Shown: piece after piece, positions 1 through 64,000 of the stretch
How the letters are laid out: each line of letters opens with the position of its first letter
Numbering within the stretch: position 1 is the first letter of the stretch
Assembly (NCBI GenBank): GCA_025463265.1
Contig: JAOBWH010000191.1
Span: forward strand, 1-64,000
Direction of reading: 5' to 3'
Length of the DNA stretch: 64,000 nt
Origin: Ilumatobacteraceae bacterium
GTDB taxonomy: Bacteria > Actinomycetota > Acidimicrobiia > Acidimicrobiales > Iamiaceae
Notes under the pieces: model-generated
What the model was told of the DNA's origin: nothing
The model's database searches: none
What the model saw: the letters and a program-made list of their open reading frames with translations, nothing else
Program-made: the position numbers and the translations under genes

Positions 1-156
1 ATAGCCGGCCGACAGGGCGCCGTGCAGGCCCCAGCCGATGGCGCCGGCGGCCACGACGACCGGCGCCACGGGCAGGCCGCGGCGAACCATGTCCTGGGCG
101 AGCTGTCGCTCGACCTCGGGCACGGCCACGTCTGTCCCGTCGGCCACGGCGGTCAC
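1..156 (-). CDS. Partial membrane protein, probably ATP synthase subunit I-like (C-terminus off the window)
   Basis: Only the first 52 codons lie in the window; the gene runs off the left edge. It starts with GTG at 156, and that GTG shares bases with the TGA of the gene before it (GTGA), so translation is probably coupled. The visible protein has a short charged N-terminus (VERQLAQDMVRR) followed by a hydrophobic segment (LPVAPVVVAAGAIGWGLHG) that looks like a first membrane helix. In actinobacteria the order wecA/rfe - small AtpI-like protein(s) - atpB is conserved (known for Mycobacterium). From that position I infer a helper protein of the F1Fo ATP synthase. The sequence seen is too short to prove the family. 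Confidence 0.55.
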   Translation of the reverse strand, partial: MTAVADGTDVAVPEVERQLAQDMVRRGLPVAPVVVAAGAIGWGLHGALSAGY

Positions 157-407
157 GCCTGACCGCGCTTCAGCACGCGGGCCTGCTCGGCGTCCATGGT
201 GGCGGCGTAGACGAAGTAGGCGCGCAGGAACTGGCCGATGACGGCGAGGGCGCCGAGCCCGAGGGCGAACGCCAACCTGACCCCGAGGGCCCGGTCGACG
301 ACATGGCCCACGAGCGCGAAGAGGAGCGGCGTGACGACCAGCTCGAAGGCGCGGGCGAGCGTGTCCCCGAAGCCGTTGTAGGTGTCTTGCCGGGCCTTGA
401 GATCCAC
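153..407 (-). CDS. AtpZ/AtpI-like small membrane protein
   Basis: An 84-residue protein with two predicted membrane helices: about residues 16-34 (ELVVTPLLFALVGHVVDRAL) and 38-58 (FALGLGALAVIGQFLRAYFV). It ends in a charged tail (MDAEQARVLKRGQA). This matches the layout of the AtpZ/AtpI family, which assists assembly of the Fo c-ring or Mg2+ supply in ATP synthase operons (family knowledge). The GTG start at 407 gives the usual length for the family. The gene overlaps the next, partial gene by 4 nt. It is the first gene after a recognisable promoter at 472-500, so it probably opens the atp operon transcript, which continues off the window to the left. Confidence 0.75.
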   Translation of the reverse strand: MDLKARQDTYNGFGDTLARAFELVVTPLLFALVGHVVDRALGVRLAFALGLGALAVIGQFLRAYFVYAATMDAEQARVLKRGQA

Positions 408-430
408 GTCCCCACGCTCTCCACGTTCCG

Positions 431-448
431 GCGGGGCGCTCGCCCCGC
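431..448. other. Hairpin in the leader of the atpZ/atp transcript
   Basis: A perfect palindrome GCGGGGCG-CT-CGCCCCGC lies between the predicted transcription start (about 465) and the GTG start at 407. On the minus strand it would fold in the 5' untranslated region. No T-run follows it, so it does not look like a classical terminator. It could stabilise the mRNA or tune entry into the atp operon. The role is inferred. Confidence 0.45.
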
Positions 449-471
449 GCTCGACTCGTGAAAGTTTTCGC

Positions 472-500
472 AATCTAAGCCCGGGTTTCAACGGTCGCAA
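472..500 (-). promoter_or_regulatory. Sigma-70-type promoter of the atp operon
   Basis: On the minus strand TTGCGA (495-500) and TAGATT (472-477) are separated by exactly 17 nt. Each matches four of six bases of the -35 and -10 consensus, and the area is noticeably richer in A/T than its surroundings. The element sits in the 119-nt gap between the wecA-like gene and the AtpZ-like gene, so it would start a transcript for the ATP synthase genes independent of glyA/wecA read-through. Confidence 0.55.
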
Positions 501-526
501 ATTCGGCCGCCCGGGACCGGCGGAGA

Positions 527-1735
527 CTAGTGGTCCTGCGGCTCGTGGTGCACGGGCGCGGGCGGCTCCGGCGGCGGCTCGGGCGGCAGGTCGAGGTCGA
601 GCTGGAGCTGCCCGTGCGCCCGCGTGCGCGTGCGGCGCACCTCGGGGTGCAGCACCGTGTACAGACCGACCCCGAGGGCGGCCACGCCGAACGGGACGAT
701 GGCGTTGCCCCGATCGGTGTAGACGGGCCACAGCACGAAGCCCGACAGGATCGCCGTCCACGCCCACAGGATCAGCACCGACCGTCGTTGGCCGTGGCCG
801 AGGCGCATGAGCCGGTGGTGCAGGTGGTCCTTGTCGGCCTCGGCGAGCGAGGCCCGCTTCCGCGCCCGGCGCACGATCGCGAAGGCCGCGTCGAAGATCG
901 GGATGCCCATCACGAAGAACGGGATGAACAGCGGGGCGAAGAAGAAGAAGACCTGACCGGAGAAGGGCTGGCTGGTCTGCCCGCCCACGAGGATGGTGGA
1001 CGCCGCCATCAGCCCGCCGAGCATGAGGGCGCCACCGTCGCCCATGAAGATGCGCGCCGGGTTGAAGTTGTGCGGAAGGAAGCCGAGGCAGATCCCGGCG
1101 GTGATCACGCAGATGAGCGGGCTCGGGTTCGACGGCAGGATCACCTGCACGTCGGCGGTGGCGAGGTGGTGGCCGTACAGGAAGAAGGTCCCCGCCCCGA
1201 TGGCGACGATGCCTGCGGCCAGGCCGTCGAGCCCGTCGATCAGGTTCACCGCGTTGGCCATGCCGAGCACCCACAGCACCGTGATCAGCGGCGCCAGGCC
1301 CGGCCCCACCACGAACAAGAAGTCCAGGAACGGCGGCCGGAAGTACAGCATCGTGACGCCGAACAGGTACATGACCGACGCCGCCAGCACGATGCCCGCC
1401 GTCTTCGCCGGCGCGGACACGTCGCGCACGTCGTCGAGCGTCCCCACCGCGCAGAGGATCACCGCGCCCACGACGACGCCGATGATGGTGGACACCTGCC
1501 CCTCGAACACCGCCGGGAACCCGCCCGACAGCCACGCCACGGCCATCGCCGCGAGGAAGCCGATGAGCATGGCCACGCCGCCGAGCAGCGGCATGGGCTT
1601 CTCGTGCACGGAGCGGTCCGACGGGACCGCCACCACCTGGAGGCGCCGCGCCGCCCACTTGACCAACGGCGTGATGGCGAACGTCACCGCGAGCGCGATG
1701 ACGAAGGCAGCCACGTAGGCGGGTGTGGTGGGCAT
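527..1735 (-). CDS. wecA: UDP-GlcNAc:polyprenyl-phosphate GlcNAc-1-phosphate transferase (WecA/Rfe type)
   Basis: A polytopic inner-membrane protein of 402 residues in the MraY/WecA family. It transfers a sugar-1-phosphate from UDP-sugar to decaprenyl/undecaprenyl phosphate, the first step of arabinogalactan-linker or teichoic/O-chain type polymers. Hallmarks are visible: the Asp pair in VGTLDDVRD, the Mg2+ motif NAVNLIDGLDGLAAG, the loop FMGDGGALMLG and the His-rich loop HLHHRLMRLGHG. The C-terminus is a proline-rich cytoplasmic tail (LPPEPPPEPPAP). The ATG at 1735 follows glyA by 28 nt. The order glyA - wecA - atpI - atp is typical of actinobacteria and supports the Rfe assignment over MraY, which sits in the dcw cluster. 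Confidence 0.88.
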   Translation of the reverse strand: MPTTPAYVAAFVIALAVTFAITPLVKWAARRLQVVAVPSDRSVHEKPMPLLGGVAMLIGFLAAMAVAWLSGGFPAVFEGQVSTIIGVVVGAVILCAVGTLDDVRDVSAPAKTAGIVLAASVMYLFGVTMLYFRPPFLDFLFVVGPGLAPLITVLWVLGMANAVNLIDGLDGLAAGIVAIGAGTFFLYGHHLATADVQVILPSNPSPLICVITAGICLGFLPHNFNPARIFMGDGGALMLGGLMAASTILVGGQTSQPFSGQVFFFFAPLFIPFFVMGIPIFDAAFAIVRRARKRASLAEADKDHLHHRLMRLGHGQRRSVLILWAWTAILSGFVLWPVYTDRGNAIVPFGVAALGVGLYTVLHPEVRRTRTRAHGQLQLDLDLPPEPPPEPPAPVHHEPQDH

Positions 1736-1763
1736 CTCCGACCAGTCTGACCCTCAGGGAGGG

Positions 1764-3008
1764 TCAGGAGGGGTAGGGGGCGAACTTCGAGCAGAGGTTG
1801 GCCACGGCGTCGCGGGTCTCGGCGATCACCGCCTGGTCGTCGCGGTGCGTGAGGACGCGGTGGATCTGGAAGGCGATCTCCCGCATCTCGCGGTGACCCA
1901 TCCCCTGCGTGGTCACCGCCGGGGCCCCGATCCGCAGGCCCGACGTGATGTACGGGGGACGCTCGTCGCCGGGCACCGTGTTCTCGTTGAGGCTGATGCC
2001 CGCCTTGTCGAGGATGAGCCGGGCCTTCTTGCCGGACAGGTCGGCGTCGAAGGGCCGGAGGTCCACGAGCATGAGGTGGTTGTCGGTGCCGCCCGACACG
2101 AGCCGGAAGCCGTGGCCGGCCAGGGCCTCGGCCAGCGCGGCGGCGTTGGACACGATCTCGGCGGCGTAGGTCCCGAACTCGGGCGTGGCCGCCTCGCGGA
2201 AGGCCACGGCCTTGGCGGCGATCACGTGGTCGAGGGGCCCGCCCTGCGAGCCGGGGAACACGGCCTTGTCGATGGCAGCGGCGTGCTCGGCCTTCGACAG
2301 GATGCAGCCGCCCCGCGGGCCGCGCAGCGTCTTGTGCGTGGTGAAGGTGACGATGTCGGCCACGGGCACCGGGTTCGGGTGCACGCCGCCGGCGATGAGG
2401 CCGGCGATGTGGGCCGCATCGAACATGAACAGGGCGCCGACCTCGTCGGCGATCTCGCGGAACGGCTGCGGGTCGATGATCCGCGGGTAGGCGGTCGCGC
2501 CGGCCACGATGATCTTCGGCCGGTGCTCGATCGCCAGGTCTCGCACCTGGTCGAAGTCGATGCGCTCGTCGGAGGGCGTCACGCCGTAGGACACGAAGTT
2601 GTAGAGGATGCCGCTGGCGTTGACCGGCGACCCGTGCGTGAGGTGGCCGCCCTGGTCCAGGCGCAGGCCCAGCACGGTGTCGCCATGGTCGAGCAGACCG
2701 AGGTACACCGCCATGTTGGCGTTGGCGCCGGAGTGGGGCTGGACGTTGGCGTGCTCGGCGCCGAACAGCGCCTTGACCCGCTCGCGAGCCAGCTCCTCGG
2801 CCTGATCGATGATCTCGTTGCCGCCGTAGTAGCGCTTGCCGGGGTAGCCCTCGGAGTACTTGTTGGTGAGGACGGACCCCGTTGCCTCCATCACCGCCGG
2901 GGAGGTGAAGTTCTCCGAGGCGATGAGCTGGACCGTGCGGTTCTGGCGGTCTCGCTCGGCGTCGATGATCGAGAACAGTTCGGTGTCACGTTCGGTGGGC
3001 CAGCTCAT
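1764..3008 (-). CDS. glyA: Serine hydroxymethyltransferase
   Basis: A 414-residue PLP enzyme that interconverts serine and glycine with tetrahydrofolate and so feeds one-carbon units. The PLP lysine sits in the motif [15 protein letters not shown]. The N-terminal [20 protein letters not shown] stretch and the YYGGNE motif ([18 protein letters not shown]) are diagnostic for the family. The ATG at 3008 was chosen because it is preceded by AGGAG at good spacing and overlaps the rpiB stop by 4 nt (ATGA). The frame stays open further upstream, but that part is a shadow of rpiB. It sits in an rpiB-glyA-wecA run on one strand. Confidence 0.97.
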
Positions 3009-3538
3009 GCGGATGCTCCTTTGGCGGTGCCGGCGGCCCGGGCGGTGATGCCCGGGATGAGGGAATCGAGGTAGCGGTCGAGGGCGCGGCCGTCTTGACC
3101 CCGCGCCGCGATCTCGCCCAGCTGGTCGACGCGCCGCTGGTGGCGGCCGGCCTGGTAGTCGGTCTGGAGGAAGCAGATGACGATCTCGTCCGCCAGGCCC
3201 GGCGCCACGATGCGCCCGCCCATGGACAGCACGTTGGCGTCGTTGTGCTCTCGGGCCATGCGGGCGGTGTAGAGGTCGTTGCACAGGGCGGCACGGACGC
3301 CGGCCACCTTGTTGGCGGCGATCTGCTCGCCCTGCCCGGATCCGCCGAGCACGATGCCGCGCTCGGCGTCGCCGCGGACCACCGCGCGGCCCACCGCGGC
3401 GCAGTAGCCGGGGTAGTCGACGGAATCGGTGCCGTCGGTGCCGAGGTCGGTCACGGTGTGGTCGAGCCCGGTCAAGATGGTGACGAGGTGCGACTTCAGG
3501 TCGAACCCGGCGTGGTCAGCGCCGATCGCGATCCGCAT
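3005..3538 (-). CDS. rpiB: Ribose-5-phosphate isomerase B
   Basis: A 177-residue RpiB/LacAB-family isomerase converting ribose 5-phosphate and ribulose 5-phosphate. It begins [15 protein letters not shown], the typical N-terminus. It then shows [33 protein letters not shown] (anion-binding G-rich loop) and [18 protein letters not shown], all characteristic of the family. The active-site cysteine of some RpiB enzymes is replaced by serine (GGSGQGE), as known in mycobacterial RpiB. The stop overlaps glyA's ATG by 4 nt, and the start lies inside the end of the upstream phosphatase gene (23-nt overlap), so the three genes form a coupled operon. Confidence 0.95.
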
Positions 3539-4130
3539 GGATGCCTCCGGTGGTGGCTGGGGCGACCGCGGGGTCGCGAGGGGTGGGTTCGGGCCAGGCC
3601 AGGCCGACGAAGGTCGCCAGGAGGCGGTCCAGGCTGTCGGCGCAGGCACGGAACGTGCGCGCCGAGCCGCCCATGGGGTCGGGGATCTCCGACGAGGGAT
3701 CACGGGTGACGTAGTCCTCGGGCGTCCGCATGGAACCCGCGCGCTCGACCCAGGTCCGCAGGTCGACGCCGGGGGGACGGGGGCCGATGACCTCGACCGA
3801 CCGCACCAGCTCCGGCAGCGTGAACGCCCGGGCGAAGAGGGTCTCGTCGAGCTTGGTGACCTCGAGGATGTGCTGGCGCTCCATCCCGATGATCACCGAT
3901 GCACCGGCGAGCAGCTCCGGGGTGACCTTCTGCGCCGTGTGCCCGGAGATGTCCAGGCCGAGCCGGGCCATGGCCTTCACCGCGTGGCGCTCGGCCGGAC
4001 GGTCGTCGAACAGCAGGCCCGCCGAGGCCACAGTCACGTCCGGTGCCGCGGTGGCGAGCTGGGCGCGCAGCAGCCCCTCCGCCATGGGGGAACGGCAGAT
4101 GTTGCCGGTGCAGATGAAGGCGACGTCGAT
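3516..4130 (-). CDS. Low-molecular-weight protein tyrosine phosphatase family, start codon unclear
   Basis: The protein carries the phosphatase P-loop C(X)5R-S as VAFICTGNICRSPMAEG at its very N-terminus and the late acid-loop region SSEIPDPMGG, placing it in the LMW-PTP/arsenate-reductase fold. The body is longer than the usual 150-160 residues and ends in a Pro-rich tail overlapping rpiB. Oddity: reading upstream of the P-loop in this frame there is no ATG, GTG, TTG or CTG codon back into the opposite-strand thiolase-like gene. The coordinate given uses the ATC codon just before DVAFICTGN, where family members normally have Met. The first ATG in frame falls after the catalytic cysteine. A non-standard start, a frameshift or a sequence error are all possible. 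In related genomes a PTP gene sits in this position before rpiB. Confidence 0.75.
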   Translation of the reverse strand: MDVAFICTGNICRSPMAEGLLRAQLATAAPDVTVASAGLLFDDRPAERHAVKAMARLGLDISGHTAQKVTPELLAGASVIIGMERQHILEVTKLDETLFARAFTLPELVRSVEVIGPRPPGVDLRTWVERAGSMRTPEDYVTRDPSSEIPDPMGGSARTFRACADSLDRLLATFVGLAWPEPTPRDPAVAPATTGGIHADRDRR

Positions 4131-4167
4131 GGTCGGATCGTAGTTGGCCCCTGCCGCAGGCCTGACC

Positions 4168-4183
4168 TTGACCGCCCGGTCAG
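4168..4183. promoter_or_regulatory. Inverted repeat, candidate operator (TTGACC-N4-GGTCAG)
   Basis: A palindrome TGACCG-CC-CGGTCA lies in the gap between the minus-strand phosphatase and the plus-strand thiolase-like gene, about 44 nt before the latter's ATG. The same 16-nt pattern TTGACC-N4-GGTCAR occurs only once more in the window, at 26446-26461, between an acyl-CoA dehydrogenase gene and an F420-type oxidoreductase gene. The shared site suggests one regulator (TetR-like by style) for lipid-related genes. That last step is inference. Confidence 0.6.
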
Positions 4184-4226
4184 GTACCCCGTTGACTGGC
4201 GCCTCCGCATCTGCCGAGGAGAACCG

Positions 4227-5726
4227 ATGTCGCCAGGTCCTGCCGCACTCGACCCCCGCACGCCCGTCGTGGTCGCCGTGGGCCAGGTGGAGCAGCGCAC
4301 CACCGACCTCGCGGCAGCCCTCGAGCCGACGGCGCTGCTCGGCGAGGCGGCCCGCGCCGCGCAGCGCGACAGCGGAACCGACCGCCTGCTCGCCGCGGTC
4401 GACACCCTGGCCGTCATCCACATCCTCTCCCACCGCTACGGCGACCCGGGCGCCCTCGTGGCGGCCGAGCTCGGCATCGCGCCGGCACGGACCATCGCCA
4501 CCGACGACGGCGGCAACTACCCGCAGTCGCTGCTGAACCGGGCGTGCGCCGAGATCGCCGCCGGCGGCTCCGGCACGTGGCTGATCGGCGGGGCGGAGTC
4601 GTGGCGCACCCGCCAGGCCGCCCGGGCGCAGGGGACCTGGCTCGACTGGACCGTGCAGGATGAGGGCGTGGCGCCCACCGAGTCGGTCACCAACCAGCAG
4701 CCCCTGTCCCACGACGGCGAATGGGCCCGCGGCGTGGTGCTGCCCGCGTCGATCTACGCCCTGTTCGAGAACGCCCACCGAGCACAGCAGGGCTGGTCGA
4801 TCGACGAGCACCGGGACCGCCTGGCCGCCCTCTACGCCGGGTTCAGCGAGGTGGCGGTCGACAATCCGCACGCCTGGATCCGCGAGCCGTGGACGGCGGC
4901 GGAGATCCGCGACCCCTCGCCCCGCAACCGGATGGTGGGGTTCCCGTACACGAAGGTGATGAACGCCAACAACGCCGTGGAGCAGGCGGCGTGCTTCGTC
5001 GTCACCTCCGTCGGCCAGGCCCGGGACCTGGGCATCGCCTCGGACCGCTGGGTCTTCCCGTGGTCGGGGTCCGACGCCCACGAGCACTGGTTCGTGTCCC
5101 ACCGGGCCTCGCTCGGCCGTGCGCCGGCGATCGGCATCGCCGGCCGCGCCGCCCTCGATCTCGCCGGGGTCGGGGTCGACGACCTGGCCCACATCGACGT
5201 GTACTCCTGCTTCCCGAGCGCCGTGCAGATCGCCGCCGAGGAGATCGGCCTGGGCACCGACCGGCCGCTGACGGTCACCGGCGGCCTGTCCTTCGGCGGT
5301 GGGCCGTGGAACAACTACGTGAGCCACTCGATCGCCGCGATGGCCGACCGGCTGCGCGCCGACCCCGGGTCGCTCGGCCTCGTCACCGCCAACGGCGGCT
5401 ACCTCACCAAGCACGCGTTCGGCGTCTACAGCACCACGCCGCCCCCGGTCCCGTGGCGCCACGCCCGCCCGCAGGACGAGGTCGACGTCCTCCCCCGCCG
5501 CGAGCTCTGCGAGGTGGTCGACGGCGCGGTCACGGTGGAGTCCGCGGTCGTCATGCACGATCGCGACAGCGTCCCGGAGGCCGCCATCGTGTCCACGTTC
5601 GTCCCTGACGGCCGCCGAGCCTGGGCCACCACGTCCGACCCCGAGGCCCTCCACCGGATGATCACCGAGGAGACCGCCGGAGCAGAGGGTGAGGTGGACC
5701 CAGAAGGGGTGTTCACCTTCACCTGA
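4227..5726 (+). CDS. Thiolase-like acetyl-CoA acetyltransferase homologue with unusual active site
   Basis: A 499-residue protein of the thiolase superfamily, of the long actinobacterial type with an extra C-terminal domain. Thiolase landmarks can be aligned but are altered. The nucleophile loop reads GGNYPQSLLNRAC with no Cys at the usual CGSG position. The NEAF-type motif reads DVYSCFPSAVQIAAEE. The GHP motif reads GGLSFGGGPWNNY without the His. The final Cys loop reads TANGGYLTKHAFGVYS. So the two classic cysteines seem missing, though a His (TKHAFG) is present. It may act on acyl-CoA by another mechanism or bind without turnover. The ATG at 4227 has a GAGGAG ribosome-binding site. It is divergent from the phosphatase and carries a candidate operator upstream that is shared with an acyl-CoA dehydrogenase. 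Confidence 0.75.
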   Translation: MSPGPAALDPRTPVVVAVGQVEQRTTDLAAALEPTALLGEAARAAQRDSGTDRLLAAVDTLAVIHILSHRYGDPGALVAAELGIAPARTIATDDGGNYPQSLLNRACAEIAAGGSGTWLIGGAESWRTRQAARAQGTWLDWTVQDEGVAPTESVTNQQPLSHDGEWARGVVLPASIYALFENAHRAQQGWSIDEHRDRLAALYAGFSEVAVDNPHAWIREPWTAAEIRDPSPRNRMVGFPYTKVMNANNAVEQAACFVVTSVGQARDLGIASDRWVFPWSGSDAHEHWFVSHRASLGRAPAIGIAGRAALDLAGVGVDDLAHIDVYSCFPSAVQIAAEEIGLGTDRPLTVTGGLSFGGGPWNNYVSHSIAAMADRLRADPGSLGLVTANGGYLTKHAFGVYSTTPPPVPWRHARPQDEVDVLPRRELCEVVDGAVTVESAVVMHDRDSVPEAAIVSTFVPDGRRAWATTSDPEALHRMITEETAGAEGEVDPEGVFTFT

Positions 5727-5931
5727 CCCCCCGGCCGAGCGTGAGCCCCGAGCGCGAGGAGTGGTTCGACCTTCGAGCGAAGCGAGCCCGGGGGTCTGGG
5801 GGCAGAGCTTGCGGAGCCCCCAGGACCAGCGAGGTGCGACGAAGTCGTGCCGAGCTGCGAAGGCAGCCGGGCGTCAGCCCGCCGTCAAGTTCGAGGAACG
5901 GAGTGAGCGCCAGCGAACGAGTGACGAGAGG
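5727..5931. other. Structured intergenic stretch between convergent genes
   Basis: No gene is supported here. The stretch is packed with short inverted motifs of the kind GAGCGAAGCGAG, GAGCTTGCGGAGC and GAACGGAGTGAGCG. The clearest hairpin is CTGGGGGC (5796-5803) with GCCCCCAG (5816-5823). A second, GAGTGAC-gagag-GTCACTC (5919-5937), contains the stop codon of the small minus-strand gene. It probably terminates transcription from both sides, but no T-runs are present. Confidence 0.5.
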
Positions 5932-6120
5932 TCACTCCCGATGCTTTGGCCTGGTGGTCTGGTCGGCTTCCTCGCCGTCGATGGCGACGGCGAGCGCGCC
6001 GACGACGATCGCCAGGACCGACACGATGTCGGCCATCTCGCTGTCCACCCAGTTGGCGGCCCGGAGGCCGATCAGGACCACGCCGGCGATGATGATCGAG
6101 AAGCCGATCTTCGTGGTCAC
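5932..6120 (-). CDS. Small two-helix membrane protein
   Basis: A 62-residue protein with a GTG start. Two hydrophobic segments (FSIIIAGVVLIGLRAANWV and MADIVSVLAIVVGALAVAI) are followed by an acidic and then basic C-terminal tail (DGEEADQTTRPKHRE). No family is recognised. It lies 57 nt downstream of sua5 on the same strand and may be co-transcribed with it. The stop codon is inside a hairpin (5919-5937). Codon third positions are G/C-rich like the neighbours, which supports a real gene. Confidence 0.6.
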   Translation of the reverse strand: MTTKIGFSIIIAGVVLIGLRAANWVDSEMADIVSVLAIVVGALAVAIDGEEADQTTRPKHRE

Positions 6121-6177
6121 CCCGCCAGCATGACCGCCGCGGGTCCAGCGATGCGAGATGCCGTCGGGACGGAGCGC

Positions 6178-6795
6178 TCAGCCCAGCTGATCGGCGGTGA
6201 TGGCGCCCTCGCGGAGGATGGACCACGTGTCACCCGACGCGTCGACGACCGTGCTGGCGAGGGTGCCGGCGGGTCCTCCGTCCACCACGAGGTCGACCGC
6301 GCCCACCAGCGAGGCGGCGGCAGCGGCGGCCGAGGCCGGGGTCGGCTCGCCCGAACGGTTCGCGCTGGTGGTGGCGATGGGCCCGACGCCGGCGGCGAGG
6401 GCGCGCACGAACGGGTGGTCCGGGCAGCGGATCCCGATGGTGTCGCGGCCTCCGCCGAGCGCCAGCCCCGACGCCACCGCCGAGCGGCGCAGCACGATCG
6501 TGAGCGGACCGGGCCAGAGCTCGGCCATCCAGCGACCGACGGCGGGCTCGTCGAACGACACCAGCTCGAGCGCCTGGTCCAGATCGGCCACCAGGACGGC
6601 GAGCGGGTGGTCTGCGCTGCGGTCCTTCAGCTCGAAGAGGGCCTCGGTCGCGCCCTCGACGGACGGCAGGGCGGCGAGGCCGTAGACGGTGTCGGTGGGC
6701 AAGACGACCGTGCCGCCGCTGCCCAGCACCGCCATGGCCTGATCGAGCGCCTCGTCCGTTCCCGCCCCCACCACCGGTGCACCGATCTCTGACAC
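6178..6795 (-). CDS. sua5: L-threonylcarbamoyladenylate synthase
   Basis: A 205-residue Sua5/YrdC/TsaC enzyme that makes threonylcarbamoyl-AMP from Thr, bicarbonate and ATP for the t6A37 modification of ANN-decoding tRNAs. Diagnostic motifs are seen: TVVLPTDTVYGLAA (substrate-binding KxR/S region with LKDRSADHPLAVLV), ELWPGPLTIVL, GIRCPDHPFVRAL and PIATTSANRSGEPTP. The GTG at 6795 was selected because a TAGCGT -10 box (6804-6809) sits 8 nt upstream, the leaderless spacing seen repeatedly in this window. The order prfA-prmC-sua5 matches other actinobacteria, with a lipoprotein gene inserted divergently here. Confidence 0.93.
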   Translation of the reverse strand: MSEIGAPVVGAGTDEALDQAMAVLGSGGTVVLPTDTVYGLAALPSVEGATEALFELKDRSADHPLAVLVADLDQALELVSFDEPAVGRWMAELWPGPLTIVLRRSAVASGLALGGGRDTIGIRCPDHPFVRALAAGVGPIATTSANRSGEPTPASAAAAAASLVGAVDLVVDGGPAGTLASTVVDASGDTWSILREGAITADQLG

Positions 6796-6803
6796 GCCAG
6801 CGA

Positions 6804-6846
6804 ACGCTAGTGCTGTCCCGGACCGCCGGAGCACGACCTCTACGGT
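6804..6846. promoter_or_regulatory. Back-to-back leaderless promoters for sua5 and the lipoprotein gene
   Basis: Minus strand: TAGCGT (6804-6809), 8 nt before the sua5 GTG. Plus strand: TACGGT (6841-6846), 7 nt before the ATG at 6854. Neither start has a convincing Shine-Dalgarno sequence, so both mRNAs probably begin at or next to the start codon. Confidence 0.55.
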
Positions 6847-6853
6847 GGCGGCC

Positions 6854-7456
6854 ATGCGTCGCGCTCTGGTCCTGCTCGCTCCCATCCTCGTGGTCGCCGG
6901 CCTCGCCGCAGGCTGCAGCAGCGGTGCCGGGAGCGAGGGCGGCACCACCTCGGCCCCCGCCAGCACCACCACGACGAAGCCCACCTACGCCGACCTCGAC
7001 CCCGCCGACATCACCTTCCACGCCGTCCTGGAGATCGTCTCCTGCACGGGCGGCGGCATCCCCGGCGACACCGCTCCCACCACCGAGGCGACCACCTCGT
7101 CCACCGTTCCCGGAGCCGACGGGACCCTCTGCTACGTCCTCGGGCCCGCAGCGGGCGACGGTGCCGACCTGCGCGACGCCAAGGTCTACGCCGACGGGGC
7201 TGGCATCGAGGTCGCCGTGCGCGAGGAGTCGGTCGCTGCGCTCAACGAGATGTTCGACGCCTGCTACGAGGCCACCGCAGCCTGTCCGCCGGCGTCGACG
7301 GAAGGGCGGGGCTACGTGGCGATCGTGATCGACGGCCGCGTCATCTCGGTCCCGGCCAGCAATGATCCGGAGCTGGCGTCGACGCCGCTGGTGATCACCG
7401 GCGACTTCGACAGCACCCAGGCCACCGCCATCGCCGACGCCATCAACGGGGGCTGA
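6854..7456 (+). CDS. Lipoprotein with a SecD/SecF P1-head-like domain
   Basis: A 200-residue protein with a lipoprotein signal peptide (MRRALVLLAPILVVAGLAAGC; lipobox LAAGC) and a Ser/Thr-rich linker. The C-terminal part reads GYVAIVIDGRVISVPASNDP and then ITGDFDSTQATAIADAIN. That is very close to the SecDF P1-head signature, in which a conserved V(A)hhhDGxVISxP is followed by hxGxFxxxEAxxLAxxL. In SecD this periplasmic head domain helps proteins leave the translocon. Here it stands alone on a membrane anchor without the 12-helix channel. Its role may be as an extracytoplasmic accessory of Sec or an unrelated use of the fold; this is inference. It is convergent with prmC. Confidence 0.7.
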   Translation: MRRALVLLAPILVVAGLAAGCSSGAGSEGGTTSAPASTTTTKPTYADLDPADITFHAVLEIVSCTGGGIPGDTAPTTEATTSSTVPGADGTLCYVLGPAAGDGADLRDAKVYADGAGIEVAVREESVAALNEMFDACYEATAACPPASTEGRGYVAIVIDGRVISVPASNDPELASTPLVITGDFDSTQATAIADAINGG

Positions 7457-7470
7457 GAGGCCCAGGAGCG

Positions 7471-8370
7471 TCAGGCCGGCCGGGTTCCGGCCACGGCCCG
7501 GTCCAGACCGGCCAGGTCCGGATGCACCTCGACGTCCGCTAGCCCGTGCCGTTCCAGCAGGGCCCGGACGGCCGCACCCTGGGAGGCGCCGATCTCCAGG
7601 ACGACGACGCCACCTGGTGCCAGCCACTCGACCGACGCCGCCACGATGGCCTCGTGGGACTCGAGGCCGCTCGGGCCAGGGACCAGCGCCTCGACCGGCT
7701 CCCAGTCGGAGACCGAGGCGTCGAGCGGCTCGTCGGCGGCGATGTAGGGCGGGTTGGACACCAGGAGGTCGATCGTCCCCCGCAGCTCGCCGGGCAGCCC
7801 GTCGAACCAGTCGCCCTCCACCAGGGCGACCCCGGAGCCGGCCATGCCGAGGCCGGCGAGGTTGGCCCGGGCCACGGCGAGGGCCTCGGCCGAACGGTCG
7901 ACGCCCCACACCCGGCTGCCGCGCCGCTCGGTGGCCACCGCCAGGGCGATGGCGCCCGAGCCGGTGCCGAGGTCGACGACCACGGGACGGTGCCGGTCCG
8001 GGCGACCCGAGCGCACCTGGTCGAGGGCGGCGAGCGCCACCTCCACCACCTGCTCGGTCTCGGGCCGTGGGATCAGGACCCGGCGGTCGACGAGCAGATC
8101 GAGGTGGCGGAACGCCCAGTGCCCCAGCACGTACTGGATCGGCTCCCCGGCCAGGCGCCGGGCGACCAGGGCGTCGAGGTGGGCGACGGTGCGGACGGTG
8201 GCGGACTCGTCCAGCCCGAGCACCAGCTCGGTGCCCTCCATCCCGCTGGCCTCCTCGACGATCCACCGGGCCTCGACGGTGGCGGTGGAGAGCCCGGCGC
8301 GCTCGAGGCGGTCGGTGGTCTCGGCCCACAGCTCGCGCCAGGTGACCGTGCCGTCGCCGGCCTGCGCCAC
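7471..8370 (-). CDS. prmC: Release factor glutamine methyltransferase
   Basis: A 299-residue SAM-dependent enzyme that methylates the Gln of the GGQ motif in release factors RF1/RF2. The N-terminal helical domain is followed by a Rossmann methyltransferase domain with VVVDLGTGSGAIALAVA (SAM loop) and the substrate-binding motif LLVSNPPYIAADE. The linker RRVLIPRPETEQVVE is typical of PrmC. The GTG start at 8370 lies 1 nt after the prfA stop, so it is expressed with its own substrate. Confidence 0.95.
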   Translation of the reverse strand: MAQAGDGTVTWRELWAETTDRLERAGLSTATVEARWIVEEASGMEGTELVLGLDESATVRTVAHLDALVARRLAGEPIQYVLGHWAFRHLDLLVDRRVLIPRPETEQVVEVALAALDQVRSGRPDRHRPVVVDLGTGSGAIALAVATERRGSRVWGVDRSAEALAVARANLAGLGMAGSGVALVEGDWFDGLPGELRGTIDLLVSNPPYIAADEPLDASVSDWEPVEALVPGPSGLESHEAIVAASVEWLAPGGVVVLEIGASQGAAVRALLERHGLADVEVHPDLAGLDRAVAGTRPA

Positions 8371-8371
8371 G

Positions 8372-9436
8372 TCAGGTGTCCTCGGTGAGCCGCCGCGCCT
8401 GCTCGTCTTGCACGAGCGCGTCGCTCACCTCGTCGAGGTCACCGGCGAGCACCTTGTCGAGCTTGTAGATGGTGAGCCCGATCCGGTGGTCCGAGACCCG
8501 GTTCTCCTTGACGTTGTAGGTGCGGATCTTCTCCGATCGGCCCCCGCCGCCGGTCTGGTCCTTGCGGGCCTCGGACTGCTCGTCGCGCTGGCGGTCCTGC
8601 TCCAGCTTCAACAGCCGGGACTGCAGCACCACCATGGCCTTGGCCTTGTTCTGGAGCTGGCTCTTCTGGTCCTGCATGGACACCGTCACGCCGGTGGGCT
8701 TGTGGGTGAGCCGCACCGCGGAGTCGGTGGTGTTCACGGACTGCCCGCCGGGTCCCGACGAGCGGTAGTAGTCGACCTGCAGGTCGTTGGGGTCGATCTG
8801 GACCTCGACGTCGGCGGCCTCGGGCAGCACGGTCACGGTGGCCGAGGAGGTGTGGATGCGGCCCTGGGACTCGGTGACGGGCACTCGCTGGACTCGGTGC
8901 GGACCGCCCTCGTGCTTCATGCGGGTCCACACGCCGGCGCCGGAGAGGATGAACGTGACCTCGTTGTAGCCGCCCATGTCCGACGGCTCGGCGTTGAGGA
9001 CCTCGAGCTTCCAGCCCTGCCGCTGGGCGAAGCCCTGGTACATCCCGAACAGGTCGCGGGCGAAGAGGTTCGCCTCCTCGCCGCCCTCGGCGCCGCGGAT
9101 CTCGACGATCACGTTGCGGCCGTCGTTGGGGTCCTTCGGCACGAGCAGGTGCTGGAGCTCAGCGGTGAGGCGCTCGATGTCGGCGTCGGCCTCCGCCGCC
9201 TCCACGCGCATCATCTCCCGGTCGTCGCCGGACAGCTCGGTGAGCATCTCCCGGGCGGTGGCCGCGTCCTCGGTGCGCTGGCGGAGCTCCTTGCTGCGGC
9301 TGACGATGGCCGCCAGCTCGTGGTGGCGCGTGGCCAGCACCCGGTACTTGTCCTGGTCGGCGAAGACGCCGGGGTCGGCGAGGCGCGCCTCCACGTCGAT
9401 GAACTCCCGCTCCAGGCCCTCGAGGCGATCGAGCAT
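8372..9436 (-). CDS. prfA: Peptide chain release factor 1
   Basis: A 354-residue class I release factor for UAA/UAG. The codon-recognition tripeptide is PVT (residues 186-188, in RVPVTESQGRIHTSS), which marks RF1 and not RF2. The GGQ catalytic motif is at 230-232 (SSGPGGQSVNTTDSAVRL). The ATG at 9436 was chosen because it yields the normal N-terminus (MLDRLEGLEREF) and shares one base with the TGA of the upstream gene (TGATG). Upstream in-frame TTG codons would overlap that gene. It is followed by prmC with 1 nt spacing. Confidence 0.97.
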   Translation of the reverse strand: MLDRLEGLEREFIDVEARLADPGVFADQDKYRVLATRHHELAAIVSRSKELRQRTEDAATAREMLTELSGDDREMMRVEAAEADADIERLTAELQHLLVPKDPNDGRNVIVEIRGAEGGEEANLFARDLFGMYQGFAQRQGWKLEVLNAEPSDMGGYNEVTFILSGAGVWTRMKHEGGPHRVQRVPVTESQGRIHTSSATVTVLPEAADVEVQIDPNDLQVDYYRSSGPGGQSVNTTDSAVRLTHKPTGVTVSMQDQKSQLQNKAKAMVVLQSRLLKLEQDRQRDEQSEARKDQTGGGGRSEKIRTYNVKENRVSDHRIGLTIYKLDKVLAGDLDEVSDALVQDEQARRLTEDT

Positions 9437-10470
9437 CAGCGTGATCCGGCGGCGGTCATCGGCCAATCGTCGCCCACGGGGACGACGGTCGCCGGATCCG
9501 CCAGGTGGCCGGCGAGCTCGGTGGTCACCGAGAGGGCGTCCTTGGCCGGCACCGCGAGCACGAGGCGGGCACGGGGTGCGTGGGTGAGGCGGTCGTCGGC
9601 GGCCGACGGCACCAGCTCCAGATCCACGCCGGTGGAACAGGTGACGACCATCGGCTCGCCGTCGAGGCCGGTGCCGACAGCCGTGGCGACGCCCGTCTCC
9701 TTGAGGTTCGCCCTGGGCACCGCCGAGCCGACGGCGCGCAGCTCAGCGGCACCGACGAGGTCGGGGTGGGCGACCAGCACCGAGCGCAGCCAGCGCTCGG
9801 GGACCAGCTGGTTGAGCGGGTGGCGGGCCGCGCCCGGGCGGCGCAGCTCGGCCACGTGCGCGGCCGCACGCACCAGGGCGTCGGTCTCGGACAGCTCGGC
9901 GAACATCATCGCTCCCACCTCGCGGTCGAAGCGGCCGACACCGGCCTCGATGTGGGCCGACCCGTCGTCGGCGAGCACCACCCGGGCGATCTCGAGCCCG
10001 AGGACCTCCCCCAGCAGGACGCCGCCCTCGACCACGGTCTCCAACCCCGCCTCAGCGAGGACCGGGCGGAACAGCTCGGCCTCCGGAGCCGGCGCAGGGT
10101 CCGTGGCGGGCGCGGCGGGAACCGCAGCGGTGAGCGCCCGGCCGTCGACCGCCCAGACCGCGGGCGACGGGGCGAACAGCGCAGCCCGCCGGGCCAGGAC
10201 GGGCGCCGCCTCCTCCGACTCCACGAGCAGGTGCAGCTCCCCGGCGCCGGCCCGTCCGGCGAGCGCGAGCGCACCGCCGAGGCGGCGGACGGCGGTGGCT
10301 CCGTCGTCGAGCAGGATCCACATCCGGCCGGCCCCGGCATCGGTGAGGGCGGCGCCGCCGGGGAACGATCCGGGACGGGCATCGGCGGCGGCGTCGGGCC
10401 AGCGGTCTCGCACGAGCGCGGTGAGCTTCGCGACGAGGAGCGGGGCGCGGCGGTCGGCAGGTTCGGTCAT
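9436..10470 (-). CDS. Unknown protein between rpmE and prfA
   Basis: A 344-residue soluble protein with no family I can name. It is Ala-rich and acidic, without a signal peptide or clear membrane segment. The middle part contains HLLVESEEAAPVLARRAALF and a run EVLGLEIARVVLADDGSAHIEAGVGRFD. The C-terminal part contains LNQLVPERWLRSVLVAHPDLVG and PRANLKETGVATAVG. The ATG at 10470 follows an AGGTGA ribosome-binding site. The gene ends on the prfA start codon (TGATG), so it is probably translated together with RF1. Its position inside a translation-factor operon suggests a link to translation or tRNA/ribosome status. This is inference only. Confidence 0.8.
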   Translation of the reverse strand: MTEPADRRAPLLVAKLTALVRDRWPDAAADARPGSFPGGAALTDAGAGRMWILLDDGATAVRRLGGALALAGRAGAGELHLLVESEEAAPVLARRAALFAPSPAVWAVDGRALTAAVPAAPATDPAPAPEAELFRPVLAEAGLETVVEGGVLLGEVLGLEIARVVLADDGSAHIEAGVGRFDREVGAMMFAELSETDALVRAAAHVAELRRPGAARHPLNQLVPERWLRSVLVAHPDLVGAAELRAVGSAVPRANLKETGVATAVGTGLDGEPMVVTCSTGVDLELVPSAADDRLTHAPRARLVLAVPAKDALSVTTELAGHLADPATVVPVGDDWPMTAAGSR

Positions 10471-10539
10471 GGGATCACCTGGGTCCGGACGCGACGATTC
10501 CGCCAGGAGACCTGGCGGAACCGACACGTGCTGTGGGAG

Positions 10540-10800
10540 CTAGTTGGCGTCGACGGTGTCGTCGGCGGCGGCCTCAGCGGCCTCGCCGGCGGCGGCACCG
10601 CTGCGGCGCCCGTAGCGGCGCTCGAAGCGGTCGATGCGACCGCCCGTGTCGACCAGCTTCTGCTTGCCCGTGTAGAAGGGATGGCACTCGTTGCAGAGCT
10701 CGACGGAGATCGCTGCCTGGGTGGAGTGCGTGGTGAACGTGTTCCCGCAGGAGCACTTGACGTGGGTGACCACGTAATCGGGATGGATGTCGGCCTTCAT
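10540..10800 (-). CDS. rpmE: 50S ribosomal protein L31 (zinc form)
   Basis: An 86-residue bL31 protein: [20 protein letters not shown] followed by [16 protein letters not shown]. The four cysteines (C16, C18, C36, C39) form the zinc site of the C+ type. A C-terminal Ala/Asp-rich extension goes beyond the usual 70 residues. The ATG at 10800 has GGAG upstream. It lies between rho and the unknown gene on the same strand, the typical rho-rpmE-prfA order. A zinc-free paralogue would be expected elsewhere if the organism swaps L31 under zinc limitation. Confidence 0.96.
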
Positions 10801-10886
10801 GATGTCTCCAGTGTGGCGGTTCTCGTTGTGGCTTCCAAATGGAACAACCACGGCCTATTCCCCGGTCCCGTGACCTGGGGAGCAGC

Positions 10887-10906
10887 AGATCGAGCGGTCT
10901 CGATCT
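10887..10906. other. Perfect hairpin at the end of rho
   Basis: AGATCGAG-CGGT-CTCGATCT, arms of 8 bp and a 4-nt loop, overlaps the rho stop codon (TAG at 10905-10907). No T-run follows on the minus strand. It may shield the rho mRNA 3' end or partly separate rho from rpmE. Confidence 0.5.
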
Positions 10907-12683
10907 AGCCCTTGGCAGACCGGGCCGACTTGGCGGCGTCGGCGAGGAGTGCGGCGTTGGTCTTGGTGGCTTCCAGCCGCCCGAGGAGCTCGACGAGCCC
11001 CCCGCCGGGGGTCTCCGACTCGGCTTCGGTCCGGCTGAGGCCGTCGCGAAGGACCGCCGCCTGCTCGAGCTGGGTGCGGTCGAGCAGGAGGTCCTGCTGG
11101 CGGGTGGACGACGCCGACACATCGATCGCCGGGAAGATCCGGCGGGCGGCGAGGCGGCCGTCGAGGCGGATCTCCAGGGTCTCGGTGCCGCGGAACTCGT
11201 CGAAGATGGCCTCGTCGGTGGCGCTGCCGGTGCCGGTGTCGATGGTGGCGAGCACCGTGAGCGAACCGCCCTCCTCGGCGTTGCGGGCGGCGCCGAAGAG
11301 CTGCTTGGGCGGGAACAGGGCCGTGGTGTCGAGCGCGCCGGCCACGACGCGGCCGCCGGTGGGGGCCGCCAGGTTGTGGGCCCGGGTCAGGCGGGTCAGG
11401 CCGTCGACCACGACGACCACGTCCTTGCCCGACTCCACCAGGCGCTTGGCCCGCTCGGTGACCAGCTCGGCCACCGAGGTGTGCTCCTCGGGGGGACGGT
11501 CGAAAGTGGACGACGCGACCGAGCCCCGCAGCAGCCACCGCTTCATGTCGGTGACCTCTTCGGGGCGCCCGGCGACGAGCAGCACGAACACCTCGACGTC
11601 GGCGTGGTTGGCCTCGATGGAGCGGACCACGTTCTTGAGCAGCGTGGTGGCTCCTGCCTTCGGCGGTGCCACGACGAGGCCCCGGCTGCCCTTGCCGATG
11701 GGCGCGAGCAGGTCGATGGCGCGGGCCGTCGCGTTCGACGGATCATCGGCGAGCTCGAGGGTGAGCCGCTCGGTCGGGAACACCGCCGTGAGCTCGCCGA
11801 AGCGCGGGCGGGCCGGCTGGTTGTGGGCCTCGAAGCCGTTGACCGAGTCCACCTGCAGCAGGGCCGGGTTCTTCTCGTTGCGGGCCGGCGGTCGGCTCCT
11901 GCCTCGGACGATGTCCCCGGTGCGCAGGCCGAACTGCCGGGTCTGCTTCACGGAGATGTAGGCGTCGTCGCGCGAGGCCAGGTACCCGTGGAGGCGCAAG
12001 AAGCCGTAGCCCTCGTCGCGCAGGTCGACCATGCCCTCGACCTCGATCGGATCGATGGGGGCCTGGTCGTCTCCCTCGGGGCGGCGGTCCCGGTCGCGCC
12101 CGCGACGGCGGCGGCGGCGGTTGCCCGACTCTCCGTCCGCGTCCTGCTGGTCCGACTGGGGGTCGCGCTGGTTGCCGTCGGGCTCGTTGGCGTCGCCACC
12201 CTGCTGGTTGCCCTGGTTGCTCTGGCCCTGGTTGCCCTGGTTGCGGCCGCCCTGGTCCTGGTTGCCCTGGTCCTGGTTGCCCCGGCCCTGGTTGCCCTGG
12301 TTGCGGCCGCCTTGGTCCTGGCCCTGACCTCCGTTGCGACCGCCGCCGCGGCGGTTCTGCTCGCCGCTTCCCGGCTCGTCCTCGGTGTCCGTGTCGGCGG
12401 ACGACTCGGCGGCCTCGGACGCCGGCGCCTCGGCATCGCCATCAGCCTCGCCGTCGCCGTCGGCACGGACCTCGGTGTCCGGGGCCTGCGGCGCGTCGTC
12501 GGCCTCGGCGGTGCCGTCGCCCTCGCTGCCGTCCGCGCCGACCAGGCGCAGGATCAGCGAGACGATGTCCGCCTTCTTGGCGCGGGCGCCGGGCTTCTGC
12601 CCGAGCTGCTCGGCGATCGCAGCCAGTTCGGCGCGGTCCTTGCCCTCCAGGAGGGTCATGTCGAAGCCGGAACCGTCGCTCAT
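10905..12683 (-). CDS. rho: Transcription termination factor Rho, with degenerate ATPase residues
   Basis: A 592-residue Rho. Order: Rho_N helical domain (about residues 10-50), acidic and Gly/Asn/Gln-rich disordered insertion (about 60-190, with GGRNQGNQG repeats), cold-shock RNA-binding domain (EGYGFLRLHGYLASRDDAYI), then the RecA-like motor. Walker B (VVVVVDGLTRL, Asp427), the arginine-finger region (SSTRQQDLL) and FPAID are kept. However, the P-loop reads APPKAGATT, with Ala345 where the Walker A Lys belongs (E. coli K184). The catalytic segment reads LLVAGRPEEVT, with Ala371-Gly372 in place of Asp-Glu (E. coli D210/E211). I re-read the codons (GCC and GCC-GGG). ATP hydrolysis should be crippled, so this may be a non-motor Rho or one working beside another copy. 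The ATG at 12683 overlaps the stop of a 13-codon leader ORF. Confidence 0.93.
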   Translation of the reverse strand: MSDGSGFDMTLLEGKDRAELAAIAEQLGQKPGARAKKADIVSLILRLVGADGSEGDGTAEADDAPQAPDTEVRADGDGEADGDAEAPASEAAESSADTDTEDEPGSGEQNRRGGGRNGGQGQDQGGRNQGNQGRGNQDQGNQDQGGRNQGNQGQSNQGNQQGGDANEPDGNQRDPQSDQQDADGESGNRRRRRRGRDRDRRPEGDDQAPIDPIEVEGMVDLRDEGYGFLRLHGYLASRDDAYISVKQTRQFGLRTGDIVRGRSRPPARNEKNPALLQVDSVNGFEAHNQPARPRFGELTAVFPTERLTLELADDPSNATARAIDLLAPIGKGSRGLVVAPPKAGATTLLKNVVRSIEANHADVEVFVLLVAGRPEEVTDMKRWLLRGSVASSTFDRPPEEHTSVAELVTERAKRLVESGKDVVVVVDGLTRLTRAHNLAAPTGGRVVAGALDTTALFPPKQLFGAARNAEEGGSLTVLATIDTGTGSATDEAIFDEFRGTETLEIRLDGRLAARRIFPAIDVSASSTRQQDLLLDRTQLEQAAVLRDGLSRTEAESETPGGGLVELLGRLEATKTNAALLADAAKSARSAKG

Positions 12684-12721
12684 GCCGCGGCCGCCTTCAG
12701 GGTGGTGACGTGCTCGGTCAT
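12680..12721 (-). CDS. Possible 13-residue leader peptide coupled to rho
   Basis: An ATG at 12721, preceded by GAGG at usable spacing, opens a 13-codon ORF (MTEHVTTLKAAAA). Its TGA overlaps the rho ATG by the ATGA arrangement. The mini-ORF is too short to judge by codon use. Its overlap suggests that translation of the leader could control re-initiation at rho, which is autoregulated in other bacteria. It might instead be a chance ORF. Confidence 0.4.
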   Translation of the reverse strand: MTEHVTTLKAAAA

Positions 12722-12957
12722 TGCTGCCTCATCTTCCGCATCGCGATCTGCGTGGCACCCGCGCTGGTCCGGTTGCAGGGTCGGCGGGGTGCCGAACCGA
12801 ACCGTGACCCCGGCTGCGGGAGCCGTGGGGGAATCCCCGTCGCCCAGGCAGCGAGTGCCGTGGGACCCGAACCATGGTAGCGACCGTTCTGCCGGCTCGC
12901 GAACCCACCCCGTCCGGAAGTTCGGGGACGCGGCCGAGATGGGCGATGCTGTCGGCC

Positions 12958-13578
12958 ATGACCGACGCCGAGCGCACCCAGTCCATCGTCTGCCTCGACC
13001 TCGAGGGGGTCCTGGTCCCCGAGATCTGGATCGCCGTCGCCGAGCGCACCGGGATCGACGCCCTGCGGCGCACCACCCGGGAGGAGCCGGACTACGACGT
13101 GTTGATGAAGTACCGGCTCGACCTGATGGCCGAGCACGGGTTGACGATGTCGCTCGTCCGAGACGTCATCGGCAAGCTGGCCCCGCTCGACGGCGCGAAG
13201 GCGTTCCTCGACGCGCTCCGCCAGCGCACCCAGGTGGTCATCCTCTCGGACACGTTCGAGCAGTTCGCCGCCCCGCTCATGGCCCAGCTCGGGTGGCCGG
13301 CCATCTGGTGCCACCGCCTCGTGGTGGAGGACGACCGCATCGTCGACTACCGGCTGCGCATGGCCGACCCGAAGCGCAACGCCGTCGAGGCGCTGCACGG
13401 CCTGAACTACCGGGTCATCGCCGCCGGGGACTCCTACAACGACACGACGATGCTGCTCGAAGCCGACGCAGGGTTCCTCTTCCACTCCCCCGCCAACGTG
13501 CAGGCGGAGTTCCCGCAGCTCCGGGCCATCGACGAGTACGACGACCTCCTCGAGGCCATCACCGCCCAGCTCACCTGA
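12958..13578 (+). CDS. thrH: ThrH: phosphoserine phosphatase / phosphoserine:homoserine phosphotransferase
   Basis: A 206-residue HAD-superfamily enzyme closely matching the ThrH family known from Pseudomonas. Motif I is CLDLEGVLVPEIW (nucleophile Asp14, with Glu16 where most HAD enzymes have Asp). Also seen are GIDALRRTTREEPDYDVLM, VVILSDTFEQF (motif II), DPKRNAVEAL and AGDSYNDTTML (motif IV). ThrH removes phosphate from phosphoserine and can pass it to homoserine, giving phosphohomoserine. It sits divergently from rho, near thrC and hom, where thrB is normally found, so it probably stands in for homoserine kinase. The start is taken at the second ATG (12958); the ATG at 12943 is an alternative. 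Confidence 0.92.
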   Translation: MTDAERTQSIVCLDLEGVLVPEIWIAVAERTGIDALRRTTREEPDYDVLMKYRLDLMAEHGLTMSLVRDVIGKLAPLDGAKAFLDALRQRTQVVILSDTFEQFAAPLMAQLGWPAIWCHRLVVEDDRIVDYRLRMADPKRNAVEALHGLNYRVIAAGDSYNDTTMLLEADAGFLFHSPANVQAEFPQLRAIDEYDDLLEAITAQLT

Positions 13579-13642
13579 TCCCGGGCTGGTCCGGGCCGGT
13601 CCGGGTCGGAACGTCCCAGGGCGTCGGTACCCTGCCTGGCGC

Positions 13643-16600
13643 ATGGAAGACGCACCTCCCCCACCCGGCTGGTTGCGCCGGCTGGGTGGTGCGCTCCGCC
13701 CCCACCGCCGCAACGTGGTCATCGCCCTCGGCGCCGCCGGCCTCGGCCAGCTGATCGCCGCGATCACGCCGCTGGTCGAGCGGTTCATCATCGACGACGT
13801 CGTCATCGCCGGGACCTCCCCCATCGTCCCGTCCCTGGTCGTGCTGCTCGTGTTCGCCGCCACCCGGTTCGCCGCGGCGTTCGTGCGCCGGTACTGGGCC
13901 GGCCGGGTGAGCCTCGATGTGCAGAACGACCTGCGGACGCAGGTGTACGACCACCTCCAGCGCCTCGACGTCGCCCGCCACGACGAGATGTCCACCGGGC
14001 AGCTGGTCAGCCGAGCCATCTCCGACATCGGCCTGGTCCAGGGGCTCCTCGCCTTCCTGCCCATGGTGCTGTCGAACATCTTGTTCCTGGCCGTGGCGCT
14101 CGTCGCCATGATCTGGCTCAGCCCGCTGCTCACCCTGGTGGCGCTGGTGATCACGCCGTTGATGGTCGTGGTGTCGATGCGGCTGCGGACCTCGGTGTTC
14201 CCCGCCTCGTGGGACGCCCAGCAGCAGGCCGGAGCGGTCGCCGGCGTGGTCGACGAGTCCGTGAGCGGCGTCCGGGTGGTGAAGGGCTTCGGCCAAGAGG
14301 AGCGAGAGGTCGCCCGCCTCGCGGAGCAGGCCGAACGGCTCTACGCCAGCCGGGTGCGCGCCCTGCGGCTGCAGGCCCGGTTCCAGCCCCTCCTCCAGAC
14401 GCTGCCGGCGCTGGCCCAGGTGGCGGTGCTGGCGATGGGTGGGTGGCTGGCCATCGAGGGGCGCATCAGCCTCGGCACCTTCCTCGCCTTCTCGAGCTAC
14501 GTCGCCCAGCTGCAGGCCCCCGCCCGCATGCTGGCCGGGCTGGTGACCATCGGCCAGCAGGCCCGGGCCGGCGTGGAGCGGGTGTTCGACCTGCTCGACG
14601 CCACCGCCACGGTCACCTCCGACGCCGACGCTCCGGAGCTCGCCGTCACCGAGGGTCGCCTCGAGTTCCGTGACGTGCGGTTCGGATACACCCGCGACGA
14701 GCCGGTGCTGTGCGACCTGGACCTGGTCGTCGAGCCCGGCGAGACGCTGGCGCTCGTGGGCACGTCGGGCTCGGGCAAGTCCACCGTCGCGCTGCTCGTC
14801 CCCCGGTTCTACGACCTGTCGGGCGGCACCATCACCGTCGACGGCACCGACGTGTCCACGGTCGACCTGGCGTCGCTCCGCCAGCAGATCGGCCTGGTGT
14901 TCGAGGACACCTTCTTGTTCTCCGACACCATCGGCGCCAACATCGCGTACGGGCGGCCCGAAGCCACCCCCGCGGCCGTCGAGGCGGCGGCCCGCGTGGC
15001 CGGGGCCCACGGCTTCATCGCTGCGCTCGCCGACGGCTACGACACCGAGGTCGGCGAGCGGGGCCTCACCCTCTCGGGCGGTCAGCGCCAGCGGGTCGCC
15101 CTGGCCCGCGCCGTGCTGGCCGACCCGAAGATCCTGCTGCTCGACGACGCCACCTCCGCCGTCGACAGCCGGGTCGAGGCCGAGATCCACCAGACCCTCC
15201 GCGAGGTGCTGGCCGGGCGCACCACCCTGCTGGTCGCGCACCGCCGATCCACGCTCCTGCTCGCGGACCGCATCGCCGTGCTCGACGCCGGACGGGTCGT
15301 CGACGTGGGCACCCACGACGAGCTCACCGAGCGCTGCCGGCTCTACCGCATGCTCCTCACCGGCCCCGGCGACGAGCTGGTCGAGGCGCCCGACGAGCTG
15401 GCCGAGACCGTGGTCGCCGAGCAGGTCGACGGGATCACGCCCGGTCTGTGGGTCCGCACCGGCGCCGAAGGGGCCGCCGCCGACGAGGCGCTGGCCGCCA
15501 CCGGCAAGCGCGATGCCGCCGTCCTAGGCGTGGGCGTCGGCGGCCCGCCCGGGCCCGGCGGCGGTGCCATGGGGATGCTCGGCGGTCTGCCCGCCACCCC
15601 CGAGCTGCTCGCCCGCGTCGACGCGCTGCGCCCCGCCGACGACCGACCCGACCAGTCCTTCGACGCCGCCCGGGCAGAGGACCGGGGGTTCCGCTTCGGC
15701 GCCTTCATCCGGCCGTGGCGGCGGCAGCTCGCCCTCGGGCTGGGCCTCGTCGCGCTCGACGCGCTCGCCGGGCTGGCGGGACCGCTGCTGATCCGCAGCG
15801 GCATCGACAACGGGATCGACGCCGACCCGCAGATGATGTCGGCCGTGTGGGCCGCATCGGCGGCCTACCTCGTGGTGGTGCTCGTGAACTTCGTCGTGAT
15901 GACGTTCGAGACGTTCATCACCGGCCGGACCGCCGAGCGGGCGCTGTGGTCGCTGCGGGTGAAGGTCTTCGCCCACCTGCACCGCCAGGGGCTCGACTAC
16001 TACGACCGAGAGATGGGCGGGCGGATCATGACCCGCATGACCTCGGACATCGAGGCGCTCACCCAGCTGCTGCAGAGCGGCCTGGTCACCGCCGTCGTCG
16101 CCCTGCTCACCTGCGTCGGGGTCGGCGTCGCCCTCGCCTTCATGGACTGGCGGCTCGCGCTGCTCGGGCTGATCGTGATGCCGCCGCTCGTCGCCGCGAC
16201 GGTGTGGTTCCGCCGCCGTTCCGGCGCGGCCTACGACGATGCCCGGGACAAGGTGGCGGTCGTCAACGCGGACTTCCAGGAGAGCCTCACCGACGTCCGC
16301 GTCGCCCAGGCCTTCACCCGGGAGGACCAGAACACCCGGCGCTTCGCCGGCCGCTCACGGGCGTACCTCGGGGCCCGGCTGCGGGCGCAGCAGCTGGTCG
16401 CCATCTACTTCCCGTTCGTCGAGTTCCTCTCCGGGGTCGCCGGCGCCATCGTCTTGGCGGGCGGGGCGGCGATGGTCCGCAACGGGTCGCTCTCCTCGGG
16501 TGACCTCATCGCCTTCATCCTCTACCTCAACTTGTTCTTCGCCCCGATCCAGCAGCTCTCCCAGGTGTTCGACACGTACCAGCAGGCCCGGGTGGCGCTC

Positions 16601-17449
16601 GCCCGCATCACCGAGCTGCTCGCCGAGCCGTCGTCGGTCCCGGAGGCCGCCGAACCGGTCCACCTCGGGGAGCTCGCCGGGCGCATCGAGCTGCGCGACG
16701 TGCGCTTCGCCTACTCCTCCACCGGCGTCGAGGTGCTCCACGGGGTGGATTTGGCGATCGAGCCCGGCGAGACCGTCGCCATCGTCGGCGAGACGGGTGC
16801 TGGCAAGTCCACCGTCGAGAAGCTGGTGGCGCGCTACTACGACGTGAGCGGCGGCGCCGTGCTCATCGACGGTGCCGATGTCCGCTCGCTCGACCTCGGC
16901 GAGTACCGACGCCAGCTCGGCGTGGTCCCCCAGGAGGCGTTCCTGTTCGCCGGGACCATCCGCGACAACCTGGCCTACGGCCGGCCCGACGCGCCCGACG
17001 CCGTCGTGGAGGCGGCGGCGCGCTCGGTGGGCGCCCACGACGTGATCGCCGCGCTGCCCGGCGGCTACCTCCACGTGGTCGGCGAGCAGGGTCGCTCGCT
17101 GTCGGCCGGCCAGCGCCAGCTGCTGGCCCTGGCCCGGGCCCAGGTCGTCGACCCGAAGATCCTGCTGCTCGACGAGGCCACCGCCAACCTCGACCTGGCC
17201 AGCGAGGCCCGGGTGAGCGAGGCCATGGGCATGGTCACCTCCGGCCGCACCGCCCTGGTCATCGCCCACCGCCTGTCGACCGCGGTCACCGCCGACAAGA
17301 TCGTGGTCATGGACAATGGGATCGTCGCCGAGGTCGGCACCCACCGGGACCTGCTCGACGCCGGCGGGGCCTACGCCCGCCTCTGGGCCGCCTTCACCGG
17401 CGGCGACGGCTCGCCCGGCCCCGAACCGGCCGTGGCCGCCGTCGACTGA
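13643..17449 (+). CDS. Fused two-half ABC exporter with one degenerate ATP site
   Basis: A single 1268-residue polypeptide arranged TMD1-NBD1-linker-TMD2-NBD2, i.e. two half-exporters of the multidrug type fused. NBD1: Walker A GTSGSGKST near residue 373, signature LSGGQRQR near 478, Walker B ILLLDDATSAVD with Asp replacing the catalytic Glu, H-loop VAHRRST. NBD2: Walker A GETGAGKST near 1049, signature LSAGQRQ (Ala for Gly), Walker B ILLLDEATANLD, H-loop IAHRLST. NBD2's Walker motifs therefore pair with NBD1's normal signature in one active site, and the other site is degenerate, as in heterodimeric TM287/288-type exporters. A Gly/Pro-rich linker (about residues 630-650) joins the halves. 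A TACCCT box 9 nt before the ATG suggests a leaderless start. The substrate is unknown. Confidence 0.93.
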   Translation: MEDAPPPPGWLRRLGGALRPHRRNVVIALGAAGLGQLIAAITPLVERFIIDDVVIAGTSPIVPSLVVLLVFAATRFAAAFVRRYWAGRVSLDVQNDLRTQVYDHLQRLDVARHDEMSTGQLVSRAISDIGLVQGLLAFLPMVLSNILFLAVALVAMIWLSPLLTLVALVITPLMVVVSMRLRTSVFPASWDAQQQAGAVAGVVDESVSGVRVVKGFGQEEREVARLAEQAERLYASRVRALRLQARFQPLLQTLPALAQVAVLAMGGWLAIEGRISLGTFLAFSSYVAQLQAPARMLAGLVTIGQQARAGVERVFDLLDATATVTSDADAPELAVTEGRLEFRDVRFGYTRDEPVLCDLDLVVEPGETLALVGTSGSGKSTVALLVPRFYDLSGGTITVDGTDVSTVDLASLRQQIGLVFEDTFLFSDTIGANIAYGRPEATPAAVEAAARVAGAHGFIAALADGYDTEVGERGLTLSGGQRQRVALARAVLADPKILLLDDATSAVDSRVEAEIHQTLREVLAGRTTLLVAHRRSTLLLADRIAVLDAGRVVDVGTHDELTERCRLYRMLLTGPGDELVEAPDELAETVVAEQVDGITPGLWVRTGAEGAAADEALAATGKRDAAVLGVGVGGPPGPGGGAMGMLGGLPATPELLARVDALRPADDRPDQSFDAARAEDRGFRFGAFIRPWRRQLALGLGLVALDALAGLAGPLLIRSGIDNGIDADPQMMSAVWAASAAYLVVVLVNFVVMTFETFITGRTAERALWSLRVKVFAHLHRQGLDYYDREMGGRIMTRMTSDIEALTQLLQSGLVTAVVALLTCVGVGVALAFMDWRLALLGLIVMPPLVAATVWFRRRSGAAYDDARDKVAVVNADFQESLTDVRVAQAFTREDQNTRRFAGRSRAYLGARLRAQQLVAIYFPFVEFLSGVAGAIVLAGGAAMVRNGSLSSGDLIAFILYLNLFFAPIQQLSQVFDTYQQARVALARITELLAEPSSVPEAAEPVHLGELAGRIELRDVRFAYSSTGVEVLHGVDLAIEPGETVAIVGETGAGKSTVEKLVARYYDVSGGAVLIDGADVRSLDLGEYRRQLGVVPQEAFLFAGTIRDNLAYGRPDAPDAVVEAAARSVGAHDVIAALPGGYLHVVGEQGRSLSAGQRQLLALARAQVVDPKILLLDEATANLDLASEARVSEAMGMVTSGRTALVIAHRLSTAVTADKIVVMDNGIVAEVGTHRDLLDAGGAYARLWAAFTGGDGSPGPEPAVAAVD

Positions 17450-17849
17450 TCAGACCGCGAGCCGCAGCGGGGTGTGGGCGGCCTCGAAGTCCCGGTCCTT
17501 GGCCAGGACCGCGACCTCGTGGCGGACGGCGACCGCAGCGATGAGGCAGTCGACCATCGAGCGGACCGTGATGCCGTTGACCCGGCACATCCGGTGGAGG
17601 AGCGAGCGAGGCATCCGCCCAGTCTTCGGCCGCGACCGGCGGGAGGGTCGCAGAGGCGAGGAGGGCTCGCAGTTGCTGCTGGTGCCGACTCGACCGGGCT
17701 CCGGCGAGGACCTCCATGACGACCGGCTCGCTGAGCCCGGCACCATCGCCGAGCAGCCGCCGCACATGGCCCGCACCAACATCGACATCGACGAGGACGC
17801 CTGTGCTGCGGTGATGCGCCGTTACGGCTGCCGACCGTACACCTGCCAT
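17450..17849 (-). pseudogene. VapC-type PIN-domain toxin remnant, frameshifted
   Basis: The C-terminal half reads LLHRMCRVNGITVRSMVDCLIAAVAV and KDRDFEAAHTPLRLAV, typical of the second half of VapC PIN ribonucleases (conserved Asp in VDCLIA and DRDF). The N-terminal half (LVDVDVGAG, EPVVMEVLAGARS, HQQQLRALLASA) is in another frame. The break coincides with a 4-bp tandem repeat (GAGC GAGC GAG, 17600-17610). Removing one unit restores the reading ADASLLHRM. The start of the PIN fold also looks shortened, with little between the first Asp and the EVLAGAR region. No VapB antitoxin gene is visible next to it. The product is probably inactive. Confidence 0.75.
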
Positions 17850-17860
17850 ACACCAACCGG

Positions 17861-18226
17861 TCAGCTGGGCTGCCAGAGCTGGATGGCGTTTCCCTCGGGA
17901 TCGTCGAGCTGGGCGAACCAGCCGTTCGGGTACTCGGTCTCGTCGACGGTCACCCCGACGCCGGCCGCTCGGAGCTGGGCGACCATGGCAGCGAGGTCGG
18001 CCACCCGGAAGTTGATGCCCCAGCCCGACGGGCCCACCGGCGCGCCGTCGCCGGCGTCGGCCGGGAACGGCGCGAACACCGTCTCGCCTGCGGACTGGGT
18101 CCACACCTCGGCGTCGTAGGTCGTTGGGACCTCGTCGATCCCGAGGTGCTCGGCGTACCAGCGACCCAGGGCCGCCGGATCTCGCGCCGTGAAGAAGAAC
18201 CCACCGATGCCGTCGACCCGTTCCAT
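17861..18226 (-). CDS. VOC (glyoxalase/bleomycin-resistance fold) protein
   Basis: A 121-residue single-domain VOC protein: GIGGFFFTARDPAALGRWY at the N-terminus, WGINFRVADLAAMVAQL in the middle and WFAQLDDPEGNAIQLWQP at the end. The last is the classic metal-ligand Glu strand of the fold. Members bind or modify small molecules with a divalent metal; the substrate here cannot be told. The ATG at 18226 follows GGAG. The stop lies 11 nt before the broken vapC. Confidence 0.85.
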   Translation of the reverse strand: MERVDGIGGFFFTARDPAALGRWYAEHLGIDEVPTTYDAEVWTQSAGETVFAPFPADAGDGAPVGPSGWGINFRVADLAAMVAQLRAAGVGVTVDETEYPNGWFAQLDDPEGNAIQLWQPS

Positions 18227-18280
18227 CGCCCGAGTCTCCCCCACCGGGCGCCACGGCGGTGGCGGCGGATGCCGTCCGTG

Positions 18281-18300
18281 GTGCGGTGCGGTGCGGTGCG
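18281..18300. repeat. GTGCG tandem repeat (4 copies)
   Basis: Four perfect copies of the 5-bp unit GTGCG lie in the 91-nt gap between the VOC gene and the end of thrC. It is a short simple repeat that may vary in copy number by slippage. No function is evident. Confidence 0.7.
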
Positions 18301-18317
18301 GCGCCGGACGGGCGCTA

Positions 18318-19697
18318 TCAGAAGCCGGTGAGGGCCTTGACGTGCGCCTGGAGCGCACCGAGGTCGGCGGGCATGGTCTCGTAGGACTCCTGGCGGTCGA
18401 ACAGGTCGGCCAGATGCACGGGAAGCTCGGGGCGGATGCCGATGGCGGCTTCCACGGCGTCGGGGAACTTCGCCGGGTGGGCCGTCGCCAGGCAGATCAT
18501 GGGCACGTCGGGGTCGCGGCGGGCGGCTCGGGCGGCGGCGACGCCGACCGCAGTGTGGGGGTCGAGGATCTGGCCGGTGGCCTCGTACGTGCGGCGGATC
18601 TCGGCCTTCGTGGCGTCGTCGTCGAACGAGGCTCCGTCGAACACCTCGGTGACCGACGCCAGGCGGGTGTCCCCGGTCTCGACCCGGCCCTCGTCTCGGA
18701 ACTCGGCCATCCGGTCGGCGAGGAGCAGGGCGTTGCGCTCGTAGAGCTCGAACAGCAGCCGCTCCGCGTTGGACGACACCTGGATGTCCATGCTCGGGCT
18801 GATGGTCGGGTGGACGCCCGTCTTCTCCATGACCCCCGACGCCAGCCAGCGGGTGAGGATGTCGTTGCTGTTGGAGCCGACCACCAGCTGGGTGATGGGC
18901 GTGCCGGTGCGTCGGGCGACCCATCCGGCGAAGACGTTGCCGAAGTTCCCGGTGGGCACCGAGAACGACACCGGCTGGCCCGCACCCACGGTCTTGGCTG
19001 CGGTGACGTAGTAGACGACCTGCGCCATCACCCTCGCCCAGTTGATGGAGTTCATGGCGGAGAGGCCCACCGCACCGCGGAACGCCGCGTCGGCGAACAT
19101 CGCCTTGACCAGGTCCTGGCAGTCGTCGAACGTGCCCTCGACCGCCACGTTGTGGACGTTGGGCTCCTGCACCGTGGTCATCTGCTTGCGCTGCACGTCG
19201 CTGACGCGACCGGCAGGGTGCAGCACCACGATGTCGAGGTTGTCCCGGCCCCGGCACGCCTCGATGGCCGCGGATCCGGTGTCGCCGGAGGTGGCGACGA
19301 CGATGGTGGCCCGCTCGCCGCGCCGGGTCAGCTCGTGGTCGAAGAGGCGCCCGACCAGCTGCAGGGCGACGTCCTTGAAGGCGATGGTGGGCCCCCAGAA
19401 CAGCTCGAGCAGGGAGAGGCCGTCGTCGATGGGTCGGACCGGGCACACGTCGGGGTGGTCGAAGGTGGCGTAGGCCTCGGTGACCATCGCCCGGAAGGTG
19501 GCGTCGTCGATGGACGGCGTCACGTAGGGGCCCATGATGGCGACGGCCGCATCGACGTAGGAGGTGTCCCGGCCGACCGGAGGTTGGGCCGGCCACTCGT
19601 CGGGGACGTAGAGGCCGCCGTCGTTGGCGAGCCCGGCGAGCAGCACGTCGCCGAACTCGAGGACGGGCGCCTGGCCCCGGGTGGAGACGTACTTCAC
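18318..19697 (-). CDS. thrC: Threonine synthase
   Basis: A 459-residue PLP enzyme (fold type II, long ThrC subclass) that turns O-phosphohomoserine into threonine. It starts with the family N-terminus MKYVSTRGQAPVLEFGDVLL. The PLP Lys is in PTIAFKDVALQLVG. The motifs VVATSGDTGSAAIEA and SVPTGNFGNVFAGW (phosphate-binding) follow. The GTG start at 19697 is 4 nt after the hom stop, so the two genes are co-transcribed. The usual next gene, thrB, is missing; thrH further on is the likely replacement. Confidence 0.96.
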   Translation of the reverse strand: MKYVSTRGQAPVLEFGDVLLAGLANDGGLYVPDEWPAQPPVGRDTSYVDAAVAIMGPYVTPSIDDATFRAMVTEAYATFDHPDVCPVRPIDDGLSLLELFWGPTIAFKDVALQLVGRLFDHELTRRGERATIVVATSGDTGSAAIEACRGRDNLDIVVLHPAGRVSDVQRKQMTTVQEPNVHNVAVEGTFDDCQDLVKAMFADAAFRGAVGLSAMNSINWARVMAQVVYYVTAAKTVGAGQPVSFSVPTGNFGNVFAGWVARRTGTPITQLVVGSNSNDILTRWLASGVMEKTGVHPTISPSMDIQVSSNAERLLFELYERNALLLADRMAEFRDEGRVETGDTRLASVTEVFDGASFDDDATKAEIRRTYEATGQILDPHTAVGVAAARAARRDPDVPMICLATAHPAKFPDAVEAAIGIRPELPVHLADLFDRQESYETMPADLGALQAHVKALTGF

Positions 19698-19701
19698 GGC
19701 G

Positions 19702-21027
19702 TCAGGCCTCCTGGTCGTCGCCGATGACCCGCAGCACGGAGGTGATGCGGTGGATCACGTCGAGATCGCGCAGGTCCTCCAGGGTGGCCTGCACGTCGGC
19801 CTCGCGAGCCTGGTGGGTGATGAAGATCAGGCGGGCGTCGGCGCCGACGCCCTCCTGCTCGAGCGAGCGGATCGACACCGCGTGGCGCTCGAACGCCTCG
19901 GCCACGGCGCGCAGCACGCCGGGCTTGTCGACCACGTCGAGGTTCACGTAGTAGCTGGCGTGCAGCTCGTCGATGGGACGGATGGGTCGGCGGGTGAGCG
20001 CCAGGAGGTCCGCGTGGGTCCCCTTGCGGAGGTTCACGGCGGCATCGATCAGGTCGCCCAGGACGGCGGACCCGGTGGGGTCGCCGCCGGCGCCGCGGCC
20101 GTAGAACATGAGGTCGCCGACGGCGGCACCCTCGACGAACACGGCGTTGAACGAGTCCCGCACGCCCGCCAGCGGGTGGGCCAGCGGCACCATGGCCGGG
20201 TGCACGCGCACCGCGACCTCGTCGGGTCCGCCGTCGACCTTGACCAGCTCGGCCACGGCCAGGAGCTTGATGACGTACCCGAGGCGGCCGGCGAACTCGA
20301 TGTCGGTGGCCGAGATGTTCGAGATGCCCTCGTGGTACACGTCGCCGGCGACGACCTTGGCGCCGAAGGCCAGCGAGGCGAGGATGGCCGCCTTGGCACC
20401 TGCGTCGAACCCCTCGACGTCGGCGGTGGGGTCCCGCTCGGCGTAGCCGAGCTCCTGGGCCTCGGCCAGCGCCTCGCCGTACCCGGTGCCCTCCTCGGAC
20501 ATCCGGGTGAGGATGAAGTTGGTGGTGCCGTTGACGATGCCGGTGATGCGGCGGACGTCCTCGCCGGCCAGGGACTCCCGCAGCGGACGCAGGATGGGGA
20601 TGCCGCCGGCGACGGCGGCCTCGAACAACAGGTCGACGCCGGCGGCGGACGCCGCGGCGTAGAGCTCGGCGCCGTGGTTGGCGAGCAGCTCCTTGTTGGC
20701 GGTGACGACGGGCTTGCCTGCGGCCATGGCGGCGAGGATCAGCTCCCGGGCCGGTTCGATGCCGCCAATGACCTCGACCACCACATCGATGGACGGATCG
20801 GTCACCACCTCGGCGGCGTCGCGGGTGAGGACCGAGTCATCGAGGTCGACCGGGCGCTTGCGGGTGAGGCTGCGGACGGCGACCTTGGCGACCTCGAGCC
20901 GGGTGCCGGTCCGGGCGGCGATCTCATCGCCACGGGCTTCCACCAGCTGCACGAGGGCGGCGCCCACGTTCCCGCAGCCGAGGATGCCGACGCGCACCAC
21001 GGACTTGTCAGAGGTCGTCTCGGTCAC
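19702..21027 (-). CDS. hom: Homoserine dehydrogenase with C-terminal ACT domain
   Basis: A 441-residue enzyme reducing aspartate semialdehyde to homoserine. The N-terminal NAD(P)-binding Rossmann motif is VGILGCGNVGAALVQLV. The catalytic region holds VTANKELLANHG, FEAAVAGGIPIL, GIVNGTTNFILTRM and the Asp/Lys pair in PTADVEGFDAGAKAAILA. The last 80 residues form an ACT domain (YYVNLDVVDKPGVLRAVAE), implying feedback control by threonine. The GTG start at 21027 lies 6 nt from a TAGCCT -10 box (21034-21039), so the hom-thrC mRNA appears leaderless. Confidence 0.96.
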   Translation of the reverse strand: MTETTSDKSVVRVGILGCGNVGAALVQLVEARGDEIAARTGTRLEVAKVAVRSLTRKRPVDLDDSVLTRDAAEVVTDPSIDVVVEVIGGIEPARELILAAMAAGKPVVTANKELLANHGAELYAAASAAGVDLLFEAAVAGGIPILRPLRESLAGEDVRRITGIVNGTTNFILTRMSEEGTGYGEALAEAQELGYAERDPTADVEGFDAGAKAAILASLAFGAKVVAGDVYHEGISNISATDIEFAGRLGYVIKLLAVAELVKVDGGPDEVAVRVHPAMVPLAHPLAGVRDSFNAVFVEGAAVGDLMFYGRGAGGDPTGSAVLGDLIDAAVNLRKGTHADLLALTRRPIRPIDELHASYYVNLDVVDKPGVLRAVAEAFERHAVSIRSLEQEGVGADARLIFITHQAREADVQATLEDLRDLDVIHRITSVLRVIGDDQEA

Positions 21028-21131
21028 GGACGGAGGCTACCGGTCGACCCACCGGCGCCCCGAACGAGTAGCGGGCGGCGGACGCCCTGGTCCGCTGCCC
21101 GGCACCGACCGCCATGGCTAGCGTCGGCGCC

Positions 21132-21848
21132 ATGTCGAACGTGACCTACGAACTGGGCGACGGGATCGCCACCATCACCATCGACGACGGGAAGGCCAAC
21201 GCGCTGACCGAGCCGCTCATCGGCGAGATCAGCGCCGCCCTCGATCAGGCCGAAGCCGACGCCGCCGTCGTGGTGCTCACCGGGCGCCCGGGTCGGTTCT
21301 CGGGCGGGTTCGACCTGCCGACCCTCACGGCGTTCACGCCGGCATCGGCCGACCTGCTCAAGGCCGGCTTCGAGCTGGCGCACCGGCTGCTGTCGTTCCC
21401 CCGCCCGGTGGTGATCGCCTCCACCGGCCACGCCATCGCCATGGGCTCGTTCCTGCTCCTCAGCGGCGACCACCGCATCGGCATCGCCGGCAGCGGACAC
21501 AAGATCGGCGCCACCGAGGTGGCCATCGGCATGGCGATGCCGTGGGCGGCGGTCGAGGTGCTGCGCCAGCGCCTCACCCGGGCCCACTTCGAACGGGCGA
21601 CCCTGCTCGCCGAGGTGTTCACGCCCGAAGGCGCGGTGGAGGCGGGGTTCCTCGACGAGACCGTGGCGGAGGATCAGCTCCCCGTCCGAGCCCGGGAGGT
21701 GGCCACCCGCCTGGCCTCGCTCGACGCCAAGGCCCACCACGTCACCAAGCAGCGGGCGCGGGCGGCGATGCTGGAGACCCTGGCCGCCGCCATCGCGAGA
21801 GACGACGACGAGTTCCGCGCCGCCATCGCCCAGCTCGGCAACGCCTGA
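21132..21848 (+). CDS. Enoyl-CoA hydratase/isomerase family protein
   Basis: A 238-residue crotonase-fold protein. Oxyanion-hole regions are visible as RFSGGFDLPTL and ASTGHAIAMGSFLLLSGDHRIG. It keeps the CoA-binding scaffold but lacks the usual pair of catalytic Glu residues at the GAxxGGGxxL-type segment (here HAIAMGSFLLL), so the exact reaction is unclear. It is inserted between hom and lysA on the opposite strand, not part of the amino-acid operon. The ATG at 21132 is 7 nt after TAGCGT (21119-21124), a leaderless layout. Confidence 0.82.
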   Translation: MSNVTYELGDGIATITIDDGKANALTEPLIGEISAALDQAEADAAVVVLTGRPGRFSGGFDLPTLTAFTPASADLLKAGFELAHRLLSFPRPVVIASTGHAIAMGSFLLLSGDHRIGIAGSGHKIGATEVAIGMAMPWAAVEVLRQRLTRAHFERATLLAEVFTPEGAVEAGFLDETVAEDQLPVRAREVATRLASLDAKAHHVTKQRARAAMLETLAAAIARDDDEFRAAIAQLGNA

Positions 21849-21884
21849 CCGGGCGAACCTCCGCTCGCACCTGCACTCGTCGGC

Positions 21885-23156
21885 TCAGCCGACGTCGGTG
21901 GCCAAGAGGTCGGCCTCGGTCTCCCGGCGGATCACCAGCCGGGCTTGGCCGTCGGCCGCGAACACCACCGCGGGGCGGGGCAGCAGGTTGTAGTTCGATC
22001 CCATGGAGCGGCCGTAGGCACCGGTGACCGGCGTGGCGATGAGGTCGCCGACCGCCGTGCCGGGCGGCACCTTGGCCTCCGGCACGATGACATCGCCGGA
22101 CTCGCAGTGCTTGCCCACCAGACGGACGACCTCGGTGCGATCGGCCGTGACCCGGGCCGGCGCGAACGTCTCGTAGCCCGAGCCGTAGAGCGCCGGGCGG
22201 GGATTGTCGATGAAGCCTCCGTCGACCGCCACGAACGTGCGGATGCCCGGCACGTCCTTCACGGTGCCGACCCGGTACACGGTGATGCCCGCAGCGGCCG
22301 CGATGGCGCGGCCGGGCTCGGCCGAGACCCGGGCGGTGATGCCGGCCTCGGCGCAAGCTGCCCGGACCACCTCGCCCCACTCGGTGATGCTGGGCGCCTC
22401 CTCGCCCTCGATGTAGGCGACCCCGATGCCGCCGCCGATCGACAGCTCGGGGAGGCCGGTCTCGTTGACGAACGGCGCGAGGGCCTGCACGGCCTGCTCG
22501 AAGAACCCGGCGACGAAGACCTGCGAGCCGATGTGGGCGTGGATGCCCACCAGCTCGACCGCGTCGCTGGCCCGGGCCCGGTCCACGGCACGGGCTGCGT
22601 CGCCGACCTTGAGCCCGAACCCGAACTTGGAGTCGTCCTGGCCGGTCATCACGAACTCGTGGGTGTGGGCCTCCACGCCCGGCGTGATGCGCAGGAGGAC
22701 CTTCGGCACCATGCCGTCGGCGCCGAACAGGCCCTCGAGCCGGTCGAGCTCGTCGAAGCTGTCGACGACGACCCGCCCGACCCCCGCCTCCCGGGCAGCG
22801 ATCAGCTCGCCATCGGACTTGTTGTTGCCGTGGAGGACGAGGCGCTCGGCCGGAACGCCGGCCGACAGGGCGACGGCCAGCTCACCGCCGCTGGCCACGT
22901 CGAGGTGCATGCCCTCCTCGTGGGCGAGGCGGGCCATCGCCCGGCAGAGAAACGCCTTGGTGGCGTACGCCACGCCCTCGCCGAACGCGCCCACCGCCTC
23001 ACGGCAGCGGGCCCGCAGCTGGGCCTCGTCGTAGATGAACAACGGCGTCCCGAACTCCTCGGCGAGCTCGGCCACGTCGCAGCCCCCCACGAGCAGCTGA
23101 CCGTCGGCGCCGACCTCGGCCGAATCAGGCAGCAGCCCCCACGGCAGCGCCGTCAC
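21885..23156 (-). CDS. lysA: Diaminopimelate decarboxylase
   Basis: A 423-residue PLP enzyme of fold type III that makes lysine from meso-diaminopimelate. Seen: AYATKAFLCRAMARL (PLP Lys), VHGNNKSDGEL, IHAHIGSQV, ELSIGGGIGVAY, SAEPGRAIAA and the CESGD active-site cysteine of the partner subunit (GKHCESGDV). The GTG at 23156 was taken as start because it gives the normal N-terminus (MTALPWGLLP). A second GTG at 23180 is possible. Upstream lies a strong palindromic region separating it from argS, so expression may be partly independent of argS. Confidence 0.95.
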   Translation of the reverse strand: MTALPWGLLPDSAEVGADGQLLVGGCDVAELAEEFGTPLFIYDEAQLRARCREAVGAFGEGVAYATKAFLCRAMARLAHEEGMHLDVASGGELAVALSAGVPAERLVLHGNNKSDGELIAAREAGVGRVVVDSFDELDRLEGLFGADGMVPKVLLRITPGVEAHTHEFVMTGQDDSKFGFGLKVGDAARAVDRARASDAVELVGIHAHIGSQVFVAGFFEQAVQALAPFVNETGLPELSIGGGIGVAYIEGEEAPSITEWGEVVRAACAEAGITARVSAEPGRAIAAAAGITVYRVGTVKDVPGIRTFVAVDGGFIDNPRPALYGSGYETFAPARVTADRTEVVRLVGKHCESGDVIVPEAKVPPGTAVGDLIATPVTGAYGRSMGSNYNLLPRPAVVFAADGQARLVIRRETEADLLATDVG

Positions 23157-23183
23157 CCCGCACCCCCCACCGACACCCACCCT

Positions 23184-23232
23184 CCAACTTGGTGGATCGT
23201 GGCCGCTTCGCGGCGCCGATCCACCAAGTTGG
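23184..23232. repeat. Large inverted repeat between argS and lysA
   Basis: The arms CCAACTTGGTGGATCG (23184-23199) and CGATCCACCAAGTTGG (23217-23232) are perfect 16-bp complements. The 17-nt loop contains an inner hairpin GCCGC-TTC-GCGGC (23202-23214). The core TCCAAGTTGGA-like palindrome occurs again near 23282-23293. A stem this long can stop or attenuate argS read-through into lysA, or bind a dimeric protein. No T-run is present. Confidence 0.8.
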
Positions 23233-23307
23233 AAGAGGGGGGCGGAACGTGGAGGAAAAGTGACGCCATGCGACCGGGATCTTCCAAGTTGGAGGGGGGC
23301 GCCGGGG

Positions 23308-24918
23308 TCACATCGACTCCGGGGCGCTGACGCCGAGCAGGTCGAGGCCGATGGCGAAGCCGATGCGGGACGACTCCACCAGCCACAGCCGGGCCTGGGT
23401 CAGCTCGGGGCTGACACCGTCGCCCATCACGTAGCAGTCGTGGTAGAAGCCGTGGAACCGGTCGGCCAGCTCGCGGACCCACGTGGCCACCTTGTGGGGG
23501 GCCCGGTCGGTGGTGGCGATGCGGACGATGTCGGGCAGCTCGGAGAGCGTGCGCAGCACCTCGAGCTCGCGCTCGTGGGTGAGCAGACCGAGGTCCACCT
23601 GCGCGATGGGCAGCCGCTCGACGCCCCGCTCGGCCGCCACCCGGTTGATGGAGGCGATCCGGGTGTGGGCGTACTGCACGTAGAAGACCGGCGACTCCTT
23701 CGACTCCGAGCGCACCTTGTCCAGGTCGATGGTGACGGCCTGGTCGATGGAGGTCAGCAGCGACAGCAGCCGGGTGGCGTCGGCACCGATGTCGGCCACC
23801 ACGTCGTCGAGGTCGATCACGTTGCCCGCCCGCTTGGACATGCGGCCGCTGGTCAGCGAGATCATCTGGCCGAGCCGGACCTCGATGCGGTCGCCGTCGA
23901 TGCCCAGCGCCTTGATGCCGGCCACGAGCGAGGCCACCTGACCGTGGTGGTCCGCGCCCCACACGTTGATGACGCGGTCGAAGCCGCGGGTCACGAACTT
24001 GTTGCGGTGGTAGGCGAGGTCGCCGGCCAGGTACGTGTAGTCGCCGTTGGTCTTGCGCAGCACGCGGCGCTCCCGCGGATCGCCGAACTCCTTGGACTCG
24101 AACCACAGGGCCCCGTCCTCGTCGGTGATGACGCCCTTCGCCTGGAGCTCGGCCACCGTCTCGGCCACCGCCGAGGACTCCTCGATGGACGCCTGGCTGT
24201 ACCACTCGTCGTAGTGGATGTGGATCGACTCCATGGTGGAGCGGATGCCGCCGAGGATGCGCTCGGCCGCCCACTGCCCCGCCTCGGTGACGTCGTCGGT
24301 GCCGTCGTAGGTCGTGGCCAGCTCGGCCACGTACTCGCCCGGGTAGCCGTCCTCGGGCACCGGCTCGCCCTTGCGGTGGGCGATGAGGCTGGCACCGAGC
24401 CGGCGGATCTGCCCACCGGTGTCGTTCACGTAGTACTCCCGGCTGACCTGGTGGCCGGTGCGGGCCAGCAGCCGGGCGAGGGCGTCGCCGTACGACGCGA
24501 ACCAGCCGTTGCCCACGTGGATGGGGCCGGTGGGGTTGGCCGAGACGAACTCGACCATCACCTTCTCGCCGTCCGCCAGCTGGGGGGCGGCGTAGGCCGC
24601 CGTGCCCTGGTCGACCACATCGGCCAGCACGTCGTGGAGCCACGTCGGCGCCAGACGGAAGTTCACGAAGCCGGGACCGGCGATCTCCACCGATTCGACG
24701 TGCGCGGGCGGGTTGGCGTCCAGGTGCTCCACCAGCTGTGCGGCCAGCTCCCGAGGGTTGCGCCCGGCCTTCTTGGCCGACGCCAGCGCCACGTTCGACG
24801 ACCAGTCGCCGTGCTCCCGGTTGGCCGGTCGCTCCAGCGAGACCTGCTCCGGAAGCGGTTCGACGGCGAGCGCCACCAGGGCGTTGCGCACGGCTGCGGC
24901 GAGGTCGTCGCGGATCAC
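23308..24918 (-). CDS. argS: Arginyl-tRNA synthetase
   Basis: A 536-residue class I synthetase charging tRNA-Arg. The N-terminal additional domain is followed by SANPTGPIHVGNGWFASYGD (HIGH-type motif HVGN). SLTSGRMSKRAGNVIDLDD is the KMSKS-type loop. The DALR anticodon-binding domain is at the end (FYVQYAHTRIASI to FHGFYHDCYVMGDG). The start is GTG at 24918 with AAGGA upstream. A tRNA-Arg(CCG) gene is transcribed divergently 146 nt away, a neat substrate-enzyme pairing. Confidence 0.97.
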   Translation of the reverse strand: MIRDDLAAAVRNALVALAVEPLPEQVSLERPANREHGDWSSNVALASAKKAGRNPRELAAQLVEHLDANPPAHVESVEIAGPGFVNFRLAPTWLHDVLADVVDQGTAAYAAPQLADGEKVMVEFVSANPTGPIHVGNGWFASYGDALARLLARTGHQVSREYYVNDTGGQIRRLGASLIAHRKGEPVPEDGYPGEYVAELATTYDGTDDVTEAGQWAAERILGGIRSTMESIHIHYDEWYSQASIEESSAVAETVAELQAKGVITDEDGALWFESKEFGDPRERRVLRKTNGDYTYLAGDLAYHRNKFVTRGFDRVINVWGADHHGQVASLVAGIKALGIDGDRIEVRLGQMISLTSGRMSKRAGNVIDLDDVVADIGADATRLLSLLTSIDQAVTIDLDKVRSESKESPVFYVQYAHTRIASINRVAAERGVERLPIAQVDLGLLTHERELEVLRTLSELPDIVRIATTDRAPHKVATWVRELADRFHGFYHDCYVMGDGVSPELTQARLWLVESSRIGFAIGLDLLGVSAPESM

Positions 24919-24957
24919 GGCAGTGGGTCCTTCCAGGACGTTCGGATCGGGAGTCGC

Positions 24958-24963
24958 AGGTTA
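24958..24963 (-). promoter_or_regulatory. -10 box of argS
   Basis: TAACCT on the minus strand. Transcription would start near 24950 and leave about 32 nt of leader with an AAGGA ribosome-binding site before the GTG at 24918. The -35 region is weak. Confidence 0.4.
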
Positions 24964-25023
24964 CTGGCGCCTCCCTCGCGCCTCCCCACCCGATAGCTGG
25001 GCCGGACCGATCCGGCGAACCGC

Positions 25024-25053
25024 TTTGGGGTGCCTGGGATCACGACCTAGGGT
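25024..25053 (+). promoter_or_regulatory. Promoter of tRNA-Arg
   Basis: TTTGGG (25024-25029) and TAGGGT (25048-25053) are 18 nt apart, which places transcription initiation just before the tRNA 5' end at 25064. Confidence 0.5.
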
Positions 25054-25063
25054 GACGGCCCCT

Positions 25064-25135
25064 GCCCTCGTAGCTCAGGGGATAGAGCATCGCCCTCCGG
25101 AGGCGTGTGCGGGCGTTCGAATCGCCCCGAGGGCA
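25064..25135 (+). tRNA. tRNA-Arg(CCG)
   Basis: A full cloverleaf can be drawn. The acceptor GCCCTCG pairs with CGAGGGC plus discriminator A. The D arm is GCTC...GAGC. The anticodon loop CTCCGGA gives anticodon CCG (reads CGG, arginine). The T arm is GGGCG-TTCGAAT-CGCCC. CC, the first two bases of the CCA end, follow directly. It is flanked by a promoter (25024-25053) and a strong terminator (25142-25177). Confidence 0.95.
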
Positions 25136-25141
25136 CCCGGA

Positions 25142-25177
25142 CGACACGGCCCGGCGCACGAGCGCCGGGCCGTGTCG
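25142..25177. terminator. Bidirectional terminator hairpin
   Basis: A perfect 16-bp stem (5' arm 25142-25157 beginning CGACACGGCCC; 3' arm 25162-25177) with an ACGA loop. It lies between the tRNA-Arg gene and the stop of the minus-strand acyl-CoA dehydrogenase, so it serves both transcripts. Confidence 0.8.
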
Positions 25178-25188
25178 CGTCCCTGGTC

Positions 25189-26436
25189 CTACTTGGCGGC
25201 GGCCGGCGGCTTGGGCTCGCGGGGCAGCCCCAAGAAGCGCTCGCCGACGATGTTGCGCTGGATCTCGGCGGTGCCACCCCAGATGGTCTCGGACCGGCTG
25301 AAGAAGAACGACGACACCATCGGGCTGGGCTTGTAGCTGTCGCGGCCCTTGGCCCGCATGACCGCCGGCCACCCGCCGCTCGCAGGACCGGCGTCGGCCA
25401 GCATCGACGCCGCGCCGAAGATGTCGAGGGCGAGCTCCATGGCGTCGCGGTGCATCTCGGACCAAAACATCTTGTTGGTGAGCCCGAGCGAGATGACGCC
25501 CATGTCCTTCGTGCCGTTGAGCGTCTGGGTGAGCGACCGGAGGCCGTTGATCCGCAGGATCTGGATCTTGGAGTAGTACCGGGTGAGCCCCTGGCGCACG
25601 ACCGGATCGGTGATCCGGCCGTTGCGGGTGGCCTCTTCGACCATGTAGTCGAACTCCTGCTGGAAGCGCCGGTACCCGGTCGTGGCCGACATGCCGCGCT
25701 CGTGGCTGAGCGTCGAGTTGGCGACCTTCCAGCCGTCGTTGAGCCCGCCGACGACGTTGTCCTTCGGACAGCGGGCGTCGGTGAAGAAGACCTCGTTGAA
25801 CTCGGCGGTGCCGTCGGGCTGCACGATGCCGCGGACCTCGATGCCGTCCTGCTTCATCGGGACCAGCAGGTACGAGATGCCCTTGTGCTTCGGGGCGTCC
25901 GGGTCGGTCCGGGCGAGCAGGAAGCAGTAGTCGGCGAACTGGGCCTGGGTGGTCCACACCTTCTGCCCGTTGATGACCCACTCGTCGCCGTCGAGCACGG
26001 CCGTGGTCTTGAGCGAGGCGAGGTCGGAGCCGGAATCGGGCTCGGAGAAGCCCTGGCACCAGGCCATCTCCCCCTTCATGATCTTCGGCAGGAAGTGCTT
26101 CTTCTGCTCCTCCGTGCCGTGCTGGAGGATCGTCGGGCCGACGAGGGTGTCGCCGAAGAAGTCGGCGCGCAGCGGGGCCTTGGCCCGGGCGAACTCCTCG
26201 GCGAGCACCACGTTCTCCATGGTGGACAGCCCCTTGCCCCCGTACTCGGTGGGCCACGAGGCGCAGATCCAGCCACCCCCGTAGAGCTTCGCCGGCCACG
26301 CCTCGTTGAACGCCTTCTTCTCCTCGGGCGTCTGTTCGAAGCCCTCGTCGAACCAGCCGGCCGGGAGGTGCTCCTCCAGCCAGCCGCGGATCTCGGTGCG
26401 GAACGCTTCTGCTTCGGGCGGGTAGCTCAAGTCCAT
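25189..26436 (-). CDS. Acyl-CoA dehydrogenase
   Basis: A 415-residue FAD flavoenzyme of the ACAD family. It introduces a 2,3-double bond into an acyl-CoA and passes electrons to a carrier. Motifs: WCQGFSEPDSGSDLASLKT (FAD/substrate signature 1), INGQKVWTTQAQFADYC, and the C-terminal signature SSFFFSRSETIWGGTAEIQRNIVGERFLGLP. Length and the ATPase-free soluble layout are normal. The ATG at 26436 lies only 6 nt from a large inverted repeat (26443-26464) that must overlap its promoter. It is divergent from an F420-type FrhB-like protein, a possible electron partner (inference). Confidence 0.95.
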   Translation of the reverse strand: MDLSYPPEAEAFRTEIRGWLEEHLPAGWFDEGFEQTPEEKKAFNEAWPAKLYGGGWICASWPTEYGGKGLSTMENVVLAEEFARAKAPLRADFFGDTLVGPTILQHGTEEQKKHFLPKIMKGEMAWCQGFSEPDSGSDLASLKTTAVLDGDEWVINGQKVWTTQAQFADYCFLLARTDPDAPKHKGISYLLVPMKQDGIEVRGIVQPDGTAEFNEVFFTDARCPKDNVVGGLNDGWKVANSTLSHERGMSATTGYRRFQQEFDYMVEEATRNGRITDPVVRQGLTRYYSKIQILRINGLRSLTQTLNGTKDMGVISLGLTNKMFWSEMHRDAMELALDIFGAASMLADAGPASGGWPAVMRAKGRDSYKPSPMVSSFFFSRSETIWGGTAEIQRNIVGERFLGLPREPKPPAAAK

Positions 26437-26442
26437 GCCCGT

Positions 26443-26464
26443 ATCTTGACCCGCCGGTCAAGAT
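26443..26464. promoter_or_regulatory. 22-bp inverted repeat, candidate operator of ACAD / FrhB pair
   Basis: The left arm ATCTTGACC (26443-26451) and right arm GGTCAAGAT (26456-26464) are exact complements around a 4-nt centre. The inner TTGACC-N4-GGTCAA matches the site at 4168-4183 upstream of the thiolase-like gene. Its position a few bases before the dehydrogenase ATG fits repression. No regulator gene lies next to it. Confidence 0.7.
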
Positions 26465-26577
26465 CGTGCCACCCCGTCTCGGGGCCACGAGACCGCCCGG
26501 TCGCTCCGCCCGGCATCGACGGCTGCTGCGCAGCCCGAGGTCGGTCCCGGCGACAGGTCGCCGCTAGGTTTCCGGCC

Positions 26578-27876
26578 ATGACCGTGACCGAGGCGCCAGC
26601 CGGGGACGCCCCCGCTCCCGAGCCGTACTTCACCCGCGAAGCGGGCCGCTGGACCCACCAGTGGAAGGAGCTGTACGAGGAGGTCATCACCACCGGCCTC
26701 TGCACCGGCTGTTCCGCGTGCGTGATCTCCTGCCCCCACGACGTGATCGGCTACGAGCACCAGGAGGGCGGCTACAAGCCGTTCCACCTCGAGGACGAGC
26801 TGGGCGCGAGCGACTGCATCCACGGCCAGAAGGGCTGCACCTCGTGCACCCGGGCCTGCCCCCGCTTCCGGGACTGGGAGCCCACCGCCGACGAGCACCT
26901 CTTCGGCCGCGACCGCGAGACCGAGGAGATCCACGGCATCGCCGAGCAGGTGCTGCTCGTCCGGGCGTCCGACGACCACGTCCACCAGACCGGCCAGGAC
27001 GGCGGGCTCGTGTCCGCCATCCTCATCTGGCTGCTCGACGAGGGCTACATCGATGGCGCGCTGGTCTCGGGCCTGGAGGGCGACGGCTCCACGTGGAAGG
27101 CCAAGCCGATGGTGGCCACCACCAAGGACGAGGTCCTGGCCACCGCAGGCAGCCGCTACACGTACTCCGCCAACTGGCTCGCCTATGACGAGGCCAGGGA
27201 GAAGGGCCTCGAGAACCTGGCCCTGGTCGGCATGGGCTGCCAGACGTCGGCGTCGCCGGTGATGTGGGCCCGCAAGATCGGCAAGGTCGGCAAGCCCATC
27301 AAGTTCAACATCGGCCTGCTCTGCTCCAAGACCTTCGACGACCGCATCTTCGACGAGCTCTTCGACGCCAAGTACGGCATCAAGCGCGAGACCATCAAGA
27401 AGATGAACATCAAGGGCGTCTTCCAGATCTGGACGCACGACGACGAGTACCACGAGGTGCCGCTCAAGGAGTGCCACGCCTGGACCCGCGAGGGCTGCAT
27501 GCAATGCCCCGACTTCGCCGCCGAGCACGCCGACATCTCCACCGGCGGCATCGGCAAGTTCAACGACCACACCCTCACCGTGGTGCGCACCGAGCTGGGC
27601 CGAGAGGTCATCACCCGCATGATCAAGGCGGGCGTCATCGAGGTGAAGCCGGCGGAGGAGGACCCCGCCGCCCTCGCCCTCATGGACCGCCTATCCCGGG
27701 TCAGCCGCAACCGCTGGCCCGACACCGCGATCGGGTTCCCCAAGCGGATGCCGCCCCCTCCGCCCAAGAAGAAGAAGGCGGCGGCACCTGCGGCCGACGC
27801 CGGGCCCAAGCCGGCCCCCTCGGACCAGCCCGAGGGCGGCGAGCCCACCAAGGCCGACGCCGACCTCAAGCCCTGA
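26578..27876 (+). CDS. Coenzyme F420 hydrogenase/dehydrogenase beta-subunit (FrhB) family protein
   Basis: A 432-residue iron-sulfur flavoprotein. Two 4Fe-4S sites at the N-terminus: C42-x2-C45-x2-C48-x3-C52-P and C80...C87-x2-C90-x3-C94-P. Then the FrhB domain with GQDGGLVSAILIWLLDEGYIDGAL, VGMGCQTSASPVMWAR, LLCSKTFDDRIFDE and CHAWTREGCMQCPDFAAEHADIS. FrhB-like subunits exchange electrons with F420 or ferredoxin. Unusual is a C-terminal low-complexity tail (PPPPPKKKKAAAPAAD onward) rich in Pro, Lys and Ala. TAGGTT (26565-26570) lies 7 nt before the ATG, so it is probably leaderless. Divergent from the acyl-CoA dehydrogenase. Confidence 0.9.
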   Translation: MTVTEAPAGDAPAPEPYFTREAGRWTHQWKELYEEVITTGLCTGCSACVISCPHDVIGYEHQEGGYKPFHLEDELGASDCIHGQKGCTSCTRACPRFRDWEPTADEHLFGRDRETEEIHGIAEQVLLVRASDDHVHQTGQDGGLVSAILIWLLDEGYIDGALVSGLEGDGSTWKAKPMVATTKDEVLATAGSRYTYSANWLAYDEAREKGLENLALVGMGCQTSASPVMWARKIGKVGKPIKFNIGLLCSKTFDDRIFDELFDAKYGIKRETIKKMNIKGVFQIWTHDDEYHEVPLKECHAWTREGCMQCPDFAAEHADISTGGIGKFNDHTLTVVRTELGREVITRMIKAGVIEVKPAEEDPAALALMDRLSRVSRNRWPDTAIGFPKRMPPPPPKKKKAAAPAADAGPKPAPSDQPEGGEPTKADADLKP

Positions 27877-28072
27877 GCCCGGCCCCTCGCTGATCGCCCA
27901 GGAGGGTCCGTGCTGGACCGCTGATGGGAACGGGATGGCTGCAGGGTCACCCTCTGCGGCCGTGCCGACGCAGCGTGCGTCCAGGTGACCTACCATCGGC
28001 GCTTCGGCGGGGTGGCGGCGGCGTCTCTCCGAACAACCGCACGGGAGCGCGGTCCGCACGAAGGGAGCGGCG

Positions 28073-29491
28073 GTGGAGGGCATCGAAGCGGGGCACGTCG
28101 GTCGACCGGCTCGCGGGACGGTCGCGGCGGCCGGCGCCATCGAAGGGCCGTGGCTGGTCGATGCCCTGACCGAGTCCGCCGACCTGGTGTTCGCGTTCGA
28201 TGCCGCCACGACGATCACCTGGTGCAACCCGTCGGCGCTCCGGATCCTCGGGATCTCGCCCGAGGAGGTGGTCGGCCGCTCGATCGGCGAGTTCATTCAC
28301 CCCGACGACATCGAGCGGGCGGCCGAGGTCGTGGGGCTGAGCGCAGCGGGGGCGTTCGATGAGATGCCGATCACACCCGCCCTGTATCGCGCTCGGCGGG
28401 CGGACGGGTCCTGGACCAACCTCGATCTCAACGGCTCGACCGGACCGGACGGCTCGATGCTGATCGTCGCCCGCATCGGCGGCGACCTCGTCTTGCACGA
28501 CCGGCTCCTCGAAGCGGTCACCAACCACGACGACTTCGAGCACCAGGTCGCCCTCGTCATGGAGATGGGCAGGTGGCGGCACCCCGGCGAGGGCTACGCG
28601 ATCGTGTACCGGGACGAAGACGGTTCCCGTCGGGCGCTCAGCTGCAACCTGGCACCGGAGCTCTTCGGCGAGGAACCGGTGACCGGCCCGACCCCGTGGG
28701 ACATGGCCATGGCCACCGACGAGGAGGTGTCGATCGACGGCCTGGCGGCTGAGGTCGCCGAGGGCCGGGTCACCAGTCCGGAGCTGGCGGAGGTCGCCGC
28801 ACGCGAGGGGTTCGTGGGCTGCCTCGTGGCGCCCATCGTCGACCCTGCCCACCCGGGCACGGCCTGCATCGTGATCTGGACCACCGCCGCAGGCCCCACC
28901 GCCTCCGGTCACCGCTACGCCATGGGCAACATGCGGCGCGCGCTGACCCTGGTGTTCCAGCAGCGGGCCCAGGTCCGCGCGCTGGAGCGGGCCGCCCGGG
29001 TCGACAGCCTCACCGGGACGACGACGCGTTCGCGCTTCATGGAGCTCCTCCGCGAGCTCGCCGCGGTGCCGGATCGCAGCGGCACCACGCTCCTCTACCT
29101 GGACCTCGACGGGTTCAAGGCGGTGAACGACCACCTCGGCCACGCCGCCGGCGACACCGTGCTCGCCGAGATCGCCGCCCGGATCGCCCGCACGGCGCCG
29201 GAGGGGGCGACCATCGCCCGGCTCGGGGGCGACGAGTTCGTCATCTTGTGCGAGCCGGGCACCGGCGCAGTGGCGGCGGCGGCGATCTGCCAGGAGATCA
29301 TCGACGCCGTCGGCCAGCCGATCGAGGTGGGCGGCGGCCACACCACCATCGGCGCATCGATCGGCGTCGCCGTCGGCCGTCCCGACGAGGATCCCACCCA
29401 CGTGCTCGACGCCGCCGACGCCGCCCTCCTGGGCGCCAAGGCCGGGGGCCGGGGCCGCTGGGTCATCGCCGGCCCCCGACCGGCTCCCTGA
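28073..29491 (+). CDS. Diguanylate cyclase with PAS and GAF-like sensory part
   Basis: A 472-residue protein. A PAS domain (about residues 28-135: TESADLVFAFDAATTITWCN, GRSIGEFIHPDDIER) is followed by a GAF-like central region and a C-terminal GGDEF domain (about 305-465). The active loop ARLGGDEFVIL is intact, with DLDGFKAVNDHLGHAAGD upstream, so it should make cyclic di-GMP. The inhibitory RxxD site normally found five residues before GGDEF is absent (PEGA instead), so product inhibition may be lacking. There is no membrane segment, hence a cytoplasmic sensor. The GTG at 28073 is preceded by AAGGGAG. A TACCAT box at 27991-27996 is a candidate -10. Confidence 0.92.
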   Translation: MEGIEAGHVGRPARGTVAAAGAIEGPWLVDALTESADLVFAFDAATTITWCNPSALRILGISPEEVVGRSIGEFIHPDDIERAAEVVGLSAAGAFDEMPITPALYRARRADGSWTNLDLNGSTGPDGSMLIVARIGGDLVLHDRLLEAVTNHDDFEHQVALVMEMGRWRHPGEGYAIVYRDEDGSRRALSCNLAPELFGEEPVTGPTPWDMAMATDEEVSIDGLAAEVAEGRVTSPELAEVAAREGFVGCLVAPIVDPAHPGTACIVIWTTAAGPTASGHRYAMGNMRRALTLVFQQRAQVRALERAARVDSLTGTTTRSRFMELLRELAAVPDRSGTTLLYLDLDGFKAVNDHLGHAAGDTVLAEIAARIARTAPEGATIARLGGDEFVILCEPGTGAVAAAAICQEIIDAVGQPIEVGGGHTTIGASIGVAVGRPDEDPTHVLDAADAALLGAKAGGRGRWVIAGPRPAP

Positions 29492-29507
29492 CGCGGTCCC
29501 CGCCTGA

Positions 29508-30137
29508 TCAGGGGGCGAGGAGGCCGCGGAAGAGGGCGTCGACGGTGGCTTCGACCTGGAGGTCGAGCGGTGGCGCCGGGAAGTTCGGCATGGCGACGGC
29601 GGCCGAGGTGATGCCGTGGACCGCCATCCAGAGCACCCAGGCGATGAGCAGCGGATCGGTGAGGTCGCTGCGGAACCGGCCCTCGTCGATGGCTCGCTGG
29701 ACCACGGGGAGCACCACGCCGAACAGGCCGGTCTCCATCACCCGCTCGGCGGCGTACTGCTCGGGACGGTGGTCCTCGCGACGCATGAACATGATCCGGT
29801 AGTGCTCGGGGTGGTCTACCCCGAAGCGCACATAGGCGTCGGCGAGCTGGCGGAGCGCCTCGACCGGATCGTCGCTGGACCCCAAGGCGGGGACGGCGAC
29901 GTCCTCGGTGATGGAGTCGAAGTGCCGGGCGCACACCGCGAACAGCAGCCCCTCCTTGTCCGGGAAGTGTCGGTAGATCGCCGCCGGGGTGAGGCCCACG
30001 GCCTCGGCGACGCCCCGGATGGACACAGCGTCCTCCGAGCCCGATCCCACCAGCAGCGCGTCGGTGGCGTCGAGGATCGCCTCCGCCGTGCGCTCGCCCT
30101 CACCGCGCTTGGCTCGGGTCCGGGGGGTCACCTTCAC
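29508..30137 (-). CDS. TetR-family transcriptional regulator
   Basis: A 209-residue regulator. The N-terminal helix-turn-helix is clear (AILDATDALLVGSGSEDAVS, IRGVAEAVGLTPAAIYRHFPDKEGLL). The C-terminal half is a variable ligand-binding domain of the TetR_C type. The GTG start shares the GTGA overlap with the stop of the upstream MMPL transporter gene, so both are made from one mRNA. It probably binds the GTAAAC-N3-GTTTAC palindrome in front of that operon (32528-32542) and represses it until a lipid or drug ligand appears (inference). Confidence 0.93.
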   Translation of the reverse strand: MKVTPRTRAKRGEGERTAEAILDATDALLVGSGSEDAVSIRGVAEAVGLTPAAIYRHFPDKEGLLFAVCARHFDSITEDVAVPALGSSDDPVEALRQLADAYVRFGVDHPEHYRIMFMRREDHRPEQYAAERVMETGLFGVVLPVVQRAIDEGRFRSDLTDPLLIAWVLWMAVHGITSAAVAMPNFPAPPLDLQVEATVDALFRGLLAP

Positions 30138-32509
30138 ACCCTGAGCTTGTCACCCTCGTCGACGTCATCGGACGCGATCGACGCATCGGGGGCCGTGGCC
30201 GTGAGGTCGAGCGCGGGCTCGGTCGGTGCGGGCTCGTCGTCGAGCTCGACGTGCTCGCTGATGCCGATGCGGGCGTGGATGCGCTTCATCCACCCGGGCG
30301 CCCACCAGTTGGCGTCGCCCGCCAGGCGCATGAACGCCGGCACGAGGGTGCCCCGGATGATGAACGCGTCGAGGAGCACGGCCAGGGTCAGGCCGATGCC
30401 GAAGAGCTTGATGAAGCTCACCTCGGACGTGGCGAAGGCGAGGAACACCACCGAGATCAAGAGCGCGGCGGCGGTGACGATGCCGCCGGTGCGCTCGAGA
30501 CCGCGGGCCACCGAGGTGATGTTGTCGGCGCCCTTGTCGTGCTCCTCCTTGATGCGGGAGAGCAGGAACACCTCGTAGTCCATGCTCAGGCCGAAGGCGA
30601 CGCAGAACATGAGGACAGGGATCGTGGCGGCGATGGTGCCCGTCGGGGTGAAGCCGAGCAGGCCCGAGCCGTGGCCCTCCTGGAAGATGAACACCATCGC
30701 CCCGAACGTGGCCGAGAGGCTCAAGATGTTGAGCGCCAGCGCCTTGATCGGCACCACCACGCTCCCGAACATCAAGAACAGGAGCACGAAGGTGATGACA
30801 GCGATGATGGCGAGGGCGAGCGGCACGTCGCCGTAGATCGAGCTCTTGGCGTCGACCAGCTGGGCGGACTGGCCGCCGATCTCGACGTCGTCGAACGGGC
30901 TGGCCACGGCCCGCAGGTCGGAGGCGAAGGCCTCACCGGCCGGCGACAGCGGCTCCACGCTCGGCACCACGGAGAGGTAGGTCGCCTCGGTCCCCTCCGC
31001 GCTGAACCGCTCGGTCAGGTCGGGACTGGCCTCCGCCGGCACGACCAGGTCCCCAGGAGTGCACGCGGACCCGGCCAGCGTGGCGCCGGATCCGCAGTAG
31101 ATCCCGGTCTCGGCATCGACCCGGGTGACACCGTCGACCTGGGCCAGTGCGGCGGCGTACCCGTCGACCGCGTCGGCCCGCTCGGCCTTCGGGCCGGCGT
31201 TCGAGATGACGACGGCCGCCGCCCCGGCCTCGGCGGCGGAGAAGTCCTGGCGGATCACGTCCTGGGTGTCGCGTGCCGACTTGCCCGGCGGCAGCACCCG
31301 GTCGTCGGGGAACCCGAGCTTCATGCCGGCCGTGGGCGCACCGAGGAAGAGCAGCAGGGCCACGATCCCGACGGTGATCGGGATCGGCCGCCTCATCACG
31401 AAGGTGGCGGCCCGATGCCAGAACCCGGTGGCCTCGGCCGCCGCCCGCGCCTCAGCGGTCCGGCGCCTGCGGACCGGGAGGGCGTCGATCTTGGGGCCGA
31501 GCGCCGCGAGCATCGCAGGCAGGACCACCACGGCGTAGAGCCCGGCGAGGGCCGACACCGCCAGGCCGGCGTAGGCGAAGCTCTTGAGGAAGGCGATGTC
31601 GAACACGAGCAGGGCGCACAGCGAGGCCGCCACCGTGAGGGCGGAGAACAGCACGGTCCGCCCTGCCGTGAGGACCGTGCGGCGGATGGCCACCTCGGTG
31701 GTGTGGTGCTCGAGCTCCTCTCGGTACCGGGAGACGATGAACAGCGAGTAGTCGATGGCGAGCCCGAGGCCCATCGCGGTCGTCAGGTTCAGGGCGAAGA
31801 CCGACACCTCGGTGAACTCGTTGATGATGAACAGCACGAGGAAGGTGCCGACCACGGCGAGGGCGCCGATGGCCAGCGGCACCACGGCGGCGACCACGCC
31901 GCGGAAGATGAACAGCAGGAGCAGCAGCGTGATGGGCAAGGCGATCATCTCGGCTCGGACGAGGTCGTCCTCGATGGTCTTGTTCACCTGGGCGAACACC
32001 GGCCCGAGGCCGCCGACCTGCACCGAGATCGGCGCGTCGGGCTCAGCGCGGGTGTAGTCCTCGATGACCCGATCGGAGATCGTGATCATCTCGTCGCCGC
32101 TGTCGGGGAAGCGGCCGAGCACGAGCGCCCGGGTGCCGTCGGTCGACGCGAGCGGGTTGCCGGCCGGCAGGTCCCAGTACGACAGGACCTCCGCCATCTC
32201 CTTGCCTCCCGACGTCTCCGCCGCCAGCTCGGCGGCAAGGTCGTCGGCGGCCGCGGCCACGGCGGGGTCGTCGACATCGCCGCCCTCGGCGGTGACGACC
32301 AGCACGATGTTGGGGGTGCCGGTCTCGAACTCGTCCTCGAGCACCTGGTTGGCGGCCGTGGACTCGGCGCCGGGGTCCTCGAACCCGCCGCTCGAGAGGC
32401 GTTCGGCGACGCCGCCGCCGATGGCGGCCGACGCGACGAAGGCGAGCAGGGCCAGGCCCAGGACCAGGCGACGGCGGCGGACGGTGAACGTGGCGATCCG
32501 ACCCAGCAC
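30134..32509 (-). CDS. MMPL/RND-family membrane transporter
   Basis: A 791-residue membrane protein of the MMPL type. A single N-terminal helix (RLVLGLALLAFVASAAIGGG) and a large outer domain are followed by a block of helices, then the whole pattern repeats. Typical proton-relay motifs: ALNLTTAMGLGLAIDYSLFIVSRYREEL in the first half and VLMFCVAFGLSMDYEVFLLSRIKEE in the second. Such pumps export lipids or drugs. The GTG at 32509 follows GGAG. It lies directly after the palindrome at 32528-32542 and upstream of the coupled tetR gene. Confidence 0.94.
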   Translation of the reverse strand: MLGRIATFTVRRRRLVLGLALLAFVASAAIGGGVAERLSSGGFEDPGAESTAANQVLEDEFETGTPNIVLVVTAEGGDVDDPAVAAAADDLAAELAAETSGGKEMAEVLSYWDLPAGNPLASTDGTRALVLGRFPDSGDEMITISDRVIEDYTRAEPDAPISVQVGGLGPVFAQVNKTIEDDLVRAEMIALPITLLLLLFIFRGVVAAVVPLAIGALAVVGTFLVLFIINEFTEVSVFALNLTTAMGLGLAIDYSLFIVSRYREELEHHTTEVAIRRTVLTAGRTVLFSALTVAASLCALLVFDIAFLKSFAYAGLAVSALAGLYAVVVLPAMLAALGPKIDALPVRRRRTAEARAAAEATGFWHRAATFVMRRPIPITVGIVALLLFLGAPTAGMKLGFPDDRVLPPGKSARDTQDVIRQDFSAAEAGAAAVVISNAGPKAERADAVDGYAAALAQVDGVTRVDAETGIYCGSGATLAGSACTPGDLVVPAEASPDLTERFSAEGTEATYLSVVPSVEPLSPAGEAFASDLRAVASPFDDVEIGGQSAQLVDAKSSIYGDVPLALAIIAVITFVLLFLMFGSVVVPIKALALNILSLSATFGAMVFIFQEGHGSGLLGFTPTGTIAATIPVLMFCVAFGLSMDYEVFLLSRIKEEHDKGADNITSVARGLERTGGIVTAAALLISVVFLAFATSEVSFIKLFGIGLTLAVLLDAFIIRGTLVPAFMRLAGDANWWAPGWMKRIHARIGISEHVELDDEPAPTEPALDLTATAPDASIASDDVDEGDKLRV

Positions 32510-32527
32510 GACGAGGCTCCCACCTGT

Positions 32528-32542
32528 GTAAACCTTGTTTAC
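32528..32542. promoter_or_regulatory. Palindromic operator GTAAAC-CTT-GTTTAC
   Basis: A perfect inverted repeat with 6-bp arms, strikingly A/T-rich for this genome, 19 nt upstream of the MMPL start codon. It is the style of site bound by TetR dimers. The only regulator in the operon is the TetR protein at 29508-30137. Confidence 0.7.
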
Positions 32543-32675
32543 CTATCGCTTCCCACCCAACCAGCGACCTGCGGATCTGTCCAGATGACGTCAGTCACCC
32601 GCCGTGACCACCGCCGCAGGGATGGGTCCAGGCGCGTCGAAGCAGGGGGCCCCCGGGGGGCCGGTTCCACCAGGC

Positions 32676-33056
32676 TCAGGAGCTCGCGGTCTCCGCGGGG
32701 TCGCAGTCCTCGTACGCCTTGACGATCTTGTCGGGCAGCGCGCCGCCCTCGTCCTGCATGGTGGACTGGGTCTTCTTGAACTCGGAGTACGGGATCGCCT
32801 TCTCGATGGCGTCGAACACGCACTGGCAGTAGTCGGCCGGGGCCGCGATCTTGGCGGTGTCCTCCTGGCCCTGGTCGTCGGCCTTCTTGTTGTCGTCTTT
32901 GGCCCGGGACTCGCAGCCCTCGAGGAAGTTGTCCTCGGCACCGGCGTAGTTCTTGGCCGGCTTCTGCGAGTGGGTGCACCCGCCGAGCAGGACGAGGCAC
33001 AGCGTGGCGGCGACGACCGCTCGAGCGGTACGGCGACGGATCGGGTTTGCGGACAC
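32676..33056 (-). CDS. Small cysteine-rich lipoprotein
   Basis: A 126-residue predicted lipoprotein. Signal peptide MSANPIRRRTARAVVAATLC with lipobox LLGGC. The mature part is highly charged with further cysteines (LEGCESRAKDD, ADYCQCVFDAIEKAIPY, YEDCDPAE) that could form disulfides outside the membrane. No named family is recognised. The GTG at 33056 was chosen for the AAGGAG box 6 nt upstream. A TAGCGT box (33085-33090, minus strand) is a candidate -10. It lies on the same strand as the MMPL operon but 166 nt before it, so it is probably a separate unit. Confidence 0.75.
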   Translation of the reverse strand: MSANPIRRRTARAVVAATLCLVLLGGCTHSQKPAKNYAGAEDNFLEGCESRAKDDNKKADDQGQEDTAKIAAPADYCQCVFDAIEKAIPYSEFKKTQSTMQDEGGALPDKIVKAYEDCDPAETASS

Positions 33057-33399
33057 GCCTGGCTCCTTGTTCACGACGGCGGCAACGCTAGTGCCGCGCC
33101 CCTCGGGGACCGAAGTCGGCCGGGGGCGCGGCGGCGCTCGCAGACGGTGGGCGCAATCCGGCCCCAGACGCGGGACGAGGGTGCCGGCGAACCGACACCC
33201 TCGACACCATTCCGACCGACGCTCCCCCCGAACCGCCTGCCGGAACATCTCCCCCCGCACCTTGCGATGCAGAACGACCCTTGATCTGTGAACAAGATTC
33301 GCTGAAGGGATTGAACACCGGAAGGACCGGTGCGTGCATGGGCCGAACGACCTATTTTCGAGTAAATGTTCGGATTTGATGAACAGTGGTCACACGGCG
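33057..33399. other. Intergenic stretch with an A/T-rich island
   Basis: No gene is supported. The first part holds the lipoprotein promoter (TAGCGT, 33085-33090 on the minus strand). From about 33275 to 33395 the DNA is clearly richer in A/T than anything else nearby (for example CTATTTTCGAGTAAATG). It contains a small hairpin CACCGG-aagga-CCGGTG (33316-33332) but no convincing ORF. A small RNA or regulatory region is possible. Confidence 0.45.
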
Positions 33400-33417
33400 G
33401 GTGACGGATCCGTCACC
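33400..33417. terminator. Palindrome at the end of the acetyltransferase gene
   Basis: GGTGACGGATCCGTCACC is an 18-bp perfect palindrome covering the stop codon of the minus-strand acetyltransferase (33413-33415). As RNA it would form a tight stem. A terminator role is inferred from position; no T-run follows. Confidence 0.5.
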
Positions 33418-34114
33418 AGGCGGTGCCGAGCGGGCGGGCGAAGCGGACCTCCTCGAACGCCACGACACCCAGATCGACCGGCGTGACGCGACCCGTGGGC
33501 GTCCAGCCTCGGCTGAGATAGAAGGCCTGCGCCCTCGGGTTCGAGGCCAGGGTCGACAGCTCCGCGCGCTCGTAGCCCGCCGAGCGGAACCAGTCCTCCG
33601 CCGCGTCCAGGAGGCGCCCGCCGCCGCCGCGGCCCTGGGCCACCGGGTCGACGTAGAGCTCGTACACCTCACCCGACGCGGGGTGCCCCGGGTCGGCGTC
33701 ATCGTCGTGCACCGGCCCGGCATCGAGGTAGCCGAACACGGTGCCGGGGCCACCCCACACCAGCAGGCGGTGCCGGCGGGTCGGCGGGACCATCGCCCGG
33801 CCGATCCAGAACGACACCGGCGGAACGATTCCGCGCTGGTCCAAGAAGGCATCGGGCAGGACACCGCCCCGGTAGCTGGCGCCGAACGCCCGCCACTTGA
33901 TCGCCGCGATGGCAGCCCCGTCGGTGGGGAGCGCGACCCGAACCGGGTGGTCGGCCGACGGCGGCCCGGCGAAGGGCGGCGGCAGGGCCAGACCGAAGCG
34001 GCGACGGATCAGCGCCGCGGAGCGGGCGGCTGCCGGCGTGGCCTCGTCCGACGGTGGATCACCAGGTCCGGTGACCAGCCCGATGAGCTCGGCGGAGGGA
34101 TCGGCGACGACCAC
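33413..34114 (-). CDS. GNAT-family acetyltransferase
   Basis: A 233-residue protein. A short N-terminal part (residues 1-55) precedes a GNAT domain: VRVALPTDGAAIAAIKWRAF, GEVYELYVDPVAQGRGGGGRLLDAAEDWF (acetyl-CoA loop RGGGGRL, a variant of Q/RxxGxG/A) and SNPRAQAFYLSRGWTPTG. The acceptor substrate is unknown. The GTG at 34114 follows the rsmI stop by 5 nt, so it forms the tail of a ychF-rsmI-GNAT operon. Confidence 0.88.
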   Translation of the reverse strand: MVVADPSAELIGLVTGPGDPPSDEATPAAARSAALIRRRFGLALPPPFAGPPSADHPVRVALPTDGAAIAAIKWRAFGASYRGGVLPDAFLDQRGIVPPVSFWIGRAMVPPTRRHRLLVWGGPGTVFGYLDAGPVHDDDADPGHPASGEVYELYVDPVAQGRGGGGRLLDAAEDWFRSAGYERAELSTLASNPRAQAFYLSRGWTPTGRVTPVDLGVVAFEEVRFARPLGTAW

Positions 34115-34119
34115 GCCGG

Positions 34120-34998
34120 TCAGCCGCCCGTGGCGAGGGCGTACACCCGGCGCTTGGCCACGTGCAGCTCCGCCGCGACCTCGGCGACCGCGTCCCGCGT
34201 GCTCGCCCCGGCGGCCCGCTCCAGCTCGAGGGCGGCGACGATGTCCGCATCGGTGACCTCGGCCGGGGCCGCCGCGCCGTCGAGGACGAGCACGTACTCC
34301 CCGCGGGGCTCGACCTCGGCCACGCGCTGCACCGCGCCGTCGAGCGACCCTCGCCACAGCTCCTCGTGCAGCTTGGTCAGCTCTCGGGCCAGCACGACCC
34401 GCCGGTCCCCGCCGCACGCAGCAGCGAGGTCCGCCAAGGTGCGCGCCACGCGGTGCGGCGCCTCGTACAGCACGACCGTCCGCCGCTCCCCCGCCACGAC
34501 CGCCAGGCGCTCGGTGCGCCCCGATCCCTTCCGTGGCAGGAACCCCTCGAACGCGAACCGCCCCGCGGGGAGGCCGCTGGCCACCAGCGCCGTCACCGCG
34601 GCCGACGGCCCGGGGACGACCTCGATGGTGTGGCCGGCCGCCGCGGCCGCCGCCACCAGCTGCTCGCCGGGATCGGAGATGCCCGGCATGCCGGCGTCGG
34701 TCACCACGGCGACCACCTCGCCGCGCCCGATGCGGGCCACGACGTCGGTAACCGCCCGGTCCTCGGTGTGGTCGTTCACCACCCGCAGCTCCCGCGCCCG
34801 GATGCCGGCGTGCTGGAGCAGGCGACCGGTCCGGCGCGTGTCCTCGCAGCAGACCAGGTCGGCCCCGGCGAGCGCCTCGATGGCGCGCGGGGTCAGGTCG
34901 CCGAGGTTGCCGATGGGCGTCCCCACCAGGACCAGCCGGCCGCGCGCCGAGGCGCCGGCGGGCTCAGACGTTGAAGCGGAACTCGAGGACATCGCCAT
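34120..34998 (-). CDS. rsmI: 16S rRNA (cytidine-1402-2'-O)-methyltransferase
   Basis: A 292-residue tetrapyrrole-methylase-fold enzyme that 2'-O-methylates C1402 in the ribosomal P-site. Typical motifs: RLVLVGTPIGNLGDLTPRA, ADLVCCEDTRRTGRLLQH, VVAVVTDAGMPGISDPGEQLV, VPGPSAAVTALVASGLP and FEGFLPRKGSGR. The ATG at 34998 lies inside the 3' end of ychF (35-nt overlap). A second ATG at 34992 is an equally good start. The first 17 residues are Ser/Ala-rich and probably disordered. Confidence 0.95.
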   Translation of the reverse strand: MAMSSSSASTSEPAGASARGRLVLVGTPIGNLGDLTPRAIEALAGADLVCCEDTRRTGRLLQHAGIRARELRVVNDHTEDRAVTDVVARIGRGEVVAVVTDAGMPGISDPGEQLVAAAAAAGHTIEVVPGPSAAVTALVASGLPAGRFAFEGFLPRKGSGRTERLAVVAGERRTVVLYEAPHRVARTLADLAAACGGDRRVVLARELTKLHEELWRGSLDGAVQRVAEVEPRGEYVLVLDGAAAPAEVTDADIVAALELERAAGASTRDAVAEVAAELHVAKRRVYALATGG

Positions 34999-36040
34999 CG
35001 GCCACCTCGTAGTCCTTGCCCTCCACCCGGATCTTCCCGACGTCTCTGGCCTTGGGCCAAGAGCCGATCTCGAGCAGCTCGTCCCAGCGGATCACCTCGG
35101 CCCGGATGAAGCCGCGCTCGAAGTCGCTGTGGATCACCCCGGCGCACTGCGGCGCCTTGTACCCGGCCCGGAACGTCCACGCCCGGGACTCCTTCTCACC
35201 GGTGGTGAGGTACGTCCGCAGGCCCATGAGCTGGTAGGCGGCGTGGATGAACCGCTCCAGTCCGCCATCGCCCAGGCCGAGGGCCTCGAGCATCTCCAGG
35301 CGCTCCGCACCGGTGAACTGGGCGGCCTCGGCCTCGAGCTGCACGCACATGCCGATGACCTCGGCCCGCCCGCCCAGCTCGGCCTCGACCGGGGCGATGA
35401 TCTCGGGGATCCGTTCCAGGTCGTCCTCGCCCACGTTGACCAGGGCCAGCACCGGTTTGTTGGTCAGGAGGAACTCCTCCTTCAGCGCGGCGCGCTGGTC
35501 TGCGGTGAGGTCCCCGCGGTAGATGGGCGTGCCGTCGGCGAGCAGCTCGTGCGCCGCGTCGAGGGCTTCGACCAGCTCGGTGAGCGACTTGTCCTGCTTG
35601 GCGGCCTTGCGGCGCTTCTCGACCCGGCTCTCGACCGTCTCGAGGTCCGCGAGGGCCAGCTCGATCTCCAGGACCCGCAGGCACTCCAGGGGGTCGTCCG
35701 GTCCGGGCACGTCGCTGTCGGCGAACGCCCGCAGGAGGAACACGACGGTGTCGACCTCGCGGATGTGGGCGAGGAACTGGTTGCCGAGGCCCTCGCCCGT
35801 GCTGGCGCCCTCGACGAGGCCGCCGATGTCGACGAACTGCACGGTCGCCGGCACGACCTTCTTGGAGTGCGACAGCTCGGCCAGCAGGTCGAGGCGCTTG
35901 TCGGGGACCTTGGCCACCCCCACGTTGGGGTCGGTGGTGGCGAAGGCGTAGGGCGCCGCGAGCGCACCGCCGCCGGCGAGCGCGTTGTAGAGCGAGGACT
36001 TGCCCGAGTTGGGGAGGCCGACGAAGCCGAAGCGTTCCAT
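34964..36040 (-). CDS. ychF: Redox-regulated ATPase YchF (OLA1 family)
   Basis: A 358-residue Obg-related P-loop protein preferring ATP. G1 is GFVGLPNSGKSSLYNAL, the switch and G3 region is VQFVDIGGLVEGASTGEGLGNQFL, and the G4-equivalent is KPVLALVNVGE. The C-terminal TGS domain ends EGKDYEVADGDVLEFRFNV. YchF associates with ribosomes and stress responses. TAGCGT (36049-36054, minus strand) 8 nt before the ATG suggests leaderless initiation. Confidence 0.97.
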   Translation of the reverse strand: MERFGFVGLPNSGKSSLYNALAGGGALAAPYAFATTDPNVGVAKVPDKRLDLLAELSHSKKVVPATVQFVDIGGLVEGASTGEGLGNQFLAHIREVDTVVFLLRAFADSDVPGPDDPLECLRVLEIELALADLETVESRVEKRRKAAKQDKSLTELVEALDAAHELLADGTPIYRGDLTADQRAALKEEFLLTNKPVLALVNVGEDDLERIPEIIAPVEAELGGRAEVIGMCVQLEAEAAQFTGAERLEMLEALGLGDGGLERFIHAAYQLMGLRTYLTTGEKESRAWTFRAGYKAPQCAGVIHSDFERGFIRAEVIRWDELLEIGSWPKARDVGKIRVEGKDYEVADGDVLEFRFNV

Positions 36041-36104
36041 TGCGCCGCACGCTACCGGCCGCCCCTCCCCGGCCCCGAAGCGACCCGATCCGGGCCGCGC
36101 CGGC

Positions 36105-36917
36105 TCAGGGTCCCGTGAGGAGGCGCTCGATCACCAGGGCGACCCCGTCGTCGTCGTTGCTCGCCGTGGTCTCGTCGGCGGCGGTCCGCAGCGCCGGGTG
36201 GGCGTTGGCCACCGCGACCCCGAGACCGGCCCACTCGATGAGCGCCAGGTCGTTGGGCATGTCGCCGAAGGCCACCACCTCATCGGGGGCGATGCCCGAC
36301 TCCAGCAGGAGCCGTTCCACCGTGGAGGCCTTGGTCACGTCGGGTCGCGACAGCTCCAGGAAGGACTCGTTCGTCGAGTGGGTGACGAGCGCCAGGTCGC
36401 CGATCAGCTCCTGCACCGCCGCCGCCGTGCCCACAGGCGAGCCCTCGTCGAGGCGGACGATGAGCTTGGTGACCCCCTCGGTGGCGAACGACCGGATCGG
36501 CCCGATGCGCAGCCCCTGGGACTGCCAGCTCCGCAGCATCGGGAACGCCATCCGCTCGATCGAGGTGTCGGCCGAGAACTCGAACCCCTGCTCCAGCCCC
36601 AGCACGGCATCGGGGTACGCCTCCGACACCAGGTCGATGATGGCGATGGCGGCCTCGGCGTCGAGGTCGTTGCGGGTCACCAGCTCGTGGCGGGACGGGT
36701 CGTAGACCGACCCGCCGTTCGCGCACACCACGAGGCCCCGCTCCCCGACCTGGTCGATGACCGGTGGGATCCAGCGGGGCGGCCGGCCGGTCGCGATCAC
36801 GAACAGCAGCCCGGCGTCGGCCGCAGCGTCGATCGCGGCACGCGTGCGTTCCGAGACGGTGCTGTCGGTCCGCAGCAACGTGCCGTCGAGGTCGGTGGCG
36901 ATGGCCCGGAACTGCAC
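36105..36917 (-). CDS. Cof-type HAD hydrolase
   Basis: A 270-residue phosphatase of the HAD IIB (Cof/YidA) class. Motif I is AIATDLDGTLLRTDS, motif II VIATGRPPRW, motif III with Lys VTKASTVERLLLES, and motif IV VVAFGDMPNDLALIEWAG. A typical C2-cap lies between. It probably dephosphorylates small sugar phosphates or cofactors; substrates cannot be told from sequence. GTG start at 36917 with TACGGT (36926-36931, minus strand) 8 nt away. Divergent from the PHP gene across a 66-nt gap. Confidence 0.92.
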   Translation of the reverse strand: MQFRAIATDLDGTLLRTDSTVSERTRAAIDAAADAGLLFVIATGRPPRWIPPVIDQVGERGLVVCANGGSVYDPSRHELVTRNDLDAEAAIAIIDLVSEAYPDAVLGLEQGFEFSADTSIERMAFPMLRSWQSQGLRIGPIRSFATEGVTKLIVRLDEGSPVGTAAAVQELIGDLALVTHSTNESFLELSRPDVTKASTVERLLLESGIAPDEVVAFGDMPNDLALIEWAGLGVAVANAHPALRTAADETTASNDDDGVALVIERLLTGP

Positions 36918-36925
36918 GGAGGCCG

Positions 36926-36975
36926 ACCGTAGCGGTGCGAACCCTGGTGTTCGCGGTCCGTCGCATCGCTACCCT
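36926..36975. promoter_or_regulatory. Divergent leaderless promoters (HAD hydrolase / PHP gene)
   Basis: Minus strand: TACGGT (36926-36931), 8 nt before the GTG at 36917. Plus strand: TACCCT (36970-36975), 8 nt before the ATG at 36984. Neither side shows a good ribosome-binding site. Confidence 0.5.
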
Positions 36976-36983
36976 CGGCAGCG

Positions 36984-38018
36984 ATGGAACCTCTCGAAGC
37001 GCTCCTGCGCGTGGCGTACCTCCAAGACCGCGGCCTGCTGCCCTCGCAGAAGACGGCGGCGTTCCTGAAGGCGGCCGACGTCCTGCGCGAGCTGCCCGAC
37101 GGCGAGCTGGAGCGCCGCGTCGCCAACCGCACCTTGCTCGAACTGCCCGGCATCGGCGCCAGCACCGGTGAGGTCATCACGCAGGCCCTCGCCGGCAAGG
37201 TCCCCGACCGCATCGCCAAGCTCGAGGCGGAGACGGCGATCCCCCTCGGTGACGGTGCCGCGCTCCGCACCGCCATCAAGGGCGACCTCCACGCCCACTC
37301 CACCTGGAGCGACGGCGGCACCTCCATCGAGACCATGGCCCGCGCTGCGATCGCCCTCGGACACGACTACCTCGTGATGACCGACCACTCGCCGCGCCTC
37401 ACCGTCGCCCACGGCCTCAACCGCGACCGCCTGCTCGCCCAGCTCGACGAGATCGCCGAGCTCAACGAGCGGCTCGCCCCGTTCCGCATCCTCACCGGGA
37501 TCGAGGTCGACATCCTCCTCGACGGCGCCCTCGACCAGGACCACGACCTGCTCGAGCGGCTCGACATCGTCGTCGCCTCCGTCCACTCGAAGCTGGCGAT
37601 GGAGGAGCGCCACATGACCGAGCGGATGCTGCTTGCCGTGGCCAGCCCCCACGTCGACGTCCTCGGCCACTGCACCGGCCGGAAGGTGAAGGGCTTCGGC
37701 GACGACCAGCTCGAGATCCGCAAGCGCTCGGTGTTCGACGCCGAGCTGATCTTCGCCGCCTGCGCCCAGTTCGACACGGCGGTCGAGATCAACTGCCGCC
37801 CCGAGCGCCAGGACCCGCCGCCGGAGCTGCTCGACCTCGCGCTCGATGCCGGGTGCCTCATCAGCATCGACACCGACAGCCACTCCCCCGGCCACCTCGA
37901 GTTCGTGAACTACGGCTGCGACAAGGCCGTCGCCCACGGCATCGAGCCCGAGCGGATCATCAACACCTGGGCCCTCGACGACCTCCTCGCCTGGACCAAG
38001 GAGCACCGCGCCGCGTAG
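36984..38018 (+). CDS. PHP-domain phosphoesterase with N-terminal helix-hairpin-helix part
   Basis: A 344-residue protein. Residues 1-90 form a helical DNA-binding-like part with NRTLLELPGIGASTGEVI (HhH) and end in a PolX-like segment. From residue 95 on is a PHP domain with its metal motifs: KGDLHAHSTWSDGG, LVMTDHS, TGIEVDILLDGAL, VVASVHSKLA, HVDVLGHCTGR and ISIDTDSHSPGHL. The layout equals the C-terminal phosphoesterase half of bacterial family-X DNA polymerase without the polymerase core, so a repair-related nuclease/phosphatase role is likely. The ATG at 36984 follows TACCCT by 8 nt. Confidence 0.9.
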   Translation: MEPLEALLRVAYLQDRGLLPSQKTAAFLKAADVLRELPDGELERRVANRTLLELPGIGASTGEVITQALAGKVPDRIAKLEAETAIPLGDGAALRTAIKGDLHAHSTWSDGGTSIETMARAAIALGHDYLVMTDHSPRLTVAHGLNRDRLLAQLDEIAELNERLAPFRILTGIEVDILLDGALDQDHDLLERLDIVVASVHSKLAMEERHMTERMLLAVASPHVDVLGHCTGRKVKGFGDDQLEIRKRSVFDAELIFAACAQFDTAVEINCRPERQDPPPELLDLALDAGCLISIDTDSHSPGHLEFVNYGCDKAVAHGIEPERIINTWALDDLLAWTKEHRAA

Positions 38019-38031
38019 CGTGGCCAGCCTT

Positions 38032-38115
38032 ATGTCGAAGAAGACCGATAAGCGCAAGACCAACGCCCGCCGCAAGAAGGCCAACCACGGCACCAAGCCC
38101 AACGCGGGCCGCTGA
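38032..38115 (+). CDS. Ribosomal protein bL37 (27 residues)
   Basis: A 27-codon ORF, MSKKTDKRKTNARRKK then ANHGTKPNAGR. The basic helix followed by KANHGxKPNA matches the small mycobacterial large-subunit protein bL37 (KANHGKRPN-type end), found by ribosome structures and often missed in annotation. It lies 13 nt after the PHP gene. It has its own TAGCGT (38016-38021) 10 nt before the ATG, and a strong terminator follows at 38146-38171, all as expected for a highly expressed small gene. Confidence 0.85.
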   Translation: MSKKTDKRKTNARRKKANHGTKPNAGR

Positions 38116-38145
38116 TACCCCACCGGGGGACCAGCCTCACCTTCT

Positions 38146-38171
38146 GAAGGACCGGCTCCGGCCGGTCCTTC
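38146..38171 (+). terminator. Terminator after bL37
   Basis: GAAGGACCGG-ctccgg-CCGGTCCTTC, a perfect 10-bp stem with a 6-nt loop, 30 nt downstream of the bL37 stop codon. Confidence 0.75.
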
Positions 38172-38218
38172 GTCGCGTCCGGCCACGGTCGCCCGACGCG
38201 CCCAATTCCGAGCTGTTC

Positions 38219-38248
38219 GGTCGGGTATCCGACCTGGCGGGATAGGGT
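38219..38248 (+). promoter_or_regulatory. Promoter with embedded inverted repeat for the compatible-solute importer operon
   Basis: A TAGGGT -10 box (38243-38248) is preceded by the inverted repeat GGTCGG-gtat-CCGACC (38219-38234), which covers the -35 zone. The first gene starts about 140 nt downstream at 38392. A repressor bound here could respond to osmotic state or solute supply (inference). Confidence 0.5.
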
Positions 38249-38391
38249 CTCGCCATCAAGACCCAGCGACGCGCTCTCCGGCGCCGTGCGCGACGGTTCT
38301 CTGGACACTGCGCGGTGCAGGGTGGAGACGTCGACAAGCCTGCCGACCCGTGGTCTCGCGCGTCCCGCGTCCGGGGTGGGGAGCGGACGCC

Positions 38392-39504
38392 ATGACGGGG
38401 ACGGCCATCGAGCTGCGCGGCGTCACCAAGTCGTTCCCAGGAGCCGAGCGACCCGCGGTCGCGCCCCTCGACCTGAGGATGAACGCTGGCGAGATCACCG
38501 TGCTCATCGGCCCCTCGGGCTGTGGCAAGACCACCACGCTGCGGATGATCAACCGGCTCGTGAACCCCACCGACGGCGTGATCACGATCGACGGGACCGA
38601 CATCCGGGACCGGTCGCTCACCGAGCTGCGCCGCGGCATCGGCTACGTCATCCAGCAGATCGGTCTGTTCCCGCACCGGACCATCGCCCAGAACATCGCC
38701 ACGGTGCCCAAGCTCCTCGGGTGGGACAAGGCCCGCACCGCCCAGCGGGTCGCCGAGCTGGCCGAGCTGGTGGGGATCGACCCGTCGATGCTGAAGCGCT
38801 ACCCGACGGAGCTCTCCGGCGGCCAGCAGCAGCGCGTCGGCGTGGCCCGGGCCCTGGCCGCGGACCCGCCGGTCCTCCTCATGGACGAACCGTTCGGCGC
38901 CGTCGACCCCATCGTCCGCGCCCACCTGCAGGACGAGCTGCTCGCCTTGCAGTCCCGGGTCCACAAGACCATCGTGCTCGTCACCCACGACATCGATGAG
39001 GCCGTGCTCCTCGGCGACCGGGTGGCGGTCCTCAACGTCGGTGGCGTCCTCGAGCAGATCGCCCCGCCCGACGAGCTGCTGGCCCACCCGGCGAACGACT
39101 TCGTGGCGTCGTTCGTGGGCGACGAGCGGGGCATCAAGCGCCTGTCGCTGGCCACCGTCGCCGAGCTGGAGCTGGAGCCGGGCCCGGTGCTCGACGGCGG
39201 CGCGACCGCCACCGAGATCGGCGCAGTGCTCGAGGCGAGCGGACTCGACTGGGTCGGGGTCACCGAGTCCGGTCGCCTCGCCGGCTGGACCCCCGTCGAC
39301 GCGATCGACCTGGCTGCGGCGAGCCCCTTGGCCGGCGCCGAGCTCCAACCGGTGGTCGCCCAGCTCCAGCCGTCGTCGACCCTCCGGGCGGCGCTGGAGC
39401 TGATCCTCACGGCGCGGTCCTCCACCGCCCTCGTCACCGATGCGGCCGGTGCGTACCTCGGCTCGGTCACCCTCGAGACCATCCGGGCCGGGCTGGCCTC
39501 ATGA
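38392..39504 (+). CDS. Glycine betaine/choline-type ABC importer, ATPase subunit (OpuCA/ProV family)
   Basis: A 370-residue ATPase. Walker A IGPSGCGKTTTLRMINRL, Q-loop YVIQQIGLFPHRTIAQN (the IGLFPH form is typical for quaternary-amine transporters), signature ELSGGQQQRVGVARAL, Walker B VLLMDEPFGAVDPI and switch LVTHDIDEA. The C-terminal 130 residues are a degenerate CBS-like regulatory part, which in this family senses ionic strength. The ATG at 38392 has a GGGGAG site. Its stop overlaps the next start (ATGA). Confidence 0.93.
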   Translation: MTGTAIELRGVTKSFPGAERPAVAPLDLRMNAGEITVLIGPSGCGKTTTLRMINRLVNPTDGVITIDGTDIRDRSLTELRRGIGYVIQQIGLFPHRTIAQNIATVPKLLGWDKARTAQRVAELAELVGIDPSMLKRYPTELSGGQQQRVGVARALAADPPVLLMDEPFGAVDPIVRAHLQDELLALQSRVHKTIVLVTHDIDEAVLLGDRVAVLNVGGVLEQIAPPDELLAHPANDFVASFVGDERGIKRLSLATVAELELEPGPVLDGGATATEIGAVLEASGLDWVGVTESGRLAGWTPVDAIDLAAASPLAGAELQPVVAQLQPSSTLRAALELILTARSSTALVTDAAGAYLGSVTLETIRAGLAS

Positions 39505-40277
39505 GCACGCGCCGGAAGGTCACGCTCGTCACGCTCGCCGTGGCGCTGGTCGCGCTGGTCGCGTTCGGCATCTGGGCGGTCGGTCGCATCTCCGAGCTCG
39601 ACGAGGCGACGCAGGCCACCAACCCGCTGTTCCGCTGGGAGTACCTGTTCAAGCGGGACCGCACCCCCGGGGAGCTGTGGGAGGCCACCCGCCAGCACCT
39701 CGAGCTCACGATCGTGTCCGTGGCCATCGGCACCGTGCTCTCCGCCGTGCTCGCCGCCTTGATCCTGCGGTTCCACTGGCTGCGCGGCATCGTCTTCACG
39801 TTCGCCGGGTTCCTCTACACGATCCCCAGCCTCGCCCTCTTCGCCGTGCTGGTCACCTACAACACGAACTGGACGGCGGCGGTCATCGCCCTCACCAGCT
39901 ACACGCTGCTGATCATCACGCGGAACATCGTCGCCGGGATCGACGGGGTGCCGCAGGCGGCGCTCGATGCTGCTGACGGCCTCGGGATGAGCCGGATCCA
40001 GCGCCTGCGCAAGGTCGAGGTGCCGCTCGCGATGCCGGTGATCCTCACGGGCGTGCGGGTCGCCACGGTCACCATCGTCGGCCTCGTGGGCATCTCGGTG
40101 GTCATCCAGCTGGGCGGGCTGGCGACCTACATCTTCGACGGCTTCAAGCGCACCTACTCCACGGTCCTGGTGCTGGGCACCGTGGCCATGGTGCTGCTCG
40201 CCGTCTCACTCGACCTGCTCCTGCGTGGCGTGGAGCGGCTCGCCACCCCGTGGGCCCGCCGGAGCGCGGCCCGGTGA
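39501..40277 (+). CDS. Compatible-solute ABC importer permease 1
   Basis: A 258-residue permease of the OpuCB/CD (BPD_transp_1) class. About six helices with an N-terminal anchor (VTLVTLAVALVALVAFGIWA). The EAA-type loop is ALDAADGLGMSRIQRLRKVEVPLAMPVIL, which docks on the ATPase. Overlaps both neighbours by 4 nt. Confidence 0.92.
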   Translation: MSTRRKVTLVTLAVALVALVAFGIWAVGRISELDEATQATNPLFRWEYLFKRDRTPGELWEATRQHLELTIVSVAIGTVLSAVLAALILRFHWLRGIVFTFAGFLYTIPSLALFAVLVTYNTNWTAAVIALTSYTLLIITRNIVAGIDGVPQAALDAADGLGMSRIQRLRKVEVPLAMPVILTGVRVATVTIVGLVGISVVIQLGGLATYIFDGFKRTYSTVLVLGTVAMVLLAVSLDLLLRGVERLATPWARRSAAR

Positions 40278-41062
40278 GCGCCGCCGCGCTGCTGGCGCAG
40301 GCCTCGGATCCGACGAACCTCTGGCAGTGGCTGTCCACGAGCGAGGAGCGGACGGTCACCGGCGACATCCCGAGCCAGGTGTGGGTGACGTTGTGGCACT
40401 CCGTCCTCGCGTTCGTGGTCGCCGCGGCGATCGCCATCCCGCTGGCGGCGTTCCTCGCGCACGCCCGCCGGGCCGAGGTCGCCTCCACGTGGATCGTGAA
40501 CCTCGGCCGGGTGATCCCCACCGTCACCATCGTCGGCCTGCTCGCGCTGATCTCCCTGCGGAACGGGTTCGGCTTCGAACCGTGGCCGATCGTGATCGCC
40601 CTCATCCTGCTGGCGCTCCCGCCGCTCTACGCCAACACCTACACGGCGGTGCGCGACGCCCTCCCGGAGGCGGTGGGCGCCGCCAGGGCGATGGGTCTCA
40701 CCGAGATGCAGATCCTGCGACGCGTCGAGCTGCCGCTGGCCACGCCCCTCATCCTGGCGGCGTCGCGGGTCGCGCTCACCCAGGTGGTGGCGACCGAAGC
40801 GCTCGCCGCACTCTTCGGCGGCAGCGGCCTCGGCCGCTACATCACGTTCGGGCTGGCCAACCGCGACACCTTCGAGGTGCAGGCCGGCGCCGTCCTCGTC
40901 GCCGGACTGGCGATGACCGTCGACCTCCTGTTCTGGTTCGTCACCCGGTTCATCGTGCCCAAGCCGCTGCGGCCGGCTCCGGCGAGCCGCCACGCGGTCC
41001 AGCGCATCAAGCCCACCCAATCCATCACCATCCCCATCAACTCCCTTGGAGGGACACCATGA
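40274..41062 (+). CDS. Compatible-solute ABC importer permease 2
   Basis: A 262-residue second permease subunit, starting at GTG 40274 in the GTGA overlap. The EAA loop reads AVGAARAMGLTEMQILRRVELPLATPLIL. The hydrophobic segments SVLAFVVAAAIAIPLAAFLA and IVIALILLALPPLYANTYTA are clear. Two different permeases imply a heterodimeric channel, as in OpuC. Its last codons contain the GGAGG site used by the binding-protein gene. Confidence 0.92.
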   Translation: MSAAALLAQASDPTNLWQWLSTSEERTVTGDIPSQVWVTLWHSVLAFVVAAAIAIPLAAFLAHARRAEVASTWIVNLGRVIPTVTIVGLLALISLRNGFGFEPWPIVIALILLALPPLYANTYTAVRDALPEAVGAARAMGLTEMQILRRVELPLATPLILAASRVALTQVVATEALAALFGGSGLGRYITFGLANRDTFEVQAGAVLVAGLAMTVDLLFWFVTRFIVPKPLRPAPASRHAVQRIKPTQSITIPINSLGGTP

Positions 41063-42027
41063 ACCCCAATCCCCGACCCCGCCGCTGGCGGGCCCTGAGC
41101 CTGCTCGCCGTCATCGGCGTGCTCGCCCTGGCCTCCTGCAGCGACAACAGCTCCGACAGCGGTGGCTCCGACGGAGGCACCAAGACCACCACGGACTCCG
41201 GCAAGTCCGCCGACGCCATCCGCATCAGCAGCCAGGACTTCAGCGAGCAGAAGGTGCTCGCCCAGGTCTACGGCCAGTACCTCGAGGACCAGGGCATCAA
41301 GGTCGACATCCAGGATCCGATCGGGACCCGGGACCAGATCTACGATGCCCTCGAGAGCAAGAAGCTCGACCTCCAGCTCGACTACTCGGGCAGCGCGGTC
41401 GTGTTCCTCGAAGGCGAGGACGTGCCCGAGAGCGGCGCTTCCGCTGACGCTCAGGCCACCTTCGACGCCCTCCAGCCCCTGCTGAAGGACGTCGACCTGG
41501 AGTCCAGCGAGCAGTCCGAGGCCGCCGACGCCAACGCGCTCGTCGCCCTCACCAGCTGGGCCGAGGACAACGGGGTCACCACGATCTCCGACCTCGCCGG
41601 CGTCGACGGCAGCCTCACCCTGGGCGGCGCCGCAGAGTGCGCCGAGCGGGCCGAGTGCCTGTTGGGCTACCGCGACACCTACGGGCTCGACCTCGAGTTC
41701 AAGGCCGTCGACTACGGGCCGCCGCTCGTCGCGGCGCTCGAGGCCGACGAGATCCAGGTCGCCCAGTACGGCTCCACCGCCCCCGAGATCGCCACCGGCA
41801 AGATCGTCGAGCTCGAGGACGACAAGGGGCTCCAGGACGCCCAGAACGTGGTGCCGGTGTTCCGCGCCGCGGTCAGCACCCCGGAGCTGGTCGACGCCCT
41901 CAACACCCTGAGCGCCGCCATCACCACCGAGGACCTCGCCGCCTGGAACCAGGCGACCGACGTCGAGAAGGAGGACCCGGTCGACGTGGCCACGAAGTGG
42001 CTCCAGGACAACGACCTCCTGAAGTAG
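41059..42027 (+). CDS. Compatible-solute ABC importer, substrate-binding lipoprotein (OpuAC/OpuCC type)
   Basis: A 322-residue lipoprotein: signal peptide LSLLAVIGVLALASC with lipobox, Ser/Gly/Thr-rich linker, then an OpuAC domain (IRISSQDFSEQKVLAQVYGQ, YSGSAVVFLEGEDV, VAALEADEIQVAQYGSTAPE, NTLSAAITTEDLAAWNQ). It captures choline, betaine or a similar osmoprotectant outside the membrane. Pocket residues cannot be assigned safely. It overlaps the permease gene by 4 nt and ends the operon before a long terminator hairpin. Confidence 0.93.
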   Translation: MNPNPRPRRWRALSLLAVIGVLALASCSDNSSDSGGSDGGTKTTTDSGKSADAIRISSQDFSEQKVLAQVYGQYLEDQGIKVDIQDPIGTRDQIYDALESKKLDLQLDYSGSAVVFLEGEDVPESGASADAQATFDALQPLLKDVDLESSEQSEAADANALVALTSWAEDNGVTTISDLAGVDGSLTLGGAAECAERAECLLGYRDTYGLDLEFKAVDYGPPLVAALEADEIQVAQYGSTAPEIATGKIVELEDDKGLQDAQNVVPVFRAAVSTPELVDALNTLSAAITTEDLAAWNQATDVEKEDPVDVATKWLQDNDLLK

Positions 42028-42060
42028 CCGGGCCGCCCGTCCGGGCGATCCATCCCTGAC

Positions 42061-42112
42061 CGAGCTCCGTGTGGCTCCGGCGCGATCGTGCGCCGGATCC
42101 GCACGGAGCTCG
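42061..42112 (+). terminator. Long terminator hairpin after the importer operon
   Basis: Arms starting CGAGCTCCGTG (42061-42071) and ending CACGGAGCTCG (42102-42112) form an almost unbroken stem of about 23 bp, with one internal mismatch and two G-T pairs. Confidence 0.85.
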
Positions 42113-42143
42113 TTCGCGTCGGGCCCAGCGCGCCCGGCCCGCC

Positions 42144-43004
42144 TCAGGTGATCTTGGTGAAGAACATCTGCTGGGCGGCCCACGCCACCAGCTTCGGGCC
42201 ACCCTCGCCCCGCGGGTCCCACAGGGCCATCTCGGCCGATGCGTAACCGTCGCCAGCGTGGTGCGCCTTGCTGTGACCGAGGATCCATCCGGGGGTCGCA
42301 TGCCCGAAGAGGTGGACGCTCAGGTCGATGCTCGGGGCGAACCAGCCCTGCTCCCGCGGTCCGAGCCGCTCGAAGACGGCGCCGGGCATCACGTCGGCCA
42401 TCACCAGCAGCGCCAGCGGATCGAGCTGTCCGTCGGCGAGCACGGGCGGATCGTCGAAGGCGAACCAGTTCGCGACCTCGGCCGCGCCGCGTGGCGAGTC
42501 GTCCCAGGGCGCGTGGCCCATGGCGGCGCGCCCGTCGAGCACCTCGCCCCAGAACGGCCAGGTCGGGTGGGCCTCCCACCCGGACTCGGGCGGCGGTGGG
42601 TCGCGGAACGACGGGCAGTCGTCCGGATCGGGCACCTCGGGCGGGACCAGCGCGGTGAAGGCGAACCCCTGGCGGTCTCCGCCGAACACCGCCACCGCGG
42701 AGAAGCCCGACGCGGCACCGACGCCGGTCACCTCGGCGCGCGCCTGCGACACCGCCCGGCCCCGGCGGAGCACGTGGGCTCCGATGTCGACGTCGCCGTC
42801 GGGCACCGGGCCGGCGAAGACCCCGTGGATCGCCCGCAGCGGCAGATCGGTCTCCAGCTCAGCCGCCATGGCCCGCGCGGCGATGGCCGCGACCAGCCCG
42901 CCCTGGGGCACCATCGCCAGGACCCACTCCGGGCCGATGGTCGCCCGGAACGCGCCGGGCCCCACGGCCACCACCTCGGTCGACTCCCACGCCCGTGCAC
43001 CCAC
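42144..43004 (-). CDS. Acyl-CoA thioesterase-like protein (double hot-dog, TesB-like)
   Basis: A 286-residue protein with two hot-dog halves. The N-terminal one has VLAMVPQGGLVAAIAARAMAA (typical central-helix start for this family). The C-terminal one has SIDLSVHLFGHATPGWILGHSKAHHAGDGYASAEMALWDPRG, ending LVAWAAQQMFF. Such proteins hydrolyse fatty acyl-CoA. The GTG at 43004 is 7 nt from TAGGGT (43012-43017, minus strand), hence leaderless. It shares no operon with the DUF3445 gene just upstream. Confidence 0.88.
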   Translation of the reverse strand: MGARAWESTEVVAVGPGAFRATIGPEWVLAMVPQGGLVAAIAARAMAAELETDLPLRAIHGVFAGPVPDGDVDIGAHVLRRGRAVSQARAEVTGVGAASGFSAVAVFGGDRQGFAFTALVPPEVPDPDDCPSFRDPPPPESGWEAHPTWPFWGEVLDGRAAMGHAPWDDSPRGAAEVANWFAFDDPPVLADGQLDPLALLVMADVMPGAVFERLGPREQGWFAPSIDLSVHLFGHATPGWILGHSKAHHAGDGYASAEMALWDPRGEGGPKLVAWAAQQMFFTKIT

Positions 43005-43014
43005 GCACCGGACC

Positions 43015-43892
43015 CTAGGAGGGAACGCCAGCGCTTCCCGCAGCCGTTTCCGCGGTGCGCTGCAGCCAGGTCACCACGGCGTCGCGGTGCGGGGCCAGGC
43101 CGTTCATCGCCGTCAGCTCGTCGGGCTGGACCGCGAGCCGCCTGGCCAGCCGCCCTGCCGCAGCAGGGTTGGACCGGAACGCGGCGAAGGGCGCCTGCTG
43201 CACCCGGATGGTGAACAGGCCGATCCGCTCGCCGGGAGGCGGCGGAGGGTCTGGCGCTCGCTGCGCAGCCACAGGGCGTGGGCCACGTCGTCGACCGCCA
43301 CCGGAGGCGGATCAGGGGGCGGGACCGGCGCGTGGAGGGCGTCGTCGCCGTGGACGCTCCAGTTGCGCCGGGCCACGAGGACCCCGGGACGCAGCCGGTC
43401 CAAGAAGCGGTCGACCTTCGCCGCCAGCTCCTCCTCGTAGTGCGGGACCGGGCCGTGGATGGCGGCCGCGCTGCCGCCCACCTTGTCGAGCAGGCGCCAG
43501 TGGGACGGGAAGCAGAGGACGGCGGCATCGAGGTGGTGGCCGTCGCCGTGGGGTGCCATCACCACCAGGTCCTCCTGCGTGCGACGGCCGGCCGCCTCGA
43601 GCGGATGCTGGGCCGGATCCACCGGTCGGGCGCACAGGTCCGGCGCATGGTCCCGCTCCCATGCGAGCACCAGCTCGAGCACCTCGGCGCACGCTGCCTC
43701 GGTCCCGTCGAGCGAGGCGAGCACCTCGTGAGGCCGAGCCTCCATCAGGGCCGCCCGCTGAGCGAGCTCCGCCTCGCGCTGGCCGTCGGGTTCCAGCCAG
43801 CGGGCCTCCGTGATGCGCGAGAGGCCCATCGCGTGCCACGGCGGTCCGTCGGCGGGCCAGGCGATCTCGTCGATCCAGCCCGGCGCGGTCAC
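43015..43892 (-). pseudogene. DUF3445 (heme-dependent oxidative N-demethylase-like) gene with a frameshift
   Basis: The first ~220 codons read as a DUF3445/HDOD-family protein (PPWHAMGLSRI, DLVVMAPHGDGHHLDAAVLCFPSHWRLLDKVGG, IHGPVPHYEEELAAKVDRFLDRL, NWSVHGD, LWLRSERQTLRRLP). The expected C-terminus (IGLFTIRVQQAPFAAF, MNGLAPHRDAVVTWLQ) continues in another frame from about 43223. Inserting a single base in AGCGGATCGGC restores the joined reading. The family uses heme or flavin to demethylate small amines. Either the gene is freshly broken or this is a base-calling error. The GTG at 43892 overlaps the kinase stop by 4 nt. Confidence 0.75.
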
Positions 43893-45961
43893 GGCAGCGG
43901 GAACGCGTCGGGGGTGAGCCAGAGCGCAGCCGCCACACCAATGGCGAGCACGAGCCACATCACCACGAGCCGCTCGGTGACCCGGCCGTCCGGCGCGAAC
44001 CGGGTGACCAGGCGGTCGATCCCCATCCCGCTGCGGAAGCGCGGCGAGCCCTCACGAGCAGAGAGCAGGAGCACCGCCACTGCGCCGCCGCCCACGATCC
44101 GCAGGCTGGCCTCCAGGACGCCGACCGGCAGCGACGTCTGAGCGAGGGCGTACCAGGCGGCCACGAACAGCGCGGTGACGCCGACGATGGGCGAGGTGCG
44201 CAGCACCGAGGTCACCAGGTTCCGCACGAAGCGCGAGGGCACCACCACGCCCGACGGCAACCGCTCCACGCGTCCGTCCGCGAAGCCGCGCTGGGCACGC
44301 TGCTGCCGGGCGACGTGGTCGCCCACGGTCGCCAGGAGCGGCAAGACCACCAGGACCAGCAGGCCGATGACGACCAGCGGCGCTGCCGAACCGGCGGCGA
44401 TCGCGAACACGGCGAGCGGCACGGTGACCAAGCCGGGGCGGGGCGCCCGGGACCCGGCGGGCACCGCGTCGTGGTGCTGGGGACCGTCGGGCTCGAGGCC
44501 GCTCCAGCCGAGCGCCGGCGCCTGCGTGGCGTCGGCCCCGCGGACGTCGTCGGGCACCCAGGTCCGGTCAGCGTCCACGACCGGCGGCGGGACGTGGGTC
44601 GCACCGCCGTCGACCGGCGCGACGGCGGTGGGAGCGGGCTCGGACCGGCGGAACGGGGTCGTGGACCTAGGAGGCAGCGGTGGTGGAGGCCGCAGCGGAC
44701 GGGGCGCGCCCGGACGAGCGACGATCTCGGTCGCCAGCCGCGATCGCGCGTCGTCGCCGGGCACCGGCGATGGCGTCGGGCGCGCCGAGATCGCGGTGAC
44801 GGGCACCGGGTCGATGGGAACGGCCGGCGCGACGGCGGGGCCGGGGTCGGCGATGGGACGTCTCGCTGGCGCCGGACCGCTGAGCCCGGCGATGGTCTCC
44901 GCCTGGTGGCCGTCGGCATCGGTCCGCACGGCGAGGTCGGCGGGTTCTGCGCCGACCGATCCGAGCAGGATCGACTGCGGCGTGTCGGGGAGCCAGCGGA
45001 CGCCGAGTCGGGCGAGGAAGGCGTCGAGGTCTTGGGGGCGGTGGGCCGGCTCCAGCTCCAGCCCGTCGAGGATGGCGTCGCTCACCGACTTGGAGATGGC
45101 CGGGTTGATCCGGTGGGGCGCCGGGATCTCGGCGCCCGTGTCGCGCTCGACGGCCGCCACGGGGACCCGCCCGGTGGCGAGGCGGTAGCAGGTGGCGGCG
45201 AGGCCGTAGATGTCGGTGGTGGGCCCGAAGCGCCCTTCGCCTCGGTACTGCTCGAGCGGCGCGTAGCCGGGGGTGACCATCCGGGTCATGCCCATGGTCT
45301 GGCCGGGGTCGAAGTCCCGGGCGAGCCCGAAGTCGATGACCACGACGCGACCGTGCTCGGTCAGCATCACGTTCGACGGGTTGACGTCGCGGTGCAGGAC
45401 GCCCGCCGCGTGCACCGGACGCAGCGCCGCCGCCACCCTGGCCGCCACGTCGAGGACCTCGGCCTCCTCGAACGGCTGGTTGCGGGCGCGCAGGACGTCG
45501 ACCAGCGTGCGTCCGCTGAGGCGCTCCATCACCAGGTAGGCGGTGCCGTGGGCCTCGAAGACCTCGTAGACCCGCACGATGCCGGGATGGGTGAAGCGGG
45601 CCAGGACGCGCGCCTCGCGCAGGAAGCGGTCGCGGGCCGAACGGAACGACGCCCGGGCCTGCGGCGGGGTGAGGACCATCGACCCGTGGCGCACCGCAGA
45701 CTCGGGGAACAGCTCCTTGACCGCGACCCGCCGCTTCAGCCGGGTGTCGCCGACCTCGTAGGTGATCCCGAAGCCGCCGCGCCCGATGATGGCGATGACC
45801 TGGTACCGCCCGTCGGCGAGCGTCGCCCCGATGGGGAGCTCGGCGGGCGCGGCGATCTGGGTGCCGCACCACGCGCACACCAGCCAGGCGTCGCCCACGG
45901 GCTGCCCGCAGTGGGGGCACGGGTCCTGCGCTTCCGGCGCAGTCGGCGTTGGCTCGTCCAC
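43889..45961 (-). CDS. Ser/Thr protein kinase with N-terminal zinc ribbon and C-terminal membrane part
   Basis: A 690-residue protein. Residues 15-33 are a zinc ribbon (CPHCG...CAWCG). The kinase domain spans about 52-315: Gly loop GRGGFG (60-65), Lys82 in VAVKE, HRDVNPSN (190-197), DFG (210-212) and GYAPLEQY, so it should be active. A Pro-rich linker (about 350-490) precedes several hydrophobic segments near the C-terminus (VIGLLVLVVLPLLATVG, VGVTALFVAAWYALA, MWLVLAIGVAAALWL), so the enzyme is membrane-tethered. GTG start with TACCCT (45971-45976, minus strand) 9 nt away. Coupled to the DUF3445 gene. Confidence 0.92.
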   Translation of the reverse strand: MDEPTPTAPEAQDPCPHCGQPVGDAWLVCAWCGTQIAAPAELPIGATLADGRYQVIAIIGRGGFGITYEVGDTRLKRRVAVKELFPESAVRHGSMVLTPPQARASFRSARDRFLREARVLARFTHPGIVRVYEVFEAHGTAYLVMERLSGRTLVDVLRARNQPFEEAEVLDVAARVAAALRPVHAAGVLHRDVNPSNVMLTEHGRVVVIDFGLARDFDPGQTMGMTRMVTPGYAPLEQYRGEGRFGPTTDIYGLAATCYRLATGRVPVAAVERDTGAEIPAPHRINPAISKSVSDAILDGLELEPAHRPQDLDAFLARLGVRWLPDTPQSILLGSVGAEPADLAVRTDADGHQAETIAGLSGPAPARRPIADPGPAVAPAVPIDPVPVTAISARPTPSPVPGDDARSRLATEIVARPGAPRPLRPPPPLPPRSTTPFRRSEPAPTAVAPVDGGATHVPPPVVDADRTWVPDDVRGADATQAPALGWSGLEPDGPQHHDAVPAGSRAPRPGLVTVPLAVFAIAAGSAAPLVVIGLLVLVVLPLLATVGDHVARQQRAQRGFADGRVERLPSGVVVPSRFVRNLVTSVLRTSPIVGVTALFVAAWYALAQTSLPVGVLEASLRIVGGGAVAVLLLSAREGSPRFRSGMGIDRLVTRFAPDGRVTERLVVMWLVLAIGVAAALWLTPDAFPLP

Positions 45962-45986
45962 AGCCCCGCCAGGGTACGGGCTGGGC

Positions 45987-46490
45987 TCAGCGGGGAGCGG
46001 TCGGAGGGGCGGCGTCGGGGCCGCCCCCCTCGGTCGGGTCGGTGTCGCCCGACACCGACACCGCGTCCGCAGCGTCGACGATCTCGTTCACCTCGAGCGG
46101 CGTCATCAACAGATCGAGCGCGGACCAGATCGTGCGCGAGTACGGGTAGAAGATGACCGGGCCGATGAGCCCGATGAACAGGCCGATGCCGATTGCGACG
46201 GCCATGCCGGCGTCGGGGTTCTGGTCCTTCCAGGCGATGAACCCCATGAGCATGAGGAACAAGAAGCCCTCGACGATGGCGAAGTTGATCAGGTAGGCGC
46301 CGACGAAGAACCCGGGTTCGCGCTCGAAGAGGTAGCCGCAGGAGGGGCACCGCTCCTTCATCCGGAACCAGCCCGTGTAGAGGTGGCCGCCGCCGCAGCG
46401 CGGGCAGTGCTTCACCAGGCCTCGCCACAGCAGGGTGGGCCACTCGGGCTTCGGGCGCAGGACGTCGTCGACGTCGATCGATCGGGCCAT
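45987..46490 (-). CDS. DUF983 family membrane protein
   Basis: A 167-residue protein: a zinc-ribbon-like pair CPRCGGG and CPSCGYL (within LVKHCPRCGGGHLYTGWF and RCPSCGYLFERE), then two membrane helices (YLINFAIVEGFLFLMLMGFIA and AIGIGLFIGLIGPVIFYPYS), then an acidic tail. DUF983 proteins often accompany respiratory or membrane genes; their function is unknown. ATG codons at 46490, 46499 and 46502 are all possible. 46490 is used because GATGAT lies 7 nt upstream. Confidence 0.85.
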   Translation of the reverse strand: MARSIDVDDVLRPKPEWPTLLWRGLVKHCPRCGGGHLYTGWFRMKERCPSCGYLFEREPGFFVGAYLINFAIVEGFLFLMLMGFIAWKDQNPDAGMAVAIGIGLFIGLIGPVIFYPYSRTIWSALDLLMTPLEVNEIVDAADAVSVSGDTDPTEGGGPDAAPPTAPR

Positions 46491-46613
46491 CGCTCCCATC
46501 ATCGCTCAGGTCGAGGCAACTGCCCACCTCCGGGCGAGCTCCTCTCCGGTGGGGTCGGACTGATCTGGGAGGGGTGCGGGTAGCAAGCCGGACCCGACGC
46601 AAGGAGACCCGCC

Positions 46614-46772
46614 ATGGGCGACGACAGCAAGGCAGACAACGTGAAGGACGCGCTCAAGCGCGACCTCGAGCAGACCAAGGCCGACCTCCCCGGTCTCAAG
46701 GGCGACGACATCGACCAGGACGCCGGCGACACGGTCCGCCAGGCGCTCGGCAAGGACGACGAGCAGGCCTGA
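46614..46772 (+). CDS. Small acidic hydrophilic protein
   Basis: A 52-residue protein, MGDDSKADNVKDALKRDLEQ then TKADLPGLKGDDIDQDAGD, rich in Asp/Lys, probably helical or disordered and with no membrane segment. AAGGAG stands at ideal spacing before the ATG (46601-46606), which is the main support. No family is recognised. It resembles in style small stress-induced hydrophilic proteins (weak inference). It stands alone between divergent DUF983 and a long gap. Confidence 0.65.
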   Translation: MGDDSKADNVKDALKRDLEQTKADLPGLKGDDIDQDAGDTVRQALGKDDEQA

Positions 46773-47340
46773 TCACCCGGGTCCCGGGCGAACCGGAGAA
46801 GGTTGCGGACCCGGCCGGGGCGGGGGCCGGGATGGTCGCGACCCCCCGAGAGGTCCGTGCGACTCACGTCGATGAGGTCGATCACAACCTTGTCCGTGCA
46901 GGTCGTGTCTTCGAATTCGCCGTGTTCGCTGGTTCCGGTTCGGAGGCCTCGATCGCCGACGTCGAGATCGTCGCAGAGTGAGCCATCGAATACCTCCGGT
47001 TTGGTGGAGACGGTTATCGCCACTGCACCGGAGGTCTCCTTCGCCGTCAACCAGTCACCAAGCTCAGGGCGGAGTACAACAAGCCGCTCTCGAGAAGCTG
47101 GTCCGCCACCCTTCTTGGAACGCCTGCGTGGAGTCCGGCAGGCCCCGATCCCACCTCCCGGCACTCGTGGATCGGCGGCCCTGAGGGGGATCCGCCACGG
47201 AAGTCGATGGGTCTGACCACGGGCTGTCGTTCTTGCTGCTCACGTTCATCATTGGATCATCGACAGAGGCGCATGGTGTCCTCCGTCGGCAAGTCGTCGG
47301 CACCACAGACCGCCCTACCCGGGCGAGAGGAAGGCTCCCG
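46773..47340. other. 568-nt gap without a supported gene
   Basis: ORFs on both strands exist but none has a good start, coherent composition or recognisable motif. G+C is visibly lower than in neighbouring genes. The end holds the AGGAAGG ribosome-binding site of the secreted protein gene and presumably its promoter. The stretch could be decayed coding DNA. Confidence 0.5.
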
Positions 47341-48291
47341 ATGCATCCCCGAATCGCCCGCTCCATTGCCCTTGCCCTGATGGGCATCACCGTCCTGGCA
47401 CCCGGTATCGCCAGCGCTGACCCCAGCGTCTCCGTTGCCATCAACGGAACGCCCTTCACCGATGGCTCCAGCGGCGTGAACGGCCAGCCCATCCGGGTCG
47501 TCGGCCAAGGCTGCACCAACCCCGCCGGCGAGGCCTACATGGGTCTCTTCCTCGGCTCGACCGACCCGGCACTCAGCCAGTCGTACCACCCCTTCGAGAC
47601 GGTCGCCGTCGACGGCGGCTTCACCCTGGACGACACGATCAACTTGGACCTGATCGGCACCACCTACGTCCGCTTCTACTGCAGCACTAGCCCGGTCACG
47701 GCCATCGACGATGCCAGCATGCTGTGGGTCTCGCCCATGTCGTCGATCGTCATCGAGCAGCAGTCCGGGCTCCAGGCCATGAAGGCCCGCAGCGTCTCGG
47801 TCAACGCCTCCTCGCTGCTGAACGCCGCCACCGACGGCGACCGCCAGCTCGCCATCGCGACCGATCCCGATGCGCTCCCCTACGTCGACCGGGTCGGCAT
47901 CACCGGCGAGAACGCTGCGGCTCTCAAGGCCAAGGTCGATGCCCGGGTCGAGAAGCCGAGCGCAACCCAGCGCCTCTCCTCGGCCGTCCACGGCGGTACC
48001 TCCGCCTCCCGTCACGGGAACATCTGGAGCCGACTGTCCTCGGCGAAGGCTGCCCGGTCGAACTCGTCGAGGGGTCCCGTCAGCCCCGCCCGGCCCGCTG
48101 CGCCCATGACCCATGGCGAAGCGGTCCGCTACGTGACGGCGGCCTTCCAGGTGGTCGGCGGCCGGACGCCGTCGAGCGCCACGGTCCAGACCTACGCCGC
48201 CCGGCTCGAGGCCGGCGCCTACCGGGTGCAGGTCGTCGAGGACATCGCCCTCACCAGCCACAACGCCGCCTGGTGGAACAAGCACAGCTGA
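47341..48291 (+). CDS. Secreted protein of unknown function
   Basis: A 316-residue protein with a classical signal peptide (MHPRIARSIALALMGITVLA, cleavage after ASA near residue 27). The mature N-terminal half looks like a beta-rich domain (VSVAINGTPFTDGSSGVNGQ, IRVVGQGCTNPAGEAYMG, FYCSTSPVTAI) with two cysteines that could pair. The C-terminal part (AVRYVTAAFQVVGGRTPSS, YRVQVVEDIALTSHNAAWW) resembles the short helical repeats near the end of DUF4214-type surface proteins, a weak similarity. The ATG at 47341 has AGGAAGG. Followed by a strong terminator. Confidence 0.8.
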   Translation: MHPRIARSIALALMGITVLAPGIASADPSVSVAINGTPFTDGSSGVNGQPIRVVGQGCTNPAGEAYMGLFLGSTDPALSQSYHPFETVAVDGGFTLDDTINLDLIGTTYVRFYCSTSPVTAIDDASMLWVSPMSSIVIEQQSGLQAMKARSVSVNASSLLNAATDGDRQLAIATDPDALPYVDRVGITGENAAALKAKVDARVEKPSATQRLSSAVHGGTSASRHGNIWSRLSSAKAARSNSSRGPVSPARPAAPMTHGEAVRYVTAAFQVVGGRTPSSATVQTYAARLEAGAYRVQVVEDIALTSHNAAWWNKHS

Positions 48292-48321
48292 TCCACCAGC
48301 TCATCACTCCAGGGAGAGATG

Positions 48322-48353
48322 CAGCATCCCCGGGCCACGGCCCGGGGATGCTG
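48322..48353 (+). terminator. Terminator after the secreted protein gene
   Basis: CAGCATCCCCGGGCC pairs with GGCCCGGGGATGCTG across a very short loop; the stem is followed by TCGTTGTCG. Confidence 0.8.
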
Positions 48354-48617
48354 TCGTTGTCGGCAGGCAGGTCTGAGCGCGCACCTCGGTGCTCACCGTC
48401 GTTCCAACACAGGACGTCGGTGACCTCGTCGGCTGGCACGCGGCTCGGAGGAATCCGAAGTGACCCAAACGCCTGATCGGGAGACGGCGACCCGCATGGG
48501 TCTCGAAGGAGGGCCGCCGGAAGCATCCGGCGGCCCTCTCCTCGTACCTTCCCCGCATGATCGAGCGGGTTCTGTCGGTACTGCTGCGTGGGTTGTGTCG
48601 ACAACCCCCTCGCCTCG
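48354..48617. other. Gap between secreted-protein terminator and tRNA-Pro
   Basis: No gene is supported here. Apart from the tRNA-Pro terminator hairpin (48508-48539) I see no structured or coding element. Confidence 0.5.
48508..48539 (-). terminator. Terminator downstream of tRNA-Pro
   Basis: A GC-rich stem (GGAGGGCCGCCGGA with its complement, loop AGCA on the plus strand) about 80 nt past the tRNA-Pro 3' end. On the minus strand it is followed by TTCGAGA. Confidence 0.6.
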
Positions 48618-48691
48618 TCTGGCCGGTGAGATTTGAACTCACGGCCCCCGCGTCCCAAACGCGGTGCGCTACCAAACTGCGCCACGGCCAG
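48618..48691 (-). tRNA. tRNA-Pro(UGG)
   Basis: Minus-strand cloverleaf. The acceptor CTGGCCG pairs with CGGCCAG plus discriminator A. The D arm is GCGC-AGTTTGGTA-GCGC. The anticodon stem CCGCG/CGCGG has loop TTTGGGA, anticodon TGG (reads CCA, proline). The T arm is GTGAG-TTCAAAT-CTCAC. The CCA end is not encoded. A TACCGT box (48701-48706, minus strand) lies 9 nt upstream as -10. Confidence 0.95.
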
Positions 48692-48700
48692 TCGCCGGTC

Positions 48701-48706
48701 ACGGTA
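48701..48706 (-). promoter_or_regulatory. -10 box of tRNA-Pro
   Basis: TACCGT on the minus strand, 9 nt before the mature 5' end. A weak -35 (TTCCCG, 48725-48730) lies 18 nt further upstream. Confidence 0.45.
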
Positions 48707-48760
48707 CCGGGTGCCCGACCGGCCCGGGAACTCCGTTCGCCCCACGGTAGGGTCCGCCGC

Positions 48761-49480
48761 GTGGGGGCCACACCGGAGCGACGACCGAACGTCGGGCGGG
48801 TCGCCGAGCTGCGGGTGGCCGACGAGCCTGCAGCGTGGGCAGCCGCCGGGTTCACCGTCGCCGACCACGTCGTGCGGCTGGGAGCGGTGGCGGTGCGGCT
48901 GACCGGGCGTGGCGTCGATGGGGCCCGCGGCATCACCGGCTGGACCCTCTCCGGACTCACGATCCCCGACGGCACCCTCGACGGGCTCCCCACCGAGACC
49001 GCACCCGTCAGCGACTCGGAGGGCGCCGATGCCGAGCCGGAAGAGGGCCCATCACATCCCAACGGGGCAACCGGGATCGACCACGTGGTGGTGGCCACGC
49101 CGGACCTCGAACGGACCATCGCTGCGTGCGAGGCGGCCGGGCTGGAGCTCCGGCGCATCCGAGAGGCCGCCAGCTCCGGCACGCCGATCCGCCAGGCGTT
49201 CTTCAAGCTGGGCCCGCTCGTCCTCGAGGTCGTGAGCGGCGACATCGGCAGCGGCGTCCCTGCAGCGGAGTCGCCGGCGACCTTCTTCGGCCTCGCCGTC
49301 GACATCGACGACCTCGACCGCGCCGCAGCCGTCCTGGGCGAGGGCCTGGGTCGCATCAAGCCCGCGGTGCAGCGGGGGCGCCGCATCGCCACACTCCGAC
49401 GCCGGCACTTCGACGTGTCGGTCGCGATCGCGGCGATGGACCACCACGGCGATCGCACCGCGGCGGAGGGCGGCCGGTAG
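48761..49480 (+). CDS. VOC (glyoxalase-like) family protein
   Basis: A 239-residue protein with two halves. The first (RVAELRVADEPAAWAAAGFTV) is a degenerate VOC unit. The second is clear (TGIDHVVVATPDLERTIAACEAAGLELRRI, FFKLGPLVLEVVSG, FFGLAVDIDDLDRAAAVLG). The metal ligands HVVV and LEVV are visible in the second unit. Substrate unknown. The GTG at 48761 lies 7 nt after TAGGGT (48748-48753), a leaderless start. The TAG stop is at the same time the first half of the next gene's -10 box. Confidence 0.85.
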   Translation: MGATPERRPNVGRVAELRVADEPAAWAAAGFTVADHVVRLGAVAVRLTGRGVDGARGITGWTLSGLTIPDGTLDGLPTETAPVSDSEGADAEPEEGPSHPNGATGIDHVVVATPDLERTIAACEAAGLELRRIREAASSGTPIRQAFFKLGPLVLEVVSGDIGSGVPAAESPATFFGLAVDIDDLDRAAAVLGEGLGRIKPAVQRGRRIATLRRRHFDVSVAIAAMDHHGDRTAAEGGR

Positions 49481-49492
49481 GGTCCGGCGCAG

Positions 49493-50098
49493 ATGCTCGA
49501 TCACGTGTTCACCGACGCCATCGGCGCACTCCGCGACACCGTGGAGGGGGCCATGCTCGAACGCCAGGCGTTCGAGGAGCGTTTCCAGGCCGACGTCCTC
49601 CTGGGCGACCTCACCTGGGAGACCTCCTACGCCCTGCCCGGCGAGGGCACACCGCCCCGCACCCGGGCGGACCTCACCCTCGACTGGCCGACCTGGTCGC
49701 AGACCGCGTATCGGTCCTGGTACATCGGCGACTCCATCGACGAGCCCCCGCGCATCGAGATCGAGATCGTCCTGCGGATCCAGCGGCTCGCCGAGCAGCC
49801 CGACCCGGCGACGGTCCTCGAGGTCCTGCCGGCCGAGTCGAGCCTCATCGGGTCCGAGCGCCTCGTCCGCTCCGGGCCCACCGTCGAGATCATCCACGGC
49901 AACGACCTCGACGACGTCGAGTGGGCGATCGAGGTGTCGTACGAGGGCACCTACGAGCTCGATGAGGACGTGCTCGCCGACGGCTCCAAGCTCGACGAGC
50001 ACTTCAGCTCGATGGGCGGGTGGATCGCCTCCACCCTGGTGCGCCTCGGCGACCTCACCTTCGAGTTCGCCCCGCCCGACGAACTCCCCGCCGACTGA
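49493..50098 (+). CDS. Unknown acidic protein
   Basis: A 201-residue soluble, acidic protein without signal peptide or membrane segment. Alternating strands such as DVLLGDLTWETSYALPG, ADLTLDWPTWSQTAYRSWYI and PRIEIEIVLRIQRLAEQP suggest a beta-sandwich. No family is recognised. The ATG at 49493 is 9 nt after TAGGGT (49478-49483), whose first three bases are the stop codon of the VOC gene. The crotonase gene follows 20 nt downstream, so the two are probably co-transcribed. Confidence 0.8.
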   Translation: MLDHVFTDAIGALRDTVEGAMLERQAFEERFQADVLLGDLTWETSYALPGEGTPPRTRADLTLDWPTWSQTAYRSWYIGDSIDEPPRIEIEIVLRIQRLAEQPDPATVLEVLPAESSLIGSERLVRSGPTVEIIHGNDLDDVEWAIEVSYEGTYELDEDVLADGSKLDEHFSSMGGWIASTLVRLGDLTFEFAPPDELPAD

Positions 50099-50118
50099 CC
50101 GACCCCGAAGGAGCACCC

Positions 50119-50904
50119 GTGAGCGAGCTCGTCCTCACCGAGGTGGCCGACCAGATCGCCACCATCACCCTCAACCGGCCCGAGGCCCGCAACGCGCTCT
50201 CCGGCGCGCTCCTCCAGGACCTGGTCGCCGCCGTGCGCGACGCCCAGGCCGACGACGCCGTGAGCGTGATCATCCTCACCGGCGCCGACCCTGCCTTCTG
50301 TGCGGGGCTCGACCTCAAGGAGCTGGGTGCCGGGTCCGGCACGCTCACCGGCACCCGCCCGCGCGACGACACGCCCATCGACCGGCGCGGTCCGCTGCCG
50401 CCCGGCCCCAAGCCCGTGATCGGGGCCATCAACGGCGCAGCCATCACCGGCGGGTTCGAGCTGGCGCTCGCGTGCGACTTCCTCATCGCGTCGGACCGGG
50501 CCCGGTTCGCCGACACCCACGCCCGCGTGGGCATCCAGCCCTGGTGGGGGCTCACCGTGCTGCTGCCGCAGGCCATCGGCCTCCGGCGCGCGCGCGAGAT
50601 GAGCGCCACCGGCAACTTCTGCGATGCCCAGAAGGCGCTCGAGTGGGGTCTGGTCAACCACGTCGTCCCGCACGACCACCTGCTGCCGTTCGCCCGGGGG
50701 ATCGCGGCGGACATCGTGTCGAGCGACCAGCGGGCGGTGAGCCAGATCTTCGCCACCTACGCCGCCGGATCCCGGGTGACCGTGGGCGACGCCTGGCTGG
50801 TCGAGTCCGATGTGGCGGCCGCCTGGCAGGGCCAGGGCCTCGACCCCGACGAGATCGAGCGCCGCCGCCAGGGCGTCACCGACCGCGGCCGCACCCAGCT
50901 CTGA
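50119..50904 (+). CDS. Enoyl-CoA hydratase
   Basis: A 261-residue crotonase-family enzyme. Oxyanion-hole motifs DPAFCAGLDLKELGAG and KPVIGAINGAAITGGFELALACDFLIAS; then FADTHARVGIQPWWGLTVLLPQAIG. The first usual catalytic Glu position has Phe-Glu (GGFELAL), and the second region reads HARVGIQPWWG (Gly/Ile instead of Glu), so it may be a non-hydratase member. The GTG at 50119 has GAAGGAG. It lies in a VOC-unknown-crotonase run. Confidence 0.88.
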   Translation: MSELVLTEVADQIATITLNRPEARNALSGALLQDLVAAVRDAQADDAVSVIILTGADPAFCAGLDLKELGAGSGTLTGTRPRDDTPIDRRGPLPPGPKPVIGAINGAAITGGFELALACDFLIASDRARFADTHARVGIQPWWGLTVLLPQAIGLRRAREMSATGNFCDAQKALEWGLVNHVVPHDHLLPFARGIAADIVSSDQRAVSQIFATYAAGSRVTVGDAWLVESDVAAAWQGQGLDPDEIERRRQGVTDRGRTQL

Positions 50905-50917
50905 CCCGAGCCTTCTC

Positions 50918-51517
50918 TCAGCCGCCGGGAAGGGTGGTGGAGGAGGTGGTCGTCGAGCCCTCGGCGCCGTCCTCGTCGCCGCAGACCTCGCCCGTCTGGA
51001 AGGCGGCGGCGTCGTAGCGGCTGATGGGGAGGCCGCTCGCCACGTACCCCGAGCGCAGGTCCGCCAATTGGAAGCGCACGCCGGCGACCCCCTTCACCTT
51101 GCGGAACACGACGAGCCGCTGGACCGCTCCGGGGGCCGGCTTCGAGTACGCCTTCACCTCGCTCCAGCCCTGGGGGGTGGCGCCGATCGCGAACGAGTCC
51201 ATGGGCGTCGCGGGTCCGGTGACCTCCCAGTAGGGCTCGCTCTGCTCGTTCCACAGCGCGATGCGGACGATGGGCGCCGCTGCGCAGTCGGGGATGTGCA
51301 CCACCTGGAAGCCGCCGATGAGCTCGACGCCCACCGGGTCGTTCCACGGGTCCTCGCCCTGCTTGTCCTTGCCGACGTCGGGCAGCACGTCGCCGACGTC
51401 CTTCCACAGCGCCAGGCTGGCGATGGCCATGACGCCCAGGACGGTCGCGAACACGATCGCCGACGGCCAGCGGCGGTGCCACCACGGCGGGCGGGGCTGG
51501 CTCGAGGACGCGGGCAT
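50918..51517 (-). CDS. Membrane-anchored protein of unknown function
   Basis: A 199-residue protein: a short cytoplasmic N-terminus (MPASSSQPRPPWWHRRW), one membrane helix (SAIVFATVLGVMAIASLALW), then an extracytoplasmic domain (GGFQVVHIPDCAAAPIVRIALW, YWEVTGPATPMDSFAIG, RLVVFRKVKGVAGVRFQLADL) and a Ser/Thr-rich end. Two cysteines may pair. No family is recognised. The ATG at 51517 was preferred to 51535. It is convergent with the crotonase gene. Confidence 0.75.
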   Translation of the reverse strand: MPASSSQPRPPWWHRRWPSAIVFATVLGVMAIASLALWKDVGDVLPDVGKDKQGEDPWNDPVGVELIGGFQVVHIPDCAAAPIVRIALWNEQSEPYWEVTGPATPMDSFAIGATPQGWSEVKAYSKPAPGAVQRLVVFRKVKGVAGVRFQLADLRSGYVASGLPISRYDAAAFQTGEVCGDEDGAEGSTTTSSTTLPGG

Positions 51518-51579
51518 CTGACCACGTTCGCACATCCGCCGCTCACGGCGGGAACCACCCGGCCGGGTGGCGGCCGGCC

Positions 51580-52251
51580 TCAGTCAGCGGCCGGCGCCCG
51601 CTCGCCCGCAGCGGTGCGGGCGAAGGCGGCCGGATCGCCGACGGCGGCGAGCAGACGGCCGATCAGCTGCTCCCAGGCCGTGGAGTCGGGGAGGGGGGCG
51701 TCGAGCACCTCGAGCAGGAGGAAGCCGAGGCCGACGGCGTGGCAGAAGGTCACCAGCGAATCGGTGTCGATCTCGTCGTCGATGCCGCCCGTGGCCTTCG
51801 CCCCTCGGACGATCTCGGCCAGCCGGTCGCGGCGGTCGTTCATGCGCGCCTGGAGGAAGGCGAGCACCGTGGGCTCGTGGCGGGCGGCGACGAACGACTC
51901 GAGCAGCATCCCGGGGGCGAACAGCTCGCGCTGGGTCGGGCTCTGGTTGCGCTCGACCAGGTGAGCCCCGGCGATGCGGAGGATGTCCTCCATGCGGCCC
52001 TCGAAGCGGTGGTCGGAGAACAGCGAGTCGAACTCGCCGGCCGTCGACGCGGAGATCGCCGACGCGAGCAGCTCGTCCTTGCCCTGGTAGCGGGAGTAGA
52101 TCGCCCCGGTGGTGACGCCAGCGCGGCGGGCGATCTCGGCGACGCGAGCCCCGGCGTAGCCCTCCTCGGCGAACACCTCGGTGGCCGCCGCGAGCAGCCG
52201 AGCGCCGAGCGGATCCCCGTCGGAATCGGGCATCGGGAGCGGGACGGACAC
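51580..52251 (-). CDS. TetR-family transcriptional regulator
   Basis: A 223-residue TetR regulator: LLAAATEVFAEEGYAGARVA and EIARRAGVTTGAIYSRYQGKDELL form the HTH; the rest is a variable ligand domain. The GTG at 52251 is 6 nt from TACCGT (52258-52263, minus strand). A -35-like TCGACA is part of a CTGTCGACAG palindrome (52281-52290) that could be its own operator. Divergent from the nucleoside uptake operon, so control of that operon is plausible but unproven. Confidence 0.92.
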   Translation of the reverse strand: MSVPLPMPDSDGDPLGARLLAAATEVFAEEGYAGARVAEIARRAGVTTGAIYSRYQGKDELLASAISASTAGEFDSLFSDHRFEGRMEDILRIAGAHLVERNQSPTQRELFAPGMLLESFVAARHEPTVLAFLQARMNDRRDRLAEIVRGAKATGGIDDEIDTDSLVTFCHAVGLGFLLLEVLDAPLPDSTAWEQLIGRLLAAVGDPAAFARTAAGERAPAAD

Positions 52252-52257
52252 GCGGCC

Positions 52258-52290
52258 ACGGTACCGGCGGGCCTCCGCAACTGTCGACAG
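52258..52290 (-). promoter_or_regulatory. tetR promoter with palindrome CTGTCGACAG
   Basis: -10 TACCGT (52258-52263) and -35 TCGACA (52282-52287) with 18-nt spacing on the minus strand. The -35 lies inside the perfect 10-bp palindrome 52281-52290, a layout typical of self-repression. Confidence 0.5.
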
Positions 52291-52370
52291 GGACCGGCGA
52301 CGGTCGGCTCCGGTCACCCACCGTTCACGGCGCCGTCACCGAACCGAGCGCACGGCCCCATGAGGCGCTG

Positions 52371-52376
52371 TACGGT
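52371..52376 (+). promoter_or_regulatory. -10 box of the nucleoside uptake operon
   Basis: TACGGT, about 57 nt before the GTG at 52433. The leader carries an AAGGGAG ribosome-binding site; no clear -35 is seen. Confidence 0.4.
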
Positions 52377-52432
52377 GCTGATCCCACCCGACGCAACCGG
52401 TGCGCTCAGGGTCTGGACAAGGGAGAACCCCC

Positions 52433-53566
52433 GTGAAGCAACGATCCGGCACCAAGCTGCTGATCCTCCTCTTCGCCGCCTTCGCACTGATCCTCGCCAG
52501 CTGCGCCAGCAGCGATTCCGACGGCGGCGGCAGCGGCAGCGAGCCCTCCGACGGCGGTGGCTCCGAGTCGGCGGCCACCTGTCAGGGCACCCCCGGGGAG
52601 ACCCAGGAAGCGGCCGAGCTCGGCGGCGAGGGCGAAGCACCCGACGGCGCCGGCAAGAAGGTCGGCCTGGTGTTCGACATCGGCGGCAAGGACGACAAGT
52701 CCTTCAACGAGTCCGCGTTCAACGGCCTCGAGGCCGCCAAGGAGAGCATGGGCATCGAGACCAAGTCCCTCGAGCCCAACGCCGACGGCTCCAACCGCGA
52801 GGATCTCCTCCGCGAGCTCGCCGATGACGGCTACGGCCTCGTCATCGGCGTCGGGTTCAACTTCTTCGACCCGCTCACCGCGGTCGCAGGCGACTACCCC
52901 GACACCGATTTCGCCATCGTCGACTCGGTCGTCGAGGCCGACAACGTCGCCTCGATCACCTTCGCCGAGGAGCAGGGCTCGTACCTGGTCGGCGCCATCG
53001 CCGCCCAGTCCACCCAGACCGACACCGTCGGCTTCGTGGGCGGCGTCGAGACCAGCCTGATCAAGAAGTTCCAGGCCGGCTTCGAGGCCGGTGTGGCCGA
53101 GGTCAACAAGGACGCCAAGGTCGAGGTCAAGTACCTCACCCCCGACGGCGACTTCAGCGGCTTCAACGACTCGGCCAAGGGCCAGACCGTCGCCTCCGGC
53201 CTCTACGACGCCGGCGCTGACGTGATCTTCCACGCTGCTGGCGGCTCCGGCGCCGGCGTGTTCAAGGCGGCCACCGAGGCCGACCGCCTCGCCATCGGCG
53301 TCGACTCGGACCAGTACTTCCAGGTCGATGAGGCCGAGCAGAAGTGCATGCTCTCGTCCATGCTCAAGCGGGTCGACGTCGGCGTGTACGACACCATCGC
53401 CGCCTACGCAGGCGACAAGTTCGAGTCGGGCGTGCAGGTCTTCGATCTCGCCAACGGCGGCATCGACTACTCGCAGGCCGGTGGCCAGGTGAAGGACTCG
53501 GCCCAGATCGACGATCTCAAGCAGCAGATCATCGACGGGGACATCGAAGTCCCCACCGAGCCCTGA
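52433..53566 (+). CDS. BMP-family nucleoside-binding lipoprotein
   Basis: A 377-residue substrate-binding protein of the BmpA/PnrA family. Signal peptide with lipobox (LLFAAFALILASC), acidic Gly/Ser-rich linker, then the binding domain: KVGLVFDIGGKDDKSFNESA (typical N-terminus with DxSFN), GYGLVIGVGFNFFDPLTAVA, TVGFVGGVETSLIKKFQAGF, VIFHAAGGSGAGVFKA and AIGVDSDQYF. These proteins deliver purine/pyrimidine nucleosides to an ABC importer, which follows. GTG start with AAGGGAG upstream. Confidence 0.94.
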   Translation: MKQRSGTKLLILLFAAFALILASCASSDSDGGGSGSEPSDGGGSESAATCQGTPGETQEAAELGGEGEAPDGAGKKVGLVFDIGGKDDKSFNESAFNGLEAAKESMGIETKSLEPNADGSNREDLLRELADDGYGLVIGVGFNFFDPLTAVAGDYPDTDFAIVDSVVEADNVASITFAEEQGSYLVGAIAAQSTQTDTVGFVGGVETSLIKKFQAGFEAGVAEVNKDAKVEVKYLTPDGDFSGFNDSAKGQTVASGLYDAGADVIFHAAGGSGAGVFKAATEADRLAIGVDSDQYFQVDEAEQKCMLSSMLKRVDVGVYDTIAAYAGDKFESGVQVFDLANGGIDYSQAGGQVKDSAQIDDLKQQIIDGDIEVPTEP

Positions 53567-53586
53567 TCACCATCTGAACCCGATCG

Positions 53587-53618
53587 AGACCCGGGACCGG
53601 TCCGCCGGTCCCGGGTCT
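53587..53618 (+). terminator. Intercistronic hairpin (attenuator) after the binding-protein gene
   Basis: A perfect 14-bp stem (AGACCCGGGACCGG with its complement) closed by the loop TCCG, 20 nt after the stop of the binding-protein gene and before the ATPase gene. Such partial terminators commonly make the binding protein more abundant than the membrane parts. Confidence 0.7.
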
Positions 53619-53637
53619 TGGCGTTCTGGAGGCTTCC

Positions 53638-55218
53638 GTGACCACCCCCACGCAAGATCCCCCTGCTCCCGCACCCGACGCTGGGGCACCCCCCGCGGTC
53701 CAGCTGGTGGGCATCGTCAAGCGGTTCCCCGGCGTCGTGGCGAACCGCGACGTGAACCTCCGGGTGGCCCCGGCCACCATCCACGCCATCGTCGGTGAGA
53801 ACGGCGCCGGCAAGAGCACCCTCATGAAGATCCTCTACGGGATGCAGGCCCCCGACGAGGGCACCATCTCGGTCGCCGGCGAGCAGGTCTCGTTCAAGAG
53901 CCCCAACGACGCCATCGACGCCGGCATCGGCATGGTGCACCAGCACTTCATGCTCGCCGACAACCTCACCGTCATCGAGAACATCGTCTTGGGCTACGAG
54001 CCCCGACGGTCGTTCCCCTTGAACTTCCTGGTCGACACGGCCGCCGCCCGCAAGCGCATCATCGAGCTGGGCCAGCGCTACGGCCTCGCCGTCGACCCCG
54101 ATGTGCTGGTCGAGACGCTCGGCGTCGGCCAGCGCCAGCGGGTCGAGATCTTGAAGGTCCTCTTCCGCGGGGCCACCACGCTGATCCTCGACGAGCCCAC
54201 CGCGGTGCTGGTCCCGCAGGAGGTCGACGAGCTGTTCGCCAACCTCCGCGACCTCAAGCGCGAGGGCATCACCATCCTCTTCATCTCCCACAAGCTCGAC
54301 GAGGTGCTGGCCGCCTCCGACGACATCACGGTCATCCGGGCCGGGGCCACCGTGGCCACCGCGAAACCGGCCGACGTCACCACCAAGGAGCTCGCCGAGC
54401 TGATGGTCGGCAGCGAGCTGCCCTCGCCGGAGACCCGGGCGTCCACGGTGACCGACCAGGTCGAGCTGTCGGTGCAGGGCCTGGGCATCGCCGAGATCGG
54501 CCTGCGTCCCACCCTCGACGGCATCTCGTTCGACATCCACCGAGGCGAGATCGTCGGCATCGCCGGCATCGAGGGCAACGGCCAGACCGAGCTCATCGCC
54601 GCCATCCTCGGGCTCATCGACCTCAACGCCGGAACGGTCCGGCTGGGCGACCAGGACATCACGGCCTGGCCCACCCGCCGACGGCGCGAGGCCGGGATCG
54701 GGTACGTCCCCGAGGACCGCCACCGCCACGCCCTGCTCCTCGACGCGCCGCTCTGGGAGAACGAGATCCTCGGTCACCAGAGCGGGCCCCCCAACGTCAA
54801 GGGCCCCTGGATCGACCGAGCTGGTGCCCGGGAGCGCACCCGGGAGATCGTCGAGCGGTTCGACGTCCGCACCCCGAACATCGACGTCCGGGCCGAGGCG
54901 CTCTCGGGCGGGAACCAGCAGAAGCTCATCATCGGTCGTGAGCTGATGGCCGAGCCGCAGGTCATGATCGCCGCCCACCCCACCCGCGGGGTCGACGTCG
55001 GCGCCCAGGCCGCCATCTGGGAACAGCTCAAGGAGGCTCGCCGCAACGGGCTCGCCACCTTGTTGATCTCTGCCGACCTCGAGGAGCTGATCGGCCTCTC
55101 GGACCGGCTGCTCGTCATCTTCGAGGGGCGGGTCGTGGCCGAGCTCGACCCCGCCACCGCCACCCCCACCGCACTGGGCGAGCACATGACCGGTTCCAAC
55201 CGACGGGAGGACGCATGA
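53638..55218 (+). CDS. Nucleoside ABC importer, double ATPase
   Basis: A 526-residue ATPase with two nucleotide-binding domains, as in sugar/nucleoside CUT2-type importers. NBD1: VGENGAGKSTLMKILYG, MVHQHFMLADNLTVIEN, signature LGVGQRQRVEILK, ILDEPTAVL and LFISHKLDEV. NBD2: a G-rich segment GIAGIEGNGQTELIAAI instead of a normal Walker A, signature LSGGNQQKLIIGREL, and IAAHPTRGVDVGA where the Walker B Asp-Glu is missing. The second site is therefore non-hydrolytic, normal for this class. GTG start with GGAGG. The stop overlaps the permease start. Confidence 0.94.
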   Translation: MTTPTQDPPAPAPDAGAPPAVQLVGIVKRFPGVVANRDVNLRVAPATIHAIVGENGAGKSTLMKILYGMQAPDEGTISVAGEQVSFKSPNDAIDAGIGMVHQHFMLADNLTVIENIVLGYEPRRSFPLNFLVDTAAARKRIIELGQRYGLAVDPDVLVETLGVGQRQRVEILKVLFRGATTLILDEPTAVLVPQEVDELFANLRDLKREGITILFISHKLDEVLAASDDITVIRAGATVATAKPADVTTKELAELMVGSELPSPETRASTVTDQVELSVQGLGIAEIGLRPTLDGISFDIHRGEIVGIAGIEGNGQTELIAAILGLIDLNAGTVRLGDQDITAWPTRRRREAGIGYVPEDRHRHALLLDAPLWENEILGHQSGPPNVKGPWIDRAGARERTREIVERFDVRTPNIDVRAEALSGGNQQKLIIGRELMAEPQVMIAAHPTRGVDVGAQAAIWEQLKEARRNGLATLLISADLEELIGLSDRLLVIFEGRVVAELDPATATPTALGEHMTGSNRREDA

Positions 55219-56378
55219 TCCGCCGCATCACGATGGCGCTCGCGGCGCCGGTGCTCGCCATCGCCTTCGCCATGGTGGTGTCGGCGATCATGTTGGCGCT
55301 CACGGACTACAGCGCCGGCGACGTCTTCCACGTGATCTTCACCGAGGGCTTCGACCGCACGAACCTCGTGACCACCGTGAACCGGGCCGCTCCCTATTAC
55401 ATCTCGGGCGTGGCGGTGGCCATCGGGTTCAAGATGAACCTGTTCAACATCGGCGTCGAGGGCCAGTACAAGCTGGCGGCCCTGTTCGCCGCAGCAGCGG
55501 CGGCCGCCGTCGAGCTGCCCGCCCCGCTCCACGTGCTGTTCACCTTCGCGGTGGCGATGCTGGTCGGTGCGGCCTGGGCCTCCATCCCGGCGCTGCTCAA
55601 GGCGTACCGGGGCGTGAGCGAGGTCATCTCCTCGATCATGTTGAACGCCACCGCCCTCGGCGTCGGTGCCTTCTTCATCCAGCGCTGGCTCCGGGCCCCC
55701 GCCAGCGAGAGCCCCGTGCTCGGCACCAAGACGATCCCCGAGTCCGGACGGCTCCCCACGCTCAACGGGGTGCTCGGCGCCGTCGGCATCGACGTCCCCG
55801 ACGCGACCCGGGTCCAGTCCTACGTGCTCGTCGCCGCCGTGGTGGGCGTCGCCTACTACCTGTTGATCTGGCGCTCCCGCTACGGCTTCGACCTGCGCGC
55901 CACCGGGTCCAACGCCGAAGCCGCCGCGGCCAGCGGCGTCAACGCCAAGCGGATGATCATCACCGCGATGCTGCTGTCGGGCGCCGCCGCCGGGCTCATC
56001 GGCCTCAACAACGTGATGGGTCCGGCTGCCCGCTACACCGACGTGTCGGTGGTGACCGGGCTCGGGTTCACCGGCATCGCCATCGCCCTGCTGGGCCGCA
56101 ACAACCCGGTCGGCATCGCGTTCGCCGCGCTCCTGTGGGCGTTCATGGACGCGGTCCAGACGCCGCTGTCGAACGCCGACCTCCCGAAGCAGATCACGGC
56201 GATCATGCAGGGCATCACCGTCCTCTCCGTGGTGATCGCCTACGAGGTCGTCCGCCGCATCTCCGCCCGCCAGGAACTGTCCGGCCTGCGCCGCGAGGTC
56301 ACCGCCGGCGGCGCCGGCCTGCCGCCCGCCGACCCGCCGAGCCCCACAGGTGCCGGCCCGGAGGTGGCACCCGCATGA
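55215..56378 (+). CDS. Nucleoside ABC importer permease 1
   Basis: A 387-residue permease of the BPD_transp_2 class. Key stretch ISGVAVAIGFKMNLFNIGVEGQYKLAAL, and RATGSNAEAAAASGVNAKR plus VTGLGFTGIAIALLGRNNP for ATPase contact and channel. The C-terminal tail is Pro/Gly-rich. Overlaps the ATPase and second permease genes by 4 nt each. Confidence 0.93.
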   Translation: MIRRITMALAAPVLAIAFAMVVSAIMLALTDYSAGDVFHVIFTEGFDRTNLVTTVNRAAPYYISGVAVAIGFKMNLFNIGVEGQYKLAALFAAAAAAAVELPAPLHVLFTFAVAMLVGAAWASIPALLKAYRGVSEVISSIMLNATALGVGAFFIQRWLRAPASESPVLGTKTIPESGRLPTLNGVLGAVGIDVPDATRVQSYVLVAAVVGVAYYLLIWRSRYGFDLRATGSNAEAAAASGVNAKRMIITAMLLSGAAAGLIGLNNVMGPAARYTDVSVVTGLGFTGIAIALLGRNNPVGIAFAALLWAFMDAVQTPLSNADLPKQITAIMQGITVLSVVIAYEVVRRISARQELSGLRREVTAGGAGLPPADPPSPTGAGPEVAPA

Positions 56379-57637
56379 CCTCCCTCATGAACCCGCCGGA
56401 GACCGAGGCCAACGCCAAGCCCCTCCCCCGCTTCGCCCAGATCCCCCGCTGGGCCAAGCTCGTCCTCTACGTGGCGCTCGGCGTCGGCATCATGTCGCTG
56501 ACCCGGGTCCTCACCGGGGCAGGCCAGCTCACCGCCGAGAACACCCTGCGCTCGGCGCTCTACCTGGCCCTGCCCATCGCCCTCGCCGGTCTCGGAGGGC
56601 TCTGGTCCGAGCGCGCCGGCGTCGTCAACATCGGCCTCGAGGGGATGATGGTCCTGGGCACCTGGTTCGGCGCCTACGGCGGCATCGCCTACGGGCCGTG
56701 GCAGGGTGTGATCCTGGGGGTGATCGGGGGTGCCATCGGCGGGCTGCTGCACGCCATCGCCACCGTCGGCTTCGGCGTCGACCACATCATCTCGGGCGTG
56801 TCCATCAACCTCCTCGCCGTCGGGCTGTGCGAGTTCCTCACCTCGGTGAGCTGGGACGGCGCCTCGGCCCGGGAGTCCCCCACCATCCCCAACAACGTGG
56901 CGAAGGTCGACATCGTCCCGTTCCTGAAGGAGCCGTTGCGGAACCTCGGTGACGAGAACCGGTTCTTCCTGTCCGACGCCGCCCACGCCATCTTGTCGGT
57001 GACCACCAACGTGTCGCTGCTGGTCATCGTGTCCCTGCTGCTGTTCCCGCTCACGTACTTCGTGCTGTGGAAGACGCCGTTCGGCCTGCGCCTGCGGTCC
57101 GTCGGCGAGGACCCCGACGCCGCCGACTCGCTCGGCGTGCCCGTGTACCGCATGAAGGCCATCGCCGTCATGATGTCGGGCGCCCTCTCGGGGCTCGCCG
57201 GCGTGGTGCTCGTCTACCTGTTCAGCGGCAAGTTCCAGAGCCAGCAGACCGGCGGCCGCGGGTTCATCGGCCTCGCCGCCATGATCTTCGGCAACTGGCG
57301 CCCGGGCGGCCTGCTCGTCGGCGCCGGGCTGTTCGGGTTCATGGACTCGATGCAGTCGCAGGTCACCGAGACCAGCCACGCCCTGCTCGTCGGCGCCGCG
57401 CTGATGTTCGCGGTCACCGGGCTCGCCTGCCTCTACCGCAAGCTCTGGGTGTCTGCCGCCGTCTTCTTCGTCCTCACCGCCGGCGCCGCCTTCTGGTACC
57501 AGGCCACCGACGAGCTGCCCCGCGAGATCATCCCGTACTTTCCGCACGTCACCACGCTGCTGGTGCTCGTGTTCGCCAGCCAGCGGCTGCGCATGCCCGC
57601 CGCCGACGGCCGGGTCTGGCGCCGGGGCGGACGGTGA
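56375..57637 (+). CDS. Nucleoside ABC importer permease 2
   Basis: A 420-residue second permease: LSERAG-type region GLWSERAGVVNIGLEGMMVLGT, then RLRSVGEDPDAADSLGVPVYRMK and GRGFIGLAAMIFGNWRPGG. Longer than the usual 300-320 residues because of an N-terminal extension and two extra C-terminal helices (LWVSAAVFFVLTAGAAFWY, HVTTLLVLVFASQRLR). Overlaps its neighbours by 4 nt. Confidence 0.93.
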   Translation: MTSLMNPPETEANAKPLPRFAQIPRWAKLVLYVALGVGIMSLTRVLTGAGQLTAENTLRSALYLALPIALAGLGGLWSERAGVVNIGLEGMMVLGTWFGAYGGIAYGPWQGVILGVIGGAIGGLLHAIATVGFGVDHIISGVSINLLAVGLCEFLTSVSWDGASARESPTIPNNVAKVDIVPFLKEPLRNLGDENRFFLSDAAHAILSVTTNVSLLVIVSLLLFPLTYFVLWKTPFGLRLRSVGEDPDAADSLGVPVYRMKAIAVMMSGALSGLAGVVLVYLFSGKFQSQQTGGRGFIGLAAMIFGNWRPGGLLVGAGLFGFMDSMQSQVTETSHALLVGAALMFAVTGLACLYRKLWVSAAVFFVLTAGAAFWYQATDELPREIIPYFPHVTTLLVLVFASQRLRMPAADGRVWRRGGR

Positions 57638-58047
57638 CCAGCGAGACCGCGCCCGACTGGCCCGCCCTCCGGGCCGCCGCCCGGCGGATGCTCGACGCCG
57701 CCTACGCCCCCTACTCGGGGGTGAAGGTGGGTGCCGCCGCGCTCGTCGACGACGGGCGCGTCGTCAGCGGCTGCAACGTCGAGAACGCGTCGTACGGCCT
57801 GTCGCTGTGCGCCGAGTGCGGCGTGGCCCAGGCACTGGCCGCGTCGGGCGGCGGGCGCCTCGTCGCCCTCGCCGTCGTGGGCACGGACGGCACCTACCTG
57901 GCGCCGTGCGGCCGGTGCCGGCAGATCCTCTTCGAGTTCGGCGGTCCGGAGCTGCAGGTCGAGACCGCCGATGGCGTCGTCACCCTCGACGACCTCCTCC
58001 CCGGCGCCTTCGGGCCCGATGACCTCCCTCCAGGACGGCAGCCATGA
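57634..58047 (+). CDS. cdd: Cytidine deaminase
   Basis: A 137-residue zinc enzyme turning cytidine/deoxycytidine into uridine/deoxyuridine. YAPYSGVKVGAAALV at the N-terminus, CNVENASYGLSLCAEC with ligand C59 and catalytic E61, and PCGRCRQILFEFGG with ligands C92 and C95. GTG start in the GTGA overlap with the permease. Placed between importer and uridine-phosphorylase-like gene, so it acts on imported nucleosides. Confidence 0.95.
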   Translation: MTSETAPDWPALRAAARRMLDAAYAPYSGVKVGAAALVDDGRVVSGCNVENASYGLSLCAECGVAQALAASGGGRLVALAVVGTDGTYLAPCGRCRQILFEFGGPELQVETADGVVTLDDLLPGAFGPDDLPPGRQP

Positions 58048-58820
58048 CCAGCCCCCGGCAGTACCACATCGGGTTCGGCGCTGATGATCTGCCCGAGGGG
58101 ACCACCATTGCCCTGCTCAGCGGCGACCCGACCCGCTCCGAGCACATCGCCACCGAGCGCCTCGACGGTGGCCGGGAGCTCGCCCGCAACCGGGGCCTCG
58201 ATGCCTTCCTCGCCCAGCTGCCGAGCGGCCGCCCCGTCGTGTGCGCCACCAGCGGCATGGGCGCCCCCTCGGCCAGCATCGTGGTCAACGAGCTGGTGCA
58301 GGCGGGCATCACCACCATCATCCGCATCGGCACCAGCGGGTCGATCCAGCCCCACGTCGCCATCGGCTCGGTCGTCATCGGCTCGGCGGCCCTCACCCTG
58401 CAGGGCGCAGCGGACGACATCGCCCCGCCGCAGTACCCCGCGGCGGCGGACCCGTTCCTCACCGTGGCGCTGGCCCACGCCGCCGACGACCTGGGCATCG
58501 ACCACCACGTCGGCATCATGGGATCGGTCGACACGTTCTTCGAGGGCCAGGAGCGCAGCGAATCCTCGGCCAACCCGCACCTCCTGCGCCGCCACCGCGG
58601 CAGCATCGAGGAGTACCAGGCGCTCCGGGTCCTGAACCTGGAGATGGAGGCGGGCACGTTGTTCAAGATGGGTGGGGTGTACGGCTTCTCCGCCGGCTGC
58701 GTGGTCGGCATCATCGCCCACCGCCACCACGAGGAGCGCCCCGACCTGGCGATGAAGGACGCCGCCGTCGCCAACGCCGTCGAGATCGCCATCGCCGCGG
58801 CCGACACCTGGGTCGCGTGA
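58044..58820 (+). CDS. udp: Uridine phosphorylase-like nucleoside phosphorylase
   Basis: A 258-residue NP-I family phosphorylase. HIGFGADDLPEGTTIALLSGDPTRSEHIA carries the phosphate-binding start. PVVCATSGMGAPSASIVVNEL and TTIIRIGTSGSIQ match Udp, and LNLEMEAGTLFKMGGVYG is the ribose-binding Glu-Met-Glu motif. It splits uridine (or deoxyuridine/thymidine) to base and sugar-1-phosphate, feeding deoC and upp further on. The exact base preference is not proven. Overlaps cdd by 4 nt. Confidence 0.92.
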   Translation: MTSPRQYHIGFGADDLPEGTTIALLSGDPTRSEHIATERLDGGRELARNRGLDAFLAQLPSGRPVVCATSGMGAPSASIVVNELVQAGITTIIRIGTSGSIQPHVAIGSVVIGSAALTLQGAADDIAPPQYPAAADPFLTVALAHAADDLGIDHHVGIMGSVDTFFEGQERSESSANPHLLRRHRGSIEEYQALRVLNLEMEAGTLFKMGGVYGFSAGCVVGIIAHRHHEERPDLAMKDAAVANAVEIAIAAADTWVA

Positions 58821-59683
58821 GCCCCGACATGGCCCTCGACCAGACCCAGATCGACGCGTGGGAGCGCGACGGCTTCCTCGCCGTCCCCGGGGCCGTCCCG
58901 CTCGAGCAGTGCGAGGCCCTCATGGCCCGGGCCGGCGAGATCGTCGACGCCTTCGACCCGGAGACGGTGTCGATCTTCTCCACCCACGAGCAGACCCGGA
59001 CCTCCGACGACTACTTCTTGGCGTCAGGCGACACCATCTCGTGCTTCTTCGAGGAGGGCGCCTTCGACGACGAGGGCAACCTGCTGGGCGACAAGGCCCT
59101 GTCGATCAACAAGATCGGCCACGCCATGCACGACCTCGACCCGGTGTTCGACCGCTTCAGCCGCCAGCCCGTCCTCGCCGACGCGGCGCGCTCCATCGGC
59201 CTGGCCGACCCGTTGCTCCTCCAGTCGATGTACATCTTCAAGTCGCCCCGCATCGGCGGCGAGGTGAGCTGCCACCAGGACTCGGCGTTCCTCTACACCG
59301 ACCCGATGACGGTCGTCGGGTTCTGGGTGGCGCTCCAGGACGCCACGATCGAGAACGGCTGCCTCTGGGCCCAGCCGGGCGGCCACCGCACGCCGCTCCG
59401 CCAGCGGTTCGTCCGCAGCCCGGGCGGCGGCACGGCGTTCGAAGCCCTCGACGCCACGCCGTGGCCCGAACCGGGCGGCCCCGAGCTCGTCCCGATCGAG
59501 GCGGAGGCGGGCACGCTCGTGCTGCTCCACGGGCTGCTCCCCCACTGGAGCGACGTGAATCGCTCATCGCGCAGCCGCCACGCCTATACGGTTCACGTGA
59601 TCGACGGGACCGCGAGGTACCCCGACGAGAACTGGTTGCAACGGTCCCCATCCCTCCCGCTCCGGGGGTTCGACGCCGCCTGA
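58817..59683 (+). CDS. PhyH-family Fe(II)/2-oxoglutarate dioxygenase
   Basis: A 288-residue phytanoyl-CoA dioxygenase-like protein. DAWERDGFLAVPGAVPLEQC at the start, iron motif VSCHQDSAFLYTDP (His-x-Asp), double-stranded helix core WVALQDATIENGCLWAQPGGH, distal part LVLLHGLLPHWSDVN (His) and SRHAYTVHVIDG (Arg for 2-oxoglutarate). Its substrate is unknown. Translational coupling (GTGA) to the uridine-phosphorylase-like gene hints at a nucleoside or base derivative. An ATG at 58829 is the other possible start. Confidence 0.88.
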   Translation: MSPDMALDQTQIDAWERDGFLAVPGAVPLEQCEALMARAGEIVDAFDPETVSIFSTHEQTRTSDDYFLASGDTISCFFEEGAFDDEGNLLGDKALSINKIGHAMHDLDPVFDRFSRQPVLADAARSIGLADPLLLQSMYIFKSPRIGGEVSCHQDSAFLYTDPMTVVGFWVALQDATIENGCLWAQPGGHRTPLRQRFVRSPGGGTAFEALDATPWPEPGGPELVPIEAEAGTLVLLHGLLPHWSDVNRSSRSRHAYTVHVIDGTARYPDENWLQRSPSLPLRGFDAA

Positions 59684-59718
59684 TCCCCACCCCTGGACAC
59701 CGAGGATCGACCGCCGCA

Positions 59719-60282
59719 ATGACCGCCCGCCCGCGAGACGAGCAGCTCAGCTTCCGCCCGATGGTCCGCGAGGACCTCCCCGACCTCCACGCCTGGCTCC
59801 AGGCCCCGCACGTGGCCGAGTGGTGGGACGACGCCTCCGAGACCATCGACGGGGTGGAGGCCAAGTACCGGGAGCGGACCGAGGGCGAGCACCCGCCGGT
59901 CAGCCCGTGGATCATGGAGATCGAGGGCCGGCCCATCGGCTTCGTCCAGTGGTACCGGGTGGAGGACGAGGCCGAGTGGTACCCCGGCGTCGACATCCCG
60001 CCGAACACGATCGCCCTCGACATCGCCATCGGCGACGCCGCCTACGTCGGCCAGGGCCACGGTCGGCGGCTGGTCCTCGAGTTCGTCCACCACGTCCTGC
60101 GCACCACGGTCCCCGAGTGCCCCGAGGTCTGGATCGACCCGGACCCTCGCAACGAGCGGGCGGTCCGGGCCTACCGGGCCGCCGGCTTCCACGACACCGG
60201 CATCGACCTGCCCGATCCCGAGCACCCCGGTCACGTCCGCCGCCTCATGACGATGTCCTGGGCGGGCCCCACCTTCCGGTAG
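59719..60282 (+). CDS. GNAT acetyltransferase, aminoglycoside 6'-N-acetyltransferase-like
   Basis: A 187-residue GNAT protein. LSFRPMVREDLPDLHAWLQA, HVAEWWDDA, GFVQWYRVEDEAEWYPG, IALDIAIGDAAYVGQGHGRRLVLEFV (acetyl-CoA loop GQGHGRRL), EVWIDPDPRNERAVRAYRAAGF. This pattern matches the AAC(6') / siderophore-acetylase-like subgroup, but chromosomal homologues often do not confer resistance. The ATG at 59719 is 35 nt after the PhyH gene, with GAGGA upstream. Confidence 0.85.
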   Translation: MTARPRDEQLSFRPMVREDLPDLHAWLQAPHVAEWWDDASETIDGVEAKYRERTEGEHPPVSPWIMEIEGRPIGFVQWYRVEDEAEWYPGVDIPPNTIALDIAIGDAAYVGQGHGRRLVLEFVHHVLRTTVPECPEVWIDPDPRNERAVRAYRAAGFHDTGIDLPDPEHPGHVRRLMTMSWAGPTFR

Positions 60283-60348
60283 ACCACCGACCGGTCGCCG
60301 GCCGGGAACCCACGGGCGGGAGCGGAGATGCCCCGGTACCCTCCGTCC

Positions 60349-61455
60349 ATGGCTGAAGGAATCTCCCTCGAATCGATCCGACGGGCTCCGAAGGTCCTGC
60401 TGCACGACCACCTCGACGGCGGACTGCGGCCGTCCACCGTGGTCGACATCGCCGGCGAGATCGGCCACGAGCTGCCCACCAGCGATCCGGCCGAGCTCCA
60501 GCGCTGGTTCACCGAGGGGGCCAACCGGCGGGACCTGGACCTGTACCTCGCCCCGTTCGAGCACACCATCGCCTGCATGCAGACCCCCGAGCACATCGAG
60601 CGCGTCGCCGCCGAGTGCGTCGAGGATCTGGCCGACGACGGCGTCGTCTACGCCGAGGTCCGCATGGCCCCGGAGCTGTGCATCGACGGCGGCCTCACCC
60701 CCGACGAAGCGGTCGAGGCCATGCTCGCCGGCTTCGAGAAGGCCAGCGCCGGCCGCCCCATCGAGGTCGGGCTGCTCGTCACGGCGATGCGCCACGCCGC
60801 CCGATCCACCGAGATCGCCGAGGTCGCCCTCCGCCACCGGGACCAGGGCGTCGTGGGCTTCGACATCGCGGGCAGCGAGTCCGGCAACCCGCCCAGCCGC
60901 CACCTCGACGCCTTCCGGGTCGTGGCCCAGGCCAACTCGCACATCACGATCCACGCCGGCGAGGCGTTCGGGCTGCCCTCGATCTGGGAGGCGCTCCAGA
61001 TCTGCGGTGCCGAGCGGTTGGGCCACGGCGTGCGGATCATCGACGACGTCACCGTCGAGCCCGACGGCCGGGTCGCGCTCGGACGGCTCGCCGCGTACGT
61101 CCGCGACCGCCGGGTGCCGCTGGAGATGTGCCCCACGTCGAACCTGCACACGGGCGTGTGCGACACCATCGCCGAGCACCCCATCGGGCTGCTGAAGCAG
61201 CTCCGGTTCCGTGTCACGGTCAACACCGACAACCGACTCATGAGCGACATCTCCATGTCGCGCGAGTTCGCCAACCTGCACGAGGCGTTCGGCTGGGGCT
61301 GGGACGACTTCGAGTGGCTGACCATCAACGCCATGAAGAGCAGCTTCTGGCCCTTCGACAAGCGCCTGCGGATCATCAACGAGCAGATCAAGCCGGGCTA
61401 CGCCACCCTCAAGGCCGCGGGCCTCGGGACCTCGTCGTTCCGGGTCGAGCGGTGA
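60349..61455 (+). CDS. add: Adenosine deaminase
   Basis: A 368-residue zinc amidohydrolase converting adenosine to inosine. [15 protein letters not shown] (metal HxH), [16 protein letters not shown] (His, Glu), [19 protein letters not shown] and [17 protein letters not shown] (Asp pair). The ATG at 60349 is 6 nt after TACCCT (60337-60342), so it opens a new, leaderless transcript. Its stop overlaps the LOG-family gene (GTGA). Confidence 0.95.
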
Positions 61456-62045
61456 CGCGCCCGCTGCGCTCCATCACGGTCTTCTGCGGCTCCAACCACG
61501 GCACCGACCCAGCGTTCACCGCCGCCGCGGTGGCGCTGGGCAGGCTGCTAGCGAGCCGTGGCATCGGGCTGGTCTACGGCGGAGGCGACGTCGGGCTGAT
61601 GGGCGAGGTCGCCGACGCCGCGCTGGCGGCAGGCGGCCGCGTCACCGGGGTCATCCCCCGCCACCTCTGGGACAAGGAGGTCGGCCACCAGGGGCTGACC
61701 GAGCTGTTGATCGTCGACACGATGCACGAGCGCAAGATGGCCATGGCCGACCGGGCCGACGCCTTCATCGCCCTGCCCGGCGGAGTGGGCACGTTCGAAG
61801 AGCTGTTCGAGGCGATCACGTGGACCCAGCTGGGGATCCACGACAAGCCCGTCGGCCTGCTCGACGTCGCCGGGTTCTACCGGCCGTTGCTGGCGTTCCT
61901 CGACCAGACCGTCGCCGCCGGCTTCCTCAAGCCGGGCCACCGCTCGATGATCGTGGACGAGACGGACGGCGACGCCCTGGTCGATGCGCTCGGTGCCTGG
62001 GAGCCGGTGGCCACCTCCAAGTGGCTCACCGCCGGCGAGCGCTGA
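61452..62045 (+). CDS. LOG-family (TIGR00730) nucleoside monophosphate phosphoribohydrolase-like protein
   Basis: A 197-residue Rossmann protein: [69 protein letters not shown]. The PGGxGTxxE motif is the catalytic signature of LOG enzymes, which release free base from nucleoside 5'-monophosphates (known for cytokinin activation). Coupled to adenosine deaminase, a purine-salvage or housecleaning role is likely. Confidence 0.92.
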
Positions 62046-62060
62046 GGACCGGCCTCTCGG

Positions 62061-62720
62061 TCAGAGCGACTCGAGGATGGCTCGCGAGGCCGAGCAGCCC
62101 AACCGGGTGGCCCCGACGTCGATCATCGCCAGGGCCGTGGTCGCGTCGCGGATACCGCCAGAGGCCTTGACCCCGAGCCGGCCGCCGACGGTCTCCGCCA
62201 TCAGCGACACCGCCCCGAGCGAGGCCCCGCCCGCTGCGTGGAACCCGGTGGAGGTCTTCACGAAGTCGGCACCGGCGGACTCCGCAGCCCGGCACGCGGC
62301 CACGATGGCCCGGTCGTCGGGGAGGGCGGCGGACTCGATGATGACCTTCAGCAGGATCGGCGCCGGCGCAGCCGCTCGGACCGCGGCGATGTCGGCCTCG
62401 ACCCGGTCCCACAGCCCGGCCATCGCCCAGCCGAGGTCGATCACCATGTCCAGCTCGTTGGCCCCGTCGGCCACCGCCTGCACGGCCTCGGCCGCCTTGG
62501 CCTCGGAGCGGTGGGCGCCCGTGGGGAACCCGATCACCGTGCAGATGGCGGTGCTGTCGGGCACGCCCCCCACCGGCAGGGGGAGCCGGTTGGGCGACAC
62601 GCACACGGCGCCCACCCCCAGCACCGACGCCTCGCCGCACAGCAGCGCCACCTGGCCGGGCGTCGCCGCCGGATCCAGCAGCGTGTGGTCGATCATCCGG
62701 GTGAGCTCGGCGCGTTGCAT
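62061..62720 (-). CDS. deoC: Deoxyribose-phosphate aldolase
   Basis: A 219-residue aldolase splitting 2-deoxyribose-5-phosphate into glyceraldehyde-3-phosphate and acetaldehyde. [19 protein letters not shown] at the start, [12 protein letters not shown] (Asp92), [26 protein letters not shown] (Schiff-base Lys155) and [12 protein letters not shown] (Lys185). ATG at 62720. Opposite strand to the add gene pair and divergent from upp; completes breakdown of imported deoxynucleosides. Confidence 0.95.
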
Positions 62721-62789
62721 CTGGTCATGGTGCCAGCCCGAGCCGCCCATCACACCCGACCCCCTCCTGGATGCGGGCATGATGGGCGG

Positions 62790-63413
62790 GTGCTCACCAC
62801 CGTCGTCGACCACCCACTGGCCCGCCGGGCCCTGACCACCCTGCGCGACCAGGACACCGACCGGGCTGCGTTCCGCATCGCCATGGACGATCTCGCCGGG
62901 ATCCTGGTGTACGAGGCCACCCGCCACCTGCGGGTCGAGACGTTCGATGTGACCACCCCGCTCGCCGTCACCGAGGGCATCCGGGTGACCGAGCCGCCGA
63001 TGGCCGTGCCGATCCTGCGGGCGGGCCTCGGCCTGCTCCACGGCGTCCTCCGCTACCTGCCGGACTGCCCCACCGGGTTCATCGGCGTGGCCCGCAACGA
63101 GGAGACGCTCGTCCCCGAGCCCTACATGAACTCGGTGCCCGAGGACCTGCACGGGCGCGACGTCTTGGTGCTCGACCCGATGCTCGCCACCGGCGGATCG
63201 CTCACCTACGCCTGCGGACTGCTGCGGGACCGCAACCCGGGCCGTCTCGTGGCGGTGTGCGTCCTGGCCGCACCCGAGGGGGTGGCCGCCCTCGACCGCA
63301 GCAACCTGTGCGACGAGCTCGTGGTCGGTTCCATCGACCACCACCTCAACGAGGTCTCCTACATCGTCCCAGGTCTCGGCGACGCGGGGGACCGGCTCTA
63401 CGGCACCGCCTGA
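62790..63413 (+). CDS. upp: Uracil phosphoribosyltransferase
   Basis: A 207-residue type I PRTase making UMP from uracil and [60 protein letters not shown] (PRPP loop), [16 protein letters not shown] (uracil-binding end). GTG at 62790 with CATGAT 6 nt upstream as a weak -10. It salvages uracil freed by the uridine-phosphorylase-like enzyme. Confidence 0.96.
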
Positions 63414-63461
63414 CGCATCCGCCGGGGGTGTGCGCGGCGCCGGAGCCGGGTACCGGTGGCC

Positions 63462-64000
63462 ATGACGATGCGCATCGAGAGCTTCACCGTCGACGCCCGT
63501 GATCCGAAGGCCCTCGCCACCTGGTGGTCGGAGGCCCTGGGCTGGATCATCTGCTTCGAGTCCGAGGACGGGATCGAGGTCAACCTGTGCGAGCGGCTCG
63601 ACCCCGATGGCACCCACCCCCACCCGGAGCTGTCCTTCGTCGGCGACCGCAGCCACGCCGAGGGGCCCCAGCGGCTCCACCTGGACCTGAACAGCTTCTC
63701 GGCCTCGGACCAGACGGCCACCGTCGAACGGCTGCTCGCGATGGGAGCCACCCACGCCGACGTCGGCCAGGCCGCCGACGCCCCCTTCACCGTGCTGGCC
63801 GACCCCGAGGGCAACCACTTCTGCGTCCTCGACCCGCGCCCGGAGTACGCGCACCTCGGCTCGGTGGCCGGCGTGACCCTCGCCGCCCACGATGCCCGAG
63901 CGCTCCGCGATGTGTGGGCCGCCGCCACCAGCTGGGAGGTCACCCGCGACGACCCCGGTCACATCGTGCTGACGCCACCCGACGGGGGGTTCCCGATCGA
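63462..64000 (+). CDS. VOC family protein, partial (C-terminus off the window)
   Basis: About 180 residues are visible: [75 protein letters not shown], and then the start of a second VOC unit ([18 protein letters not shown]). A two-unit VOC protein is likely. The ATG at 63462 follows the upp stop by 48 nt. Substrate unknown. Confidence 0.85.

Follow-up and report, generated by a model that had tools for sequence, protein, structure and literature searches.

Rho is the ring-shaped motor that ends transcription in most bacteria. The stretch of DNA analysed here (the window, 64,000 nucleotides) comes from an Aquihabitans-like genome of the Iamiaceae, the genus being placed by its named relatives, and carries a rho gene in which the ATPase motifs appear to be broken. 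An earlier note had drawn attention to these motifs. The locus raises the question of whether the product is still a Rho, whether it can still work as a motor and, if not, what the gene has been kept for.

The gene encodes a protein of 592 amino acids, starts with ATG and has a frame without internal stop (Table 1). Its product scores above the cut-offs of both PF07497 and PF00006, that is, a Rho-type OB fold followed by a RecA-like domain of the ATP-synthase type. Among the curated Rho models it passes one of two, scoring 441.7 with NF006886 (cut-off 315) and 432.1 with TIGR00767, below the cut-off of 509.45. The best solved relative is M. tuberculosis Rho (7oqh, E=5e-106), and an AlphaFold model (pLDDT 87.6) predicts a Rho fold with TM values of 0.82-0.91 against solved Rho chains. 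The classic rho-rpmE-prfA locus named by the earlier note was confirmed, the order being rho-rpmE-(363-aa ORF)-prfA-prmC, and the 363-aa ORF is conserved in the rpmE-prfA interval across Acidimicrobiales. Its descent, fold, RNA site and locus mark the protein as a Rho.

Table 1. Positions in the window of rho, its domains and motifs, and the adjoining genes
Feature	Position	Strand	Basis or detail
rho, predicted motor-dead Rho orthologue	10905..12683	(-)	ORF, profile models, alignment
N-terminal helical bundle region, ~residues 8-50	12534..12662	(-)	weak match, E. coli Rho N-terminus
Asn/Gln/Gly-rich disordered insertion, ~residues 111-186	12126..12353	(-)	composition, comparison with canonical relatives
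OB-fold primary RNA-binding domain, residues 207-285	11829..12065	(-)	PF07497; tested invariant sites all kept
RecA-like ATPase / C-terminal domain (CTD), ~residues 299-592	10908..11789	(-)	PF00006
Degenerate Walker A PPKAGATT, residues 340-347	11643..11666	(-)	Lys184 codon is GCC (Ala345), 11649-11651
AGR replacing DER, residues 371-373	11565..11573	(-)	Glu211 lost, Arg212 kept
Walker B Asp427 (E. coli D265), kept	11403..11405	(-)	alignment
Q-loop region, GG[VI]D to GALD	11328..11366	(-)	alignment
R-loop region	11211..11243	(-)	Lys326 position is Ala488, 11220-11222
Arginine finger Arg528 (E. coli R366), kept	11100..11102	(-)	alignment
rpmE, ribosomal protein L31	10540..10851	(-)	true start ~residue 18 of ORF
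363-aa ORF between rpmE and prfA	9436-10527	(-)	without Pfam match
prfA, peptide chain release factor 1	8372..9466	(-)	profile model

In Rho, Lys184 of the Walker A motif holds the phosphates of ATP, and Glu211 activates the attacking water. Alignment to E. coli Rho bore out the reading that both are gone: Lys184 is replaced by Ala345 in the P-loop PPKAGATT, and Asp210-Glu211 by Ala-Gly, the catalytic Glu211 becoming Gly372. It also upheld the claim that Walker B Asp265, the Arg366 finger and the RNA-binding residues are kept; the Arg212 valve is retained too, as are all primary RNA-site residues compared (F64, R66, D78, Y80 and E108). Two further lesions had been missed by the earlier note, namely the change of R-loop Lys326 to Ala488 and that of the Q-loop GG to GA. 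Nearly all of the 80 relatives aligned retain GK[ST] and DER, which sets the losses apart from chance variation. Position 210 varies in otherwise canonical relatives (EER, AER, GER), so the informative losses are Lys184 and Glu211. Since GCC lies at least two bases away from either Lys codon, Ala345 is not accounted for by one miscalled base.

With Lys184 and Glu211 both lost, ATP-driven translocation is predicted to be absent and, judged by its defining residues, the window Rho is probably not a working ATP-dependent motor. In laboratory-made mutants, replacement of the catalytic Glu by Ala alone (E. coli Rho E211A, M. tuberculosis Rho E386A) abolishes hydrolysis but leaves ATP binding and oligomerisation in place (PMC4499133). 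These mutants share the loss of the catalytic Glu with the window Rho but keep Lys184, whereas the window Rho is natural and fixed, carries several lesions and belongs to a repeatedly evolved kind. The idea of an RNA-binding Rho with a disabled ATPase, put forward in the earlier note, is supported by the motif losses, the kept RNA site and these mutants. RNA translocation in Rho is the task of the Q- and R-loops; M. tuberculosis Rho, which has Thr501 in place of the R-loop Lys, is active though weak, and a Lys-to-Thr change in its R-loop weakens activity only slightly (PMC8828861). Compared with canonical Rho (E. coli; M. tuberculosis, PDB 7oqh), the window Rho has the same domain order, OB-fold RNA site, predicted fold, Walker B Asp and arginine finger, and it shares the disordered insert and the rho-rpmE-prfA locus with canonical Rho of Actinomycetota, but it lacks the Walker A Lys, catalytic Glu, R-loop Lys and Q-loop Gly.

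The losses in this gene are real and also belong to a recurrent pattern that a single gene could not reveal. Rho was found in 356 of the 395 genomes of the class, and the strict Walker A and DExxPEE pattern in 317 of them. Thirty genomes with Rho but without the strict pattern were taken for reading of the motifs; many have mild variants (PSKAGKT, EER, GER), and nine lack Lys184. The residue is replaced by Ser in G248 (Glu211 to Gly), by Ala in G283, G412 and G302 (the last with the Q-loop deleted), by Thr in G324 and G290 (the latter with Glu211 to Gln), and by Val or Ala, with Glu211 to Gln, in G349, G405 and G413 of one genus. Lys184 to Gln with Glu211 to Ala was read in G013 (L041/L100). 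In the window's own genus, among members with the P-loop covered, only the window Rho and that of G006 (L022/L093; PPRSGAT, HER, Arg366 to Ala) are degenerate, and the nearest relative with intact motifs, L085, is 68-69% identical to the window Rho. A sample of 246 genomes spread over Actinomycetota added six without Lys184 outside the class: G519 (Thr), G471 (Ala), G456 (Walker A erased, Walker B Asp to His) and the one-contig genome G615 with G568 and G571 (all Arg). As Lys to Arg is milder than Lys to Ala, the last three are the least certain cases. Altogether, Rho without the Walker A Lys was found in at least 18 sampled Actinomycetota genomes (12 Acidimicrobiales and 6 outside the class), the counts being lower bounds because some pattern-negative genomes with partial matches were left unread.

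In Acidimicrobiales, every degenerate rho gene with flanks long enough to show it belongs to a rho-rpmE-prfA neighbourhood; in genus g68 only rho-rpmE was seen in the flanks, and rpmE was not detected beside rho in G302. Of the five cases outside the class whose surroundings could be judged (all but G519), prfA is near the degenerate rho in G615, G568 and G456, and neighbours of the rpmE/prfA type are absent from the stretch read in G571 and G471. Rho trees were built with the motif columns removed. The Acidimicrobiales tree needs four changes of Lys184 (bootstrap 3-5) and the phylum-sample tree eight, of which seven are forced by well-supported branches. Long branches group degenerate sequences in these trees, so that the count tends to be lowered. 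Long-branch attraction is likely for L132 (G412), since it groups with the window pair in one Rho tree and apart in another. In the tree of prfA, a neighbour outside the pressure acting on rho, the seven degenerate taxa with prfA available are scattered, with seven changes, three of them forced. A single, horizontally spread pseudo-Rho was considered as a general explanation and rejected on the strength of the shared locus and the scatter on prfA.

As reference, 98 sites invariant in 50 canonical Rhos were used, the OB fold contributing 14 and the part beyond it 84. Among 11 Acidimicrobiales lineages lacking Lys184, 0 of 154 invariant cells were changed in the OB fold, against 205 of 924 beyond it. 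The hardest hit stretches are Walker A (44% of cells changed), the Q-loop (42%) and the R-loop (50%); the Walker B stretch is hardly changed (3%). The loss of Lys184 itself follows from the choice of the set, but the contrast between the OB fold and the rest does not rely on it. F64, R66, D78 and Y80 are retained in 17 of 17 Rhos without Lys184. In canonical Rhos the ATPase domain is better conserved than the OB fold, whereas in those lacking Lys184 it is worse conserved, the mean OB-minus-CTD identity being -13 versus +7 (p=5e-9). The window Rho itself is 79% identical to L085 in the OB fold, where canonical congeners share 76-77% with one another, and only 65% in the CTD, where they share 84-85%. 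Taken together, these comparisons show that Actinomycetota have undergone this type of conversion more than once, with OB-fold sites fixed and a faster-evolving ATPase domain.

In genus g68, purifying selection continues to act on the dead-motor CTD. The motor-dead sisters G405 and G413 differ in this domain by 8 nonsynonymous changes as against 28 synonymous ones (pN/pS 0.10, p=1.4e-10 versus neutrality), and G405 versus G349 gives a pN/pS of 0.36 (p=8e-13). Taken by itself, the window gene departs only mildly from a neutral simulation (P(no stop) 0.21, P(no OB invariant changed) 0.05), so the case for selection on it leans on the group. At the level of sequence, the two marks of a pseudoenzyme, lost catalytic residues and a fold kept by selection, are present, the direct selection test coming from g68 rather than from the window's species.

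We consider it probable that the window gene is the genome's single orthologous Rho turned pseudo-ATPase, a recurrent change, and that it is kept for RNA binding. That motor loss has recurred suggests a useful function of Rho for which no motor is required. The window Rho would no longer terminate by ATP-driven pulling of RNA. Instead, a passive RNA-binding oligomer may load onto unstructured nascent RNA, perhaps touching RNA polymerase and NusG meanwhile, and could act by occupying the RNA or by holding the polymerase. Because an RNA-gripping oligomer is left and NusG looks normal, with no alteration seen in the dead-Rho lineages, we favour a passive role that would involve nascent RNA and perhaps the polymerase too. 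The fast evolution of the ATPase domain speaks against this reading in that it is compatible with slow decay too. A bolder claim, that Actinomycetota repeatedly evolved a motor-less Rho able to stop or hold RNA polymerase solely by capturing RNA and making contact, translocation being unneeded for the role that keeps the gene, is a long shot.

If Rho-dependent termination had become dispensable in these lineages, rho could simply be decaying, and the OB fold might trail behind either by chance or because folding constrains it. The fast-evolving CTD and long branches would fit such decay, as would the C-terminal erosion seen in L140 and L229 and the families of the phylum sample in which no Rho was found. 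Yet the frame is open in every case read, the locus is conserved, the OB invariants are unchanged, and the motor-dead CTDs of g68 are under purifying selection, which together make decay unlikely. That the protein is still an ATPase, with another residue such as Lys181 of PPKAGAT substituting for Lys184 and catalysis rearranged, is quite improbable. Lys181, Arg212, the Walker B Asp and the arginine finger are all present, three relatives have only the mild Lys to Arg change, and pseudoenzymes with migrated residues are known (PMC10211241). But Lys181 is an ancestral residue, replaced in other degenerate Rhos by Arg, Glu, Gly, Gln or Asn; the window Rho also lacks Glu211 and the R-loop Lys, and no acidic or basic residue was seen to be newly conserved.

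The earlier suggestion of an antagonist of an active copy, that is, a dominant-negative partner of a Rho encoded elsewhere, found no backing in the genome. The proposed search for a second Rho with intact PPKAGKT and DER motifs returned none to E=10 in the window's genome (4.05 Mb, draft, 204 contigs, 96% complete). The next-best match (E=1.9e-9, 28% identity) covers the ATPase region, and the other weak matches in this genome (G000) are confined to that region or the disordered N-terminus; those in the ATPase region we take to be FliI- and F1-type ATPases. One Rho match per genome was found throughout the genus (12/12), the other searched genomes with a degenerate Rho also have a single one, and the window gene is the orthologue at the standard locus. 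Only the possibly missing 4% of the genome speaks for such a partner, which is very improbable. The paralogue model NF041509 (short-form Rho2, exception model paralog_Rho2) describes a Rho homologue as well, but Rho2 is a paralogue by name, while the window gene is the only copy and scores 386.8 against a cut-off of 628. In genus g206, genomes with two pattern matches have GKT and the RPEE motif in both copies. An error of sequencing or assembly, or a contaminant, might be suspected in a draft of so many contigs, but several motifs carry multi-base changes in an open frame, the congener L022/L093 has its own degenerate P-loop, unrelated assemblies show the recurrence, and the adjoining prfA is 86% identical to that of Aquihabitans sp. 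G128; the artefact reading was rejected, and we give it next to no credence.

The earlier note took the Asn/Gln-rich insertion as fitting a scaffold. The insertion is indeed richer here, with an N+Q share of 37% versus 8-27% in canonical relatives. As a sign of a scaffold it is weak, since N/Q/G/R-rich stretches occupy this position in canonical relatives too and the insert of motor-dead L137 has an N+Q share of only 9%. By analogy with B. thetaiotaomicron Rho, which phase-separates and also has a long low-complexity insert before the OB fold, the insert may add condensation; that Rho is an active terminator, whereas condensation of the window Rho is putative (PMC10284900).

As to the termination context, compensation by intrinsic terminators was considered, but a strict scan for hairpin plus T-tract gave 4, 0, 0 and 0 sites in four genomes, counts too small to bear on it. 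U-tract terminators are almost absent from the sampled DNA of dead-Rho and canonical relatives alike, which counts against the preferred reading. Actinomycetota are not among the phyla listed with runaway transcription (PMC13323073). Rho is commonly regarded as a motor, and its depletion is lethal in M. tuberculosis (PMC5379054). Nothing similar to a natural motor-less Rho was found in the searchable literature, the main surveys of Rho diversity lying outside that scope, and its novelty is therefore provisional.

In nature the motor has been lost repeatedly while the RNA grip was strictly kept, a pattern that uncouples Rho's two halves. Motor-less Rhos are natural test proteins for the old dispute over whether termination requires pulling on RNA or is partly achieved by binding RNA and polymerase. 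An annotation of rho as present need not mean ATP-driven Rho termination.

Several other Rho variants and absences were observed in passing. No Rho was found at E<=1e-40 in G433, G492, G502, G541, G551, G600 and G629 of family f74 or in G522 and G580 of f97; the one-contig genomes G492 and G580 have only a weak match (1.8e-15) and none at 1e-12, respectively, and the absence in both families looks like lineage-wide loss. In G104 (family f8), which is 99% complete, neither Rho nor NusG was detected; the assembly may have a gap here or the genes may truly be lost, and since NusG was missed as well, the absence of Rho there is not decisive. In family f94, G531 has a very divergent Rho (L232, E=1.5e-30) that keeps the OB-fold RNA site and GKT and has Glu211 and Arg366 changed; no Rho was found in the other sampled genomes of that family. 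The Rhos L128-L130, L133 and L134 (family f7, genus g17) and L104/L058 (G014) have Walker A Lys and Glu211 intact, but Arg366 is replaced by His or Thr and there is no R-loop Lys; they might represent a weak motor or one at an earlier point in its decay. L068, L070, L071 and L073 lie on a long branch and combine the unusual Walker A PPECGKT and Q-loop VEGVA with retained Lys184 and Glu211.
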